Shown here piece by piece: positions 1 through 64,000 of a DNA stretch of 64,000 bases. The notes beneath the pieces are model-generated. The model ran no database searches, was not told the origin of the DNA, and saw nothing but the letters and a program-made list of their open reading frames with translations. The first letter of the stretch is position 1. Each line of letters opens with the position of its first letter. Both the position numbers and the translations under genes were made by a program. Source of the DNA: Gautieria morchelliformis (Eukaryota > Basidiomycota > Agaricomycetes > Gomphales > Gomphaceae); assembly GCA_015179125.1 (NCBI GenBank), contig WHVA01000034.1:248001-312000 (forward strand), written 5' to 3'.

Positions 1-284
1 GTGTATGGGTATAAAGCCATATTCGTCGGCGCTGTCATCAGTTCGTCCTCCTCCTCTATTTCGTTTCCCTCTCACATCTCCCCAGTGGTCATGGGCGCCA
101 TCATCCAGACCGCCTCCAAAAACCTCGGCAGTGACATCTGAGATGGCATTTAGATGACATGTTGATTATATTTGCAGTCAAATCTTGCAATGGAGTTATT
201 TGGATAACAGTTGTATTTTTGGAATATCATTGGAATATCATTGAGATATCAGTTGACCGTAATCTGGAGCGAAGCGCGGTGAAG

Positions 285-2226
285 CTACTCATGTCTAGCA
301 CGCTTAGCCCGCCGCATGTTTTTCCTCGCCTTGTCTACCCTGTGAATGGCTTTCTCCACCGCTTTGTGAATGAACCGTGCATCTCCCCATACAAAGCCAA
401 ATTGGTCTCTGAACTCCTCAGCTGTGAGACCTCGCAGCTCATCGATGTAGTGTACATGCTCGCTTTGGAACTGCGTCTTGAATAACTCAAGATCACGATC
501 TTGTGCATCTGGCTGGATGGTAAGCATATCAATGAAGTTGGAAATAGTTGGGAAAGGGTGAGCTGCCGTGATTTCTGGGCCATCGCTTGAAGGGCCAGTA
601 GCTGGACTAGGTGACCTTGTGCGGCCCTGGCCTTTTTTTCAAAACCGCCATAGCTAATTCCATCATCTGCATTGGGTCGTGGTAGCCGTATTGTGGTGCA
701 TATGGGTGGTAAAATGCAGGGTGTGGTGTCTGCGGCTGGCCCATAAGTGGATAGGACCCGTTGTTACCAATCGCCGTGTGACCTGCCATCTGCCCCATGA
801 CTGGATAGGGTCCGTCACTACCAAGAACAGCGTGACCTGCCCTTATTCTCGTAGGTTCGGCAGTACCTGCATTAGCCATAGCGTTGGCCCCGTGAAACTC
901 CTCAAAATGCTTGCTGTTGGGTGGTACTTTGTATGTAACACCATATGTACCAGCAGCCTAAAAATGAATCAGACATTGTCGCTCTATAGAATATACGGTA
1001 GCTTACCAATGCCTTGGCCCACGCTCTCAGCTGGTTCCAACTAATGTCTCGGTGCATACCTTGCTTATCAACCTTACAGCGCTTGTTGTGGCAGGTGCTC
1101 AGGTCACATGGCTTGAGAGTTTCCTTCAATGCCTGTAGGGCACCTCGTTCTTTGGCTGACATTCGACTGTGGTCATCATCAGAAACGACCGATCTTTCAT
1201 CATCTGATGCATTCAAGTCGGTAATTTTTATTTCTTTCCATGTTTGGCCGCCACGTCCCTTGCCAGTGCCCTTCTTGTTAGGTTTCTTTCCTTTACCCAA
1301 TGTGTGACGGAGTGACTCCATGTACTTTATAATTTACCAATAGTTAGAGAACTGAGGATGAAAATCTAGAAGAACTTACGTCGTCAGGAACAATAATCTC
1401 GACAGCAACAGAGGCTTGATTTTTTTTCTTTCCTTGCACAGTTTCTATCTCCTCCTTCAAGCCCTCCCAGTCTTCGACAGACTGGAGCCGCATGAGCATT
1501 GCCTTGGTAACACGTGTAAGCTTGTACTTCAACTTCGGCTTCGATTTGACACCGGAACAGCCGATTGCATCATGAAGGGTGTTAATGACCGTATAGAATG
1601 AAGTATGGGACATTATATTAATCCGGGTGCGAGTCTCGTCAGCGTCAGTGCCATCTGGTACGAGAAATGTGATAGCTTTGTTGTGTCAGAACACGCAATT
1701 ACATATGTGTTTGAAACTCACTCTTTGCAGCGTCCTTTTTTCCTGCTATCACAGGTTTACTCGTCGGATTTGTAGCTATACTGGACTTGGATGGTATACT
1801 ATCGGATTCGCTTCTGGACTGAACGTGGTCGGGCACGAAGTCGGCAGAATTTTCTTCCACAACAGCTGGGCCTGGCTTGCTTTTGATTGGTGACAAATCA
1901 ACTAGAACATGTGGGATTTGGTCTGAGTCATCTGCAGGGAATGCAGCTTCTTCTTCGATGATTGCGGCCATTTTCACCTTTGCAGAAATCGGTCGCACAC
2001 GAGTTGATCGACGGATAGAGGTTCCAATACCATGCTTGCCTTCAGGTATGTCTAGATCCCATGATTTAATGTGAAGTGAGATGGTTATAAGAGAAAGCTT
2101 ACCTTGTTCAATAGGAGCGATATCTTGCACTCCGTTGTCTTGACCCTCCGAGTCAGCCAAATCTGCTGATGAATGTTTGACCCTGGTAGGTTTAACTTTC
2201 TTCTTCTGATTTTTCTTGCTACCCAT
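285..2226 (-). CDS. Multi-exon hypothetical protein, probable frameshift
   Basis: I do not recognise the family. The gene reads from an ATG at 2226 to a TAG at 285 through five exons. The introns have good GT..AG borders: 2102-2052, 1721-1676, 1379-1325 and 1006-958 (46-55 bp); the reading frame runs on across all four. The N-terminus is Lys-rich (MGSKKNQKKK), then acidic and Ser-rich. The middle holds a basic stretch (LGKGKKPNKKGTGKGRGG), and a Pro/Gly/Tyr-rich segment carries GQMAGHT and QPQTPHPAFYHPYAPQYG. The C-terminal 80 residues are charged and helical, with a SAM-like look (HYIDELRGLTAEEFRDQFGF). The frame shifts between the Pro-rich segment and the C-terminus at a run of seven T (633-639), which could be a real break or a homopolymer sequencing error. 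The first intron (51 bp, no stop) could also be retained. The gene structure is well supported by the splice sites; the function is unknown. Confidence 0.6.
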
Positions 2227-2229
2227 GGT

Positions 2230-2865
2230 CGTCCTATGAGAATGGAAGCAACGTCACAATTACAGTGTTCCCCTCGTTTACGTCTATTCTGCGGAGTTAG
2301 AGCGAACTCGGTGTGTATCTCATCGCTCCCATGCCTTGGAATGTTTTGTATGACAATGCTATTCTCATCAAGCATCAGCACCCTCTGCAGTTCCATCTCG
2401 CTGGTTCGGACCTCCCACGTCATGTGCCGTTCCTACCCCCACACACCAGGCTGCATGGAGTAGAGTACCCAGTGTCAGCTGTTCTTCCGAGTCAATACTC
2501 TTTCCTCAAAGTGATACATTTGCAGAAGGACCCTGCTGTCGGAAGTTGTTTCCCGGTCCTTGTTTCAAACTCGAGGCCAGTCTCTAAACTCTGCTCAGAA
2601 CCCGCTGCTACCCTCACCTTCTCCAAGCATCCCACCCCACTCCCGTCACCATTCTGTCAAGGTGATGACCACCGTCACTTTATAGACCATGTTGATCTGA
2701 ATCCCATATTGCTGCTCCAGCTCAACATCGGCATCTAGTTCTACGACCCAGCCAATGACCTCCATCACATCTATTAGCTCCACACCATCCACAAGAAGTT
2801 TGTCAACCTCCTCTTTGACCCCCTCTTTGACCCCCTCTTCACCCTCCTCTTCGACTTCTGGCACA
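2230..2865. other. No clear gene
   Basis: Between the first gene and the repeats there is an open frame on the plus strand (2313-2738, 141 codons). It has no recognisable motif and no splice pattern. It may be a decayed gene fragment or chance. A CT-rich run (2790-2860) reads as Asp/Glu/Val-rich on the other strand and looks like low-complexity DNA. Confidence 0.4.
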
Positions 2866-2869
2866 AAGC

Positions 2870-3265
2870 GCAGTTGGATGGCGGAGGGTAATACGGCGAC
2901 GTGCGTGGCGAGCGCCGGGTCGGGGAGGACGTGCGGAGGATTGGAGCGGGAAGCACGTACTCTGCCCTCATCAGGTGTGGCGATGGCCGCGCATGCCGTG
3001 GCTGCACGAGTGGGCCTGCCTGATACTTCTGTGCTTCCGTGCTAGGCCCGAGGCCTGCGCCTGGGTCGGGATGACTGGCGATGAGGCTTGATAGGCGGCG
3101 TCCGCCGCTCCGCTGTGCGCTGCTGGGTGGTTGAGGGCAGGATGGCGACGTGCCTGGGGAGGGCTGGGTCAGCGAGGAGGTCCGGATGGTTGGGCTGGGA
3201 AGGGCGTACTCTGCCCTCATCGCATGTGGCGACGGCTGCGCGTGCTGCGCCTGTGCGTGTATGTT
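2870..3265. repeat. Diverged tandem duplication, about 235-bp unit
   Basis: Two GC-rich units lie in direct order, roughly 2870-3020 and 3105-3260. Both hold, in the same order, ATGGCGACGTGC-like, GTACTCTGCCCTCATC and GTGGCGA/ACGGCTGCGC-like blocks. The open frames across them on both strands follow from the composition and are not convincing genes. Confidence 0.7.
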
Positions 3266-3374
3266 GGTAAGTTTGATTCATTAGATATACGTCTCACCTG
3301 ATGAACGCGTCTCCATCCAGAACCTTCCCGCGCGTCTCGCTTCAAGTCTCCCCATCGCTGCTACTGCTCCTGCC

Positions 3375-3645
3375 GTTCCGACTCGTCCCCATGCTCCTGG
3401 TCCACGTTGCCCCATGCTCCTGGTGGGTCCATGTCACTCTGCGCTCCTGGCAGGTCCGCATCACCCCGCGTGCCTGGTGGTCCACATCACCTCGCTCCTT
3501 CTCGACATCACCCGCGCCCTTTCTCGACATCGCCCCGTGCCCCTGGTGGTCCACGTCACCCCGTGCTCCTTTTCAAGCTTGCCTCGCGCTCCTGGTCCAT
3601 GTCACCCCACACTGCTAGTGGGTCCATGACACTCTGCACTCAAGG
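3375..3645. repeat. Minisatellite, about 33-36 bp unit
   Basis: Imperfect copies of a CTCCTGGTGGTCCACGTCAC-like unit with CCCCGTGC spacers follow one another here. They give Pro/His/Trp-rich open frames in several frames, as expected from a repeat rather than a gene. Confidence 0.7.
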
Positions 3646-3769
3646 GGACTGCAGCACCTTCTCTCGCATGCGCAGGACGAGTGGGAGCGCGATGCGCGCA
3701 TCGCTCATCAAGTCTCCCTCTCGCTGCTGTTGCACCTGCCGCTCCGACTCATTTATTTTGTGAATATAA

Positions 3770-4505
3770 TTAGTCTGTGACATATATAAAGCTTAAATGC
3801 AGTTTAATCCCTCAACATATGTCCTGAGTACATGATCTGTCAACAAGTTATTGGTTCTGGCATGTATTCAGCTTGCAATAGACATTCTAGTCCAGGCGCA
3901 GCTGGCCAAAAATGCGAATTTTTTACCAGTTGATTTACATCAATGTTAGGGTACTGTGCCCTCATATAAGCTCATATAACCTTGTATTTCAAATTTGGAT
4001 TGAATCCATGGAGAACTAGCTATTCTACAGCTGTTTTAATTTTGGCCGCCGAATAATGGAAGCAAAACAAGTGCCCGCCTTATGTACTGCAAAGCGCTGT
4101 AATTGGGCCCATGTGATTCATGACAGCTTGGGTGAGTCATGTGCATATGGCTCACCAAGGTGTGTATGAGTCAGTTGAGTCATTGAGGCTGTACAAGCAA
4201 ATGATTAGGCTTTTCAAACTCAGAGGCTGAGTCTGAAGGAGCCACCTGACCGGATTTTTGGGTGACCGCGAGCGCACAAGCCGCGAGTGACGCGAGCGTC
4301 CGGTCGGAGTTTGAAATCGGAAGTCCGAAACAGAGTTGTGGGGACATGTGTATCCACAACTCTGCTGCACAGAAATAAGTGAGTTTGAGTGAAGACAGCC
4401 TCGGAAAAATAGGTAAAATTCATAGTTAATTAGAGGGATGTTTGAATAGGCCTTATGAGGACAGTAGACATTTTTATAATGGCAATAATTGGTTGTGTTT
4501 AAAGG
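3770..4505. other. Gene-free stretch
   Basis: I see no coding frame with support. A short GC-rich island at 4245-4375 contains a partly self-complementary pair, CAGAGTTGTGG and CCACAACTCTG, about 15 bases apart (4331-4362), which may mark a small hairpin or repeat end. Confidence 0.4.
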
Positions 4506-4678
4506 CCCTTGATGCAGACTACAAATTTACAATAAAGAGACATTTGAATGCTGGTTGAACAGCTTGATCCGAGACCATAGAGTATGCTGGTTGAACAGCA
4601 GTTCCCATACAGCGCACCACCACCGATGTGCTACACCACGTAGTGTCAGCTACCAAGGACACGTGGAGGAGGGGAAGA

Positions 4679-5774
4679 GTGATGGGAATACTTTTCCTGG
4701 ATATCAAAGGTGCATTCCCAAGTATTGTGCTTGACAGACTGATACACAACATGAGGCGGTGAGGAATACCTGTGGAATACACCACTTGGATACACAGAAG
4801 AGTCTATGGCCGACACACTGTGATAAGCTTTGACAACCACACAGCACCAGCGAGGCAAGTCAAGCGTGGGATGGACCAAGGGTTCCCCAGTGTCAGCTAT
4901 AGTGTACCAGTATTACAATGCAGATCTGTTGGAGACAGTCAACTGCAGAAACAAACAGGACTGCGTGGGCTTCGTAGACGACACCACCGTCATGGCCGAA
5001 GGGGTGAATTTGCAGGAAGCCTTTGACAAGCTCAGAGACATCATGACCAGAGCTGCAGGCGCAATGGAGTGGGCCGACAAGCACCAATGCTTGTTTGAGG
5101 TGAGCAAGTTTGGCCTCATGGGGTTCACCAGGAGGAGGGAGAAGGACCCTGGGAGGCCTGGCAGAACAAGGCCCACAGCGAGGCCATCCATCACAATAGG
5201 TTGCCACACCATCGAGCCGACCAGGACTCACAAATGTTTGGGCGTAATCTTGGACCAGGAGCTGCGGTTCAGGGAGCACACAAACTATGTGCTCAAAAAA
5301 GGCGAGAAGTACATAGCGCAATACAGAAGGCTGGCAAAGATGACGAAAGGGACCACAGCTAAGCACATGAGACAATATTATCTCACCGTCGCCGTCCCCA
5401 AAATGCTATACACTGCTGATGTGTTCCTCACGCCAGGCACGAGATACAACAAAGGCACCAAAGGCTTTGTAAACAAGCTCGCGAGAATTCAAAGACAAGC
5501 AGCGCTATCTATAACGGGGGCCATGAGCACCACTGCGAACAACATGCTGGATGCACATGCGAACTTGCACCCCTTCCCGCTGCTAGTCGCTAAAGTCGTG
5601 CATAGAGCTGCAGTCAGAATAGCCTGCCTACCAAGAGAACATCCACTTGCTGCCAGGGCGCAGAAGGCAGCCAAAAGATATGTCCAAAAACACAGAACCC
5701 CCCTTCACAAGATGATGCACGCATTTGACCTGCAGCCCGACGAAATGGAAAAGGTTCACCCAGTCCTTCTCTGA
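4679..5774 (+). pseudogene. LINE reverse transcriptase fragment
   Basis: The frame carries the RT palm motif FLDIKGAFPS (about 4695) and the catalytic FVDDTT block (about 4970), followed by thumb and connection sequence (TRTHKCLGVILDQELRFREH) and an Arg/His-rich tail. An in-frame TGA follows NMRR near 4760, and the frame changes near 4880 at QGFP; from 4890 to 5774 it is open. It joins the RNase H fragment after a short decayed gap. It belongs to the LINE at 4507-7042 and would have made cDNA by target-primed reverse transcription. Confidence 0.85.
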
Positions 5775-5870
5775 CCAAAATGGTCCCCTTCCCATGAGAC
5801 CAGGATCCCTCAACACAAACAGCGCGCCATCGATGAGATCAAAGAGGAGGCGGCGGACGCAGTGATATAA

Positions 5871-6710
5871 ACAGACAGCTCAAGCATCGAGGGGGGCATA
5901 GGGGCGGCAGCGGTACTATACAGGAACGGCGTCGAACAGCAAGTAGTCAGGCTACACATGGGCACTGATCAGGATCACATGGTGTTCGAGGTGGAACTAG
6001 AAGGGGCGGCACTTGGCGCCAAACTACTGATAGCAGAGAGAGGAGACAGGTATGTCATAGTGGTGGACAATCAAGCTGCTATACGGACAGCCAGGAAAGA
6101 AAAGGCCATGCCCGTGCAGTACCTTGTAGATGTGCTCCACAGTCAACTACAAGCTGTCCACCAGCGTCAGCCCGTGGCAAAGGTGGTCATAAGGTGGGTA
6201 CCAGGGCACGAGGGCGTAAGAGGGAACGAAAGGGCCGACGAGGAAGCCAAGAGGGTGGCAAGAGGGGAGACTAGCGAGGAAAGATTTATACCCATTGAGT
6301 GCAGGGGCAAACTTCCCAGAAGCAAAGCGGTGGAATTACAGAAGTTCCAAAAACATATCAGAGGGGAAGCAAGGGAGAAGTTCGCCAGGTCCCCCAGAGC
6401 TAGAATCGCTCACAAGATCGACCCCTCCATGCCATCGGCAGCATACGCCAGACTCTGCAAGGGGCTCCCGCGCAGACACTCCAGCCTGCTGGTGCAGCTA
6501 CGCATGGGCCACGTCGCCCTCAACAAGCACATATACAAGATAGGGAAGGCCGACACACCTACATGTCCAGCGTGCAAACAAGCAGAGGAGACGGTATATC
6601 ACTTCCTATTTAGATGCCCAGCCTATGGTCAGCAGAGGAAAATGATGCAATGGCACTATGACACAGTGCCACATCAGCGAGAACGGTCCTTGGAAAACCC
6701 AAAGCACTGA
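5871..6710 (+). pseudogene. LINE RNase H and zinc-binding tail
   Basis: The frame begins near TDSSSIEGGIGAAAVLYRNG (about 5873), which carries the first catalytic Asp of RNase HI, and goes on through ELEGAALGAKLL, VVDNQAAI and VIRWVPGHEGVRGNERADEEAK, the last block with the final catalytic His/Asp. The C-terminal CPACKQAEETVYHFLFRC motif (about 6569-6620) is the CCHC zinc-binding tail usual in this LINE group. The TGA at 6708 may be a local shift, since the next 100 bases still look coding. Confidence 0.85.
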
Positions 6711-7002
6711 AACACCTGTTCAGATACGTGCATGAGACCGGGAGACTACAGGGCACATACGGAGATCTCCAGCTGCAACAGGAGCCAGGGGAGGGGGTGA
6801 GCAGATAGATCGAAGGGATGGCAACAAGCGCCAAGTGCAACGATACCCACCTTGCCTAACTAGGCATGGACACACCCAGGGCATCTCCCATGGAGCACAA
6901 GCGGGGATAGAGAAGGAAAGGAAAGTCAGACAATTACTGTAGACCGGCGCTTTGTAGAAACAAGTCTTACATAGGGCATTGCCCCAAAGACTTGAAATTG
7001 GA

Positions 7003-7042
7003 TAATAATAATGATAATAATAATAATAATAATAATAATACT
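7003..7042 (+). repeat. (TAA)n tail of LINE
   Basis: A near-perfect GATAATAATAATGATAA then (TAA)n run closes the LINE 3' end. On the other strand it adds a run of Ile codons to the neighbouring ORF, which is an artefact. Confidence 0.8.
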
Positions 7043-7044
7043 TT

Positions 7045-7363
7045 GAGGGTCAATGGCTGTGCTCGATCCTTTATTATCGCTTGCCCCTTCTTCTTCACTT
7101 TCCTCCTCCTCTTGCCTCAAATGGGCCCCTGTCATAGGCACATCTCTTGCATCAACCTCTTCTGCTTCCTCCTGTCTTTTCTCAATCTGGTCCTTTGGTT
7201 TGTCACAAACAGCTAATTGAATCCCAGAGTATGTTGCGCACTCATGTGGCCGTTTCTGAAATAATGAACTAATATCAGCATACCCTTGTTCCCGGTAAGC
7301 TTTTCTACTCTTCTGCATGTCATGTTCATGCTGACGTTTTGTCCGTGGTGCAGGGTTGCCCAT
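7045..7363 (-). CDS. Hypothetical Glu/Lys-rich ORF, cut by LINE
   Basis: The frame starts at an ATG (7363) with MGNPAPRTKRQHEHDMQKSR, then a charged region with runs of Glu (RQEEEESEEEGASDNKG). It runs into the LINE tail, so its natural C-terminus is lost. I do not recognise it. It begins only about a dozen bases after the stop of the frame at 7373-7582; the two may be exons or broken parts of one gene. Confidence 0.35.
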
Positions 7364-7372
7364 TTTATTATA

Positions 7373-7582
7373 TCACATTGGCCAAATGCTCATCTCAGCA
7401 GCATCCAGGAATTTTGTGATTCCCTGCTGAAATTTTGAGATAAATGTGAGTATAGGCCCTTCATCTTCAACTCCAAGGCTATCTGGTGTTGATTCAACAT
7501 CATCAAATGATGTGACACTGCTACATGTTGATTTTGCACTGAATGAAACATCACTCAATGCCGTATCTGGACTATGGTCCAT
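7373..7582 (-). CDS. Short acidic hypothetical ORF
   Basis: A 69-codon frame, MDHSPDTALSDVSFSAKS to a stop after MSIWPM, is Ser/Asp-rich and ends in a helical segment (ISKFQQGITKFLDAAEM). The open frame extends upstream of this Met towards 7640. Function is unknown; the composition is protein-like rather than repeat-like. Confidence 0.35.
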   Translation of the reverse strand: MDHSPDTALSDVSFSAKSTCSSVTSFDDVESTPDSLGVEDEGPILTFISKFQQGITKFLDAAEMSIWPM

Positions 7583-7795
7583 GGTAGGGCTTGGGATGGA
7601 TGGACACTGCTTCTGGAGTATGGGGGAGGTTCAGTTGGGCTTCTGGTATGTTCAACAAGCAGAAATGAGCAATAAAAGCCTCAATAGTGAGTAAAATAGT
7701 GTCAACATCACCTTTTTTGCATCTTTACCCAGGTTTTCTAGTTGCTTTTTATGCCACTGACTTCTTGGGAGCCATATGGAATGTTTGGGACACTT

Positions 7796-8220
7796 ACATC
7801 TGGAGGTTTGGCCTGTGTCAACGATGTATGAATGATCAAGAGATGATGAGATCAGCATGCCTTTAAAAGAGATGCCTGGAGGTGAGCCTGTGTTGACAAC
7901 AGAACAATTAGTGTACCGTTGAAAGAGACGCTAGAGGATCAGCAGAGAACTGAATGGCTGATTTTGGAGTTTTTGTTTGAGGGACTTAGGTGCAAGGCCA
8001 GAAAGGATCACATCTGGAGGTTTGGCCTGTGTCAACTACGGATGAACAATCAGCAGATGATGAGGTCAGCATACTTCTGAAAGAGACTCTAGGGTTCATG
8101 CCAGGAGGTTAGCCTGTGTTGGTGATGGATGAACAATCAGTGTACCTTTTGAAAGAGGCCCTAGAGGATCAGCAGAGAACTGAATGGCCGATTTTGCGGT
8201 TTTTGTTTGAGAGACTTACC
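7796..8220. repeat. Tandem duplication, about 214-bp unit
   Basis: Two units begin with ACATCTGGAGGTTTGGCCTG at 7796 and about 8010. Both end in AGAGGATCAGCAGAGAACTG and a GTTTTTGTTTGAG block. Within each unit a shorter block repeats (GTGTCAACGATGTATGAATG against GTGTTGGTGATGGATGAAC), so the array is of higher order. The outer copy ends, on the minus strand, in a good splice-donor sequence (CAG/GTAAGT near 8218), so it may be a duplicated intron of a decayed gene. Confidence 0.65.
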
Positions 8221-8639
8221 TGCCGTCGTATTATTACCCCAAGCAGAAGATGTGGGCCCCAATAGGATTCTGCTGTCGGGTTTTCACCCTAAATGAGTTC
8301 TGTAGGCTCTGTGGTAGCAGGATCTGCTTTCCTGTTTGAGAACAGAGGATGTTCAAACAGGCAAGCTGTAAAATGGTGTCACCGTGCACACAAAAAAATA
8401 ATTCAATCTCCACTATTTGCTTATGTAATGAGGTGAAAATCTCAGGGACAGAAAATTGAACTTGTGTTTCCTGGATAGGGAATCATGTTTTATGGATTTT
8501 TAAATGAAAAAAGAAAAAAGAAATGCAATAGAAAATTTTTAAGCTTGATTTCAACAAAATAGAACCATAGAGTTGTTGAATAGTGTCTTATAGACAAACT
8601 TATGGTTGTAATATTTTGAGTGTCTAAAATACGGAATGC

Positions 8640-8935
8640 GATCTGGTGAGATGGCTTAGTTGGGCGCTTAGAGCGTGGTTTATACTGCCACTATCTTATG
8701 TCAGTGAGCCACTGAGCCTGGAGGTAAGGTGGCACCATGCATACGAATGTGACAATGGTATGGTTGGCAATATGTCCCATGCCTCATTTCATAGCATTTA
8801 CAAAGAACAGGTACTTCAGACCAGATTGGCATCCCAGGCACATGCACATGCAAGCACCACATGCAGTTAATTTCCTTGCACTCGGCCCAGCCCTCACCCT
8901 GCCTGTTACTCAAGATGCCTTTCTTCAATCTTGAC
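8640..8935 (+). repeat. Possible tRNA-derived SINE remnant
   Basis: TGGCTTAGTTGG at 8652-8663 is a perfect match to the A-box consensus of RNA polymerase III promoters and is followed by GCGCTTAGAGCG. I do not find a convincing B box downstream, and no tRNA cloverleaf folds here, so this is at best a decayed SINE head. Confidence 0.25.
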
Positions 8936-9260
8936 AGTACTCACTCATAGCAAAAATGGGCAATCAATATTTTTATGAAGTAATAATAAATTACCAACAC
9001 AGTCAAATTCAAAACATCACAGCATATATAATGGTTTTTTGACATCATGGGTGGGCAGAGGGTGTAGATAGCCAAATATTCTATGGCAACGAATTGCAGA
9101 GCACTGCAGTAGATTGGTAGATTGGAAAGGTGAGAACAGGATAGTTAATGAAGCCCCTGCATTGTGATTGCTGGGGGGTTTGTATTGGAATTGCAGTTAT
9201 GATGCAATAGCTTTGATGCTATCATCCAACTGTGCCGCTCTTCTGGACTTTACCAAGCCA

Positions 9261-11038
9261 TTAACCAATGCCTGAAGGAAACACTAACTGCTCACTGGAG
9301 ACAATAGGCCCTGCCATTTCTACATCTCCAGGACATCCCGTTGCCCAAGGAAACTCATCCAACTCTATCCCAGCAGGCCCAGCCTCTTCATGCTGGCTTT
9401 CCTGAACAGCCACATCATCCTCCAAGGCCTCAGGACTAGAAGCTTGGCTCAAAGGTGGGTTCCCAAATTCAGCCACTATGGCATTGTGAATACTTTGTCT
9501 GGCCGCTTCAAAGGTGGAGAATGAAAGAGTAGGTAATGAAGGGCTGTGAAGTTGACTGTGTCTCTCTTGGAGAGTTAGATGGAACCGGCAGATGATAATT
9601 GTTGACAAGCTGGATATGCACTGTTAGTACAGTGATGTCCTTCTTCTTAAATTGGTCAAAATATACCTGTTCTGAAGAGCGTTTAATAAGCCATCAAGGC
9701 TTGGCTTTATATCATGAAGGAGCTGATATTAGCCATTTTATTATCATGATCAATACCTTACATACCCGTAATGTCTGAATTGTGAGAGAACACCAAGTAA
9801 ACTCTGAAACTCAACAGGTTTATGAGTGACCATACCTTTGATGTGATAGTATCAGCCAAAGTAATTGTAAGCACAAATCTGAATGAATCAGATATATGAA
9901 ATATCATAGGAACAACATTCCATACCCATATCTGATAAAGCCTTACCTGTGGATTAGTGACATATCCACAAATATAAGCAATATGTTGTATACTCACCTT
10001 GGTAAATCACTAGACTAATGAGTGATTTCTTATCTTGAATTTCACCTTTCTTCCAAGTCTTCAGGGTTTCAATTGAGCTCTGAATGGCTACCACCACAAC
10101 TCCAGTGTCAAAAAGGATTACAGCAACACCACTGATAGTAGACCCTGTCAAAGGTATTCAGAGGCAGATTGGGCAAGTCCAGGCATCTATATCTTACACC
10201 TGGAGAATCTTTTAGTATAAATCCAAGTAGAAAGTCCTAGTCCATACTGACAAATGCCCTGTATTAATTTGTGAACTAGTGGGACTGCAATTGTCCAAAA
10301 CAGACAGATACTATATCCAGTGAAATGAATTTATGTTATTTATGTAAAGTTTGGACAGGCACATACCACTTGAGTGATAATAGCACCAAGAATAAGCAGC
10401 CCAAGAAAACCCAAAACTCTTTGATTCTGAAAAGAGATAGCATAGGTGCAAGCTAGCAGAAGGCCTAAATAGGTAATTTAATTTTAGTTAATAAATACAT
10501 AGGTATTATCACTCACCCTGTATTCCAATCAGAGAAGGAACAAAAAAAGCATCACGTAGATGAAGTATATGGTTACATTCCCTTCAAACATATGAGTCTC
10601 TAGGTTGCTTCTTCGTAAGGAATGAAAGTCATACTAGATACTCATTAAATTCAGTAAGGGTGTTGCGCGTGAGAACGGTAGTAATCACCCCAAGGGACAT
10701 GTTAGATAAATTGACGTATGTGTCAATAAGAAACAAACACAAGGGCAGGTAACGAGCGAGTAAATAGAGCATGGTGCCGATTTTGATGGTCTTGCACCAA
10801 ACGTGCGCGATCTCAGATGGCAATGTGAGAAGCGTGTCGAAGGTGAGCAGTGCTGTGGAACAAGCAATGGAAATTGAGGAATTAGACGGGGGACACGTAC
10901 ACATACCAATCGCTGCGAAGGTGACGTAGTTGAACGCAAAGCTAGTTCAGGTAAGTTCCTCTTCGTCTCACTCAATGTTGTAACCACGTACCTGTCTGAT
11001 AGTGTCTGGATACTAGCCGAGGTATCTGCCTGAGCCAT
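9261..11038 (-). CDS. DUF6533-type integral membrane protein
   Basis: A multi-exon gene. Exon 1 (11038-10992) starts MAQADTSASIQTLSD. Exon 2 (10941-10907) and exon 3 (from 10852) join in frame to give NYVTFAAIALLTFDTLLTL, then PSEIAHVW, IGTMLYLLARYLPL and FLIDTYVNLSNMS. These are the hallmarks of the DUF6533 N-terminal domain of agaricomycete membrane proteins. Later exons hold hydrophobic segments (RVLGFLGLLILGAIITQ near 10430; STISGVAVILFDTGVVVVAI near 10140; FVLTITLADTITSK near 9850). The last exon (9608-9261) has CRFHLTLQERH and an acidic cytoplasmic tail. That gives about five to seven membrane spans, with a putative receptor-like or transport role that is not established. Introns are about 45-60 bp where I could place them; the exact borders of the middle exons are uncertain. 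No break was found in the exons I read, so it may be functional. Confidence 0.75.
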
Positions 11039-11284
11039 GGTACAAGGAAGAAAACTAGGATGCAGACGAGGGACTATGTTTTGGGTAGCGACCTGGGTTT
11101 GGAGTGGCAGACGGCGGAAAGTGTCTATATAAGATTCTGGCCATAGTGCTGCCAGGTCAACAGATATTCATAGCTCCTATATCAGTGCCGAAGCCTGGCA
11201 CAATTACAGGGCGGAAGGGTCTGATAAACGAACATTGGATGTTCAGATATGGTTAGCCGTTCGAGCGAGTAATTGAGGCTGAGC

Positions 11285-12681
11285 TTCTTGCCAGGAGTTG
11301 GGGATTACATACCATTTGCCTGGCGAAATGGTCGCCAAGATCCATTTAAAACTTGTCGTCATGTAAGTACACTTGGCACTCATTGGCGACTCACAGTGCC
11401 GTGTCAGCGCAACACCACATGAAAACCAACTTCGACAAGCTCAGTGTATAATAAGATGACGCTTCTCTAGTGTGTTGTGGATGAGGAAGTGAGATAAGAT
11501 GATATAAGAGATCTAGGCAGGCCAGCTCAACGCCATGCATGTGGCTGTAATTCTATAGCGATGCTGGATGATCTCGGCAGAGGTATCAGCTCGTGTCAAT
11601 GTTGCTGATACTGTATGGGGCCACGCGTCGATTCTCATTTTGGCGACATGTCCTGTGCGATGTAAGAAGAGGTCGTATGAAGAGTTCATCGAATTTTTTT
11701 CAGATGGAGCACCCTGACATGGTATCCGCGATATTGGCACTCGGGTATCATCTGTGACGGTGATATAGAGCTGTGCCCTGTGCCCAGGAAGCTACTGAGG
11801 TGATCTGCGACGTGCTTGCAGTTATAACTTTGTACGATATATTAGTATGAAGACAACGCGACCTAACAGGAATATACGGTATTGGACCTCTGGCATGCTT
11901 TTGCAGTCATCGGCTGTCGTGAATCATAATGTGAGCCCCCGTGGAACACTGGTAACAAGCTAACCTGGTTGGATCCACAGTAAAACAATGTACGCAACAT
12001 TACCCAGATTCACTTCATCGAGTTTCGCAGTATTTAGTTGCATAGTGTATCGACCGGATACTGGCGATTCCGAGCGAATAGAGGTTTCGTTGTGCGTGGG
12101 CACATCAGAATGTTGGCAAGGGCGAGCGCTAGGCAAACATGCAACACTGACGCCTGAGCTAAAACGAGCAGCATGACACAGACACAATATATGGACGGCT
12201 CTAGTTTCCTTGGGGAGCTCGCAGTGTCGGACCACACGAGTGCACCGCACAGCATGATTCACGCATCACGCGCGACTCGGGGGCGGACGGTCGTTCCTGC
12301 TGGATTATGATTTATGTGTTAGCGGGAGTTGAGGGATATACGACAGGATAGGCCGAGATGGACGACGGCAAACCAACGAGCACAGCACGAGAGGACGCGA
12401 CGTCACAACAATAAGAGACGATAACGCGGCAGAACAACGTCGACATCAACATAAAATGGTAGTGCTTTGATCCAGATTCCGTGGCCAAGATCCTGATCGT
12501 GATGTCACTGGTCAGTGGGTCGTCTTGTCTGGGTGTCTCCTTTCCACAGGGGCAGGCTCCCACCGGGATCGACGCTATTACAGTAAACGTGCGGCACCAC
12601 TACCACCATCCGGTTCGCGCGCATGCCCCAAACGTATGGCCTCCAAGCCGTTTTCAGAACTCCCCTAATGACGCTTAACAG
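11285..12681. repeat. Part B of repeat unit, no clear gene
   Basis: The stretch has frames on the minus strand (11960-12262, 100 codons; 12034-12255; 12312-12563). The first is kept in the copy at 50674-50970 with about 85 percent identity, but other frames are conserved just as well, so there is no proof of coding. It ends at CGCTTAACA (12681), where the second copy meets the broken LINE. Confidence 0.5.
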
Positions 12682-13564
12682 GGACCAGATCCTGCAGAAC
12701 AGGACATATGCCCGCCTGGGATTTGTGTAGCCGGCGGAGGAGCATATGTCCATGGGATGGGAGGGGGAGGGAGTGGGTATTCGTTGTGGCATACCCTATC
12801 CCTGTCCGTGCTCACTCTGTTCTGTTTCTGGTTGCCGGACTATGACGATGTGGGGCACCCTTGGCCAAAGCTAAGGCCGGAACAGAACCGAACAGTTCCC
12901 TACGACCCACAACACCGTAATTCGAGGTCCCTGTCGGGACGCCAGTCCTCGCTGAGCGTCCAATCCTTCTCAAACGTTTCCCCCAAAATATGCCGTCCCC
13001 CCTCTCCCCCTTCTCGTGCGCTGGTTGTCTGTGCGGTATAATGTATTCGTTCCTAGACGCACAGCCAACGTGGTGGCGCAGCACCAATCAGCATCGAATG
13101 AGACGGAGAGACAGAGAAGGATATCGAGAGATCTGATCTGCGGGGTGGAGCTCCAACGTTACGGCGCCTGCGGGAGAGGAGGTGGGGGGGAGGGGGCGGG
13201 GGAGAAAGGCCATGTCGGGCATTACATACTTTTCGAAGATACGTGAGTTGAGGTCGAGCAGCGGCGCGTGCGTTTTCATAAGGAAGGCGTACACGAGTAG
13301 GGTACAATATCTGCTCATGGGGCGTGATTTTTGGTGTGTCTAGGTATGGTATGGCCCCGTGACGAGGCATACGTGACCTTCTGTCCGTTTCCCGGAAAGA
13401 TGAATGCGCACGCGTTGCCTAGAATGGTGCAGTAGTTCGTAGACCGTGTCGGACGCGGCGCACGGCGTATAGTTCATTCGGTAGTGGCCTTAGCTTCGCC
13501 ACGCGGTAATCAGGGAGCGCACGAAGCCTACGCGAGCACTGCGGCAGTTGCTATTATTAAAAAA

Positions 13565-14452
13565 TTAAAAACAAAATGAAAATGTTGTTGTTATATTGCA
13601 CTTGTGATGCCAGACATATCCATTGGACTCGATCTGTCCGACTCCGAGGCGGGGTATGCACGCTCGACGAACAACGGGTGCGTGAGGAACTCGCGCTCGA
13701 CAGGCCTCCTGCACGAGACCTCCGTGCGTTCCCCGCAACTGCGACGTAGATAATGAAAATTCAGAGCAAGGATGAAGAGTGTGACAATAGGAGGGCTGGA
13801 CGTAGATACACCTTCGATGGGACGGGCGGGCTACCTCCACCATTGGCCTGCAGGTCGCCACTGGGCCAGGCGGGCTTGCGCCGCCCACAGCGGCCACGCA
13901 TGCCACAAGCACTCGTGCCTCGTGTATAGGGTCTGACAGGGCTGTTGCGATGGTTGGATGTGGATGGGAGTGGTTCCAAATGACATGGCATCTCAATACA
14001 AACCTCGTTACGTAAGACGCACTGGTTGCACGTGGCCGGGATCGATCGATATTGAGGCTTGGCACTTGGCGTATGCTTCTTGACAGGTCTCGTGGTCGAC
14101 TGCACATCCGGGCGCACGCGGGATGCAGACCCCAGGCGCCATCTCCCACGGCCATATCGCCGACGGATCGGCGCCCTGGACACACGGGTGCTTGGATACA
14201 AAAATACATACGTCGCCGGCTTGCTGGAGGCAAGAATGGAGAAACCTGAGAGCAGTTGACCAACTGGGATGGGTTCTGACCAATCACGGCGAGCTTAGCC
14301 ATAGCATCCCTGAAGGCATTGGACATCCTTTCTTGCTCAGTGACGAAGCCTTGCCACATGCAAGCCGTGCGGGGGTCACGAGCGATGAGGAAGTCGGATT
14401 GGAGACGCATCTCGCCCACATTCACCCCAGAAGCCAAAGGAAGGGGGGACAA
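13565..14452 (-). CDS. Long ORF of unknown nature, doubtful
   Basis: A 295-codon frame opens with MSPLPLASGVNVGEMRLQSD and reads on with a Cys/Arg/Pro-rich middle. The first 130 codons look protein-like (FVTEQERMSNAFRDAMAKLA). The rest overlaps part C, whose inverted copy at 63185-64000 does not keep this frame open. High GC content favours long chance frames here. I recognise no domain. Possible intron signals (CAG/GT) occur near 14468. Confidence 0.25.
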   Translation of the reverse strand: MSPLPLASGVNVGEMRLQSDFLIARDPRTACMWQGFVTEQERMSNAFRDAMAKLAVIGQNPSQLVNCSQVSPFLPPASRRRMYFCIQAPVCPGRRSVGDMAVGDGAWGLHPACARMCSRPRDLSRSIRQVPSLNIDRSRPRATSASYVTRFVLRCHVIWNHSHPHPTIATALSDPIHEARVLVACVAAVGGASPPGPVATCRPMVEVARPSHRRCIYVQPSYCHTLHPCSEFSLSTSQLRGTHGGLVQEACRARVPHAPVVRRACIPRLGVGQIESNGYVWHHKCNITTTFSFCF

Positions 14453-14479
14453 GGCCTGCCTGCAAATTCAAATTAGATA

Positions 14480-15020
14480 CAGCGAAGCGTTCAGGAAAGC
14501 TAAACTGACCGGTGTTGTTTGGCCACCTGTTAAATTCTTAACTATTAATTGTTACCTATACATCAAGGCTCGTCCAATTAATTATTTCCCTTCATTCCGA
14601 TTATACTCGTGCACGGAATGTTAACTCAATTGCGATTAATCTCTAATTGCACAGTCGATAATCCCAACCCATCTAATCAGGTCCCTCGCACATGCAGGCG
14701 ACGTGTCGATCATTCACTCTTCAGTGCAACACACATTAGGTTGAAAACACTTCTCTCACAACGTCTGCACACAACGTCTGATAATGTTCCAATTATCAGA
14801 CTCGGTTTCATACCATGGCATTATATAGAATTCTAAACATCGCATCCTACCTAATCCTCCCAGGTAGCATTGGATTGAACCGGATTCCTAGTATCTGCGG
14901 GATAAGTAATAGGCAACAATAACCCTCCCAAATCCCATCGAATAGTTTCAATCGAATTCTTTCGAATGACAAATGAATGCGCGCAACACAGCTGGGCAAA
15001 GCTCTTGTCAAGACCAAACC
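14480..15020. other. Gene-free AT-rich stretch
   Basis: I see no supported gene. It lies just upstream of the micro-exon gene and may hold its missing 5' part. A run of ATTCGAATG-type words (14940-14970) is the only local repetition. Confidence 0.35.
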
Positions 15021-15026
15021 TCGCAG

Positions 15027-15720
15027 ACACAGGTTATGGTGAGTCGTTGATGGATATATATGGGTGACTTCTGATTAATCCACACGTGCAGACCGACATC
15101 ATGACCCAGACTCAGGTAAGCCCGCTTTTCGGGGTATCTCATACCGGTTGGGTCGTTCTGATACCTTCATTTCGTTTTGCTAGAGTGTAACTGCGACCGA
15201 AGTATGCCCGTCGTCCTTTCTGGTGATGTCATGCTTGCTAACAATTCTTATAGACTGCGACAGCAACTCAGACCGACCACGTAACTGATATGGTGACAGT
15301 GGTGAGTAGAACCAGTGGTAAATTTGGATAGTTTGACTAACCATTACTTGCAGACTCAGCCAACGACGTTCACAAGCCTTTGGGTATCGACTGAGGTTAT
15401 CAACAACACCCAGACAGTCGAGCACACACAGACCCAGGTCATGGTGAGTCCTGAGTGTTCTGATGTGCGCCACGTATAAGCGTTGAGGCTGATGATTTGC
15501 ATAGACCAACGTCATGACGATGACTCAGGTGCGAGTTTTTTTTCATCGAGTTCTGTGTATTTAGTAGATGTTAATTGTCGTGGATCTTTTGGTAGAGTGT
15601 AACTGCCACTCAGGTAAGTTGCTCTGCCGTCAGAACTTCAGTGTTTGTTAAATCATCTATTTCAAGACCGACACTTCTGTCATGATGGACTTTGTGACCA
15701 AAACTGTTGTCTCAACGATG
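15027..15720 (+). CDS. Thr-rich micro-exon gene, partial
   Basis: Eight short blocks with splice borders follow each other: 15027-15038, 15092-15115, 15184-15201, 15254-15301, 15354-15443, 15505-15528, 15596-15613 and 15667-15720. Their lengths are 12, 24, 18, 48, 90, 24, 18 and 54 nt, all multiples of six and all in phase 0; the introns are 52-68 bp. They encode TQVM, TDIMTQTQ, SVTATE, TATATQTDHVTDMVTV, a 30-residue block with TQPTTFTSLWVSTEV, TNVMTMTQ, SVTATQ and TDTSVMMDFVTKTVVSTM. The last donor (GTTCGT, 15721) leads into unrelated DNA, and no signal peptide or start was found upstream, so both ends are missing or decayed. The Thr/Gln/Val-rich repeats would suit an extracellular or cell-wall protein; that is an inference. 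The exons read without a stop. Confidence 0.65.
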
Positions 15721-16075
15721 GTTCGTTTGGATGTGTGTCATACCAAGACTCTCGCTGGCTCGTCAGCCATACGAGTTGAGGTGGCTTGAACCGCAATCTC
15801 CTTGGAATGGGGGGCATTCGCGCAGGTGGGACTTTGACCCTGTGAGATGTGAGCCTTTTAAAGTTGAAAGGGGACCCTCACAGGTCCACAGGAGGGAGTG
15901 GCACGCAATGGGTACACTAACTGATACAATGGGCCGACCGATCCGCGCACTCCGCTTGAAATGATTCCGTGGTGTCTTGCCACAACCATGCGTACGTACC
16001 TACAAAATTTCTGGCCCCTGCCGTTTGTGTTGTCCACGACACTGAGGCCACAGCTATGGCTAACACCCCACAGAG
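15721..16075. other. No gene recognised
   Basis: Sequence after the last micro-exon changes character (GC-rich, with GAGTTGAGGTGGCTTGAACC) and looks like an inserted or rearranged piece. I see no supported frame. Confidence 0.3.
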
Positions 16076-16078
16076 TCT

Positions 16079-16710
16079 CCCTAAATGGCGCCCCAATGGC
16101 ACTGCGGCCTTTCGCCAAGAGATCATTGCCTGCCTGCGGTAGCTTGTCAATAAAGTGGCCCCATCGAAACGCACTGAGATCGAAGAAATCCTTGAGTATG
16201 AAACTGAAATCCCAGGACACGAAATGTAAGTCATACCTGTCATTTACCAGTTGACTCCTGTTGGTCTGAAACACTGACCAGACCCGCCGACGGACAAATG
16301 CAGAAACTGCCAACTGAAACATCGGGTTCCAACATGAGGACCACTTACATGGTTACCCAAGCCACGCAATATCATGAGATCCCACCACCAAATACCCTCG
16401 AGGCCCAAACAGAAGCAACTGGGGACACACGTCAACAGTTCAGACGCCGCCCCATGCTGACCTGTTGCTACCAGCGCAACGGATCAAACATGCAGCACAG
16501 AGGTCTACAGAGGATAATCACAGTTCTAGACAGGATCATGTTGAGGAACCACACTCACTGCATGAACCAGAAACGCCACTTCCAGGGAGGAGTACCTGTC
16601 GAGCAACAAGCCCAAGTGCCGGCGCTTCGGCCGCTGACCTTGAGCCCGAACTCCCTGGCCCTAGTAAAGGTCAGGCCAAACGCAAAACTTGCGTGGATAA
16701 GGAGTGAGCC
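16079..16710 (+). pseudogene. Decayed hypothetical gene
   Basis: A protein-like frame reads KWRPNGTAAFRQEIIACLR, stop (near 16150), then LVNKVAPSKRTEIEEILEYE to an intron-like GTAAGTC (16227) and AG (16281). It then reads PPTDKCRNCQLKHR in one frame and a Pro/Ser-rich segment ending KGQAKRKTCVDKE (TGA about 16707) in another. At least one stop and one or two frame changes separate these parts. A CxxC pair suggests a small zinc-binding or DNA-binding region, but I do not recognise the family. Confidence 0.35.
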
Positions 16711-17484
16711 CCTTTTGAAATAGTGTGAGTATGATACAATGGTGACGGCTCACTCAGGGTGACTCAAACAAAAGAACCGCAAGGGCGTGGCAAGAGGTAC
16801 GTGCAACGGCTGCTGAAGACATAGTGGCCAACGAGCTTTTGTAGACCTCGCATGCTGTCTGAGAAGGCCGCAATCGCCGAACAGTATGTCCACTGAACCG
16901 TGATTTTTATGTTGAACCTTTGACATAAACAGAGAACGTGTGGCCCGCACATCATTATCGGCATCTCATGGCTGTGGTGGAGGCAAGCGTGGTATCAGGG
17001 GGTCAAGAGGTCGAGGGGCTGGAGTACGGGGCCACAAGGCCACGGGAGCCTAGCGGGAATTGCACACGGTGAGTGCCTGGGACTGCCCGAGCCCGAAAAT
17101 GACCCTGATGACCGAAAAATGATCACAGGCGATTGATTCACTGATATAGGTAACTCGGAAGGGCCCCAAAGTGACCTAGAATAGAGTGGATATAGAGCCG
17201 ATTCTTGAATCGTGGTTATACTGGATTGACATAATTAACGATGTGGATTTCCATTGCAACTCCATTGGATTGATTTTGGATTTGTATCGAGTCGAAATGT
17301 GTGAATTCTTGCGTTGGATTCCCAGTGAATTCATGGGTTACCTCGATGCGAATGTTGAACGGTATTTTCATCGTATTGCCATCGTGTTTTTGGGATTATC
17401 GGTGGCGCACGAGTGGAATCGGATGGAGAAAAAAAAATCCAATAGAAAAGCAATTAATCAAAAGGCCCTTGCTCATAAGGTAGG
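16711..17484. other. No gene recognised
   Basis: A 126-codon plus-strand frame (17186-17566) is AT-rich and Ile/Phe-rich, with no motif. It overlaps the end of the peroxidase relic on the other strand and is likely chance. Confidence 0.35.
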
Positions 17485-18319
<835 letters not shown>

Positions 18320-18379
18320 TAGAAGATCTGTCGAACCATACACTCTCGAAGTCACCACGATCGAAATTCACAACAGACA

Positions 18380-20005
18380 GTATCCCGAGCTATGGATCGG
18401 CGAACGGCACGTGAAACTGGTCCGTTTATTAGTAACGAGCCCAAAGTACCAGTAATTGTAGCGGGAGGCGTCGGCAAGTCCACTTTAATAATATCAGCTC
18501 CCGACAATCTTGCAAGCATCATATATGCGGTTTTGTAAACGATTAATCTTCTGCCCTCAATCAGCAGTAGTCACTTAGAGGTATATCTATATCCGAAATG
18601 ATCAAGCTCGTTGCGTTCGTGATCGTGACCCCCGATGACACCCCGAGGGGGTGTGTCCCTGCACCGGTAATATCTTCGTCTTCAAGCGCGCCCAGACTGG
18701 CCTTACAATCCACGCCAGTTATAAGAAATATTAATGGGCATAGGTGATACATAGGCATGGGGATGGAGGGAGATACATAACGCGAGGACGGGAGCATAAA
18801 AAAGAATATAGATAACAGGACCGCGTCGAAAACACGTCCTGGACTTGGGTGAGCACCGTACACGTCTACTCCGGGACTACAGCCTAAACGTCACGAGGTG
18901 TCAGTGAGAGAGGCAGCAATGACATCCAGAAAACGCACAATGGCGTTTATTAACGTCGACGGTGATCGCTGCACGCACTCAAACTGGTGTGGTTAAATCG
19001 CTGCTGATAGCCGTCGTGCACGCGGCACGAATGCACTGTAGAAAACTCCGACATTAGATTTCGGTACCTTTTACACAAACGGCAATAATCAGTACCTTTG
19101 AGCACTGACAAATCAGTTCTCAAAAATATCATTAAATGAACACCAAAAATAAGTGCTTTTGAGCACTGATTTTCAGATACTAAGAAACATGCAGGTATGT
19201 GAAAAAAAAAAAAAAGAAACACGATCGCCCCCTTCACTCCGCCGAGCGCATGTTAGACCATTAGGCGTACAGAGCAATTTACTCTTGTTATCGAACCGAG
19301 GCCGCCAAGTAATTAGCGCCGCCGCCACTATAGCATGAAATAATTGCTCACCAACATCGTGGCGGCCAATGTACCTTGTACGCGCGTCCGAATTTTTCCC
19401 CCAAGTAATTTGAATCTCCGACCCGTTTGAATTCTAACTCGTCTCTTCCCACCATGACCACGGCCAACAGAAAACAAACTATAATGCTTTCTCTCATCAA
19501 TTTTTTGATCGTGCCCAGTTATGATGGAGCGTACTAGCAGGAAAATGCGGAGTATGTGCACAATCGTGATGTTATCGCGTGATCCCACTCAACACCCGCA
19601 TCAAAAAGCTCTTCTTACAAATAATATCGCGGGGTTGGGTAAAATCACGGTGGTTTAGAGGGTGCCTCCTGGTAAGCTACTCTTTCATTGAAAATACCAT
19701 GCATATACTCAATATATTATTGCTACGTGCCCCTCTGCTGCTCTCGCTCTTGCACTCTGGGTCTTGCTCTCGCACCATCTCCCCTCGCCTGCTCATTCTC
19801 ACAATAGACCGCTCCCGCCCTCGCTCTCGCCATATGTCCCCTCGGCTGCCCTCGCTCTTACAATAGACCACTTCTGCTCCCACTCATATGGAAGTTGCGA
19901 GAGGTGAGTGTGGGGGCTGGGCTGTCGCAAGTATTGGGAACCATGTTGCATGCCTTATATGCCTACCTTCCTCATCGCTCACATGCTCACATTCCGATCC
20001 TTCCA
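18380..20005. other. Gene-poor stretch with repeat fragments
   Basis: A 100-codon minus frame (18561-18863) has hydrophobic ends but no known motif. From 19030 to 19195, blocks such as AGTGCTTTTGAGCACTGATTTTCAG are partly self-complementary and resemble 21000-21165. CT-rich DNA at 19735-19860 (CTCTCGCTCTTGCACTC-type) is low complexity. I support no gene here. Confidence 0.4.
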
Positions 20006-20006
20006 G

Positions 20007-20896
20007 CATACGCAGTCCTATCAGACCCCCAGGTGCGCCGATGAACATCTCTACTATTCCTTAACTCAACCTGACCACTGTATTTCTTTTTTTGTACAGA
20101 AACGCGGCCTTTATGATCGACATGGGGAGGTACGTGTTGCAATTCGCCCTTGTCATTGTTCTTTGAGCTCCCTTTATTTTACTTCGTCACTTATCATTTT
20201 ATACTTGCCCGGACGTGAGCTAACAAATATTACCCTTCCCCCTCATCCAGGAAGGCCTGACACAACATGAAGGCGGTCAGCACCCCAATCCCTTCGATAT
20301 GTTTTCGTCCTTCTTCGGTGGCGGCGGACGTGAGTCGTTTCATTGTGAATTTATCGTTCTGCACGCTCAAAATGATACTTTGCCGTATAATACTCCTCGT
20401 ACTCATGTGCCATATCGTCCATGACACTTGTGATCCTGTGACACTGCTGCAGCCCAACAACAGGAGGTCTGCCGCGGGCCCATGATGACAAGCGACTTTG
20501 AGGTGAACCTCGAGGATATGTACAAGGGTGTCGAGATCGATATAGGTTCCAAACATCGCCTTTGCGTGATTTCTGCACTGACAATTATGCTTTCGAAGCC
20601 CATTCCGATCCTGCCTTTGGCTTTCATCTCCATTTCTCATGATCCTGTGACTCGGTATCCAGTCCATGATTAACAAAAAGGTCCTCTGTGACCACTTCCG
20701 CGGCTCCGGAGGACTCGCACATCCAGACGTGTTCCACGTGCTCGTTCCGCACATGCAGCACTACACGCTCAATGTCCCCGTGGGCATTGCCAAGGGCAGT
20801 AAGTTCGTGTTTGAGGGCGAGGGCAACGAGAGCCCGGACTCGGAGGCAGGCGACGTCGTTATACGCGTCCTGGGCAGGAAGAACAAGGGCGGTTAG
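20007..20896 (+). pseudogene. DnaJ (Scj1/ERdj3-like) gene relic
   Basis: Exons 20007-20032, 20100-20129, 20251-20329, 20453-20545 and 20663-20896 read AYAVLSDPQ, KRGLYDRHGE, EGLTQHEGGQHPNPFDMFSS, FFGGGG, QQQEVCRGPMMTSDFEVNL and EDMYKGVEIDI. They go on with INKKVLCDHFRGSGG, MQHYTLNVPVGI, FVFEGEGNESPDSEAGDVVI and a TAG stop. This is the end of a J domain, the Gly/Phe linker and the C-terminal substrate-binding part of an Hsp40 cochaperone of the endoplasmic reticulum. The first half of the J domain, including the HPD loop that activates Hsp70, is not present upstream. Of the usual four CxxCxGxG zinc repeats only a damaged first one (CDHFRGSGG) remains before the fold jumps to the C-terminal domain. 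The join of the last two exons is one base out of frame. It is a truncated, internally deleted copy. Confidence 0.85.
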
Positions 20897-21169
20897 CGGC
20901 GGATGGGAGACGAGTTTGTATAGCACCGAGAGCATTGGGGTTGAGGAGGTGTGTAGGGCGACGTTGGATGGGTTGGGACATAGCTTTCATTCTGTCTTTC
21001 AGTAATAGAAAGCACTGTTATATTGTGTTCTAAAGTACCATTTATAAGTAACTTAAGAACTGAAAATCAGTGTTCTAGGGCACTGAAAGCGGACATTCTA
21101 GCTACTAGATTTCGGTACCAAGCTTATCGAGAGGAAGCGTCAAAAATCTGCTCCCTGGATACTTATTAT

Positions 21170-21232
21170 CAGTAACTTGGGTACTGAAAAATTGGTGCGT
21201 AATGTACTTATATTAAGTGCCCCGAGTTACTG
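21170..21232. repeat. Small palindromic MITE-like element
   Basis: The piece starts CAGTAACTTGGG and ends CCCGAGTTACTG, so its ends form imperfect terminal inverted repeats over about 16 bases around a 30-base core. It abuts the old copia fragment. Related words (AGTACC, CAGTGCTC) are scattered in 21000-21165 and 19030-19195, which suggests a family of short inverted-repeat elements. Confidence 0.4.
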
Positions 21233-21744
21233 CAGTGAATGGTGACGGGCGCACGCCGCTCCTGCGTGCACACATGCACGACAATTAGCCTGGTACCCAT
21301 GAGTGCAGTTCCAGGCATGACTATGGCTTTTCAGGCAGCGGGAGCTCAGGCAATCTTCTTCGGTTGTGTAAGGGCGCGAGATACAGCCGCAGCCTAGGTA
21401 CTTTGTCTCTCCGCCTACAACGGTGATGCACACTGAACATTCGGACAAGGGATACGGCGAGTCTGAGTGAAGTCGTTTAAAAGCACCAATTTGCCACTTC
21501 AGGTCGCGCATCTCCTCCACAGAGCTGGCTGTGATGCATAAGTAGTCCACGTGTACAGCCATGATAGACGTACCGGCGGCAGTGGCGCGGGTATACACAC
21601 AGTGATCGACAGTGATCCTTGTGAAGCTGCACTCCTCGACCAGAGCCTTTTTCAGCCTGGCATTCCACAGCTGCGGAGACTGGACCAGGCCATACAGAGT
21701 CCTCTTCAAGCGGCAAACCCAGGATTCCTTCCCCTTCCCGACAC

Positions 21745-22152
21745 TGTGAAGAATAAGAGTGTCTAAGAGTGATATTGAATAGAAGTATGATTCAGACTTT
21801 GAAGTGAAGTCGAATCAAGAGTAAGGTTTATTTTGGTGAGAATAGATTGCGCAGGACTTATACGCAGTGAGACAAGTGCAACACAGGCAAATGTATTTTG
21901 AAACGAAAGCTTGTACGTGAAACGGGTGAGTTGGATTAACTAACTGGGTATGATACATAGCGTAGCTATTTAACTGTCATGTGAATGAACTATGTTGTAA
22001 ATGGAATAGGTACGTAGTTGAGCGCGTGTACGTGACTCGGAGGTTGGTGCACCGGGTGTTGCGGTAGGTATGTGTCATGCGGACTGGAAGGGGGTATATG
22101 TGATTAAATGTATCAGAAACGAGATATGTATTCGAAGGAGGAGGTAGAAAGG

Positions 22153-22183
<31 letters not shown>

Positions 22184-22457
22184 AGAAAAGAAGGGATTGT
22201 GTGATGGACTGGCCATCGAGTCGCTCCACGGATCATCGTGCTTCAGGCTCGGGCTTTGTCTCTGTTCAGGGGCGGATCTGTGGGTTGCTGGATCAGCTGC
22301 GTGTCTGCGGGTTGATGGGATGTTGTGGTGGGTCGTGTGGGTGTGTGTGCGATCGAGGGGGAAGGTAAGGAGTAGTGGCACAGGCATGTTGCGGTTAGAA
22401 GGGATTGGATGAAGTAAAGTGAAGTGAGAGTAATGTTTTTGGTTTGGAATTGTGACA
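21745..22457 (+). mobile_element. Solo LTR, TSD GACAC
   Basis: A 713-bp piece starts TGTGAAG and ends TTGTGACA, and the 5-bp target-site duplication GACAC stands on both sides (21740-21744, 22458-22462). It sits inside the copia fragment, so it is the younger of the two. It holds a run of 30 A (22153-22182). Orientation is not certain. It is a solo LTR left by recombination of a complete element. Confidence 0.85.
22153..22182 (+). repeat. Poly-A run of 30
   Basis: Thirty A in a row inside the solo LTR at 21745-22457; a likely spot for assembly error. Confidence 0.9.
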
Positions 22458-22602
22458 GACACGACCCTCCGGCTGCTCCATGTAGACGATGTCATCAAGT
22501 TCTCCATGCAGGAAGGCGGTTTTGATATCCAACTGGTGAATGTCCCAGTCCTGCACAGTGCCTATGTGCAAGATTGATAGGTGTTAAGGTATGAGGTAGT
22601 TA

Positions 22603-22824
22603 TGTTAGTAATCGGGACGATGACACCGCCGAGGCAGAGCCGGCACGCATTTAGCCGGAGGTTCGAGATCGCTCTTGACCCCGGGTTGCTGGTGCACCGG
22701 CATCGCATCGGCACAGCAGCTCGAAGAGATTGGTAATACAATGGACATCATATTTTGTATATAAGGCAGAACGATCTACTTGATATCGTAATATATCAGA
22801 CTATTATATCTCCTTCGTCCCACA
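22603..22824 (+). repeat. 5' LTR of the whole copia element
   Basis: A 222-bp LTR with TG..CA ends. A TATATAAG box near 22769 probably sets the transcription start. Confidence 0.9.
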
Positions 22825-22903
22825 GGTTATGGGCCCCGCGCATAACTAAACTACTACAAACCTAACTACGCTCTATACTCCAATAACTCAATACCGATCG
22901 ACG

Positions 22904-25900
22904 ATGTCGAGTAGCAACAACACGTACAAGATCGACCCCTTGAACGGGGATAACTACGTGGCGTGGCGCCGGCGGCTCGAGTGGATACTCGATGACTTAG
23001 ATCTGTGGGACGTGGCTATCGGCAGGGAGACGGAACTGAGACCGGCAGATGCCGACAACGTCACTGCAACCGAGCAGCAGGAGATCGATGATTGGAGAAG
23101 GAAGGACAAGAAAGCTAGAAAAGAGATTTGCCTCAGAGTTGCCGATGAACAACTAGTTTACATCAATCAGACGATGTCTGCGTTTGCTGTATGGACAAGT
23201 CTACAAGCAATATTCGAATATGAGGGAGCAGTGGGGATTGTAAATCTCCGAAGAGACTTCTTCCGGACGCTTGCCGAGGACGGCGCAAACATGGAGGAGC
23301 ACGTACGCAAGCTCCGCGGCATTCAACAGGAACTGAATGCGCGGGGGCATTACATCAGTGACACCGAGTTCTCGAACACGTTGCTGACGTCATTACCAGA
23401 TTCTTGGTCGGCGTTTATTACGGCAGTAAACGCCAGTGGAGCCGGGACAACAGCTGATATATTAATAGCTCGGGTCCTCGATGAGGATCGAGCACGGAAA
23501 GCTGGATCGGCATGGCAGACGGCGCTTAAGGCGCAACAACGTCACAGGACCAGGAAAGATGACTCAGGAGCAACAAAGGGAAAGTGCCGAAATTGCGGCA
23601 AGAAGGGTCATTACGTGAAGGACTGTTGGGCGAAAGGTGGCGGCAAGGAGGGCCAAGCACCGAAATGGTTCAAATCAGGGAACAAAGAAACAGTCAAACA
23701 AGCAGAAGAAAAGGACTTTGCATTTGTATCTAAGGAGGTAGCATACAGTGCTATATCCGCATCCGACTGGTTAGCCGATTCAGCGGCAACAACACACATA
23801 GCTAGAAGCCGAAATGATTTCGCTAGCTATGCCGAGGAACCATCAGAAATCGAAGGAATTTCACCCGGTGCGGTACTACATACACAAGGCCGAGGCACTA
23901 TATACATGGAATTCAAGATCGGCGCCAAGACGAACACGATTGAGCTACGTGACGTCAAACACGCACCAGATGCGCCGAACAACCTTATCAGCGTAGGGCG
24001 TTTAACTGATAAGGGTAACACGGCCACATTTTCAGGCACCGGCGTCGAATTCAAATCACGCGCCGGAGTTACCTTCGCACAGGGACAGAAGCGCGGGCGG
24101 CTATTCTGTATGAAGGCACGGGTCACTCGATCAGTCGAGGCACGGGACTTTGCCGCAGCGGCAAAGGGACGGTCATGGGACAAATGGCACAGGATACTAG
24201 GGCACGTCAATATAAACTCCATAAAGTTGTTGAAGTCTAACGATCTAGTCACCGGACTTGAGATCGACGAGTCAACCGAGCCGAGCCAGTGCAAGGCATG
24301 CATACAAGGCAAGCGGCATGTGGAGCCATTCCCCAAAAGAGCCGAGGACACTGTAGAACAGGTCGGTGACCTGACAGTATCCGATGTATGGGGACCTGCC
24401 CAGACCGAGGGACCATCGCGTGAGAAATACTTTTATTCTTTCACAGACATCAAATCGAGGTACACCGTAATCTATTTTGGGAGCACCAAAGATGAAGCGC
24501 TCAGACACTTCGAGACGTACAAGGCATTCCTCGAGACCCAAACAGGTCAGAAACTGAAGAGGTTTCGCTCGGATAATGGAGGAGAATATGTCAATAAAAA
24601 TTTCAAGGAATTTTGTGCAAAATATGGCATTATCATGGAGACCACAGCTCCATACTCCCCAGCCCAGAATGGAATTGCCGAACGACTCAACCGGACCTTA
24701 CTCGAGCACGCACGGGCAATGATGTTTGCCAAGAACCTGCCAAAAATACTCTGGCCCGAGGCCGTGGCTTACGCGTGTTATATCAAAAATCGATCACCCA
24801 CGCGAGCGCTTGGAGATGACGCAACGCCGTTCCAAGCACTATTCGGCAAGAAGCCGAACATAGCACGTCTAGAGGAATTCGGGACAAATTGCTGGGTTAT
24901 GGTGCCGGATCAACGTCGAGTCAAACTTGATCCAAAGGCAGAAGAGCATATATTCGTCGGAGTAGCAGAACATGCAAAAGCCTGGAGGTATTACAATAAA
25001 GCCTCAAAACATGTTCAAATTTCAAGAAATATTACATTCGACGAAAACGACAACAAACTCTACCCTATCCCAGATAACGACGATGACGACACGGCACCAC
25101 TCGAGGGGGAGCACTCACCGCGCGAGCATGTGCCGGACCCGATCACATCTACCCCACAGACGTCATCACCCCAGACAACACCCGTTCCTGATTCACCTGA
25201 ACAAGCGCCAGCTCCACAGATTCGACGGAGCGCGTGTATCACTCAAAGACCGGATTACTGGAAGCTGAATAATTCAGGACGCACCGAGCAGGTTTACATA
25301 ACGAGAGAAATCGTCACTGAACCTGAGAATTACAGAGCAGCGGTATCACGTGATGATGCGCCGATCTGGGAGAAAGCGATGGAAATTGAAATGGACCAAC
25401 ACAAGACGTTAGGAACATGGGAGCTAACAGAACTACCACCCGGACGAGTAGCTATCGGTTGCCGATGGGTATACGCTGTCAAAACACAACCGGACGGACA
25501 ATTCGATAAGGCTAAAGCAAGGATTGTGGCTCAAGGATTCACACAGAGGCCAGGGATGGATTACTACGAGATAACCTCACCCGTGGTCAAATTCGATTCA
25601 CTACGTGTTCTATTAGCGATCGCAAACACACTCGATTGGGAAATCGAAATGATGGATGTCAAAGGCGCCTACCTCAATTCAACTATAGATGAGGAGATCT
25701 ACATGCGCCAGCCCGACGGTTTTGACGATGGATCTGGACGCGTTCTAAGAATATACAGAGCGCTCTACGGACTCAAGCAATCGGGGCGAGCTTGGCATCA
25801 GCGCTTACGCAAATTACTACTCGATCTCGGCTTCCATCCAAGTACAGCCGATGAATGCGTCTACATCAGACAAGATAAGGATTCAATCGAAGTCATATCG

Positions 25901-26926
25901 GTATATGTGGACGACTTTGGACTATTTGCTGACTCCAAAGGAGGGATGATTAAGCTCAAGGGGGAGCTTCATGGGAAATTCCCTTTAACAGATTTAGGAG
26001 AAATGAAGAAAATCTTGGGAATTAGAGTTGAGAGGAATAGGGATGAGGGAACACTGATCATGTCACAAGGGCATTACATCGACATCATACTCGATCGATT
26101 CAACATGACAACGGCACATTCCGTATCTACACCTCTGCATAAAATGATCAAACTCACGACACCCATGGACTCAACAGGTCCAACTGCCGAAGTACCCTAT
26201 GCCAAGGCGATCGGATCACTCATGTATGCAGCACTCAGCACGCGACCTGATTTGGCCTTTACAGTACAACATCTGAGCCAATTCACTACCACTTACGGAA
26301 CCGAGCACTGGACGGCGATCAAGCACGCGCTCAGGTACCTCAAGGGGTCACGTGACGACGGCATAATCTTCCGACGAGACGCTGGTCTCGACCTCGAAAT
26401 ATTTGTCGACTCGGATTATGCTAATAGAAATGACGCACTATCTATTAGTGGCTATGTAGCTATACTAGGAGGGGGAGCTATCGCATGGAGCTCGAAGAAG
26501 CAGCGAACGATCGCACTATCTACCACGGAGGCCGAATACATGGCACTTACCGAGGGCGCCAAGCAATTAATCTGGCTGAGGCGTTTTATCGAGGAACTAG
26601 GAATCGATCAAACCCAGCCCACGTCACTTCGATCAGACAATCTAGGCGCCATTACACTATCGCATGACGCAACGTATCATGCGCGTACCAAACACATCAA
26701 TGTCGCATATCATTTCATCCGTGAGAAAGTGGTCTCTCACGAGGCATCACTTACATACGTACCGACGAAGGAGAACGTAGCGGACATATTTACAAAGGGA
26801 CTAGACATGCATCAACATAGGTATCTATTAGGGAAATTAGGATTTTGCCGAAGGGACTTCTCGCTGAGGGGGAGTGTTAGTAATCGGGACGATGACACCG
26901 CCGAGGCAGAGGCGGCACGCATTTAG
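22904..26926 (+). CDS. Copia Gag-Pol polyprotein, 1340 aa
   Basis: One frame holds all copia parts in the usual order. Gag N-terminal part (residues 1-210). CCHC knuckle CRNCGKKGHYVKDC (about 228). Aspartic protease block DWLADSAATTHIA (about 287). Integrase zinc-binding motif WHRILGH to CKACIQGKRH (about 428-470). Integrase core with TVSDVWGP, FRSDNGGEYV and SPAQNGIAERLNRTL (about 490-600). Reverse transcriptase with MMDVKGAYLN, LYGLKQSGRAW and YVDDFGLF (about 830-1110). RNase H with IFVDSDYA, TTEAEYMAL and LRSDNLGAI (about 1160-1280). Gag and Pol in one frame without a shift is common in fungal copia elements. The frame runs a little into the 3' LTR. Confidence 0.95.
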   Translation: MSSSNNTYKIDPLNGDNYVAWRRRLEWILDDLDLWDVAIGRETELRPADADNVTATEQQEIDDWRRKDKKARKEICLRVADEQLVYINQTMSAFAVWTSLQAIFEYEGAVGIVNLRRDFFRTLAEDGANMEEHVRKLRGIQQELNARGHYISDTEFSNTLLTSLPDSWSAFITAVNASGAGTTADILIARVLDEDRARKAGSAWQTALKAQQRHRTRKDDSGATKGKCRNCGKKGHYVKDCWAKGGGKEGQAPKWFKSGNKETVKQAEEKDFAFVSKEVAYSAISASDWLADSAATTHIARSRNDFASYAEEPSEIEGISPGAVLHTQGRGTIYMEFKIGAKTNTIELRDVKHAPDAPNNLISVGRLTDKGNTATFSGTGVEFKSRAGVTFAQGQKRGRLFCMKARVTRSVEARDFAAAAKGRSWDKWHRILGHVNINSIKLLKSNDLVTGLEIDESTEPSQCKACIQGKRHVEPFPKRAEDTVEQVGDLTVSDVWGPAQTEGPSREKYFYSFTDIKSRYTVIYFGSTKDEALRHFETYKAFLETQTGQKLKRFRSDNGGEYVNKNFKEFCAKYGIIMETTAPYSPAQNGIAERLNRTLLEHARAMMFAKNLPKILWPEAVAYACYIKNRSPTRALGDDATPFQALFGKKPNIARLEEFGTNCWVMVPDQRRVKLDPKAEEHIFVGVAEHAKAWRYYNKASKHVQISRNITFDENDNKLYPIPDNDDDDTAPLEGEHSPREHVPDPITSTPQTSSPQTTPVPDSPEQAPAPQIRRSACITQRPDYWKLNNSGRTEQVYITREIVTEPENYRAAVSRDDAPIWEKAMEIEMDQHKTLGTWELTELPPGRVAIGCRWVYAVKTQPDGQFDKAKARIVAQGFTQRPGMDYYEITSPVVKFDSLRVLLAIANTLDWEIEMMDVKGAYLNSTIDEEIYMRQPDGFDDGSGRVLRIYRALYGLKQSGRAWHQRLRKLLLDLGFHPSTADECVYIRQDKDSIEVISVYVDDFGLFADSKGGMIKLKGELHGKFPLTDLGEMKKILGIRVERNRDEGTLIMSQGHYIDIILDRFNMTTAHSVSTPLHKMIKLTTPMDSTGPTAEVPYAKAIGSLMYAALSTRPDLAFTVQHLSQFTTTYGTEHWTAIKHALRYLKGSRDDGIIFRRDAGLDLEIFVDSDYANRNDALSISGYVAILGGGAIAWSSKKQRTIALSTTEAEYMALTEGAKQLIWLRRFIEELGIDQTQPTSLRSDNLGAITLSHDATYHARTKHINVAYHFIREKVVSHEASLTYVPTKENVADIFTKGLDMHQHRYLLGKLGFCRRDFSLRGSVSNRDDDTAEAEAARI

Positions 26927-27096
26927 CCGGAGGTTCGAGATCGCTCTCGACCCCGGGTTGCTGGTGCACCGGCATCGCATCGGCACAGCAGCTCGAAGAG
27001 ATTGGTAATACAATGGACATCATATTTTGTATATAAGGCAGAACGATCTACTTGAGATCGTAATATATCAGACTATTATATCTCCTTCGTCCCACA
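26875..27096 (+). repeat. 3' LTR of the whole copia element
   Basis: The same 222-bp sequence as the 5' LTR, with about three differences. It is preceded by GAGGGGGAG, a polypurine primer tract for plus-strand synthesis. Confidence 0.9.
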
Positions 27097-27101
27097 AGTT
27101 A

Positions 27102-27967
27102 TGCTTGCAATATGGTCAAACATGCAATTTCATGCTCGTCAGACATACACGCCAAGCAAGGCACCATCGCAAGAGATGCTGGCACATCGACTATATAACC
27201 ATGTCCGCCACACGAGGTTATTCATTCTGTGGTACTTACGCATACATCAGCCTGAACCAAGGGTCACATACAGATCATTCCGAGCAACAAATGGCTGCCA
27301 TAATCCGCGTAGAGGAAACTATGGCCAGGGAAGCATGGACGGTTCCGCGGTGAGGTGCTCATGCTGTACTAAGGAACGTCATGGTTTTCTTGGACTTGTA
27401 CCGGCCTGGTATTATCAAGCCAGGTGAGGCCAGCCCAGGCTTAATGGAGTGATGATGGGTCAGGACGGCGACTGCAATGAGGACAATGATAGAATCGATG
27501 GATCCAAGGGGATGGGATCACAACAATACGATCAATCAAAAGAAAATGAAACTCTGTTCTGCTCTGCTGCTGATTGGCTGTATCATTATGAGTATGCGGT
27601 ATCTCCTTTCTGTTTTTTTTTTTTTTTCATCATTTTATGCGACCTCAGGGAGTCCTATGGTGGTCGCTACCTATGAATTGGGTGGGCCTTCCTCCTCACT
27701 CCCTGAGGGGTGGCTGCACCAATGACGGTCCTGCACCCCTGTCGGCCTGGTCTCCTTGAGGCCGTTTGCTGCCCCACCCTCTTGTGAGGTAAGGCAGTCT
27801 GTCTCTCCTATTTGTTGAGAACATGTGATATGTCTAACATGGTAAGTACTCAGCCACCTGAGCGAGCCTGCACGACATGTGAAAGCGCCGCAGCTGAAAA
27901 GAAATAAAAGAGGAAAGCCTGTGACGTGGTGCCATGCTACCTTGGCCATCATGGTGGGCCTGATCCT
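27102..27967. other. No gene recognised
   Basis: Frames on both strands are short and without known motifs. There is a run of T (27610-27627). This may be host spacer between two insertions. Confidence 0.4.
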
Positions 27968-27972
27968 TCCAT

Positions 27973-28468
27973 TGTTGGGTGCATTGATGCTCCTGCACCA
28001 AAATCAAGCATAATATATCCAATTTGTTGTGTGCTTTCTCAATTTCTTCTCATTTTGTTCTTGTATTATGCATCCATTTCTCTGGTTATTTTCGAAATTT
28101 TCCACTCACTCCCTGTCTCTCTATTTCATTTTGTTATTCCTACTTTCACAAGCGGCTGCACCCAGCGGAGTCTGAAATGACTTCGACGCGCGAGCTCTTG
28201 GGCGCTAAAGGGCCGGGTAGTAGTACATGCGCAGTGAAACAGTTTTCCCCTCTCTCAGTGACAACTAAATTCACTGAGAGAGGCAAGTAAATTAGTCTAG
28301 CATTCTTTCGATTTATTAACCTAGAAATCCTCTGTAGTGAATTGTTTTCTAGGTAGTGTATAATATATTTATAGTGACAACTAAATTCACTGAGAGAGTG
28401 AATTGTTTTCTAGTCTATTCTTTTGAGCAACAAGTCCATCCTACTGCCTATAATTCCTGTCCTCTACA
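27973..28468 (+). mobile_element. Solo LTR, family A, TSD TCCAT
   Basis: A 496-bp LTR runs from TGTTGGGTGCATT to GTCCTCTACA and is flanked by TCCAT on both sides (27968-27972, 28469-28473). Two near-identical copies lie at 47945-48441 and 56400-56887. Inside it, CTCTCTCAGTGA and TCACTGAGAGAG form a perfect 12-bp inverted repeat around a 9-base loop (about 28252-28284), and part of this occurs again at about 28375-28398. Confidence 0.9.
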
Positions 28469-28579
28469 TCCATCCCCATGACACCAAGTCTATCCACGTC
28501 GTTGCTCGAGCTATTGGTGTGGGGGTAATGGTGGGGTACCATTGCTTTGCTCTGAGCCGCTAGTGTCTGCCTGATAGAT

Positions 28580-30390
28580 AGTCTTGTCATTAATGTGGAA
28601 TATGATAAGTGACATCACTGAAGACTCCAGCCAGCCATTTTGTGGCAGCCACATAGCATACCAGCACTCCCATTCCCTTTTTGCTCACCAGGAGCACTTT
28701 TGCTGACATTGCTTTGCTGCCCAACTTCCTTCTCAGCCTGTGTCTGGCATGCTCATGCGTGCAGCAGTCAAACAGGTAATGGTGCACAGTTTTGTCTGCC
28801 CATCCACACACTGGGCAGAGAGGTGAGGTCACCTTCTTGATCCGGTGGAGGTGACTGTTGAGTAGGACAGGCCCCACCCGAAGCTGAGTGACTAGACTTG
28901 TCTGAGCACAGGTGAACTCCATCATCACTTCATTGTACTTCCCAGAAGGGAGGGCATTGTTGATTTTAACCAGTCTGGTGTACCTGGGCAAGGCTGCTCA
29001 GCACCTCTTCCACTCTTGTCTGAGGTCCGCTTTAAAGGGTTGTTGTGCAGCAGCTATGCTGTGCAGCAGTTACCTCCCATGCAAGTAGACTGGCAACTCA
29101 CCTTCCTGGCTGCTGCTGCCCCCCAATGCTTCCTTCACTTTTGCATCTGCTGCCTCATTACCCCCCACCCAATCATGTCCTGATATCCATGCAATCCTAA
29201 GCCTGAGCTTGCACCGTCGCATCAGCCTGGCCGCTGTGTTGGCCATAGGAGGATAATCATAATGGTTATGTAATACAGCATATATGAGTATATAATATAT
29301 ACTATAAGAGTATTAATAACAACATATAGGAATATATAGTAGTATTTATAAGGAGAATAATAGATGTTATTAGATGATTCTGTATATATTTAAACATCTC
29401 GAAGATATATATACATATGAGAGAGTATTAGACTACAAGATAGAGTAACAGATACTTGGAGAGATACTTGTAACAGATATGAGTAGGAGTATTAGTATGA
29501 GTAGTTATAATGAGAGAGTATTAGACTACCATATGGAGTAATAGTAGTTGTGTAGATATTTGTAATATATATGAATAGTTATAATGATATAGTGTATATT
29601 AAAAGTGGGTAGAAAAAATAAGAAGAGACGTAAAAATTGGGAGAGGCGTTCTCGTCGGCGGAGCGGCCGCTCGGGGAGGGACAAAATAAAAATTATTTAT
29701 AGCCCAACAATAAGATTGGTGTGTACTTTCATCCTCTTCTTTTCTATAATTTGAGAATAAAATGGGTGAAGCTACAGGTAATAAAAACTTGTGAGCATCC
29801 GCCATACTATTGGCTCATTCCTGACCGAGCATCCTTTTCCTTCAACAGGAGCTCCAGCGCCAGGGTCAATCCAACTGCTTCTGCCTCATACATTGTGTGA
29901 TCAGCCAGTGACCCTAGGTGGTATCTTAGCGCTGCTATCCTTCTCCCTCCCCTGTATAGCACTGCAAGCCCCCCCACCTTTCCCTCTGCACCGGAGCCAT
30001 CCACATATATCTTCACATCCACACCATCATCTCTGTCCCCATCCTTGGAGGCCTCCCTTCTCTCTGCAATTTCCTTGCCAAAGAACTGGGCTGCATCTGG
30101 CCATTGCAGAAAGGGCAGGATCAACTCGTAGTTGTCCAGCACGAGGCTGAACCTGTGGAGTAGAAGGTGCAGAGGGGAGGGGTACCTCTTGACAAGGCAT
30201 CTCACACAGGAATGCACTGGCTGATGAAGAGGGTAGGTTTTTAGCAGAGCAATAAGTTGAGTGGCCATGCGGTGACACATGTTCTGCAGTAGGAGCTCCA
30301 CTGGCAGAATGTTGGTGTGGGCCTCCAGGATGTCTGTGGCCATCATCCTCATCACTCCCATGATGGCAATTGTGACTATCCTCTGCACCG
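28580..30390 (-). mobile_element. LINE 3' fragment, split by AT-rich insert
   Basis: On the minus strand, 30388-29815 encodes the end of a LINE RT (IVTIAIMGVMRMMATDILEA) and the start of RNase H (VKIYVDGSGAEGKVGGLAVL, MYEAEAVGLTLALELL). After the insert, 29255-28590 encodes RNase H end (LRIAWISGHDWVGGNEAADA) and the C-terminal zinc-binding motif CPVCGWADKTVHHYLFDCC. The frame is broken in more than one place, and the middle of RNase H is not seen beside the insert. It is a relative of the other two LINEs in the window but not the same subfamily. It is 5'-truncated near 30390. Confidence 0.8.
29269..29776 (+). mobile_element. AT-rich LTR-like insert (family E, short)
   Basis: TGTAATACAGCATATATGAG starts the piece and GGTGAAGCTACA ends it. 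The flanks GGTTA and GGTAA are a near target-site duplication. A longer inverted copy lies at 32561-33602. About 17 bases outside the left end are also shared between the two copies, so the true ends are not settled. It splits the LINE RNase H. Confidence 0.5.
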
Positions 30391-32560
30391 TGGGGAAATT
30401 TTATTAAATATTTAGTTTCATGGAAGGGGAACTTCAATGTTTCCTTTCTTGAAGATTTTCAGGTGATAATTTTACAATTTTGAATTTCCTGCAGCCAAAA
30501 AACTCTGACAAAATATTAAATTCTCATCCAATTTCCTGAACGAGGAAATTTTGAAGAAGTGTGGAATATCTTCAGAGTTTCCAGTTGATTTTCAAAGTCA
30601 GGCAATTTTTCCATGTCTCTAGTGCTGCAAGCTCTCCTCTGACTTCTTTCCCCACCACTGCTCAGTGACAACCTGATACAAGTGTCTTGTCACGATTGGA
30701 TTTTAGGCGTTGATATCGTGTATTAGTGAACACAGCGAATGCCCAAAGGTTCTCTTTATGCTTTCTATGAACCTCACGATTCCCCACTGCATATGCAACT
30801 CACCCTGCAAAACTTACAAGTCCGTTCTGACAGATCTTTGTCTTCACTGGTCCACCTCTTCTTCTAGCCCAAGCGTGTGGTGAGCCCCTCAACCAAGCAG
30901 AGTGTCTTCTGCTCTCAGCACCTCTCATATGCAGATCCTTTTCCACTGAGCTTCCAGATGCAGGAGACCCCTTTTTGGACACAAGAGCCACAATTTCCCT
31001 CCTGCAGTTCTGCATCCAGATCTTCCACTTCTTGTGCACCCTCTTCTTGCCCACCTTCTGCACCTCAAGGCGGCATATTTTTTTGGCCTTCACCACCCAC
31101 CACTTCACAAGCTTTGTGTTCAGCATCATTTCTGTCTCCTCCAGCAGTGACACCTGTTTGACCCTGTCCTTGGACATTGGAGTATCTTCCTGTCAGATGA
31201 CAACCCTCATCCCCTTTGATTGCCTTCATTCCTCCTTTCATTGTTTCCATTTCCTTCTCTATGGCCTACCATATCACCACTTCCCCCCTTCCATATCTCT
31301 TGCCTCCACTGAGCCTATTTCCCTTTCATCGTGTTGCTTATATCAGGACCAGTAGGAACTATATAGTTAGCACTTAGGTAAGGGGATCCTCACCCAATTC
31401 TCTTTGGATCCCCTCCAACTTAGGCGCACAACTTGATTGTATATATAGTTGCAGCCAACCAAACACAAGAAACTTTGTATTTTGAGATTGCAACTTTTCT
31501 CTGCCAAACTGAGTTCAGAAATGGATTCAGCACCTTGGAATATGTTGAAAACCATTTTTTCTGGGATTTTCCCATGGCTTTTCAAGGTGGCACAAATTTT
31601 TGACAGCTTTGCAGGGTTTCCTACCACTTCAGGTTGGTGTGATGCATCAGGAATTGGTATGGCTGTCATAGTTGCATGATGTGCACCTATCAAATTTCAT
31701 TCTTTTTGAGTGTTTTGTGGTCAAATTTGAAATAGTATTTTCTCATCCTTGCCCACCATGAGTCAACTGCAGCCAAATTGTGGTGAACTGCCATTAGTCC
31801 GACATGACAACCTTAACTAAACAATGCAAGGCCCAGTTTCCCTGATGCAACCCATGATTACCCACAAGTTAATGTTTGGGCTAAATACTATATTAAAGAT
31901 AGGCCTTCAAGCTTCAAGCTTCATGTACCTGCTTTGCAAGTGGTACATACATAAAGGATGCTGCAAGTGGATCTCACTCCATCCCCATTATTACCATTAT
32001 ACATGACTTGGGTATCATGGTAAACATGGCATCTTGTACTCCCAGGAGGGCTGTAATTTTTGACTGGAAATGAAGATCTTTCAAGGATGAATACATATTT
32101 CCAACTGCAGGTGTGCAGATTCCTATCATATTATACCCCCTTGCCGGCTCATAACTATAGTCTTGCGGTGGTCTTCCTTACTTTTCCTCGCTCTCCAGCG
32201 TGTGTGCCCATGTTAAGATGGTATGTCATACTAAGACTGAGCTCTAAGAGTTGAGCCAAGGTTCAGAACAGAGGGCTTGGCTTCAACTTTGTAGGTTGCA
32301 CCCACTCGGTGTTCCACTCTAATTTCAGGAACAGGGTTCACCTTTAAGCCGAGGATCAGAATCAATATCAGACAGGAGTGCTTAGTGTACAAGGAGCTAA
32401 GTTGATATCTGAACTGAGGAACTAGCATGCAGGATTGCGGGGTTTATAGTAAAGCAGGATGCAGGGTCAGGGACATTGATGACTGGAGCTAGTGGACAAG
32501 GGAGAATGAAGGGACAAATATATGGGAAACTAAGGCAGATGCTGGCAACCTTTTATTACA
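30391..32560. other. Gene-poor stretch with an LTR scrap
   Basis: About 30686-30745 (GATTGGATTTTAGGCGTTGA, then TATCGTGTATTAGTG) matches the inverted end of the long LTR at 59189-60432. A 125-codon minus frame (30800-31177) is Lys/Arg-rich without a motif. The block GGCTTCAACTTTGTAGGTTG near 32280 resembles the LTR family B found in the Helitrons, at low similarity. I support no gene. Confidence 0.4.
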
Positions 32561-33602
32561 TGAAGCTTCACCCATTTTATTCTCAGATTATAGAAAAGAA
32601 GAGGGTGAAAGTATCTGGCCATTTTATTGTTGGGATATAAATAATTCTACAATTGTCCCTCCTGAGTGGCAGCTCCGCCAACAAGAACACCTCTTTTTAT
32701 TTTTACACATCTTCTTATTTTTTCTACCAACTTCTAATATGCACTATATCATTATAACTGTTCATATTAATACTCCTTCTCATATATATTACAAATATTG
32801 ATCCAACTACTATTACTTCATATTGTAGTCTCTCTCAGTATAACTATTCATACTAATACTCCCACTCATATCTGTTAGAACTATCTGTCCCCAAGTATCT
32901 GTTACTCTATCTTGTAGTCTAATACTCTCTCATTTGCATATATTGTTATTGGAGGAGGAAAGGACAGTTTCAATCAGGACAATCTCATTTCTCATTTTTC
33001 TTATCACTCACCTTATGTTCCCATCATTCCAAGTCGAGTTGAGGCGCAGACATGCGTGCCACTGAGTTAAGAGTCCATTTTCATGCCTACTATCGAGTTG
33101 AGTCGTCATTCCACAGGTCTGACATCATTTATGAAGAGATTAGCCACATAGGAGCTATTGCATCACTATTAACATCATTATGCTCCTATCCCCTAAGTAG
33201 CATCATATTTCACATGATTATTACTCCTCACACATGATTATTTCCTCCTATCCTATACTGCTTAAATACTTGGACTTTACACTAGAATAAACTAGCGACT
33301 TTACAATCTTTTTCCTTCACAAGCTTCGAGTTTATAGCTGCACTGGATTATTTTCGTTTCCTCCTCATTCTCAACCTCAGAACTTCAAACTATAAATCCC
33401 AATTCTTATTCCACTATTATCATTCTAAAGCTACCACCACTCGACCCTGCCGCTGCAATATTATACATATCTCTGAGATGCTTAAATATATACAGAATCT
33501 TCTAATAACATCTGTTATTCTCCTTATAAATACTACTATATATTCCTATATTGTTATCAATACTCTTATAATATATTATATACTCATATATGCTGTATCA
33601 CA
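32561..33602 (-). mobile_element. AT-rich LTR-like element (family E, long)
   Basis: Read on the minus strand it starts TGTGATACAGCATATATGAG and ends GGGTGAAGCTTCA. The outer parts match the short copy at 29269-29776; the middle (about 32935-33480) is unique to this copy. It has no coding frame. Family and ends are uncertain, and no clear TSD was seen. Confidence 0.5.
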
Positions 33603-35123
33603 TGACCTTTTTGATTATCCTCCTAACTAAGAAGGGGAATCAGGGGTGATGGACAAGTATGAAGGGAAACCAAGGAATGCCAAGTGAACCCAAGGGTTCC
33701 CAAGCGAGTACCAAAGCTGAGGAATCTGTATACAGTGCACTCACTCATACAAAAATGGATGATCAATATTTTCATGAAGTAATAATAAATTACAAACAAG
33801 AGTCAAATTTGAAGAATCATAGCATATATAATGGTTTTTTGACATTATGGGTGGGCAGAGGGTGTAGATAGCCAAATATTCGATGCAACTAATTGCAGAG
33901 CACTGCAATAAATTGGTAGGTTGGAAAGGTGAGAACAGGATAGTTAATGAAGCCTCTGCACCTGGATTGCTGAAGGGTTTGTATTGGAATTGCAGTTATG
34001 ATGCATTAGCTTTGATGCTGTCACCAAACTGTGCCATTCTTCTGGACTCTACCAAGCCATTAACCAGTGGGTGAAGGAGACACTAACTGCTCACTGGAGA
34101 CAATAGGTTCTGCCATTTCTACATCTCCAGGACTTCCCATTGCCCAAGGAAACTCATCCATCTCTATCCCAGCAGGCCCAGCCTCTTCATGCTGGCTTTC
34201 CTGAACAGCCACATCATCCTCCAAGGCCTCGGCACTAGCAGCCTGGCTCAAGGGTGGGTTCCCAAATTCAGTCACTATGGCATTGTGAATACTTTCTCTG
34301 GCAGCTTGGAAGGTGGAGAATGAAAGAGTAGGGAATGAAGGGCTGTGAAGTTGACTGTGTCTCTCTTGAAGAGTTAGGTGGAAGCGGCAGACAATAATTG
34401 TTGACAAGCTGTATGTCCACTGTTAGTACAAACATGTCCTTCTTTATAAATTGGTGAGAATATACCTGTTCTGAAGAATGTTTAAGATGCCAGCAAGGCT
34501 TGGCTTTATATCATGAAGGAGCTGATATTAGCCATTTTATTATCATGATCAATACCTTACATACCCATAATGTCTGAATTGTGAGAGAACACCAAGTAAA
34601 CTCTGAAGCTCAACAGATTTATAAGTGACAATACCTTTGTTGTGATAGTATCAGCCAGAGTAATTGTAAGCATAAATCTGAATGAATCAGATATATGAAA
34701 TATCATAGGAACAATATTCCATACCCATACTGACAAAGCCTTACCTGTGGATTAGTGACATATCCACAGATATAAGCAATATGTTGTATACTCACCTTGG
34801 TAAATCACTAGACTAATGAGTGAGTTCTTATCTTGAACTTCACCTTTCTTCCAAGTCTTCAGGGTTTCAATTGAGCTCTGAATGGTTACCACCACAACTC
34901 CAGTGTCAAAAAGGATTATAGCAACACCAGAGATAGTAGACCCTGTCAAATGTATTCAGAGGCAGATTGGGCAAGTCTGGGCATCTATATCTTACACCTG
35001 GAGAATTTTTTAGTATAAATTACACTATGTGATGGGTGCCGCTGACAAATAATATTACGTAAAAATTAGGTCAGCGGCGAGCGGCGCAGCCGCGAGCAAT
35101 GAACGCTGCGCAGCAGCGTCCGT

Positions 35124-35180
35124 GGTCACGTGACCCGTTCACGCATGGTCCGTGCACAACACGCGCGTGCGGTATATAAA
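35124..35180 (+). promoter_or_regulatory. GGTCACGTGACC palindrome and TATA box of H1
   Basis: The 12-bp palindrome (35124-35135) contains an E-box core, CACGTG. It stands about 40 bases before TATATAAA (35173-35180). The same pair is found in H2 (38916-38927; TATAAAGG 38986-38993), and the palindrome alone in H3 (42516-42527). It could be a promoter or a binding site used in transposition; neither is shown. Confidence 0.5.
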
Positions 35181-36184
35181 GGCAGTTCGGTAGGGTGGAA
35201 CGCCAGGAATCTGCCCGACCAGCAATTCCTCTCTCTACTGTCTGCTCTGTCTGCTGTGTGCTCACTGCTTTGTCTGCTCTCTGCTGTGTCTGCGCTGTCT
35301 GCTGTCTGCTGCGCTCTCTGGTGTCTCCTCCTTTAGCTGGCTGGCTGTGTATTGCTTTGGTTGGCTGGCAGTCTATTGCTTTGTTTGGCTGGCTATCTAT
35401 TGGCTTGACTGGCTTTCTGTTGGTAGATAATATCCCTTTTTTAATGCATTCCCATGTATTTTATTTTATTTGTGTTTGTAATTTTATTCATTCCATTTTT
35501 TTTTTTGATCATATTGTATTGTCACATGTGCTTTATATTTTTGTGAATTTCTTCGAAAATTGATTTAAATAAAATCCCAAGATTGTGCTGAAAAAAAGTA
35601 TTTTTATATATATATTTTTCAGGTTTTTTTCGAAAATTGACATCAATAAGTTTCCTCTAAAATTAATGACAATAGGTTCTACTTTTAAATGTAGTTTGTT
35701 TTGTTGTTTTATTTACTGTAAAGCTGCCAGGCACTCCTTCTCTGGCTATACTGGTGGCTGGCTTACTATGGCTTTGCCTGGGCTCTGGGTTTCTCTGTCA
35801 GTCTCTGGGCTTCTCTGGCTTGGGCTGGGCATTAATAACAGCTTCTGTACTTTTTTGGCATTTTTTCACAAATAGATGTCAATAAATTATCCTGACTTTG
35901 TGAAAATTGACAACAGCTCCATACAGTGGATTTTTTGACATTTTTCGAAAAATAGATAATCTTGACTCTGCTAAAATTAATAATAACTTCAGCTTAAATG
36001 TACTGGACATTTGTTTTGACATTTTTCAAAAAATAGATAATCCTGACTTTGCTAAAATTACTGACAGCAGCTGCTTAAATATGGCTTCCTTTACTATTTT
36101 ATTTATATCTGTATGTCACAAAATAGATATTGATACATGTCCCTGAGTTTGCTAAAAGTTAATGCAAAGACAGCCTCTGCTTGC

Positions 36185-37130
36185 TTCACTTTGAGGCCCT
36201 TGGGATATGCTACACATGCCATTGGGACATGCTATGCATGCTATACTTGAGGGGCATGCTACACACACTATGCATGGGGACACGCACGCTATGCATGGAG
36301 ACACATATGTTATGCATGGAGACATGCATGTTAGGCGTGACATACATGTTATGCGTGAAGACATGCATGTTATGCGTGGAGACATGCATGTTAGGTGTGG
36401 AGACATGCATGTTAGGCGTGGAGACATGCATGTTGTGCATGGGGACACGTATGCTATGCTTGGGGACATGCATGTTATGCGTAGAGACACACATGTTATG
36501 CATGGGCACACACACACTATGCATGGGGATGTGCACACTATATGGTGGGATACACTATGCTTGGGGACAGACACACTATGCTTGGGGGACATGGTACAAA
36601 CAAGAGACACACTACGCACACTATGCATGGGGAAAACACTACAAACAAGGGACATTCTACACATGCTATCCTTGGGGGACATGTTATGGATGGGGGACAC
36701 ACTTTGCACACTATACTTGAGGGAGAGGCTACACACACTATGTGTAGGGAGATGCTACACATGTGGACATGCTATGCATGGGGGACACACATGCTATAAT
36801 TTAGGGACATGCTACATTTGGGGACATGCTACAAACCAGGGACACACTACACACAAAATACTTGAGGGATATGTTATGCATGTGGGACATGCAACACACA
36901 CGGTACTTGGGCACATGCTGCATGTGGGGACACACTATGCACACTATACTTAGGAACACATTACAAACAAGGGACACACTACACACACTATACTTGAGGG
37001 ACACACTATGCACACTATACTTGGGGACACAGTGCATGTGGGGACATGCCACCTGTGAGGACATGCTACGTGTGAGGATGCGATATGTGTGAGGACAGAT
37101 GAAGTGTGATGACAACTACAGGTGAGGACA
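36185..37130 (+). repeat. 21-bp minisatellite of H1
   Basis: Units like GGAGACATGCATGTTATGCGT recur about every 21 bases, then a looser GGGACACACTACACACACTAT form. Because the period divides by three, several frames on both strands stay open (up to 248 codons, Met/His/Gly-rich or Cys/Met/Thr-rich). I do not regard these as genes. Confidence 0.8.
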
Positions 37131-37187
37131 TGCTACACGTGAGGTAGGGGACACACAGACATGGGAGAAATGTGTAGAGTCATTACC

Positions 37188-37853
37188 TGTTATGTATTGG
37201 GTTTGGCTCTAAAAGGACTGCGGCTTCAACTTATATGTTGCGCCCCCAACTATCATCCTAAGTATTTTGGAGATTGGAGATCAGAAGTTGGAAGAGGTCA
37301 AGTATTATAACTGAAGAATTAAGTGAAGTTGGATATCAGAAATCGAGTTAGAAGACGGAGGTCAGAGAGACAGAGGCCTTGCAAGTACTTGCTCTGCTAA
37401 GAATAGGAAACAGTGCAAAGGGAGTCACATATTAAAGTTGATTATCTAATTGTAGAACAGAGGCATACGTGACTGGGTTTTATACAAAGAGCTGAGACAA
37501 CATGTCAGAAGGTAGAGAGGTAAGCAATTCCAGTGCAAGCGAAAGTCACTAGGATACATGGAGTAAGTAACTAATGTGGAACAAGAGGAACTACCAGGGG
37601 GTGCAGGGTAGAACTAAGAACGATGTGCAAAAGAACAAGGGGTGTGTAGGTCTAATTGCTAGCAAAACAAATGGAACTTCTGATGATCCAGACTTGCTGT
37701 GCTGACAGTTGAGTACGGAAGGCCGGTGAATAGAGGCGTAGGGGGAAGCATGTGAATAGGAAAGAACAAGGGGATCAAAGGTCAAAGTGCGGATGTTGTG
37801 GAATAGAGTTGGAGGAGGTGTGGAGGTACTGGAGTTGGTCAATGGTCATAACA
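37188..37853 (+). mobile_element. Solo LTR, family B, TSD TTACC
   Basis: A 666-bp LTR, TGTTATGTATTGGG to GGTCATAACA, with TTACC on both sides (37183-37187, 37854-37858). Orientation is taken from the TGTTACGTATC start of its relatives. H2 has the empty site at about 40766-40775. It is inserted in H1 and is somewhat diverged, so it is not very recent. Confidence 0.85.
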
Positions 37854-37919
37854 TTACCTACCTTGGAATGTGTTTGACTTATCCCAAGTTTGATTCACCC
37901 AATGTGTTTGACCTACACC

Positions 37920-37947
37920 CCCATGCGAAGCATGGGTATCCACCTAG
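37920..37947 (+). other. Inner Helitron 3' end within H1
   Basis: The hairpin CCCATGC-GAA-GCATGGG (37920-37936), TATCCAC and CTAG (to 37947) has the same layout as the outer end but a different stem. It marks an end that was passed over during an earlier transposition. Confidence 0.75.
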
Positions 37948-37961
37948 AGGTAAGGGTTCAA

Positions 37962-38509
37962 TAATTGAGTTAAGTTGGATATCAGAAATCGAGTTGGAAG
38001 GCAGAGGCCAGAGAGACTGAGGCCTTGCAAGTACTTGCTGTGGTAAGAACAGGAAACAGTGCAATGGGAGTCACATATCAAAGTCAATTATCTGATTGCA
38101 GAACAGAGGCACACATGACTGGGTTTTATACAAAGAGCTGATACAACATGTCAGAAGGTAGAGGTAAGCACTTCCGGTGCCAGCAAAAGTAACTAGGATA
38201 AATGGAGTAAGTAACTAATAAGGAACAAGAGGAGCTACAAGGGGGTGCCAGGTAGAACTAAGAACAATCAATAGGCAAAAGAACAAGGGGAATGTGGGTC
38301 TAATTGATAGTGGAACAAATGGATCTCCTGATGCTCTGGACTTGCTATGCTAAGGGTCAAGTAGGGAAGGCCAGTGAATAGAGCCAAAAGGGGAAGTGTG
38401 TGAATAGTAATGAACAAGGGGATCAAGAGGTCAAAGTGTGGACATTGCGGAATAGAGCCAGAGGAGGCATGGAGGTACCAGAGTTGGTCGAGCAGCATGG
38501 TCATAACAT
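37962..38509 (+). mobile_element. Partial LTR, family B
   Basis: It matches the LTR at 37188-37853 from about one third of its length to its right end, GGTCATAACA, and is followed by TTACC. It begins just beyond the inner Helitron end, so its left part was lost when the two sequences were joined. It is a fragment. Confidence 0.75.
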
Positions 38510-38678
38510 TACCTACCTTGATGTGTTACTTAGAGCTACTTTCAATCAATAGGATGTGTTTTACTTATCTGAATGAAATTTTCTTATCCGAATGTGTTTG
38601 ACATATCCCAAGTTTGATTTACCCAAGGCGTTTGACCTTGCTGGTGCGTTTGACCTTACCAAGGCGTTTGACTTGCAC

Positions 38679-38706
38679 CCCGCGCGAAGCGCGGGTATCC
38701 ACCTAG
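38679..38706 (+). terminator. Helitron 3' terminal hairpin and CTAG (H1)
   Basis: A 7-bp stem, CCCGCGC/GCGCGGG, with loop GAA, is followed by TATCCAC and CTAG. This is the replication-termination signal of Helitron transposition. Confidence 0.8.
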
Positions 38707-39964
38707 TTACACTATGTGAAAGCAGCTCGGTGGGAGGTTGTGGGCGCGCTGACCAATGCTGACCAATGCTTGGTCATTAGTTTGTCAGCGGAGCGCGCGC
38801 GAGCGGCGCAGCCGCGAGCCCCTGGCCCTATCACCGGTTTACGCCGGTCTGCCGGCTCCAGGGCTCTCTCTTTAGGTCAGCAGCGAGCGGCGCAGCCACG
38901 AGCATGCTGCGCAGCGGTCACGTGACCCGTTCGCGACCAGAGCGCACATACGCGAGTGTGGTCCGTGCACGACACGCGCGGGCGGTATAAAGGCCGAACG
39001 GTAAGGATGGAACGCCAGGAACCTGCCCAACCGGCGATTCCTCTGTCTGCTGTCTGCTATATGCTCTGTCTGCTCTGTGCTGTCTGCTCTGTGCTGTCTG
39101 TTCTGTGCTGTCTGCTGTCTGCTCTGTCTGCTGTCTCCTCCTTTAGCTGGCTGCCTGGCTATTGCTTGGCTGGCTTTCTATTGGTAGGTAATATCTTTTG
39201 TTTAATGCATTGCCATGTATTTTATTTTATTTGTGTTTGTAATTTTATTAGTTCTTTTTTTTTCATCATAGTATTGTCACATGTGCATTATATTTTGGTG
39301 ATTTTTTTCGAAAATAGATTTAAATATCATCTAAAGACTGCTGAAAAAATTGTATTTTAATATCAATATTTTTCAGGTTTTTTTCGAAAATAGACATCAA
39401 TAAGTTCCCTCTAAAATTAATCAGGTTCTGCCTTTAAATGTGGTTTGTTTTATTGTTTTATTTACTGTAAAGCCACTTACCAGCCACCCCTCTCTGGCTA
39501 TACTGGTGGCTGGCTTACTATGGCTTTGGCTAGGCTCTGGGTTTCTCTGTCAGTCTCAGGGCTTCTCTGGCTTTGGCTGGGCATTAATAACAGCCTCTGC
39601 TTCAATGTACTGTACTTTTTTGACATTTTTTCGCAGATAGATGTCAATAAATTATCCTGACTTTGTGAAAATTGTCAGCTTAAATGTACAGTGCATTTTT
39701 TTGACATTTTTCAAAAATAGATAATCTTGACTCTGCTAAAATTAATAACAACTTCAGCTTAAATGTACTGGACATTCATTTTGACAGTTTTTGAAAAATA
39801 GATAATCCTGACTTTGCTAAAATTAATGACAGCAGCTGCTTAAATATGGCTTCCTTTACTATTTTATTTATGTCTGTATATGTCACAAAATAGATATTGA
39901 TACATGTCCCTGAGTTTGCGAAAAGTTAATGATAAGTAACAGCCCCTGCTTGCTTCACTTTGAA

Positions 39965-40755
39965 GCCCTTGGGGATATGCTACACATGCCATTGGGACAT
40001 GCTATGCATGCTATACTTGAGGGGCATGTTACACACACTAACATGCATGCTATGCATGGGGACACGCATGTTATGCATGGAGACATGCATGCTATGCGTG
40101 GAGACATGCATGTTATGCGTGAGGACACACATGTTATGAGTGGAGACATGCATGTTATGCATGGGGACAAGCATGCTATGCATGGGCACACACAGGCTAT
40201 GCATGGGCACACGCACACTATGCATGGGGATGTGCACACTATATGTGGGGACACACTATGCTTGGGGGACACGGTACGAACAAGGGACACACTACAGGGG
40301 AAAACACTACAAACAAGGGACATTCTACACATGCTATACTTGGGGGACACGCTACAAACAAAGGACATGCTATGCACACTATACTTGGGGGACATGTTAT
40401 GCATTGGGGACACACTTTGCACACTATACTTGAGGGGGATGCTACACACACTACATGTAGGGACATGCTACACATGTGGACACGCTATGCATGGGGGACA
40501 CACATGCTATAATTTAAGGACACGCTATGTTTGGGGACATGCTACAAACCAGGGACATGCTATGCATGTGGGACATGCCATGCACACTGTACTTGGGGAT
40601 ATGCTACATGTGGAGACACACTATGCATGGAGGACATGCTACGCACACTATACTTGGGGACATGTTATGTGTGGGGTCATGTTACAATCCAGGGACACAA
40701 TAAGCATGCTATATTCAAGGCTATGCACGCTATACTTGGGCACATGCAGACATGT
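39965..40755 (+). repeat. 21-bp minisatellite of H2
   Basis: The same units as in H1 with a different copy number. The 276-codon plus frame and the 164-codon minus frame over it are by-products of the period. Confidence 0.8.
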
Positions 40756-40864
40756 GTAGAGACATTACCTATCTTGATGTGTTACTTATAGCTACTTTCA
40801 ATTGCAATGAGATGTGTTTTACTTATCCCAAGTTTGATTTACCCAATGTGTTTGACCTACACCA

Positions 40865-40891
40865 CCATGTGAAGCATGGGTATCCCCCTAG
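40865..40891 (+). other. Inner Helitron 3' end within H2
   Basis: CCATGT-GAA-GCATGG (one wobble pair), then GTATCCCC and CTAG (40888-40891). It is followed by AGGTAAGGGTTCAA, exactly as in H1, so the joined structure is older than the split of H1 and H2. Confidence 0.7.
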
Positions 40892-40906
40892 AGGTAAGGG
40901 TTCAAG

Positions 40907-42201
40907 AATCGAATTAAGTTGGATATCAGAAATCGAGTTGGAAGGCAGAGGTCAGAGAGACAGAGGCCTTGCAAGTACTTGCTGTGGTAAGAACAGGAAA
41001 CGGTGCAAAGGGAGTCACATATCAAAGTCAATTATCTGATTGCAGAACAGAGGCACACATGACTGGGTTTTATTCAAAGAGCTGAGACAACATGTCAGAA
41101 GGTAGAGGTAAGCAATTCTAGTGCAAGCACAAGTAACTAGGATAAATGGAGTGAGTAACTAATACGGAACAAGAGGAACTACAAGGGGGTGCTGGGTAGA
41201 ACTAATAACAATCAATAGGCAAAAGAACAAGGGGAATGTGGGTCTAATTGATTGTTACGTATCGGAATTCCCGGAGGTCGGAACTGGAAAGGACAACGGC
41301 TTCAACTTATGTGTTGCGCCCCTGATGAACTACCGTCCTAAGTATTTCGGGATTGACTTGCGGATATTAGGCAGAAGTCAGGAACAGAGTACTGAGAGTC
41401 GAGGTTCAAGGGTCGGAGATCAAAGGTCGGAAGAGGCGGAGGACAGAGGGTCGAGAGCGGAAGGAGACAAGACTAGCACAACTCGCTGTGCTAAGAACAG
41501 GAGACAGTGCGAAGGGAATCACGTATCGAAGTTGATTATCTGATTGCAGAAATGGAGACATACATGAGGGGGTTTTATACAAAGAGCTGAAGCAACAGGT
41601 AATGGTATGGTACTAAGTAAATTCCGGAGAGTGCGGGAATCGGATAGACATACAGGGCAAGTAACTAATGCGGAACAATGGGATGACAAGGGGGGTGCAG
41701 GGTAGGGTAAGTACAATGGCAAAGAACAAGGCAAGTAACTACAATAGGCAGCAGAAGAAACGGAATTACGGAAATGGTATCTTGCTGTGTTCAGGGTCAA
41801 GTACGGGGGCCGGTATCTGGAGGTGGCCAGGGGTACTGAAATCACAAGGGTCGAGGTAGAGGGTTGCGGATGGTGCGGATGTTGCGGATGTTGCGGATGT
41901 TGCGGAATAGAGTCGGAGGTGGTGCGGAGGTGGTGCAGAGGTGGTGCGAGGGATATGCAGGTATGGCGGAGATGGTTGAGCAGAACAGTCGTAACATTGA
42001 TAGTGGAACAAATGGATCTCCTGATGCTCCAGACTTGCTATGCTAAGGGTCAAGTAGGGAAGGCCAGTGAATAGAGTCAAAAGGGGAAGTATGTGAATAG
42101 TAAAGAACAAGGGGATCAAAAGGTCAAAGTGTGGATGTTGCGGGATAGACCCAGAGGAGGCATGGAGGTACCAGAGTTGGTCGAGCAGCATGGTCATAAC
42201 A
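40907..42201 (+). mobile_element. Partial LTR B holding a nested LTR B
   Basis: Left (40907-41252) and right (41997-42201) parts together match the partial LTR of H1. They are separated by the complete LTR at 41253-41996. It ends GGTCATAACA followed by TTACC. Confidence 0.75.
41253..41996 (+). mobile_element. Solo LTR, family B, TSD TTGAT
   Basis: A 744-bp LTR, TGTTACGTATCGG to CAGTCGTAACA, with TTGAT on both sides (41248-41252, 41997-42001). The empty site is seen in H1 near 38305-38318 (CTAATTGATAGTGG). It carries short GCGGATGTT repeats (41870-41905). It is inserted in an LTR of its own family. Confidence 0.9.
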
Positions 42202-42372
42202 TTACCTACCTTGATGTGTTACTTAGAGCTACTTTCAATCAATAAGATGCGTTTTACTTATCTGAAAGAAATTTTCTTATCTGAATGTGTTTGACTTATC
42301 CCAAGTTTGATTTACCCAAGGTGTTTGACCTTGCTGATGCGTTTGACCTTACCGAGGCGTTTGACTTGCACC

Positions 42373-42400
42373 CCCGCGCGAAGCGCGGGTATCCACCTAG
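42373..42400 (+). terminator. Helitron 3' terminal hairpin and CTAG (H2)
   Basis: Stem CCCGCGC/GCGCGGG with GAA loop, TATCCAC, CTAG; identical to H1. Confidence 0.8.
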
Positions 42401-42789
42401 TCTATAGTATAAAGTTGCTGGGAGGGTGGTTGTGGGTGTTTTACGTAATAATGTTATCTAATTTGCTGAGTTTGAACGCGAGCGGCGCAGCCGCGAGCGA
42501 CCGAGCAGCGTTCCTGGTCACGTGACCCGTTCGCGTCCAACGTTGCACCCACCTTCCCTCAACCCTCCTGCTGCCATTTCTTCTGGCTCAACTGTTGGCA
42601 ACTTCTAGCTCCCCTGCCCACTGTCTCTGTGCCTGATGGATCTGTCTGTCTGCTGCTGGATCTCTGTGTCTGCTGCTGGATCTCTGTGTCTGCTGCTGGA
42701 TCTTTGTGTCTGCTGCTGGCTCTCTCTGTGTCTGCTACTAGCTCTCTCTGTGTCTGGCTCTCTCTGTGTCTGTTACTGGGGCTCTCTGT

Positions 42790-43600
42790 CTCTCTACAGC
42801 CCCCTCAGGTAAATGTTGTTAATATTTTCGCTTTTTTATCCTCTTTTGACTTCTTTTCAGCCTAGGCTGCTCCTCTCATTCCCTCCCACCTTTCTGGATG
42901 TTAATTACTGGCTCTGGTGTGTTTTTTCCTATCATACCTATCATTTCTTCCAATAATTTTCGCTTTTTTATCCTCTTTTTGTCTTTTTTTTCAGCCCCCT
43001 CTGTCAATGCCTCCCACCTTGCCTGTCTGATATTGCTGCATCTGGTGTGTGTCTTGCTATCATGTTTTGATATTTATTAGAATCAGCTTCTCTCCATGTA
43101 TATATTGCTATTTCTTGCTATAATTTTCGCTTTTTTAATCTCTTTTTGACTTCTTTTCAGCTTAGGTTGCTCCTCCCATTGCCTCCACCTTTCTTGGTCA
43201 TCACTACTGCCTCCTGTGTGTTCTTTCCTTATCATATCTGTCATTTCTTCCACTAATTTTCGCTTTTTTATCCTCTTTTTGCCATATTTTCAGCCCAGGT
43301 TCCTCCTCTCAGTTCTCCCCACCTTTCCTGTCTGCCATTGCTGCATCGGGTGTGTGTCCTGCTATCATATTTGTGTTGTTTTGACATTTATTAGGATCAG
43401 CTTCTCTCCATAGTATTTTTTCCAACATTTTCACTTTTTTAACCACTTTTTGATTTCTTTTCAGCCTAAGCTGTTCCTCTTATTGCCTCCCACCTTTCTT
43501 GATCATTATCACTGCCTCTTGTCTGTGTTTTTTCGGTCATGTCTCGCAATAATTTTTCACTTTTTTATCCTCTTTTTTTTTTTTTTCTAGCACAGGTTCA
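42790..43600 (+). repeat. Direct repeats with TTTTCGCTTTTTTATCC core
   Basis: The block AATTTTCGCTTTTTTATCCTCTTTTTG occurs at about 42822, 42954, 43123, 43255, 43425 and 43551, each followed by CTTTTCAGCC-like and CTCCCACCTTTC-like words. Units are 130-170 bp. Pyrimidine tracts plus AG resemble 3' splice sites, but no exon frame is kept between them. Confidence 0.6.
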
Positions 43601-44213
43601 GAGCTCCCACCATTCCTGTGTCATGGCTGCAAGTGGTATATTTCTTGCTCTCATATCTGCTTCTTTTTTGATATTTATTAGGATCAGTTTCTCTTTTTTT
43701 TTTAATTCTTATGTATTTTCTTTTTTTTATGTATATATATACTGTATATTTGTCAAAATAGATATCAAAAAATTCCTTTGACTTTGCTAAAAATTAATGA
43801 CAACAGCCTCTGCTTGCAAAAGATAAGTCTATTGCTCTATTATCCATTGTAAACCCTCTGACATTTATTTATTTTCTCTGCACCTACAATACGTTCACTT
43901 TTAGGCTCTTAGGGTTATGCTACATATGGGGACATACTACAAACAAGGGACATGCTATGCACACTATACTTGGGTGACATGCTGCACTCAGGGGACATGG
44001 TACACATGGGGGACACACTACAAACAAGAGACATGCTACACATGATATACTTGGGGGACATGCTATGCATAGGGGTACACTACACATGGGGACATGCTGC
44101 ACACAAGGGACATAATACATATGATATACTTGGGAGACACACTACACATGGGGAACACACTACACATGGGGAACAGGCTACACTTGGGGTACATGCTATG
44201 CATGGTGACATGC

Positions 44214-44846
44214 TGTTACGTATCAAGATTTTTGCAAGTTGGAACTAGAAAGGACAACAGCTTCTACTTATATGTTGCACCCCCAATGAACTATCATCCT
44301 AAGTATTTTGGATCACGAGTCGGAAGTTGGAATGTATCGAACTAAACAGAAGTCAGAACTTGAGTTGGAAACCGAGTCGGAAGGCAGAAGGTGGGAGGTG
44401 GAGAGACAGAGGTCTTGCAAAACTCACTGTGCTAAGAACAGAAGATAGAGCGAAGGAAATCACGTATCAAAGGCAATTATCTGATTGCAGAATAACAAGC
44501 ATACATGAGGGGCTTTTATACAAAGAGCTGAGACAACATGTAATGGTGTAGTACTAAGCAAATTCTGGAGGGAGCGGAAGTCAGATAGACATACGGGATA
44601 ATTAACTAATTGGGAACAAGGGGACTAAAAGGGGGGTGCAGGGTAGGGTAGAACAATGGCAAAAGAACAAGGGGTCGGAAAGTATATCTGACATAAAGAA
44701 ACAATGAGACTCCAAAGGGGCTGGACACATGTGCTGCGAGGCAAAAGAACAAAGGAATAAAACAATGGGAGGAATGTCGGAATTATCGGAGGGTCGGAAT
44801 GTGAGTGGAACTGAGTGTCAGAAGTCAGAAATGCATGGTCATAACA
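44214..44846 (+). mobile_element. Solo LTR, family B, TSD CATGC
   Basis: A 633-bp LTR, TGTTACGTATCAAG to GGTCATAACA, with CATGC on both sides (44209-44213, 44847-44851), inserted in the satellite of H3. Confidence 0.9.
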
Positions 44847-45184
44847 CATGCTACGCACACTATACTTGCGGGACACACTACACTCCGGGAGCACATGCCA
44901 TACATAGGGACATGCTACCCATGAGGGGCACACAGACGTGGGAGAAATGGGTGGAGACATTACCCACCCTGATGCATTACTTAGAGCTACTTTCAATTGT
45001 GATAAGATGTGTTTTACTTATCTGAATAATTTTACTTATCCCAAGCTTTATTTACCCAATGTGTTGGACCTAACCACAGGTATCCACCCTAGCAGTGGTC
45101 CCAGTGCATTCACATCCAATGGGTCCCCAGCAGTCCCTACCCAGCGCTGTGCCACATCCTGCTGTGCAGCACAGGGCCACAGTA

Positions 45185-45322
45185 GGAATTGACTTGCGAT
45201 ATGCAGTATTTTCACATGGACAGTTTTATGTTGCACTAATTGTAACAGAGTCCATGTTCTTTAGGGAAGGGAACACAACATCTAATATTGTATACAAACA
45301 GGTGCTGCTAAAGCCTGATTAA
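45185..45322 (+). pseudogene. Helitron helicase (PIF1-like) C-terminal tail
   Basis: The frame GIDLRYAVFSHGQFYVALIV, then TTSNIVYKQVLL and a TAA stop, matches the last 45 residues of the PIF1-type helicase in the Rep/Hel protein of Helitrons, around helicase motif VI (HGQLYVALSR in the family). The Ser-Arg of that motif is not kept. The upstream frame is unrelated, so only the tail was captured. It lies about 90 bases before the terminal hairpin, the usual place in an autonomous Helitron. Confidence 0.7.
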
Positions 45323-45408
45323 ATATGTAGTTTCATTTCACCAAATAATTCTGTAATTCTGTAATACTATTGACTACCCCTGTGTGATGTTAACCTTCCT
45401 TAACTAAC

Positions 45409-45437
45409 CCAGTGCGAAGCACTGGTCTATTGGCTAG
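45409..45437 (+). terminator. Helitron 3' terminal hairpin and CTAG (H3)
   Basis: Stem CCAGTGC/GCACTGG with loop GAA, TCTATTGG and CTAG. It has the same geometry as H1 and H2 with a compensated stem. Confidence 0.8.
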
Positions 45438-46947
45438 TCTAAGTAGAAAGTCCTTGTCCTTACTGACAAATTCAATGTATTAAGTTGTGAACTAGTGAGA
45501 TTGCAGTTGTTCAAAACAGACAGATACTATATCCAGTGAAATGAATTTATGTTATCTATGTAAAGTCTGGACAGGCACATACCACTTGAGTGACAATAGC
45601 ACCAAGGATAAGCAGCCCAAGAACACCCAAAACTCTTTGATTATGAAAGGAAATAGCATAGGTGCGAGCTAGCAGAAGCCCTAAATAGGTAAATCGTGTT
45701 AATAATTTTAGTTAATAAATACACAGGTATTATCACTCACCCTGTATTCCAATCAGAGTAGAAACACTCAAAGCATCAAGTAGATGAGCTATATTGTTAC
45801 ATTTCCTTCAAACATATGAGTCTCTAGGTTGCTTCTTTGTAAGTAATGAAAGCCATACTAGATACTCATTAAATTCAGTAAGGGTGTTGCGTGTGAGAAC
45901 GGCAGTAATCACCCCAAGGGACATGTTAGATAAATTGACATATGTGTCAATAAAAAACAAACCCAAGGGCAGGTAACGAGCGAGTAAATAGAGAATGGTG
46001 CCGATCACCAAATGTGCGTGATCTCAGATGGCAATGTGAGAAACGTGTCAAAGGCAAGCAGTGCTGTGGAACTAGCTATGTAAATTGTGGAATTAGACGG
46101 GACATGTATGCATACCAAGCCCTGCGATGTTGACAGATCTGACCGCAAGGCTAGTTCAATAAGTTCTTCTGCGTCTCACTGAATGCAGTAAGTACGTACT
46201 CGTCTGATAGTGTCTGGATACTAGCTGAGGGGTCCATCTGAGCATTGGTACAAGAAAGAAAACTGGGATGCAGACGAGGGACTAAGTTTTGCGTAGCAAC
46301 ATGGGTTTGGGGTCGCAGACAGTGGAAGGTGTCTATATAAGATTCTGGCCATGGGTGCTGCCAGGTCAACAGATATTCATAGCTCCTACATCAGTGCCAA
46401 AGCATGGCACAATTACAGGGCGGAAGGGTCTGATAAACGAACCATGGATGTAAAAGACTTAATGTTAGCAATACGACGTAGAAGCATCAGATATAGTTAG
46501 CCGCTCAAGCGGGTAATTGAGGCTGGGCTTTTTTTTTTATTTTTTTATTTATTTTTATTTTTTATATCCATTAATATCCATTGAGAGTACTCATGTAGGA
46601 TAATACAAGCGTGTACCTATAGAGAGACCGTTATCAAGTGACACAACATAGTGCCCTAAGGCGGGGGGTCCTAAGCCGGACTACCACCCCATGGAAGTTA
46701 ATCGCTGTAAGGTATAATAATTTAGTTGTGATAAGGGCGCGGGCATTTCCCGTAACACGTTCGAAGAGAGTCCTTGTATGCCTTTGCTATTTACGAAAGA
46801 GACCGTAAATAAAATAAGAGAGAGGGCGGACGGAGCGGGCGATGTGGGTGCGCGAGCGGGAGCGTGGTGTGCGGGCGGGCAGGGGCGGGCGAGCAGGGTG
46901 TGCGAGCGGGCATGGGCGTGACCTGCGGTAAAGAGGTAGAGAGGAGG

Positions 46948-47939
46948 TTAGTTCTGATTCACGGGTTGGGAAGGGGGGGTGGGGCTGGGGTGAAAACGTT
47001 TGGTCACGCTGACAAAGTCTAACATGTGTTCTACGCAGACTGGGTCAGAGAGGAGCTTTGACAGATCGAGCGCATCGCGCCTGAGCGTGTTGATCATGAG
47101 TTGGCGCTGCCTTGCGTGTGCTGTGCAGGTGAGGAGGAAGTGCCGGACCGTTTCCTCCTTTTGATTGCAGATGGGGCACAGCGGGGTGCCTACAAGACCC
47201 ATGTTGTAAAGGTGGCTTTGTAGCTGTGCGTGTCCCGTTCGGAGCGGTATCAGAATTCTGGATTGTCGACGTGATAGCGTAGCTGCTAACTTGCGGTAGT
47301 CGGCGGACGGTGCTGTGGGGTCAATGGTGTGGAATTTGTGGTATCTCGGGGAGTCAGCGAATATTAGACAGGCTTCACTTCTCAACTGCTTGTTGTGGGT
47401 CGCTTTGAGCGCCGACTTGCTGATTGGGAGCGGTGAGCGTAGCAGCTTTGGGAGGGTGCGTGCCAAACTGCTGCAACCTTCCGCTGCCTGCTTGGCCATC
47501 TTGTCTGCTACCTCATTACCTTTGACCCCTTTGTGGCCTGGCACCCAGTACACCTCTAGTGGGACCCCGTGGTGTCGTCTGGCGACCTTTTGCATTTGGC
47601 AGAGGAAGTAGTCTGCGAGATATTGGCCTGGCATGCTCCGGAAGCTGCTGAGAGCCTGTATGGCTGCTTGATTATTGATCGCGATCATGGCGTCTTCTAT
47701 GTAGTCGAGGTCCTGTATTAGGGTCGCGGCTAGGATCAGCCCTACTAGTTCTGCCTCGTATACGGTGTGCTGCGTGTCTGGACCAAGATGATGTTGTAGT
47801 GCTCACCGCTGTATTCCATTAATAAATAGCACTGCTGCTGCGCCTACCCCTCCTTCGAGACTAGAGCCATCCGCGTAGATTCTGAAGATGCTGGTGGATG
47901 ATTTAGCCATGTCATACGCTATGGCCTCCTTCTCATCTT
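46948..47939 (-). pseudogene. LINE RNase H and zinc-binding tail
   Basis: From the LTR border down: IFRIYADGSSLEGGVGAAAV (first catalytic Asp), a TAG near 47803 after NGIQR, then MIAINNQAAIQAL, LEVYWVPGHKGVKGNEVADK and the C-terminal CPICNQKEETVRHFLLTC motif. The frame ends at 46948. It has one in-frame stop, and a second lesion or frame change lies near 47700-47800. Confidence 0.85.
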
Positions 47940-47944
47940 GCAGG

Positions 47945-48441
47945 TGTTGGGTGCATTGATGCTCCTGCACCAAAATCAAGCATAATATATCCAATTTGTT
48001 GTGTGCTTTCTCAATTTCTTCTCATGTTGTTCTTGTATCATGCATCCATTTCTCTGGTGATTTTCGAAATTTTCCACTCACTCCCTGTCTCTCTATTTCA
48101 TTTTGTTATTCCTACTTTCACAAGCGGCTGCACCCAGCGGAGTCTGAAATGACTTCGACGCGCGAGCTCTTGGGCGCTAGAGGGCCGGATAGTAGTACAT
48201 GCGCAGTGAAACAATTTCCCCCTCTCTCAGTGACAACTAAATTCACTGAGAGAGGCAAGTAAATTAGTCTAGCATTCTTTCGATTTATTGACCTAGAAAT
48301 CCTCTGTAGTGAATTAATTTCTAGGTAGTGTATAATATATTTACAGTGACAACTAAATTCACTGAGAGAGTGAATTAATTTCTAGTCTATTCTTTTGAGC
48401 AAGAAGTCCATTCCTACTGCCTATAATTCCTGTCCTCAACA
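47945..48441 (+). mobile_element. Solo LTR, family A, TSD GCAGG
   Basis: A 497-bp LTR, TGTTGGGTGCATT to GTCCTCAACA, with GCAGG on both sides (47940-47944, 48442-48446). It is nearly the same as 27973-28468, so it is young, and it lies inside the LINE ORF2 between RT and RNase H. Confidence 0.92.
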
Positions 48442-50251
48442 GCAGGATGGTCGTGCGTATTGGTGGTTCCCACTTTGGTTCGTGTCGTGTTGGCTGGATG
48501 ACCTCCATCATCGCCGGCCGCAAGTTGTGGGCGTGTAGGAGTTCATGTAGGGGGGACCTGTGTTTATTTACGTACCTGTTGGCCTTCCGCAGCCGGCTGT
48601 GCAGGGGGTGATCTGGGGGGAGTGCAAGCATTCGGAGTGTCGCTCCGTAGGTGTGCTTATCGAGCCTGAGGTTCATTGGGAGTAAGTCCGCGTGCGCATC
48701 GAGGAGATCGGTGCCAGTGGATCGGAGGGCGCCTGTGATGTGTATGGCGGCCATCCTCTGAACTCTCGCCAACTTGCTTGCTGCTCCCACGGATCCCTTG
48801 GCTCTCTTGCTGCCTTCCTCCCTCCTCACCGGTGTGTACCATACATCTGCCGCGTACAACATCTTGGGGATTGCAATGCCTAAGTAGAGCTGTCTCATGT
48901 TTCTATAGGACATCCCTTTTGTTGGCTTGGACAACCGCCTGAATTGCATGACCCAATCGGCGCCTTTGGCTGCTGCATAAGCTGTGTGCTCCTTGAACCG
49001 GAGCTCTTGGTCGAGGATGACGCTGAGGAGTTTGTGGGAGGGGGATGGGGCTATAATAGTTCCGTTGATGTCGATGGGCTGCCTACGGAGCGGTCTCGTT
49101 TTCCCTGGTCGCGAGGGGTCCTTTTCCCGCTTCCTTGTGAAGTCGATTACCTGCATTTTGTCTAGCTCAAACTGCGAGTTATGGGTCCGTGACCACTCGT
49201 GTGCCCCCCCTTCCCTGTTCATCATATGGTTGAGCTTCGCATGCGTGTCGGTGAATGAAGGGCCTGCTGTTAGAAATGTTACATCGTCAATGAAGGCTGG
49301 CGCCAACTTGCCCTGCCCCTTCTGCGCTACCTCAATCAGCCCAGCGTTGTAGAAATGGTATAGGATCACTGATATGGGGTCCCCTTGGTCGCATCCGTGG
49401 TCGATGCTGATTATGTCGGAGAGGTAGTCATCGAATTGGATTCGGGTTTGCCGCCCCTGTAGCCTGTTTCTAACCCAGTTAGTGTATTGAGGGGGTACCC
49501 CTCTCATGCGCATATTGTGGGTCAGCCTCTCGACCGCTACACTTGGGAAGGCCCCCTTGACATCCAGGAAGAGCGCTGAGACCACTTGGCCTTTCCGCCA
49601 CTGCACCTTTATGTAGTCCACCGCCAGGTGCAGGGCGTCTGTTGTGCTCCTTCCCGGATGCCCCCCGAAGTTGGTGTCGGGTATTAGATTTAGGGTCTCT
49701 GCGTAATGTGTCAGCGTTTCTGCTATGCATCCTGAAAGAGGCTTGGCCAGGGTTTCCATGAGTGTGATCGGCCGGTACGCCTTCGCTACTGTGTAGTCCG
49801 GCTTGCCCGGCTTCCGCAAGGCCGCTATGGTGGTGGTCCTCCACTGTTGCGGGTATGTCTCAAGGCGAAAGGCCGCTCGGTACAGGCATCCTAAGTGTGG
49901 GGTCAGTATGTCCGCACAGTGTGTCAGTACCGAGTTGGATAAGCCCGAGGGGCCCGGGGCCTTGTACGGGCTCATCTTCCCTATGATCCGCAGGATCTGC
50001 TGGTCCGAGATCGGCTTGTAGCTGAAGGCGGGTGTGGGGTATCGGGCTGTGGCTTCGTGTTGTGGGTGTGCCCCTTGCGAGGGGAAGGACTTGAACAGTA
50101 GCTGGCTTTTGTCATGGTTGTCTGTAACCTTGGTTGTTGCACCCGAGGCCGCCATTGTCTTGAGTGGTGGGATTCTGGTGCGGGCCCCGTCGGTTGATGG
50201 GCCTGAGACAAGGCGGCTCACCGTCCATACGGTCCTCTCATCCACGTCCAT
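48442..50251 (-). pseudogene. LINE ORF2, reverse transcriptase part
   Basis: The frame is open for about 600 codons: TIAALRKPGKPDYTVAKAYR, ITLMETLAKPL, NFGGHPGRSTTDALHLAVDY, the palm motif FLDVKGAFPSVAVERL, GCDQGDPISVILYHFYNAG, catalytic AFIDDVTF (about 49283), then the thumb KLLSVILDQELRFKEHTAY. It lacks the endonuclease because of the inversion and is stopped by sequence of the inserted LTR. The N-terminal MDVDERTVWTVSRLVSGP fits directly after the end of the 5' half at 54751. Confidence 0.9.
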
Positions 50252-50264
50252 TCGCCTAGTGCTT

Positions 50265-51647
50265 GTTAAGCGTCATTAGGGGAGTTCTTCAGAGGGCTAG
50301 GAGGCCATACGCGTGGGCATGCGCGAACCGGATGATGGTGGTGGTGCCGCACGTTTACTGTAATAGCGTCAAGCCCGGTGGGAGCCCGCTTCCACAGAAA
50401 GGAGACACCCAGACAAGATGACCCACTGATCAGTGACATCACGATCAGGATCCTGGCCACGGAATCTGGATCAAGGCGCTACATTTTATTTTAATGTCGA
50501 CGCTGTTCAGCTGCGTTATCGTCTCTTATTGTTGTGACGTCGCGTCCTCTCGTGTGCTCGTTGGTTTGCCGTCGTCCATCTCGGTCTGTCCTGTCATATA
50601 TCCCCATCTCCCACTAACACATAAATCATAATCCAGCAGGAACGACTGTCCGCCCCCGCGTCGCGCGTGATGCGTGTATCATGCGGTGCGGTGCACTCGT
50701 GTGGTCCGACACTGCGAGCTCCCCAAGGAAACCAGCGCCGTCCATATGTTGTGTCTGTGTCATACTTTTAGCTCAGGCGTCAGTGTTGCATGTGTGCCTA
50801 GTGCTTGTCCTTGCCAACATTCTGATGTGCCCACGCACGACGAAACCTCTATTCGCTTGGAATCGACAGTATCCGGTCGTTACGCTATGCAACCAAATAC
50901 TGCGAAACTCGATGAAGTGTATCTGGGTAATCTTGCTTACATTGTTTTACTGTGGATCCAACCAGGTTAGCTTATTACCGGTGTTCCAAGTGGGCTCACA
51001 TTATGATTCACGACAGCGGATGACTGCAAAAGCATACCAGAGGTCCAATACCGTATATTCTTGTTAGGCCGTGTTGTCTTCACACTAATATATCGTACCA
51101 AGTTAGAAATGCAAGCACATCGCATATCACCTCAGTAGCTCCCTGCCCACCTGGCACAGCTCTATATCACCGTCACACGTGATACCTCGAGTGCCAATAT
51201 CGCGGATACCATGTCATGGTGCTCCATCTGAAATTCGATATTCCCTCTTCATACGACCTCTTCTCACGTCGCACAGGACGTCGCCAAAATGAGAATTGAC
51301 GCGTGGCCCCATACAGCATCCAGCCACAGTGACACGAGCTGATACCTCTGCCGAGATCATCCGGCATCGCTATAGAATTACAGCCACATGCATGGCGTTG
51401 AGCTGGCCAGGCTAGATCTCTTATGTCATCTCATCTCACTTCCTCTTCCACAGCACACTGGGGAAGCGTCATCTTAATATACACCAGTGCGCCTGTCGCA
51501 GTTGGTTTTCATGTGGCGTTGCGCTGACACGGCACTGTGAGTCGTCAATGAGTGCCACGTGTGCCAAGTTTTAAATGGATCTTGGCGACCATTCTGCCAG
51601 GCAAATGGTATGTAATAACCAACTCCTGGCGAGAAGCCCAGCCTCAA
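50265..51647 (-). repeat. Part B of the repeat unit, inverted
   Basis: It matches 11285-12681 in reverse, starting TGTTAAGCGTCATTAGGGG at the LINE break and ending in the second LINE target-site duplication (51634-51647, AAGCCCAGCCTCAA, the complement of 46517-46530). It has only weak frames; the 98-codon plus frame 50674-50970 matches 11960-12262. Confidence 0.9.
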
Positions 51648-51899
51648 GAAGTCAACCACCACCACAGGAAATTTTCCCACGCCCTCAAAAAGCCTCAAGG
51701 TCGAAAAACCCAACCGCTCCCCAATCAAACGTACCCGAAAATCAGCACCTGGCACCCATCCACCAGCATCCACAACAGACACGCGAAAACCCAGTCCCGA
51801 TGGCGGGAGTCCTCAGCAAAAGGACCCTGCTCCAACGCGCGTCTCCGACCAGTCAAGACAGCCGCAACCTTCGATCCAGCTCCCAAAACACCACCGGTA

Positions 51900-53571
51900 A
51901 TGGAGGGCGAAACCGAGAACGCACCCAAGACACGGCCAGTCTCACCGGAAGCCACACACCAGTATCTTCTAGCTAGGCGGCTCCTCCCGGAACAACAAAT
52001 GATAACATACCACACCCTAGCGATGGCACTATTACATCTAGCAGAAGTACAGACTTCCATCCCCAAAACGACAGAGGAAGGTATCAAGGCGATAGCCACA
52101 CTACTAACGGACCTAGCAGATCGAACAACCGTGTCCGAAATAGCAACGCTCGTCAAGGAACGCCTACTGGGCGTCAACGACACCCTAGCACCGACCATCC
52201 AGCTAATCGAAAGTGCGACTCAAGCCGTCAACGACTCCACAGGAAGGCTAGCAGCGACGGTGGAAGAGCTCAGAGAAGAAAGTGATGGAACCGCCCAGAG
52301 AATTGTCGATGCCGTCACAGCCCAGATTCCGCCGGCAGCACCCCACGCAGTCGACAAGCGGGCTGAGGACGCGCCTGCCACCACCCGATACCCCACTTAC
52401 GCGGCAGCGCTCGCAGCATGCGCCACCAAACCGATCAGCTTACAGTCCAGCATGCTCGCCAAGTGCGATCTCCGAGCAAGGCAACTACTCATTGACAGAC
52501 GGCAGGACGCCCAGGAGCAGCAGATCGGAAGATTCGCCGAACCTGACATTCTCAGCAAGGCCAACCAGGCCATCGACTCGATGGAATGGGACAGCGAGCA
52601 GGAAAAACCTAAAGCTGTCGGCATACAAAGGCTACCCAACAGCGGCTTCTTCCTGGAGCTCTCCACCGAGGAGGCGGCCGAACTATTCCAGGACCAGCAG
52701 CGTGCCCAACGCTTCCTAGAGCGTTTCGACGAGTCCTCGGTAATTAAACCTAACCCATACTCCATTATAGCAGAGTTCGTCCCAACCCGATTCGACCCCA
52801 ACTCCCGCGGCGACATAGAGGCTGTCGAAGGGGCCAATGCGCTCGAAAGCGGTGACGTACTGGCAGCGAGGTGGATCAAACCGCCGGAACGAAGATCAGA
52901 CCGGCAGTCAACGGCGCACCTCATCATCCGTTGCGCAACCGCACCGCGGCCAACGCGTTGATACGGCTGGGATCCTGATAGCCAGCACCAGGACAACAGC
53001 CAGGAAGCTCGTACAAGAAGCCAAGAGGTGTCTTAAGTGTCAGAGGGCAGCCCACAGGGCCGCGCAATGCCCACACCCCATCGACATCTGTGGCACTTGC
53101 GGCACCGAGGGGCATAGGTCGTCTGGGTGCACGATAACTGACCCCAACAGATATAGATGCATCAACTGTGACAAGATGGGCCATGCGACATGGGACCGAG
53201 ACTGCCCCGCCTTCAAGGAGCGCACCAACAGGATCCAGCAAAGGAACCCGGACAGCAACCTCCGGTACTTCCCCTCCAGCAGGGACCCACAGTCGTGGGA
53301 ATCAGCCAGCACAGCACTGGAGCCGGACCACCACCTCCAGCCCCGACGATCCGACCCCGCTTCCGACCAGCGACACAGGCAGACACCTATCATCCAGAAG
53401 AGAACTACCACCGACCAGCACACCAAGACTGGCCGGGGCCACGACCATCGTCGTGCGGCTCTTGGGGACGGTCAACCACCCGCAAGACGACCAGCAGAGG
53501 AGGCGGCCCAGACCACACACCACACACCCGCCAACTCTCCCTCAGCGACCTAGGATTTGCGAGGCGCCAGA
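51900..53571 (+). pseudogene. LINE ORF1 (Gag-like, zinc knuckles)
   Basis: The frame is open from before 51648; the first Met inside the element is at 51900 (MEGETENAPKTRP), but another start is possible. A helical region (MALLHLAEVQTSIPKTTEEG) and an RNA-binding-like part (GFFLELSTEEAAELFQDQQR, YSIIAEFVPTRFDP) are followed by three CCHC knuckles: CLKCQRAAHRAAQC, CGTCGTEGHRSSGC and CINCDKMGHATWDRDC (53033-53210). The frame is broken at about 52935-52975, where one or two shifts are needed between HLIIRCATA and LIASTRTTARKLVQEA. ORF1 proteins of this type bind the element RNA. Confidence 0.8.
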
Positions 53572-53607
53572 ACGACAGGAACACTCAACCCAACCCGCCA
53601 CCCCACC

Positions 53608-54751
53608 ATGAGTGAGACAACAGAAGACACAATCACGACTTTGAAAATCTGGCAGCAAAACCTCAACAAATCCGACGTGGCACAGCAGGACCTCATCAAC
53701 ACAATAGACCCTAGCGTATATGACATTATAATTTTACAGGAACCCTACTTCGACTTTCTAGGCAACACCCGAATCAACCACCGATGGTACTCACTGACAC
53801 CCACAGCGCATCGAGACAATCCCAAGAAGACCTGAGCTGTCACTTTCATCAGCAGACGCCTCCGATCCAGCTCATGGCAGCAAATAGACATGGACACACA
53901 GGACGCGGTAGCAGTGCTGATACACACCAATGCAGGGCCCACCACCCTCATCAACATCTACAATGACAGTGGACATTCCAACACGCTGCAGAGCATCCAA
54001 AACACCATCCAGACCGACAGGAGAGACGCAAGAATAATCGACACGAACAACATGATGTGGATGGGGGACTTCAATAGGCACCACCCGCTCTGGGACGAAG
54101 AGCGCAACACCCACCTATTCACCGCAGCTAACCTGGATGCCGCACAGATACTACTGGAGCTACTAGCGCAACACGACATGCTAATGGCACTCCCCAAAGA
54201 TATTCCAACGCTCTGCGCATCCAACACCAAGAACCTCACCAGACCAGACAACGTCTTTTGCACATCGGCGCTGCACGACCTATTCATGCAATGCACGACC
54301 TTCCCAGACCACCAACCACCCTGCACAGATCACTACCCCATCTCCAGCATCATCGACCTGTCCGTCCCTAGAGCCAAGGAGCCAGCGCGAAGGAACTGGC
54401 GTCAAGTCGACTGGCCAGCCTACCGAGAACACCTGCAAGAACGACTGGATGAGCTGCAACCCCCCACAGAGATAGAAAGCCTCGAGGTGTTTGAGGAAAA
54501 GCTAACACAACTCACAACAGCTATTAACACAACAGTGGAGGAGATGGTACCACACACCAAACCCACGCCTTACTCCAAGCGCTGGTGGACTAAAGAACTC
54601 AGCCAGGCCAGATCCAACATGCGTTAGCTGCAAGGCACGCGAACCGGGTACGCAATGACCCCCTACACCCGAGTCACCAGGAGTACTGCGATGCGCGGAA
54701 CGAGTACACCAACAAGATACGCAGCACAAAGCAAGACTTTTGGATAGAATG
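53608..54751 (+). pseudogene. LINE ORF2, APE endonuclease part
   Basis: The start MSETTEDTITTLKIWQQNLN leads into an apurinic-endonuclease-like domain with QNLNKS, ILQEPYFD (catalytic Glu), MWMGDFNRHHPLWDE (GDFN), TRPDNVFC and CTDHYPISSI (catalytic Asp-His). In-frame stops stand at about 53833 (after NPKKT) and 54625 (after ARSNMR). Beyond the second, the other frames still look coding up to DFWIEW at 54751, where the inversion cut the gene. The enzyme nicks the target DNA for insertion; this copy is dead. Confidence 0.88.
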
Positions 54752-55866
54752 GAGACTGACTCGGCAGTCATCGCTGGGCCTACCACCTCCTCTACTCGAC
54801 CCTCTTCCGATGGTGTCCGAATAGTTGGGTTGTCATGACCTGTGCATTTCCTGCACCGTGGTATCCCCGTTTTCCCTTTCGCCACTCCTCCTCAGTGTTC
54901 GCTCGGCTTCGCCCTCCTCCTCGGCTTCTCCTCCCCTGTGTCACCTCTGTTCTACCTCCCTTGCATCTCGCCGAACGGCTATTCACTGCTCGCATCATTC
55001 GCCAGCAGGCACACCATCAAAAACGATCGATACCATTCACCCGGCATGGTGGTCCATCATTAACCCCATCGTCTTCTTAAATCCAACCCCATTGGGCGTT
55101 CATATGGTCAGAGTATGTTCACAGGACATCCCCCCCCCATAGGCCGTGTGGAATCAACCCAGTAGACCAAGAGTCCGTGCAGGGTAGCATGTACATGGGT
55201 CCCAAGACATGGTTTTGTCCATAAATGCCTTCGCCACCTCTACTCTCCGTCGTTTCATGTTTTCTCCCTTCTTACATTCTATTGTATGTTTATTTCATCT
55301 ATGTTGTATCATGACTGCACACCCCTATCCAACCCTGACTCGTGATGGCCTCTTTCCTATTCGCTGATACCTTACGAGCATTCGATATAAGTAGTTTACA
55401 TTCGCATGTACATTCCCCAGTTCAATTATCATACGTCGTCCATCTTGTGCAAACTTGACCTCACTGTGATCATCGTCTTTAGCCTCTCCTTAAAGATTTC
55501 TATCTTCGGCCAGCCAAGAACTTAGGCATCACTGGTGAGTTCTCATACTTCGTCTTCGTTACCTTAGCCTTCGAACTACTTTCTGTGCTGTTGGCGAAGG
55601 GCTCCGAAGGAGCACCTTCGCCAGCGAAGGGACCGTCGAAACTTAGACAGCCCTTCCGCGATATCTTGCACATTACGTCGTCAAGTGCTGCGAGCTGTTT
55701 CGCTACGACTGTAGATAGGGCGAGCCCCGTTCGGGCAACCCCTTTGTTTCGTGAACATTCATCGGTTCACTTATTCGCCGAGCGGCATACTTATTTGCAC
55801 AAGTTATTCGGGCATTCGCTGTGTTCACTAATACACGATATTAACGCCTAAAAACCAATCTTGACA
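54752..55866 (-). mobile_element. Long LTR, family X, incomplete copy
   Basis: It matches 59351-60432 and ends TTGACA at 55866; the other end is cut off where the LINE stops. Orientation is uncertain; minus is preferred because TGTCAAGATTGG is the more usual LTR start. A 30-base hairpin insert (55593-55622) is absent from the other copy. It abuts a copia fragment. Confidence 0.7.
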
Positions 55867-58290
55867 GCTCTCTCAGCGATGCCATTCTGTTGCGGTGTGT
55901 GTGGCGCGGTAAGTTCGTGCTTTATTCCGTTCTCTGCAATATACTGGATGAATTCCGTCAATAGGAATTCCCCCCCATGATCCGAGTGTATGGCTCGGAG
56001 CGTACCTTTGTAGTGCGTGGAGACGAGCGCATGGTACTTCTTGAAGCAGTCAAAGGTGTCAGCCTTGGTTTGCAAGAAGAATACCCATTTGTAGCATGTG
56101 TAGTCATCCACCAGTACATAGTGGTAGCTATGGCCCTGGATGGAGCGCGTTCGCATGGGGCCTGCGAGGTCCATGTGGATTAGTTCAAACGGTTGAGTGC
56201 GGCGGTGAGTCGAGGATTTGAATTTCCTCCTTGTGAATTTCCCTAATAGGCAGCCTTCGCACGTCGATAGTGCGTGTCGCGAATTTGGGTTGATTTGGTC
56301 GTTACTCCATTTCAAGGACGACCAAGAGAGATGACCCAGGCGAGCGTGAAGGACGTCTAGAGGGACATTCATTTGTGCTGAGTGGATGGATGGCGTTGCT
56401 GTTAGCAACTCGGGGTTATGGCAGGGAAGGTTCGGTAGAGTTCTTAGAAAGCTAGAATCAAATTCACTCTCTCAGTGAATTTATTGTCACTGTTATATTA
56501 ATACAATACCTAGAATCAAATTCACTACATGATTTTCAGTCAACATGCTATGGAAATATAAAAGATACTACTCGCCTCTCTCAGTGAATTTATCGTCACT
56601 GGGAGAGGAGTACTATTCTGTCTCAGAATGCATATACGTGCACCCGGCCCTTTAGCGCTCAAGAGCTCGCGCGTCGAAGTCATTTCAAACTCCGCTGGGT
56701 GCAGCCGCCTGTGAAAATAGAGATAACAAAGTGAAATGGAGAGATAGGGAGTGACTGGAAATTTTCGAAAATAATCAGAGAAGTGAATGCATGGTACAAT
56801 AACAATATGAGAAGAGATTGAAACACCATACAATAAATCGAATATATTATGCTTGATTTTGGTGCAGGAGCATAAATGCACCCAACAGTTGCGCAGCTTA
56901 GTGTGAGCCAATAATGCTGCCTGGTAAGCTGGCCTTCTGCGTACTGTACCCTGTTTCTACTGAGGTTTACTTTTTGACCCTTGAAAGTGACGGTTATTCC
57001 TTTCTCTCCTATTTTGAGGATCAAGATGAACCGGCCACCAATGTCTGGGGCGTGAAGTACGTTCTGGAGCTCGATTTTTCTCTCCATTCCACTCACTCTC
57101 GTTCATGTTACGATTGTGCCGATGCCAATGTAGGGTACACCTTTCTTTTTGTCAGCTAGGTATACCATGCGCGGTGTCGGGAGCGTTCGATACGTCGAAT
57201 AGTCGACTATGTCGTGTGTTATATGGTCAGTGCAACCCGAGTCAAGCATCCATTTGTGCGTGCTGGCGATATAGAAGCAAATGGTATCATTTGCAGCGTC
57301 GGAGGTTACAATGGGTGTAGTATCTGACGAGCCTGGAGAGCTGCCTGCGACCGCAGTGCTTACAGAGGGCGCCATTTCCTCTTTCTCCTTTTCTTTTGCT
57401 TTTCTTTTGCCCTTTCTGTCGCCGGCTCCTTTTTTTCTCTCGGACTGCGCCTCTTCATGAGACAAGCCATGCGCCTTGCACCGGCAGTCCTTTTCCCAGT
57501 GTCCAGTGCCTCTGCAATAATTGCACTTATCCTTGCCTGTATTTGACTTCACGCGGATAGCATTCACGTTCGGCTGGGCTCCCTTTCGAAGTTCTTCAGA
57601 CAGGATTCAGCTCTGTGTGTTCGCCCAATCGATTTGCGAGAAGTCGGAGATGGTGGCAAGTATCGTCTGTTGTGTGATCTCGTAGGATGCAGGTAAGGCT
57701 TGAAGAACATTGAGGGTGTGGAGAGGGTCGCTGATGGCTAGACCCGCGGCAATGATTTGATTTCTCAACTCAGACATTTCGTCGATCTGTTGCGTGAGTT
57801 GGGTGTCGTGCAAGAACGTCATGGTCGTATATTTACGGTAGTCAACCCATAAATTGAGACTGGTCCTTGTGCCATAGGTTGTTTTTAAATTGCTCCAGTT
57901 CTGTTCTAGAGTTTTTGCCATGTTGAGGGATTGGTGGATGGAGGGGCTGACAGATACCAGCAGCAAGGAGAGGCCCTGGTGAGATCACTTCTCCCAGTCC
58001 TCGAGTCGCTTGCGCTCATCATCCATTGGTGGCATGCTCAGGGAGGGTGTCAATTCTTGACCCTCAGCGATGCGCAGGGCATCGATGAACATAAGGGTGG
58101 CTTTTAGTGAAAAGGCCCATGTTTCCCAGCTAGTCCTGTTGAACTTTTCGATTGTTGATAGGAGCTTCAATGTAGTTGCGTCAGCCATGGTGCGGCTGGC
58201 TTGCTGTGAGACAGTGGTACAGTTTTTTGCGTGCGACGATTAGGTTAGGTTAAGTTTTAGGGAGCGGGGCCCATAACCTATTGTGAGCAA
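55867..58290 (-). mobile_element. Ty1/copia fragment with nested solo LTR
   Basis: On the minus strand: a primer-binding-like GGTTATGGGCCCCGC near 58280 (the same as in the whole copia element), Gag (MADATTLKLLSTIEKFNRTS), a CCHC knuckle (CNYCRGTGHWEKDC, about 57520), protease (WMLDSGCTDHITHD, about 57250), and integrase with HARLGHLSW, MDLAGPMRT, IHSDHGGEFL and TPQQNGIAERAV. RT and RNase H are not present. It is broken, with several lesions, and incomplete. Its 5' LTR probably fills 58290 to about 58600, but the outer border is not clear. Confidence 0.85.
56400..56887 (-). mobile_element. Solo LTR, family A, TSD GTTGC
   Basis: A 488-bp LTR with TGTTGGGTGCATT at 56887 reading left, ending at 56400, with GTTGC on both sides (56395-56399, 56888-56892). 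It is inserted in the integrase region of the copia fragment and is somewhat more diverged than the other two family A copies. Confidence 0.9.
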
Positions 58291-58618
58291 CCTCTATGAG
58301 CAGTATTAGGACCTAGATGGCATCAGAAGAGTGTCTGAAGCACCGTCGTACACACGTTGGGTAACTATACTAGTTGCTTAGTAATATCGACTGTAAAGAG
58401 ATGATGATGCTGACTCGGCGATTGGTCATTCGGATTCACAACACAACGTCCATCCCATCTTTTGATGGCATCATCTTTGTGGGGAGATGATCATGGTGGT
58501 GGTGGTTTCCAAGAAGTGATGCGCCTCAGAAAGGTCCAAGGTGAAAATTTAACCGCGCCGTGGCTGGCTCATCACGTGGTGTACATGTGACTGATGTGTC
58601 TAACGGCGCTTGGGGAGG

Positions 58619-59188
58619 TCACGTGGCTTGCCTAACCCCCCAGAGCTCTAGGTAGTGATCTAGACCTTCGAGATCCTTGCACGATGACATGGGTTCCCAT
58701 GTTACATTGCCTAGGGTCCAGCGGACCTGGAACTCCAGGTCCATTGAGTATATCCATCGGTGTGCAATAATCTCATCGATGAGCCACTCCTCATTGTCAT
58801 TTGCTCCAAAGTCATAGAATGACTTGGCCTCATGATGAGGAAACAGTTCATCGTTGTTAGCCTCATCTTGTTGTACGAAGCTTGAATGGAAGACCGGTGA
58901 GATATGATGGCTTTTCAGCTCGTCGGGGAGTTCAAGGGTCACCATCAAGGCGTCATTATGTGCCTCAACAACGCGGTATGGCCCAATATACCACGGCATG
59001 AGTTTTCTGGCTCTTCCTTTCGGCAGAGTTAGGTTTTGGTTGACAGGTACAGGCGGTCGTTGACCGGGTACATGTCACTCGCCATACGTTTCTTGTTCAC
59101 ATGAAATGTTTGCGTCACTTGATGCTCGATGATTGCATCGTGCACTGCCATCAGGTTCCATCTGGCCTGATGTGTGAATCAGGCTACC
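58619..59188 (-). mobile_element. Ty3/gypsy fragment: integrase end and chromodomain
   Basis: On the minus strand HQVTQTFHVNKKRMASDMYP, LMPWYIGPYRVVE (GPY/F module), DELKSHHISPVFHSSFV, and a chromodomain-like EWLIDEIIAHRW, LEFQVRWTLG, VTWEPMSSCKDLEGL, ending at 58619. Such chromodomains steer integration to marked chromatin. It probably belongs to the same element as 60434-61690. It is broken. Confidence 0.8.
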
Positions 59189-60432
59189 TGTCATGACACG
59201 TTTATTTCCCATACTCAGAAGCTCAGTTTTCCTATTTTCTCACTCCACCTCTGTGTTCGTTCCGATCGCCCTCGCTGTGTTCGGCAACCAATCCTCGCTG
59301 TTCATGCCATTTACCATAGCCACGCCGTCAAAGCACGATCGACTTCTTTGGACTGACTTGGCAGTCATCGCTGAGCCTATCACCTCCTCTGCTCAACCCT
59401 CTTTCGATGATGCTCCTATGATCGGATTGTCATGACTTGTGTATTTCCTACACCTTGTTATCCCCATTTCCCCTTTCGCCACTCCTCCCCCGTGTTTGCT
59501 CGGCTTCACCCTCCACCTCGACCACTCCTGCCCTATGTCATCTCCGTTGGCCCTTCCTCAAATTTCGCCGAACAGCCACTCGCTGCTCGCATCATTCACC
59601 AGCAGGCACACCATCAAATCACGATCGATATCCCTACCCGGCATGATGGCTCGTCAGTAGCCCCATCAGCTTCTCGGTCCAACCCCCTTTTGGTGTTCAT
59701 ATGAGCAGGGTGTGTTCGCGGGACATCCTACCCGTAGGTCGTGTGGGATCAACCCAGCAGATGAAGAACCCGTGCAGGGCGGTGTATATGCGGGCCCCAA
59801 GACATGATTTCATACATAGGTGCCTTCGCCACCTTTACACTCCATCGTTTCATGTTCGCACTCTTCCCTCACTCTATTGTATGTTTATTCCATCTACTTA
59901 GTATCATTACTGTGCACCCCTATCCAACCCTGACTCACGACGGCCTCTTTCCTATTTGCTGATACCTTACGAGCATTCGATATAAGTAGTTTACATTCGC
60001 ATGTATATTCTCCAGTTCAATTATCATACATCGACCATCTTGTGCAAACTTGACCTCACTGTGATCATCATTTTTGAGCCTTCTCCTCGAGATTTCTATC
60101 TTCGACCAGAAGAGGACTTAGGCATCACTGGTGAGTTCTCATACTTCATCTTCGTTACCTTAGCCTTCAAACTATTTTCTGTGCTGACGGCGAAGGGATT
60201 GTCACTACTTAGACAACCCTTCCGTGGTACCTTGCATGTTACATCGTCAAGTGTCACGGGCTATTTCGCTACGACTGTAGATAGGGCGAGCTCCGCTCGG
60301 GCAGCCCTCTTATCTTGTGAACATTTATTGGTTTACCTATTCGCCAAACGGCATACTTATTCGCACAAGTCATTCGGGCATTCACTGTGTTCACTAATAC
60401 ACGATATTAACGCCTAAAAACCAATCTTGACA
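59189..60432 (-). mobile_element. Long LTR, family X, complete-looking copy
   Basis: 1244 bp with ends TGTCATGAC and TTGACA, mutual inverted repeats of about five bases. TGTCATGAC recurs at 59429, so the first 240 bases look like an old internal duplication. It lies between two parts of the gypsy element without a clear TSD (flanks CTACC and ATAGG). A 60-base relative lies at 30686-30745. Confidence 0.7.
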
Positions 60433-60433
60433 A

Positions 60434-61690
60434 TAGGCTCTTCTGTGTCTCGAAGTATTTGAGACCCTTGTGATCTGTGATGAGGGTGAACCTCCGTCCC
60501 AGAAGTTTATCCTCTCATTTCATGAGAGGCTTGAGCACAGCAATTGTCTTGTGCTCGTGAGTCCTATAGTGTTGCTGAGCAACGCTGAACTTCTTTGACA
60601 AGAAGCTGGCTGGCTGACAGGTTTTCCAGTCGGGGCCTTGGCCATAGACTGCACGGACACCGGCTTTTGACCCATCGGTGATAACCCAGATGGGCTCTGG
60701 GCTCTGTGTGTTGATGGGACGCAGGATCGGGGCCTTAATGCTTTGCCAGCATTTGTCCAGAAGTGGGGTCCATTCAAATGGACGGATGTTATGCACACAA
60801 CCTGACAAAGGGGTCGTGTATGTGCTAACATCTGGCATGTAGTGTGCCAGGTATTTTACTAGTCTGAGGAAATGCTGGACGTCATTGAACATCCGTGGCG
60901 TTCGCCACTTGCAAATGCATTGCATCTTGTCCTTGTTGGTGTGTACACCTTGGCCATTGATGATGTAGCTGAGGCACTCCATTCGTACGGAATAGAGATC
61001 AACATTTGTCTTGCTTACAAAAAGGTGGTTCTGCCTCAGTCTGTGAAAGACAATATAGAGGTGCTCCTCGTGCTCCTGTATTGAGAGCGAGAAGATGAAG
61101 ATGTCATCCATGTATACGTGAACGAAGCGACCTATGCAGTCACAGAAGATTCCTGTCATCAGCCATTGGAATGTCCACAGCACGTTGCAATCCCCCATCT
61201 GTATCACCTGGCTCCTGAAGGTGCCGAGGATTGTAGCAAAGGCAGTCTTTGCTATGTGATCTGGATGAATCCGGATCTGCTCGTATGCTTCAGACATATC
61301 GAGTTTGGTGTGATATCAACAGTGAGCCATGTCGCTGTGGATGATATCCTGGTCTGGGAAGGGCGTAATGTCCTTCACAGTGTTCTCGTTCTGCTGGCGC
61401 AGATTGAAGACAGTTCACAGTGTGCCGTTCTTCTTTGGCATGCACAGCATGGGTACAGCCTATTGTGCAACTGCCAGTATCCACCACTTTGCAGTGGTGT
61501 AGCATTCTATGTTCGTGGACAGTTCCTCTTGGAGGTGTTCAGGGCACTTCGGTAGATGATACCACATGTGTTTGTTGGGATCGATGAGATTGATCTCATG
61601 GTTGATCTCCCGCAGCAGCGGGAGCTCGAATGGGATTCCACTGACCAGGTCAGTGATTCTCTCCATCCATTCCTCATGGAGGTGAGGGAA
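60434..61690 (-). mobile_element. Ty3/gypsy fragment: RT and RNase H
   Basis: On the minus strand: PFELPLLREINHEINLIDP (upstream of RT), LDMSEAYEQIRIHPDHIAKT, VYMDDIFIFS (catalytic YMDD, about 61110), WVITDGSKAGVRAVYGQG (RNase H), SVAQQHYRTHEHKTIAVL and FTLITDHKGLKYFETQKSLL at the border. It is broken, with several lesions. At 61690 it meets a copia LTR scrap. Confidence 0.85.
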
Positions 61691-61802
61691 CAGCAGCTCG
61701 AAGAGATTGGTAATACAATGGACATCATCTTTTGTATATAAAGGAAGAGCGATCTACTTGAGATCGTAGTATAACAGACTATTATTTACTCCTTCGTTCC
61801 AC
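61690..61802 (+). repeat. Right-hand scrap of the copia LTR
   Basis: CAGCAGCTCGAAGAGATTGG through TTTGTATATAAAGG to TCCTTCGTTCCACA matches the last half of the 222-bp LTRs at 22603 and 26875 at about 90 percent. The left part is absent. Confidence 0.85.
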
Positions 61803-63184
61803 ATCAAGGAGGTCATGAACAATGCCCTGCCTACGCCCGCACTCAACGCAAAACGCCATATCAAAGCTAATGTAAGTGCCTTGTTGCTCCACCCTGCCGG
61901 CTTTGCTGAACACTCGCATCTCCCCCTTTCCCGGCGTCCCACTCGTAGACACATGCAGCGAGATCAGCAGTGCATTAGAGCCTTCACTTCGTTTGGTAAT
62001 CGTTGTGAGGGACTGTATGAACATGGGAGGAGTGTGGCCTGTTGTGGGGTGAAAAAGAGCGGGGAGGAGAGTCCTAGGTTAGATTGTTGCATTTTTTTTC
62101 TTACCTACACTGCTGTATGTATATAATATATATATATATATATATACCTATACCCATATCCGTTCTCTTGTAAGAATGTCTTGTGCGAATCATACTCGTA
62201 TTTCAACTTTGTGGCAGCCACACATTGATATTTTGCATTAGAAATACTCCACTGTACGTAGCTGGCTAGAAACCAACAAGTTTGATAAAGCATGGCAGTA
62301 CTATGGTCTAGAAAAATACAGATAATGACCTTTGGGATACTGTGACCTCAATACATGACAATTCGCCGTCAGGGCCGAAACTCACTCTAAATATCACTTG
62401 TGAAAATTGCTGCAGTAGAAGGTTTGTTTTCAAGTGAAAATAATCTACGCACTTCGTGATTGGATCGAGAGACTCGGGAACATGTATGATGGTGCTGTTC
62501 AGTATTCACTAGCCGTTAGTGAGATATCCACGAAATATATCTAGACACACCAGCGAAGCTTATCAGTAATAATGGTCGTATTGCGCCACGATCCCCTCTG
62601 GACACTTCTGAAGTGCGCTTCAACATCATTCAGATGTTCGGTATATTTGGTCACGACATCCACATTATTCCTTGAAACTGCACATGCTTGATGTCAATTG
62701 GTCATTTGGTAGACAGCTGTACAGCTCGCTCATGGAGCTATGTATAATTGACTCGCCTTTACATAGTCGACTCCTGTCCTTACAAATGCCAGGGAGAGGT
62801 ACAGTTGAGGGCAGCCACATCCGCCTGCGATGTTCTGGAGAATGCCAGGTAGTCCATATACGCTCTCGAGTGTTTCATCCCACACGCGACTTCTGTAAAA
62901 AATTGCCTACAAGTCCATTGTGGTGGTTCATGGGATGGAGAGAGGCGTAGATACCGGTGGTGGGAGATCCGAAGGATCGACGCTCTTTCCAGCAATATGT
63001 CATATATTGTACAGGCTGCAAACGAGTCTGTCAAATTTACCTTCGTACTCATGTGGCTTATTCGCTCGCGATGGAGAAGGTCAACGAAAGCTCGAAACAG
63101 CGGAGCGATTCGTGCCACGGTAAGCTTAGGAGCTCGTCGTGGCCGGCGATGAGTCCGTATGTAACGTTGTGGGCCTTAGGCCCA
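61803..63184. other. Gene-poor stretch with (TA)n
   Basis: A (TA)n microsatellite stands at 62119-62146. Short frames (61815-62126 plus; 62780-63118 minus) have no recognisable motif. A GTAAGTGCC donor-like site at 61872 inside a frame could be a decayed exon border. No gene is supported. Confidence 0.4.
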
Positions 63185-64000
63185 CACAAGCCTGAATATC
63201 GATCGATCCCGGCCACGTGCACCCAGCGCAATTGTTGCTTACGTAACAAGCTTTGTACTGAGATGTCATTAGGAACCACTCCCACCCATATCCAACCATC
63301 GCCGCCCGTCCCATCGAAGGCTACGTCCAGCCCTCCTATTGTTATACTCTTCATCCTTGTTCTGAATTTTGATTATCTACGTCGCAGTTATGGGGAACGC
63401 ACGGAGGTGTCGTGCAGGAGGCTTGTCGAGTGCGAGTTCCTCACGCACCCGTTGTTCGTCGAGCGTGCATACCCCGCCTCGGAGTCGGTCGAGTCCAATG
63501 GATATGTCTGTCCTCGCAAGTGCAATAGACCAACAATAATAGCAACTGCCGCAGTGCTCGCGTAGGCTTCGTGCACTCCCTGATTACCGCGTGGCGAAGC
63601 TAAGGCCACTACCGAATGAACTATACGCCGTGCGCCGCATCCGACACGGTCCACGAACTACTGCAGCATTCTAGCCACGCGTGCGCATTCATCTTTCCAG
63701 GGAACGGACAGAAATTCACGTATTTCCTCGTCACGGGGCCATACCATACCCAGACACGCCAAAAATCACGCCTCATGAGCAGATATTGTACCCTACGCGT
63801 GAACTCCTCTTATGAAAACGCACGCGCCGTTGCTCAACCGCACTGACGTATCTTCGAAAAGTATGTAATGCTCGACATGGCCGGCCCTTCCCGCAAGCGC
63901 TGTAACGTTGGACCTTGGAAGACCAGATCTCTCGCCATCCTTCTATGCCTCTGCGTCTCATTCGATGCTGATTCGTGCTGAGCCACCACGTTGGCTGTGC
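63185..64000 (-). repeat. Part C of the repeat unit, inverted, third copy
   Basis: It matches 13058-14056 in reverse, from CCTGAATATCGATCGATCCC to the window end, and surely goes on beyond it. The matching weak frame at 13088-13318 (MSRYCTLLVYAF) is partly kept (MSRYCTLRVNSS). Confidence 0.85.

Follow-up and report, generated by a model that had tools for sequence, protein, structure and literature searches.

Exact joins between Helitrons, often belonging to different families, were the commonest 5'-end context in the samples that we read from this genome. Our reading is that newcomers insert repeatedly at the A/T formed by a host A and the first T of a resident element, so that the stack grows leftwards and the youngest member lies outermost; we put its probability at roughly 0.73.

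Three abutting Helitrons in the window

The window (the whole stretch of 64,000 nucleotides analysed) contains a triple array on the forward strand. Two family-A non-autonomous Helitrons, H1 (35020-38706; 5' TTACACTATGTGA, 3' GCGGGTATCCACCTAG) and H2 (38707-42400), are followed by the family-C Helitron H3 (42401-45437; 5' TCTATAGTATAAAGTTGC, 3' CACTGGTCTATTGGCTAG). All three were delimited by reading the sequence; H2 has relatives elsewhere and H3 was matched to family-C members. The original prediction of three elements without an intervening base was borne out by the end coordinates: zero bases separate the units at the H1-H2 join (38706-38707, CTAG/TTACAC, CTAG/TTACACTATGTG) and at the H2-H3 join (42400-42401, CTAG/TCTATA, CTAG/TCTATAGTATAAAG). 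As had also been claimed, H1 and H2 start with TT and H3 with TC, and the array is flanked by a host A on the left (35019-35020, host A/element T) and a host T on the right (45437-45438, CTAG/host T), both boundaries being seen in the sequence and in the repeat alignment. Folding as single-stranded DNA, together with the sequence, confirmed a hairpin and CTAG at the end of each unit. The hairpins lie at 38679-38695 in H1 (-9.6 kcal/mol, z -2.81), 42373-42389 in H2 (-9.6 kcal/mol, z -3.59) and 45409-45425 in H3 (-6.9 kcal/mol, z -2.65).

Each element also carries an older, passed-over 3' end, absent from the original prediction and again on the forward strand. In H1 it ends at 37947 (37925-37947, hairpin z -3.35), is followed by a AGGTAAGG tail and was found in other A units as well. 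That of H2 ends at 40891 (40869-40891, identified by sequence) with a AGGTAAGG tail as in H1, and its hairpin was equalled or bettered by many shuffles (z -0.99, 29/200). In H3 a decayed inner end that has lost its hairpin was read by eye at 45070-45092 (end at about 45092), and the C48 copy carries an inner end resembling it.

Among the units compared, the nearest relative of H1, also its best other match, was C321 (99.3% over 1415 bp). This copy has a B-type 3' end on one side and a TCTAAG-type 5' end on the other, unlike the neighbours of H1, so H1-H3 is not a fixed 10.4-kb unit. H1 and H2, of family A, and H3, of family C, are three separate Helitrons of canonical type.

The empty site was expected in a second copy of the host repeat and is present there, although at A10221/T10222 (forward strand) and not at 10213. 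Around it, at 9.9-10.5 kb, the host sequence runs on without interruption, and D9 and D14, the direct-repeat families through which this copy aligns to the array flanks, meet at 10222. Insertion thus took place between A and T without target-site duplication. As a dispersed repeat, the host unit gave 42 listed matches (40 scored of 307 candidates, query included), all of them spanning the insertion site; the scoring favours unbroken copies, and the 42 matches are no measure of filled versus empty sites.

Other canonical features were found as well. The 3' ends of H1-H3 have the CTRR form (CTAG) with a preceding hairpin, one other copy terminates in CTAT, and T follows 199 of the 200 3' ends listed. 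H3 and families B and C start with TC, and the TT of H1, H2 and family A is a variant 5' end of that family. An autonomous partner with HUH Rep and PIF1 helicase is provided by the C25 element, whose 1729-codon open frame matched PF14214 and PF05970 in a profile search run in two pieces. In the genome, all 150 scored candidates of 865 matched PF14214. No Rep or helicase match was obtained for the seven frames of at least 150 aa in H1 and H2, and H3 has no frame of at least 150 aa. The window also contains Copia-like and LINE-like frames, which appear fungal by resemblance.

Joins are frequent and polar genome-wide

We searched the assembly (122 Mb, 1113 contigs) for the three types of end. A-type 5' ends, the type of H1 and H2, occur at 280 places, and 21 of 30 sampled directly follow the 3' end of another Helitron; the CTAG/TTACAC-type join itself has 211 occurrences when up to 3 mismatches are allowed. 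Among those listed of the 286 B-type 5' ends, 77/100 directly follow a Helitron 3' end. For C-type ends, the family of H3, the figure is 63/76, and in 60 of the 76 the preceding 3' end is of A or B type. We estimate the real proportion of joined ends at somewhat less, roughly 71-77%, because the B and C 5'-end patterns exclude T at the 16th base upstream and so lose some unjoined ends while retaining the joined ones, which mostly have a fixed G there. From the other side, 23/30 A/B 3' ends were joined in a sample taken without a pattern filter and read by eye, which overlaps the rows of the 100-row A/B 3'-end listing. Random A/T insertion would give about 0.02 exact joins (642 ends of the three families counted).

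The joins are also polar: 63/76 C 5' ends are joined versus 7/100 C 3' ends among those listed of 152, the latter found with a pattern that excludes G at the last place and thereby misses usual B- and C-type 5' ends. The same exclusion costs the A/B 3'-end listing many A-type and some B-type 5' ends. Seen from the 5' side, C-type 3' ends lie upstream of only 3/76 C and 0/100 listed B 5' ends.

Repeats are hard to assemble, and the joins come from assembled contigs. Nevertheless, hundreds of base-exact joins in varied combinations on many contigs leave an assembly artefact with a negligible chance of being the explanation.

Join partners are close to independent

When 3' types were tabulated against 5' types, the counts were 8, 18, 11 and 4, 9, 5 (p=0.99), with no excess of like-with-like joins; the table covers 55 of 100 listed 3'-end rows, leaving out 6 other Helitron-like 5' ends and 39 that were unclassed or host. 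The ratio of A to B 3' ends upstream was 10:11 before A, 48:29 before B and 44:16 before C 5' ends (p=0.09). Unlike pairs were slightly in excess (p=0.035) in the fetched stretches, which were chosen partly by A-type ends. The two ends of one unit were matched in 29/29 script-readable A/B units (Fisher p=1e-7), a reading that set aside inner 3' ends followed by AGG, AGA or CTA.

Likeness between units gave the same picture. In 9 adjacent pairs, the neighbour ranked 10th-47th among 57 units (two nested 5' matches dropped), which is no closer than strangers. Near-alike left units (0.94-0.99) adjoin different right units, as in L003/L011 and L005/L015/L038. Join partners are close to independent of each other. 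Rolling-circle read-out, the other option of the original prediction, has an element or joined circle copied repeatedly, or an end signal missed, so that a tandem results. Joined-end circles are described for Helraiser (PMC5876387, section cited), a missed end signal is the cause given for bat and silkworm arrays (PMC4067079, section cited), and the presence of passed-over inner 3' ends here speaks for read-out too. It predicts, however, like units with a bias towards own-3'/own-5' joins and near-identical neighbours, and the samples read show neither. Neither tandem read-out nor a fixed unit of 10.4 kb can be the main source, and we consider read-out in any form very improbable.

Across 29 joins, left and right sides showed a weak positive correlation (r=0.16, p=0.027; the window locus L001 was replaced by the H1-H2 join, and the left side of L006 has only 241 bp), and copying may therefore account for some of the joins. 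Some units also have similar bodies with different 5' tips, which points to recombination inside stacks; this tip-body exchange was seen between units 91-97% alike. Both observations favour unequal exchange or homology-driven circle integration as a way to build or shuffle stacks without any target preference. Circle integration produces only own-3'/own-5' joins, though, matched ends are kept in the 29 units described above, and recombination still requires a prior supply of mixed joins. We regard it as an improbable source of the stacks, slightly less so than read-out.

Target-site choice

The base before 5' ends not directly following a Helitron 3' end is A in 41/44 cases (9/9 A-type, 21/22 B-type and 11/13 C-type), a few of these ends lying within the tip of another Helitron. 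G was found before none of them in the A, B and C samples, with the exception of one CTAGG variant. Near-miss insertions were observed at A/T within resident 5' tips, namely at TTACACTA/T, TCTA/T and TCTATAGTA/T. A single copied event may underlie all three TCTATAGTA/T cases, and a further near-miss, TCTAAGA/TCTAAGAG (C142), is not at an A/T of the known B tip. Together, the join counts and the A/T rule at unjoined ends support the earlier proposal that Helitron 5' ends are favoured as targets.

Identical joins, again edged by a host A and a host T, would arise if newcomers entered on the 3' side, between the CTAG of the resident and the next T (G/T), the stack growing rightwards. Were C the youngest of the families, rightward growth would account for its position at the right end of stacks, and insertion on the 3' side is one option stated for a maize pair (PMC2267711, section cited). 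It would, however, require most insertions, in all three families, to be non-canonical, and would leave the A/T insertions inside 5' tips unexplained; the near-absence of G before unjoined ends also speaks against it. We consider 3' growth unlikely because nearly all insertions elsewhere use A/T.

Order and age of the stacks

Insertion at the left A/T predicts that outer units are younger. The proposed order, H3 then H2 then H1, is compatible with the nearest-relative identities (H1 100%/99.3%, H2 93-98%, H3 94-95%). Mean nearest-relative likeness was 0.82 for units first in a stack (n=10) versus 0.75 for joined units (n=29), in the predicted direction and not significant (p=0.10). Left and right units gave means of 0.74 versus 0.73 (p=0.75; sides not matched for family), and left units no younger than right ones would fit 3'-side insertion. 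Family C is not clearly older, with 88-95% identity among the matches scored. The leftmost member of the C25 stack is a complete RepHel element (59729-66392) with a host A before it, which speaks for leftward growth.

No pair of loci differing by the leftmost unit only was found among the stack comparisons made. C42 and C43 are 95-99.8% alike with identical layout and no left-unit difference. C48, C154, C236 and C296 have 17 bp in common to the right of the 3' end, and their flanks are alike for only about 45 bp, except in C48/C296; no left-side comparison was obtained. What C380, C640 and C692 have in common is a Helitron 5' end, reversed and nested in an apparent C element, and not host flank.

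A possible mechanism

Leftward growth could follow from how a resident is launched. RepHel would cut exactly the resident's left A/T, and the cut or RepHel-bound end would be the best-prepared target for a newcomer, which would enter right after the host A and ahead of the resident's first T. The host A, with its free 3' end, would accept the incoming 5' end, and the CTAG 3' end of the new element would be joined to the 5' end of the resident. Bypass of inner 3' ends and recombination between units would later remodel some members. We give even odds to the further idea that the resident's left end is a homing site, the launch cut doubling as a favoured target for Helitrons with a compatible RepHel. 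If so, homing would restrict elements to places where copies already exist, and the history of invasions could be read along a stack from left to right. A resident's cut end acting as target would also explain Helitron clustering, give a relative insertion clock and suggest the design of an assay for target choice.

Comparison with known systems

The comparisons below refer to the sections of each paper cited. One close case is the maize pair (PMC2267711), with a CTAG/TC join, a G/T junction, unlike elements and the same two possible orders; consecutive insertion was inferred there and the order left open. It is a single locus, whereas here there are hundreds of places, three families, polarity and no like-with-like excess. 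The tandem arrays of bats, silkworm and plants (PMC4067079, PMC5876387) have head-to-tail junctions too, and such joins are cited as support for rolling-circle copying (PMC5876387). Those arrays are attributed to a missed end signal or rolling circle, whereas our units are mostly unlike and the joins mixed; directly adjacent, distantly related Helitrons are mentioned for bat and maize (PMC4067079, PMC5876387).

In fungi, FoHeli of Fusarium and Metarhizium (PMC5148889) forms a three-copy tandem for which the same two explanations are given, and a FoHeli4 copy 2 bp from another and duplicated 5' termini are described. FoHeli has Helitron2-like ends and target, in contrast to the CTAG ends and A/T target here. 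HELPO1 and HELPO2 of Pleurotus ostreatus (PMC4289320) share RepHel, the A/T target and CTRR 3' ends with our elements; their 5' end is given as T[C/G], the sections cited report no 5' TT as in family A, and they report Helitron clusters and no stacks. Mixed head-to-tail joins are already in the literature, with isolated examples from maize, bats and moulds, and their scale and polarity here appear to be new. Hundreds of joins among distinguishable families are enough to separate rolling-circle copying from consecutive insertion, and the join pairing in this genome is the pattern of independent insertions.

The stack and its three elements

The elements H1 (35020-38706), H2 (38707-42400) and H3 (42401-45437) join exactly, with a host A before the first base of the stack and a host T after its last G. 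These boundaries bear out the original prediction that three elements abut without an intervening base between A and T; the unfilled site, said to be visible in the first host copy, was found at A10221/T10222, where that copy is continuous. The host repeat (window 9086-11144 and 33885-46352) is dispersed, listed copies other than the query being 83-90% alike, and all 42 matches listed genome-wide were likewise uninterrupted at the site; the list includes the query, comes from scoring 40 of the 307 candidates, and ranks uninterrupted copies highest. The window also contains inverted copies, with arms near 11.4-12.7 kb and near 50.3-51.6 kb.

The 3' hairpins of H1-H3 folded better than shuffled sequence. 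Inner, passed-over 3' ends followed by a AGGTAAGG tail were found in H1 (37947) and H2 (40891), and H3 has a decayed inner end near 45092; the inner hairpin of H1 still folds well and that of H2 does not. As other A units share the inner end, it is a feature of a subfamily. No Rep or helicase family match was found among H1 and H2 frames of at least 150 aa, and no frame of that length in H3. H1 and H2 carry blocks of 21-bp repeats, and frames there (36195-36950, 39914-40756) gave weak, sub-cut-off matches to a repeat-rich antifreeze family, most likely a chance product of the repeats. Each element also carries a solo-LTR-like sequence of ~640-735 bp (TGTTA...TAACA; 37190-37850, 41250-41985 and 44213-44850), the three resembling one another and having, by eye, short flanking repeats. 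The first 13 bases of H1 (35020-35033) carry the rarer G variant, also present in the H2 tip, and are followed by a ~21 bp deletion relative to a near-identical copy on contig C321 (locus L002). Elsewhere in the window, 22850-26926 is a single long open frame of 1358 aa, which we take to be a Copia-like polyprotein.

Families and autonomous partners

Families were told apart by reading ends in fetched stretches and by pattern searches. Family A, including H1 and H2, has 5' TTACACTATRTGAAAG or TTCCTATAGGTG and 3' GCGGGTATCCACCTAG; family B has 5' TCTAAGAGT[T/G]AAACG and 3' GCGGGTACCCACCTAG; family C, including H3, has 5' TCTATAGTATAAAGTTGC and 3' CACNGGTCNATTGGCTAG. A small number of additional 5' types (TCAATA, TCAAAA, TTACTC) was also seen. 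All 29 A and B units with both ends readable by script (20 A, 9 B) had matched own ends (Fisher p=1e-7). A B-type element on contig C25 (59729-66392) has a 1729-codon open frame that encodes Helitron_like_N and PIF1 domains. Genome-wide, at least 150 matches to PF14214 were obtained (150 of 865 candidates scored), so the genome contains autonomous partners. The elements described here are ordinary Helitrons, family A having a TT variant 5' end.

Joins are frequent and mixed

The A-type 5' end was found at 280 places, and an A or B 3' end joined to it at 211, a count not strictly nested in the 280 because the join search had a looser mismatch limit. When 30 A-type 5' ends were read directly, 21 followed a Helitron 3' end (one CTAT) and nine an A. 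For B and C, whose 5'-end patterns exclude T at the 16th base upstream, so that some unjoined ends are lost and the joined share is somewhat overestimated, 77 of 100 listed B-type ends (286 found) lay exactly after an A- or B-type 3' end, one after a CACTAG variant, 21 after A and one after T, and 63 of 76 C-type ends were joined to a Helitron 3' end, which was of A type in 44 cases, of B type in 16 and of C type in 3; of the remaining 13, 11 came after A and two after something else. Conversely, 23 of 30 A/B 3' ends directly precede what we read as a Helitron-like 5' end. Chance would give 0.02 exact joins (642 ends, two orientations and 8.8 million AT sites, extrapolated from the window's AT frequency). 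In the samples read, the joined state is thus usual for Helitron 5' ends.

Rolling-circle read-out, in which one element or its circle is copied in tandem, predicts joins of own 3' to own 5' end and near-identical neighbours; the joins read showed no excess of such pairs and the neighbours compared were not near-copies, and we regard it as very improbable as the main source of joins. In 55 of 100 rows, A-type 3' ends preceded 8 A, 18 B and 11 C, and B-type 3' ends 4 A, 9 B and 5 C; the table of 3' by 5' type had no like-with-like excess (p=0.99). Counted from 5' ends, the ratio of A-type to B-type 3' ends was 10:11 in front of A, 48:29 in front of B and 44:16 in front of C (p=0.09). Across nine adjacent pairs the neighbour ranked 10th to 47th in likeness among 57 units, the left and right 1.4-kb sides of 29 joins were weakly correlated (r=0.16, p=0.027), and closely alike left units were joined to different right units. 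The absence of like-with-like excess, the unlike neighbours and the weak side correlation indicate that joins are mostly separate events, as the original prediction preferred, though some joined pairs were perhaps copied.

Some units have bodies ~93-97% alike and different 5' tips (TTACAC, TTCCTA, TCTAAG), looking as though their outer 20 bp had been swapped (C135:159904, L020; C47:264175, L059; C42, L052; C56, L063; C74, L067).

Direction of growth

Away from other Helitrons' 3' ends, 41 of 44 5' ends obeyed the A|T rule. A newcomer that inserts just before the resident's first T, after host A, keeps to this rule as well; one entering between the resident's CTAG and the next T, so that stacks grow rightwards, breaks it. 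Near-misses at A|T within resident 5' tips were seen at locus L068, on contigs C257, C738 and C1017 (possibly one event) and on C191; those on C282, C571 and C171, 2-3 bp off a 3' end, are ambiguous, and one on C142 is at odds with the pattern. The copies on C257, C738 and C1017 are family C with a doubled 9-base tip, TCTATAGTA-TCTATAGTA, and differing flanks, possibly a composite that arose when an element inserted into a tip and that later moved. Three copies reading as family C (C380, C640, C692; L098-L100) carry a reverse-orientation Helitron 5' end at an identical position.

Family C is strongly polar, with 63/76 5' ends joined and seven 3' ends joined among 100 listed (Fisher p=2e-26), the 3'-end pattern excluding G at the last place and so dropping usual B- and C-type 5' ends. 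Insertion of A and B at the front of C would account for this; so would insertion of C behind them, after CTAG, if C were the youngest family, and identity data give C no clear date. An age test on A units trended in the expected direction (p=0.10). The likeness-based comparison of left and right units gave no difference (p=0.75), which slightly lowers leftward growth and slightly raises insertion after CTAG, in our view still unlikely. The proposed order H3, H2, H1 fits the nearest-relative identities of the three elements. From the A|T rule and the near-misses we infer leftward growth at host A/resident's first T. Taken as a whole, successive A|T insertions at the resident's left end are the best explanation, with a probability of roughly three in four.

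A resident's transposition would start with RepHel cutting A|T at its left end, and this cut could supply exactly those ends required by the incoming strand. The cut left end as target is our proposal, modelled on the Helraiser scheme as outlined in the available text of PMC5876387.

Comparison with known systems

In the literature searched, with partial journal coverage, we saw no genome-wide test of Helitron join pairing and polarity. The accessible text of a 2014 paper (PMC4067079) gives a missed end signal as the cause of bat and silkworm arrays and describes distantly related Helitrons adjoining in bat and maize; that of a Fusarium paper (PMC5148889) offers the two explanations for a three-copy tandem in Metarhizium. 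Passages of further papers, among them one on the Pleurotus ostreatus Helitrons (PMC4289320), had no mention of stacks. As far as its available text goes, a 2008 maize paper (PMC2267711) describes a single pair of unlike Helitrons with a G/T junction, order left open. The maize pair is thus one locus, whereas here many joins were tested for pairing and polarity. Frequent, mixed and polar stacks like these are a striking instance of a behaviour that is known but has rarely been counted.
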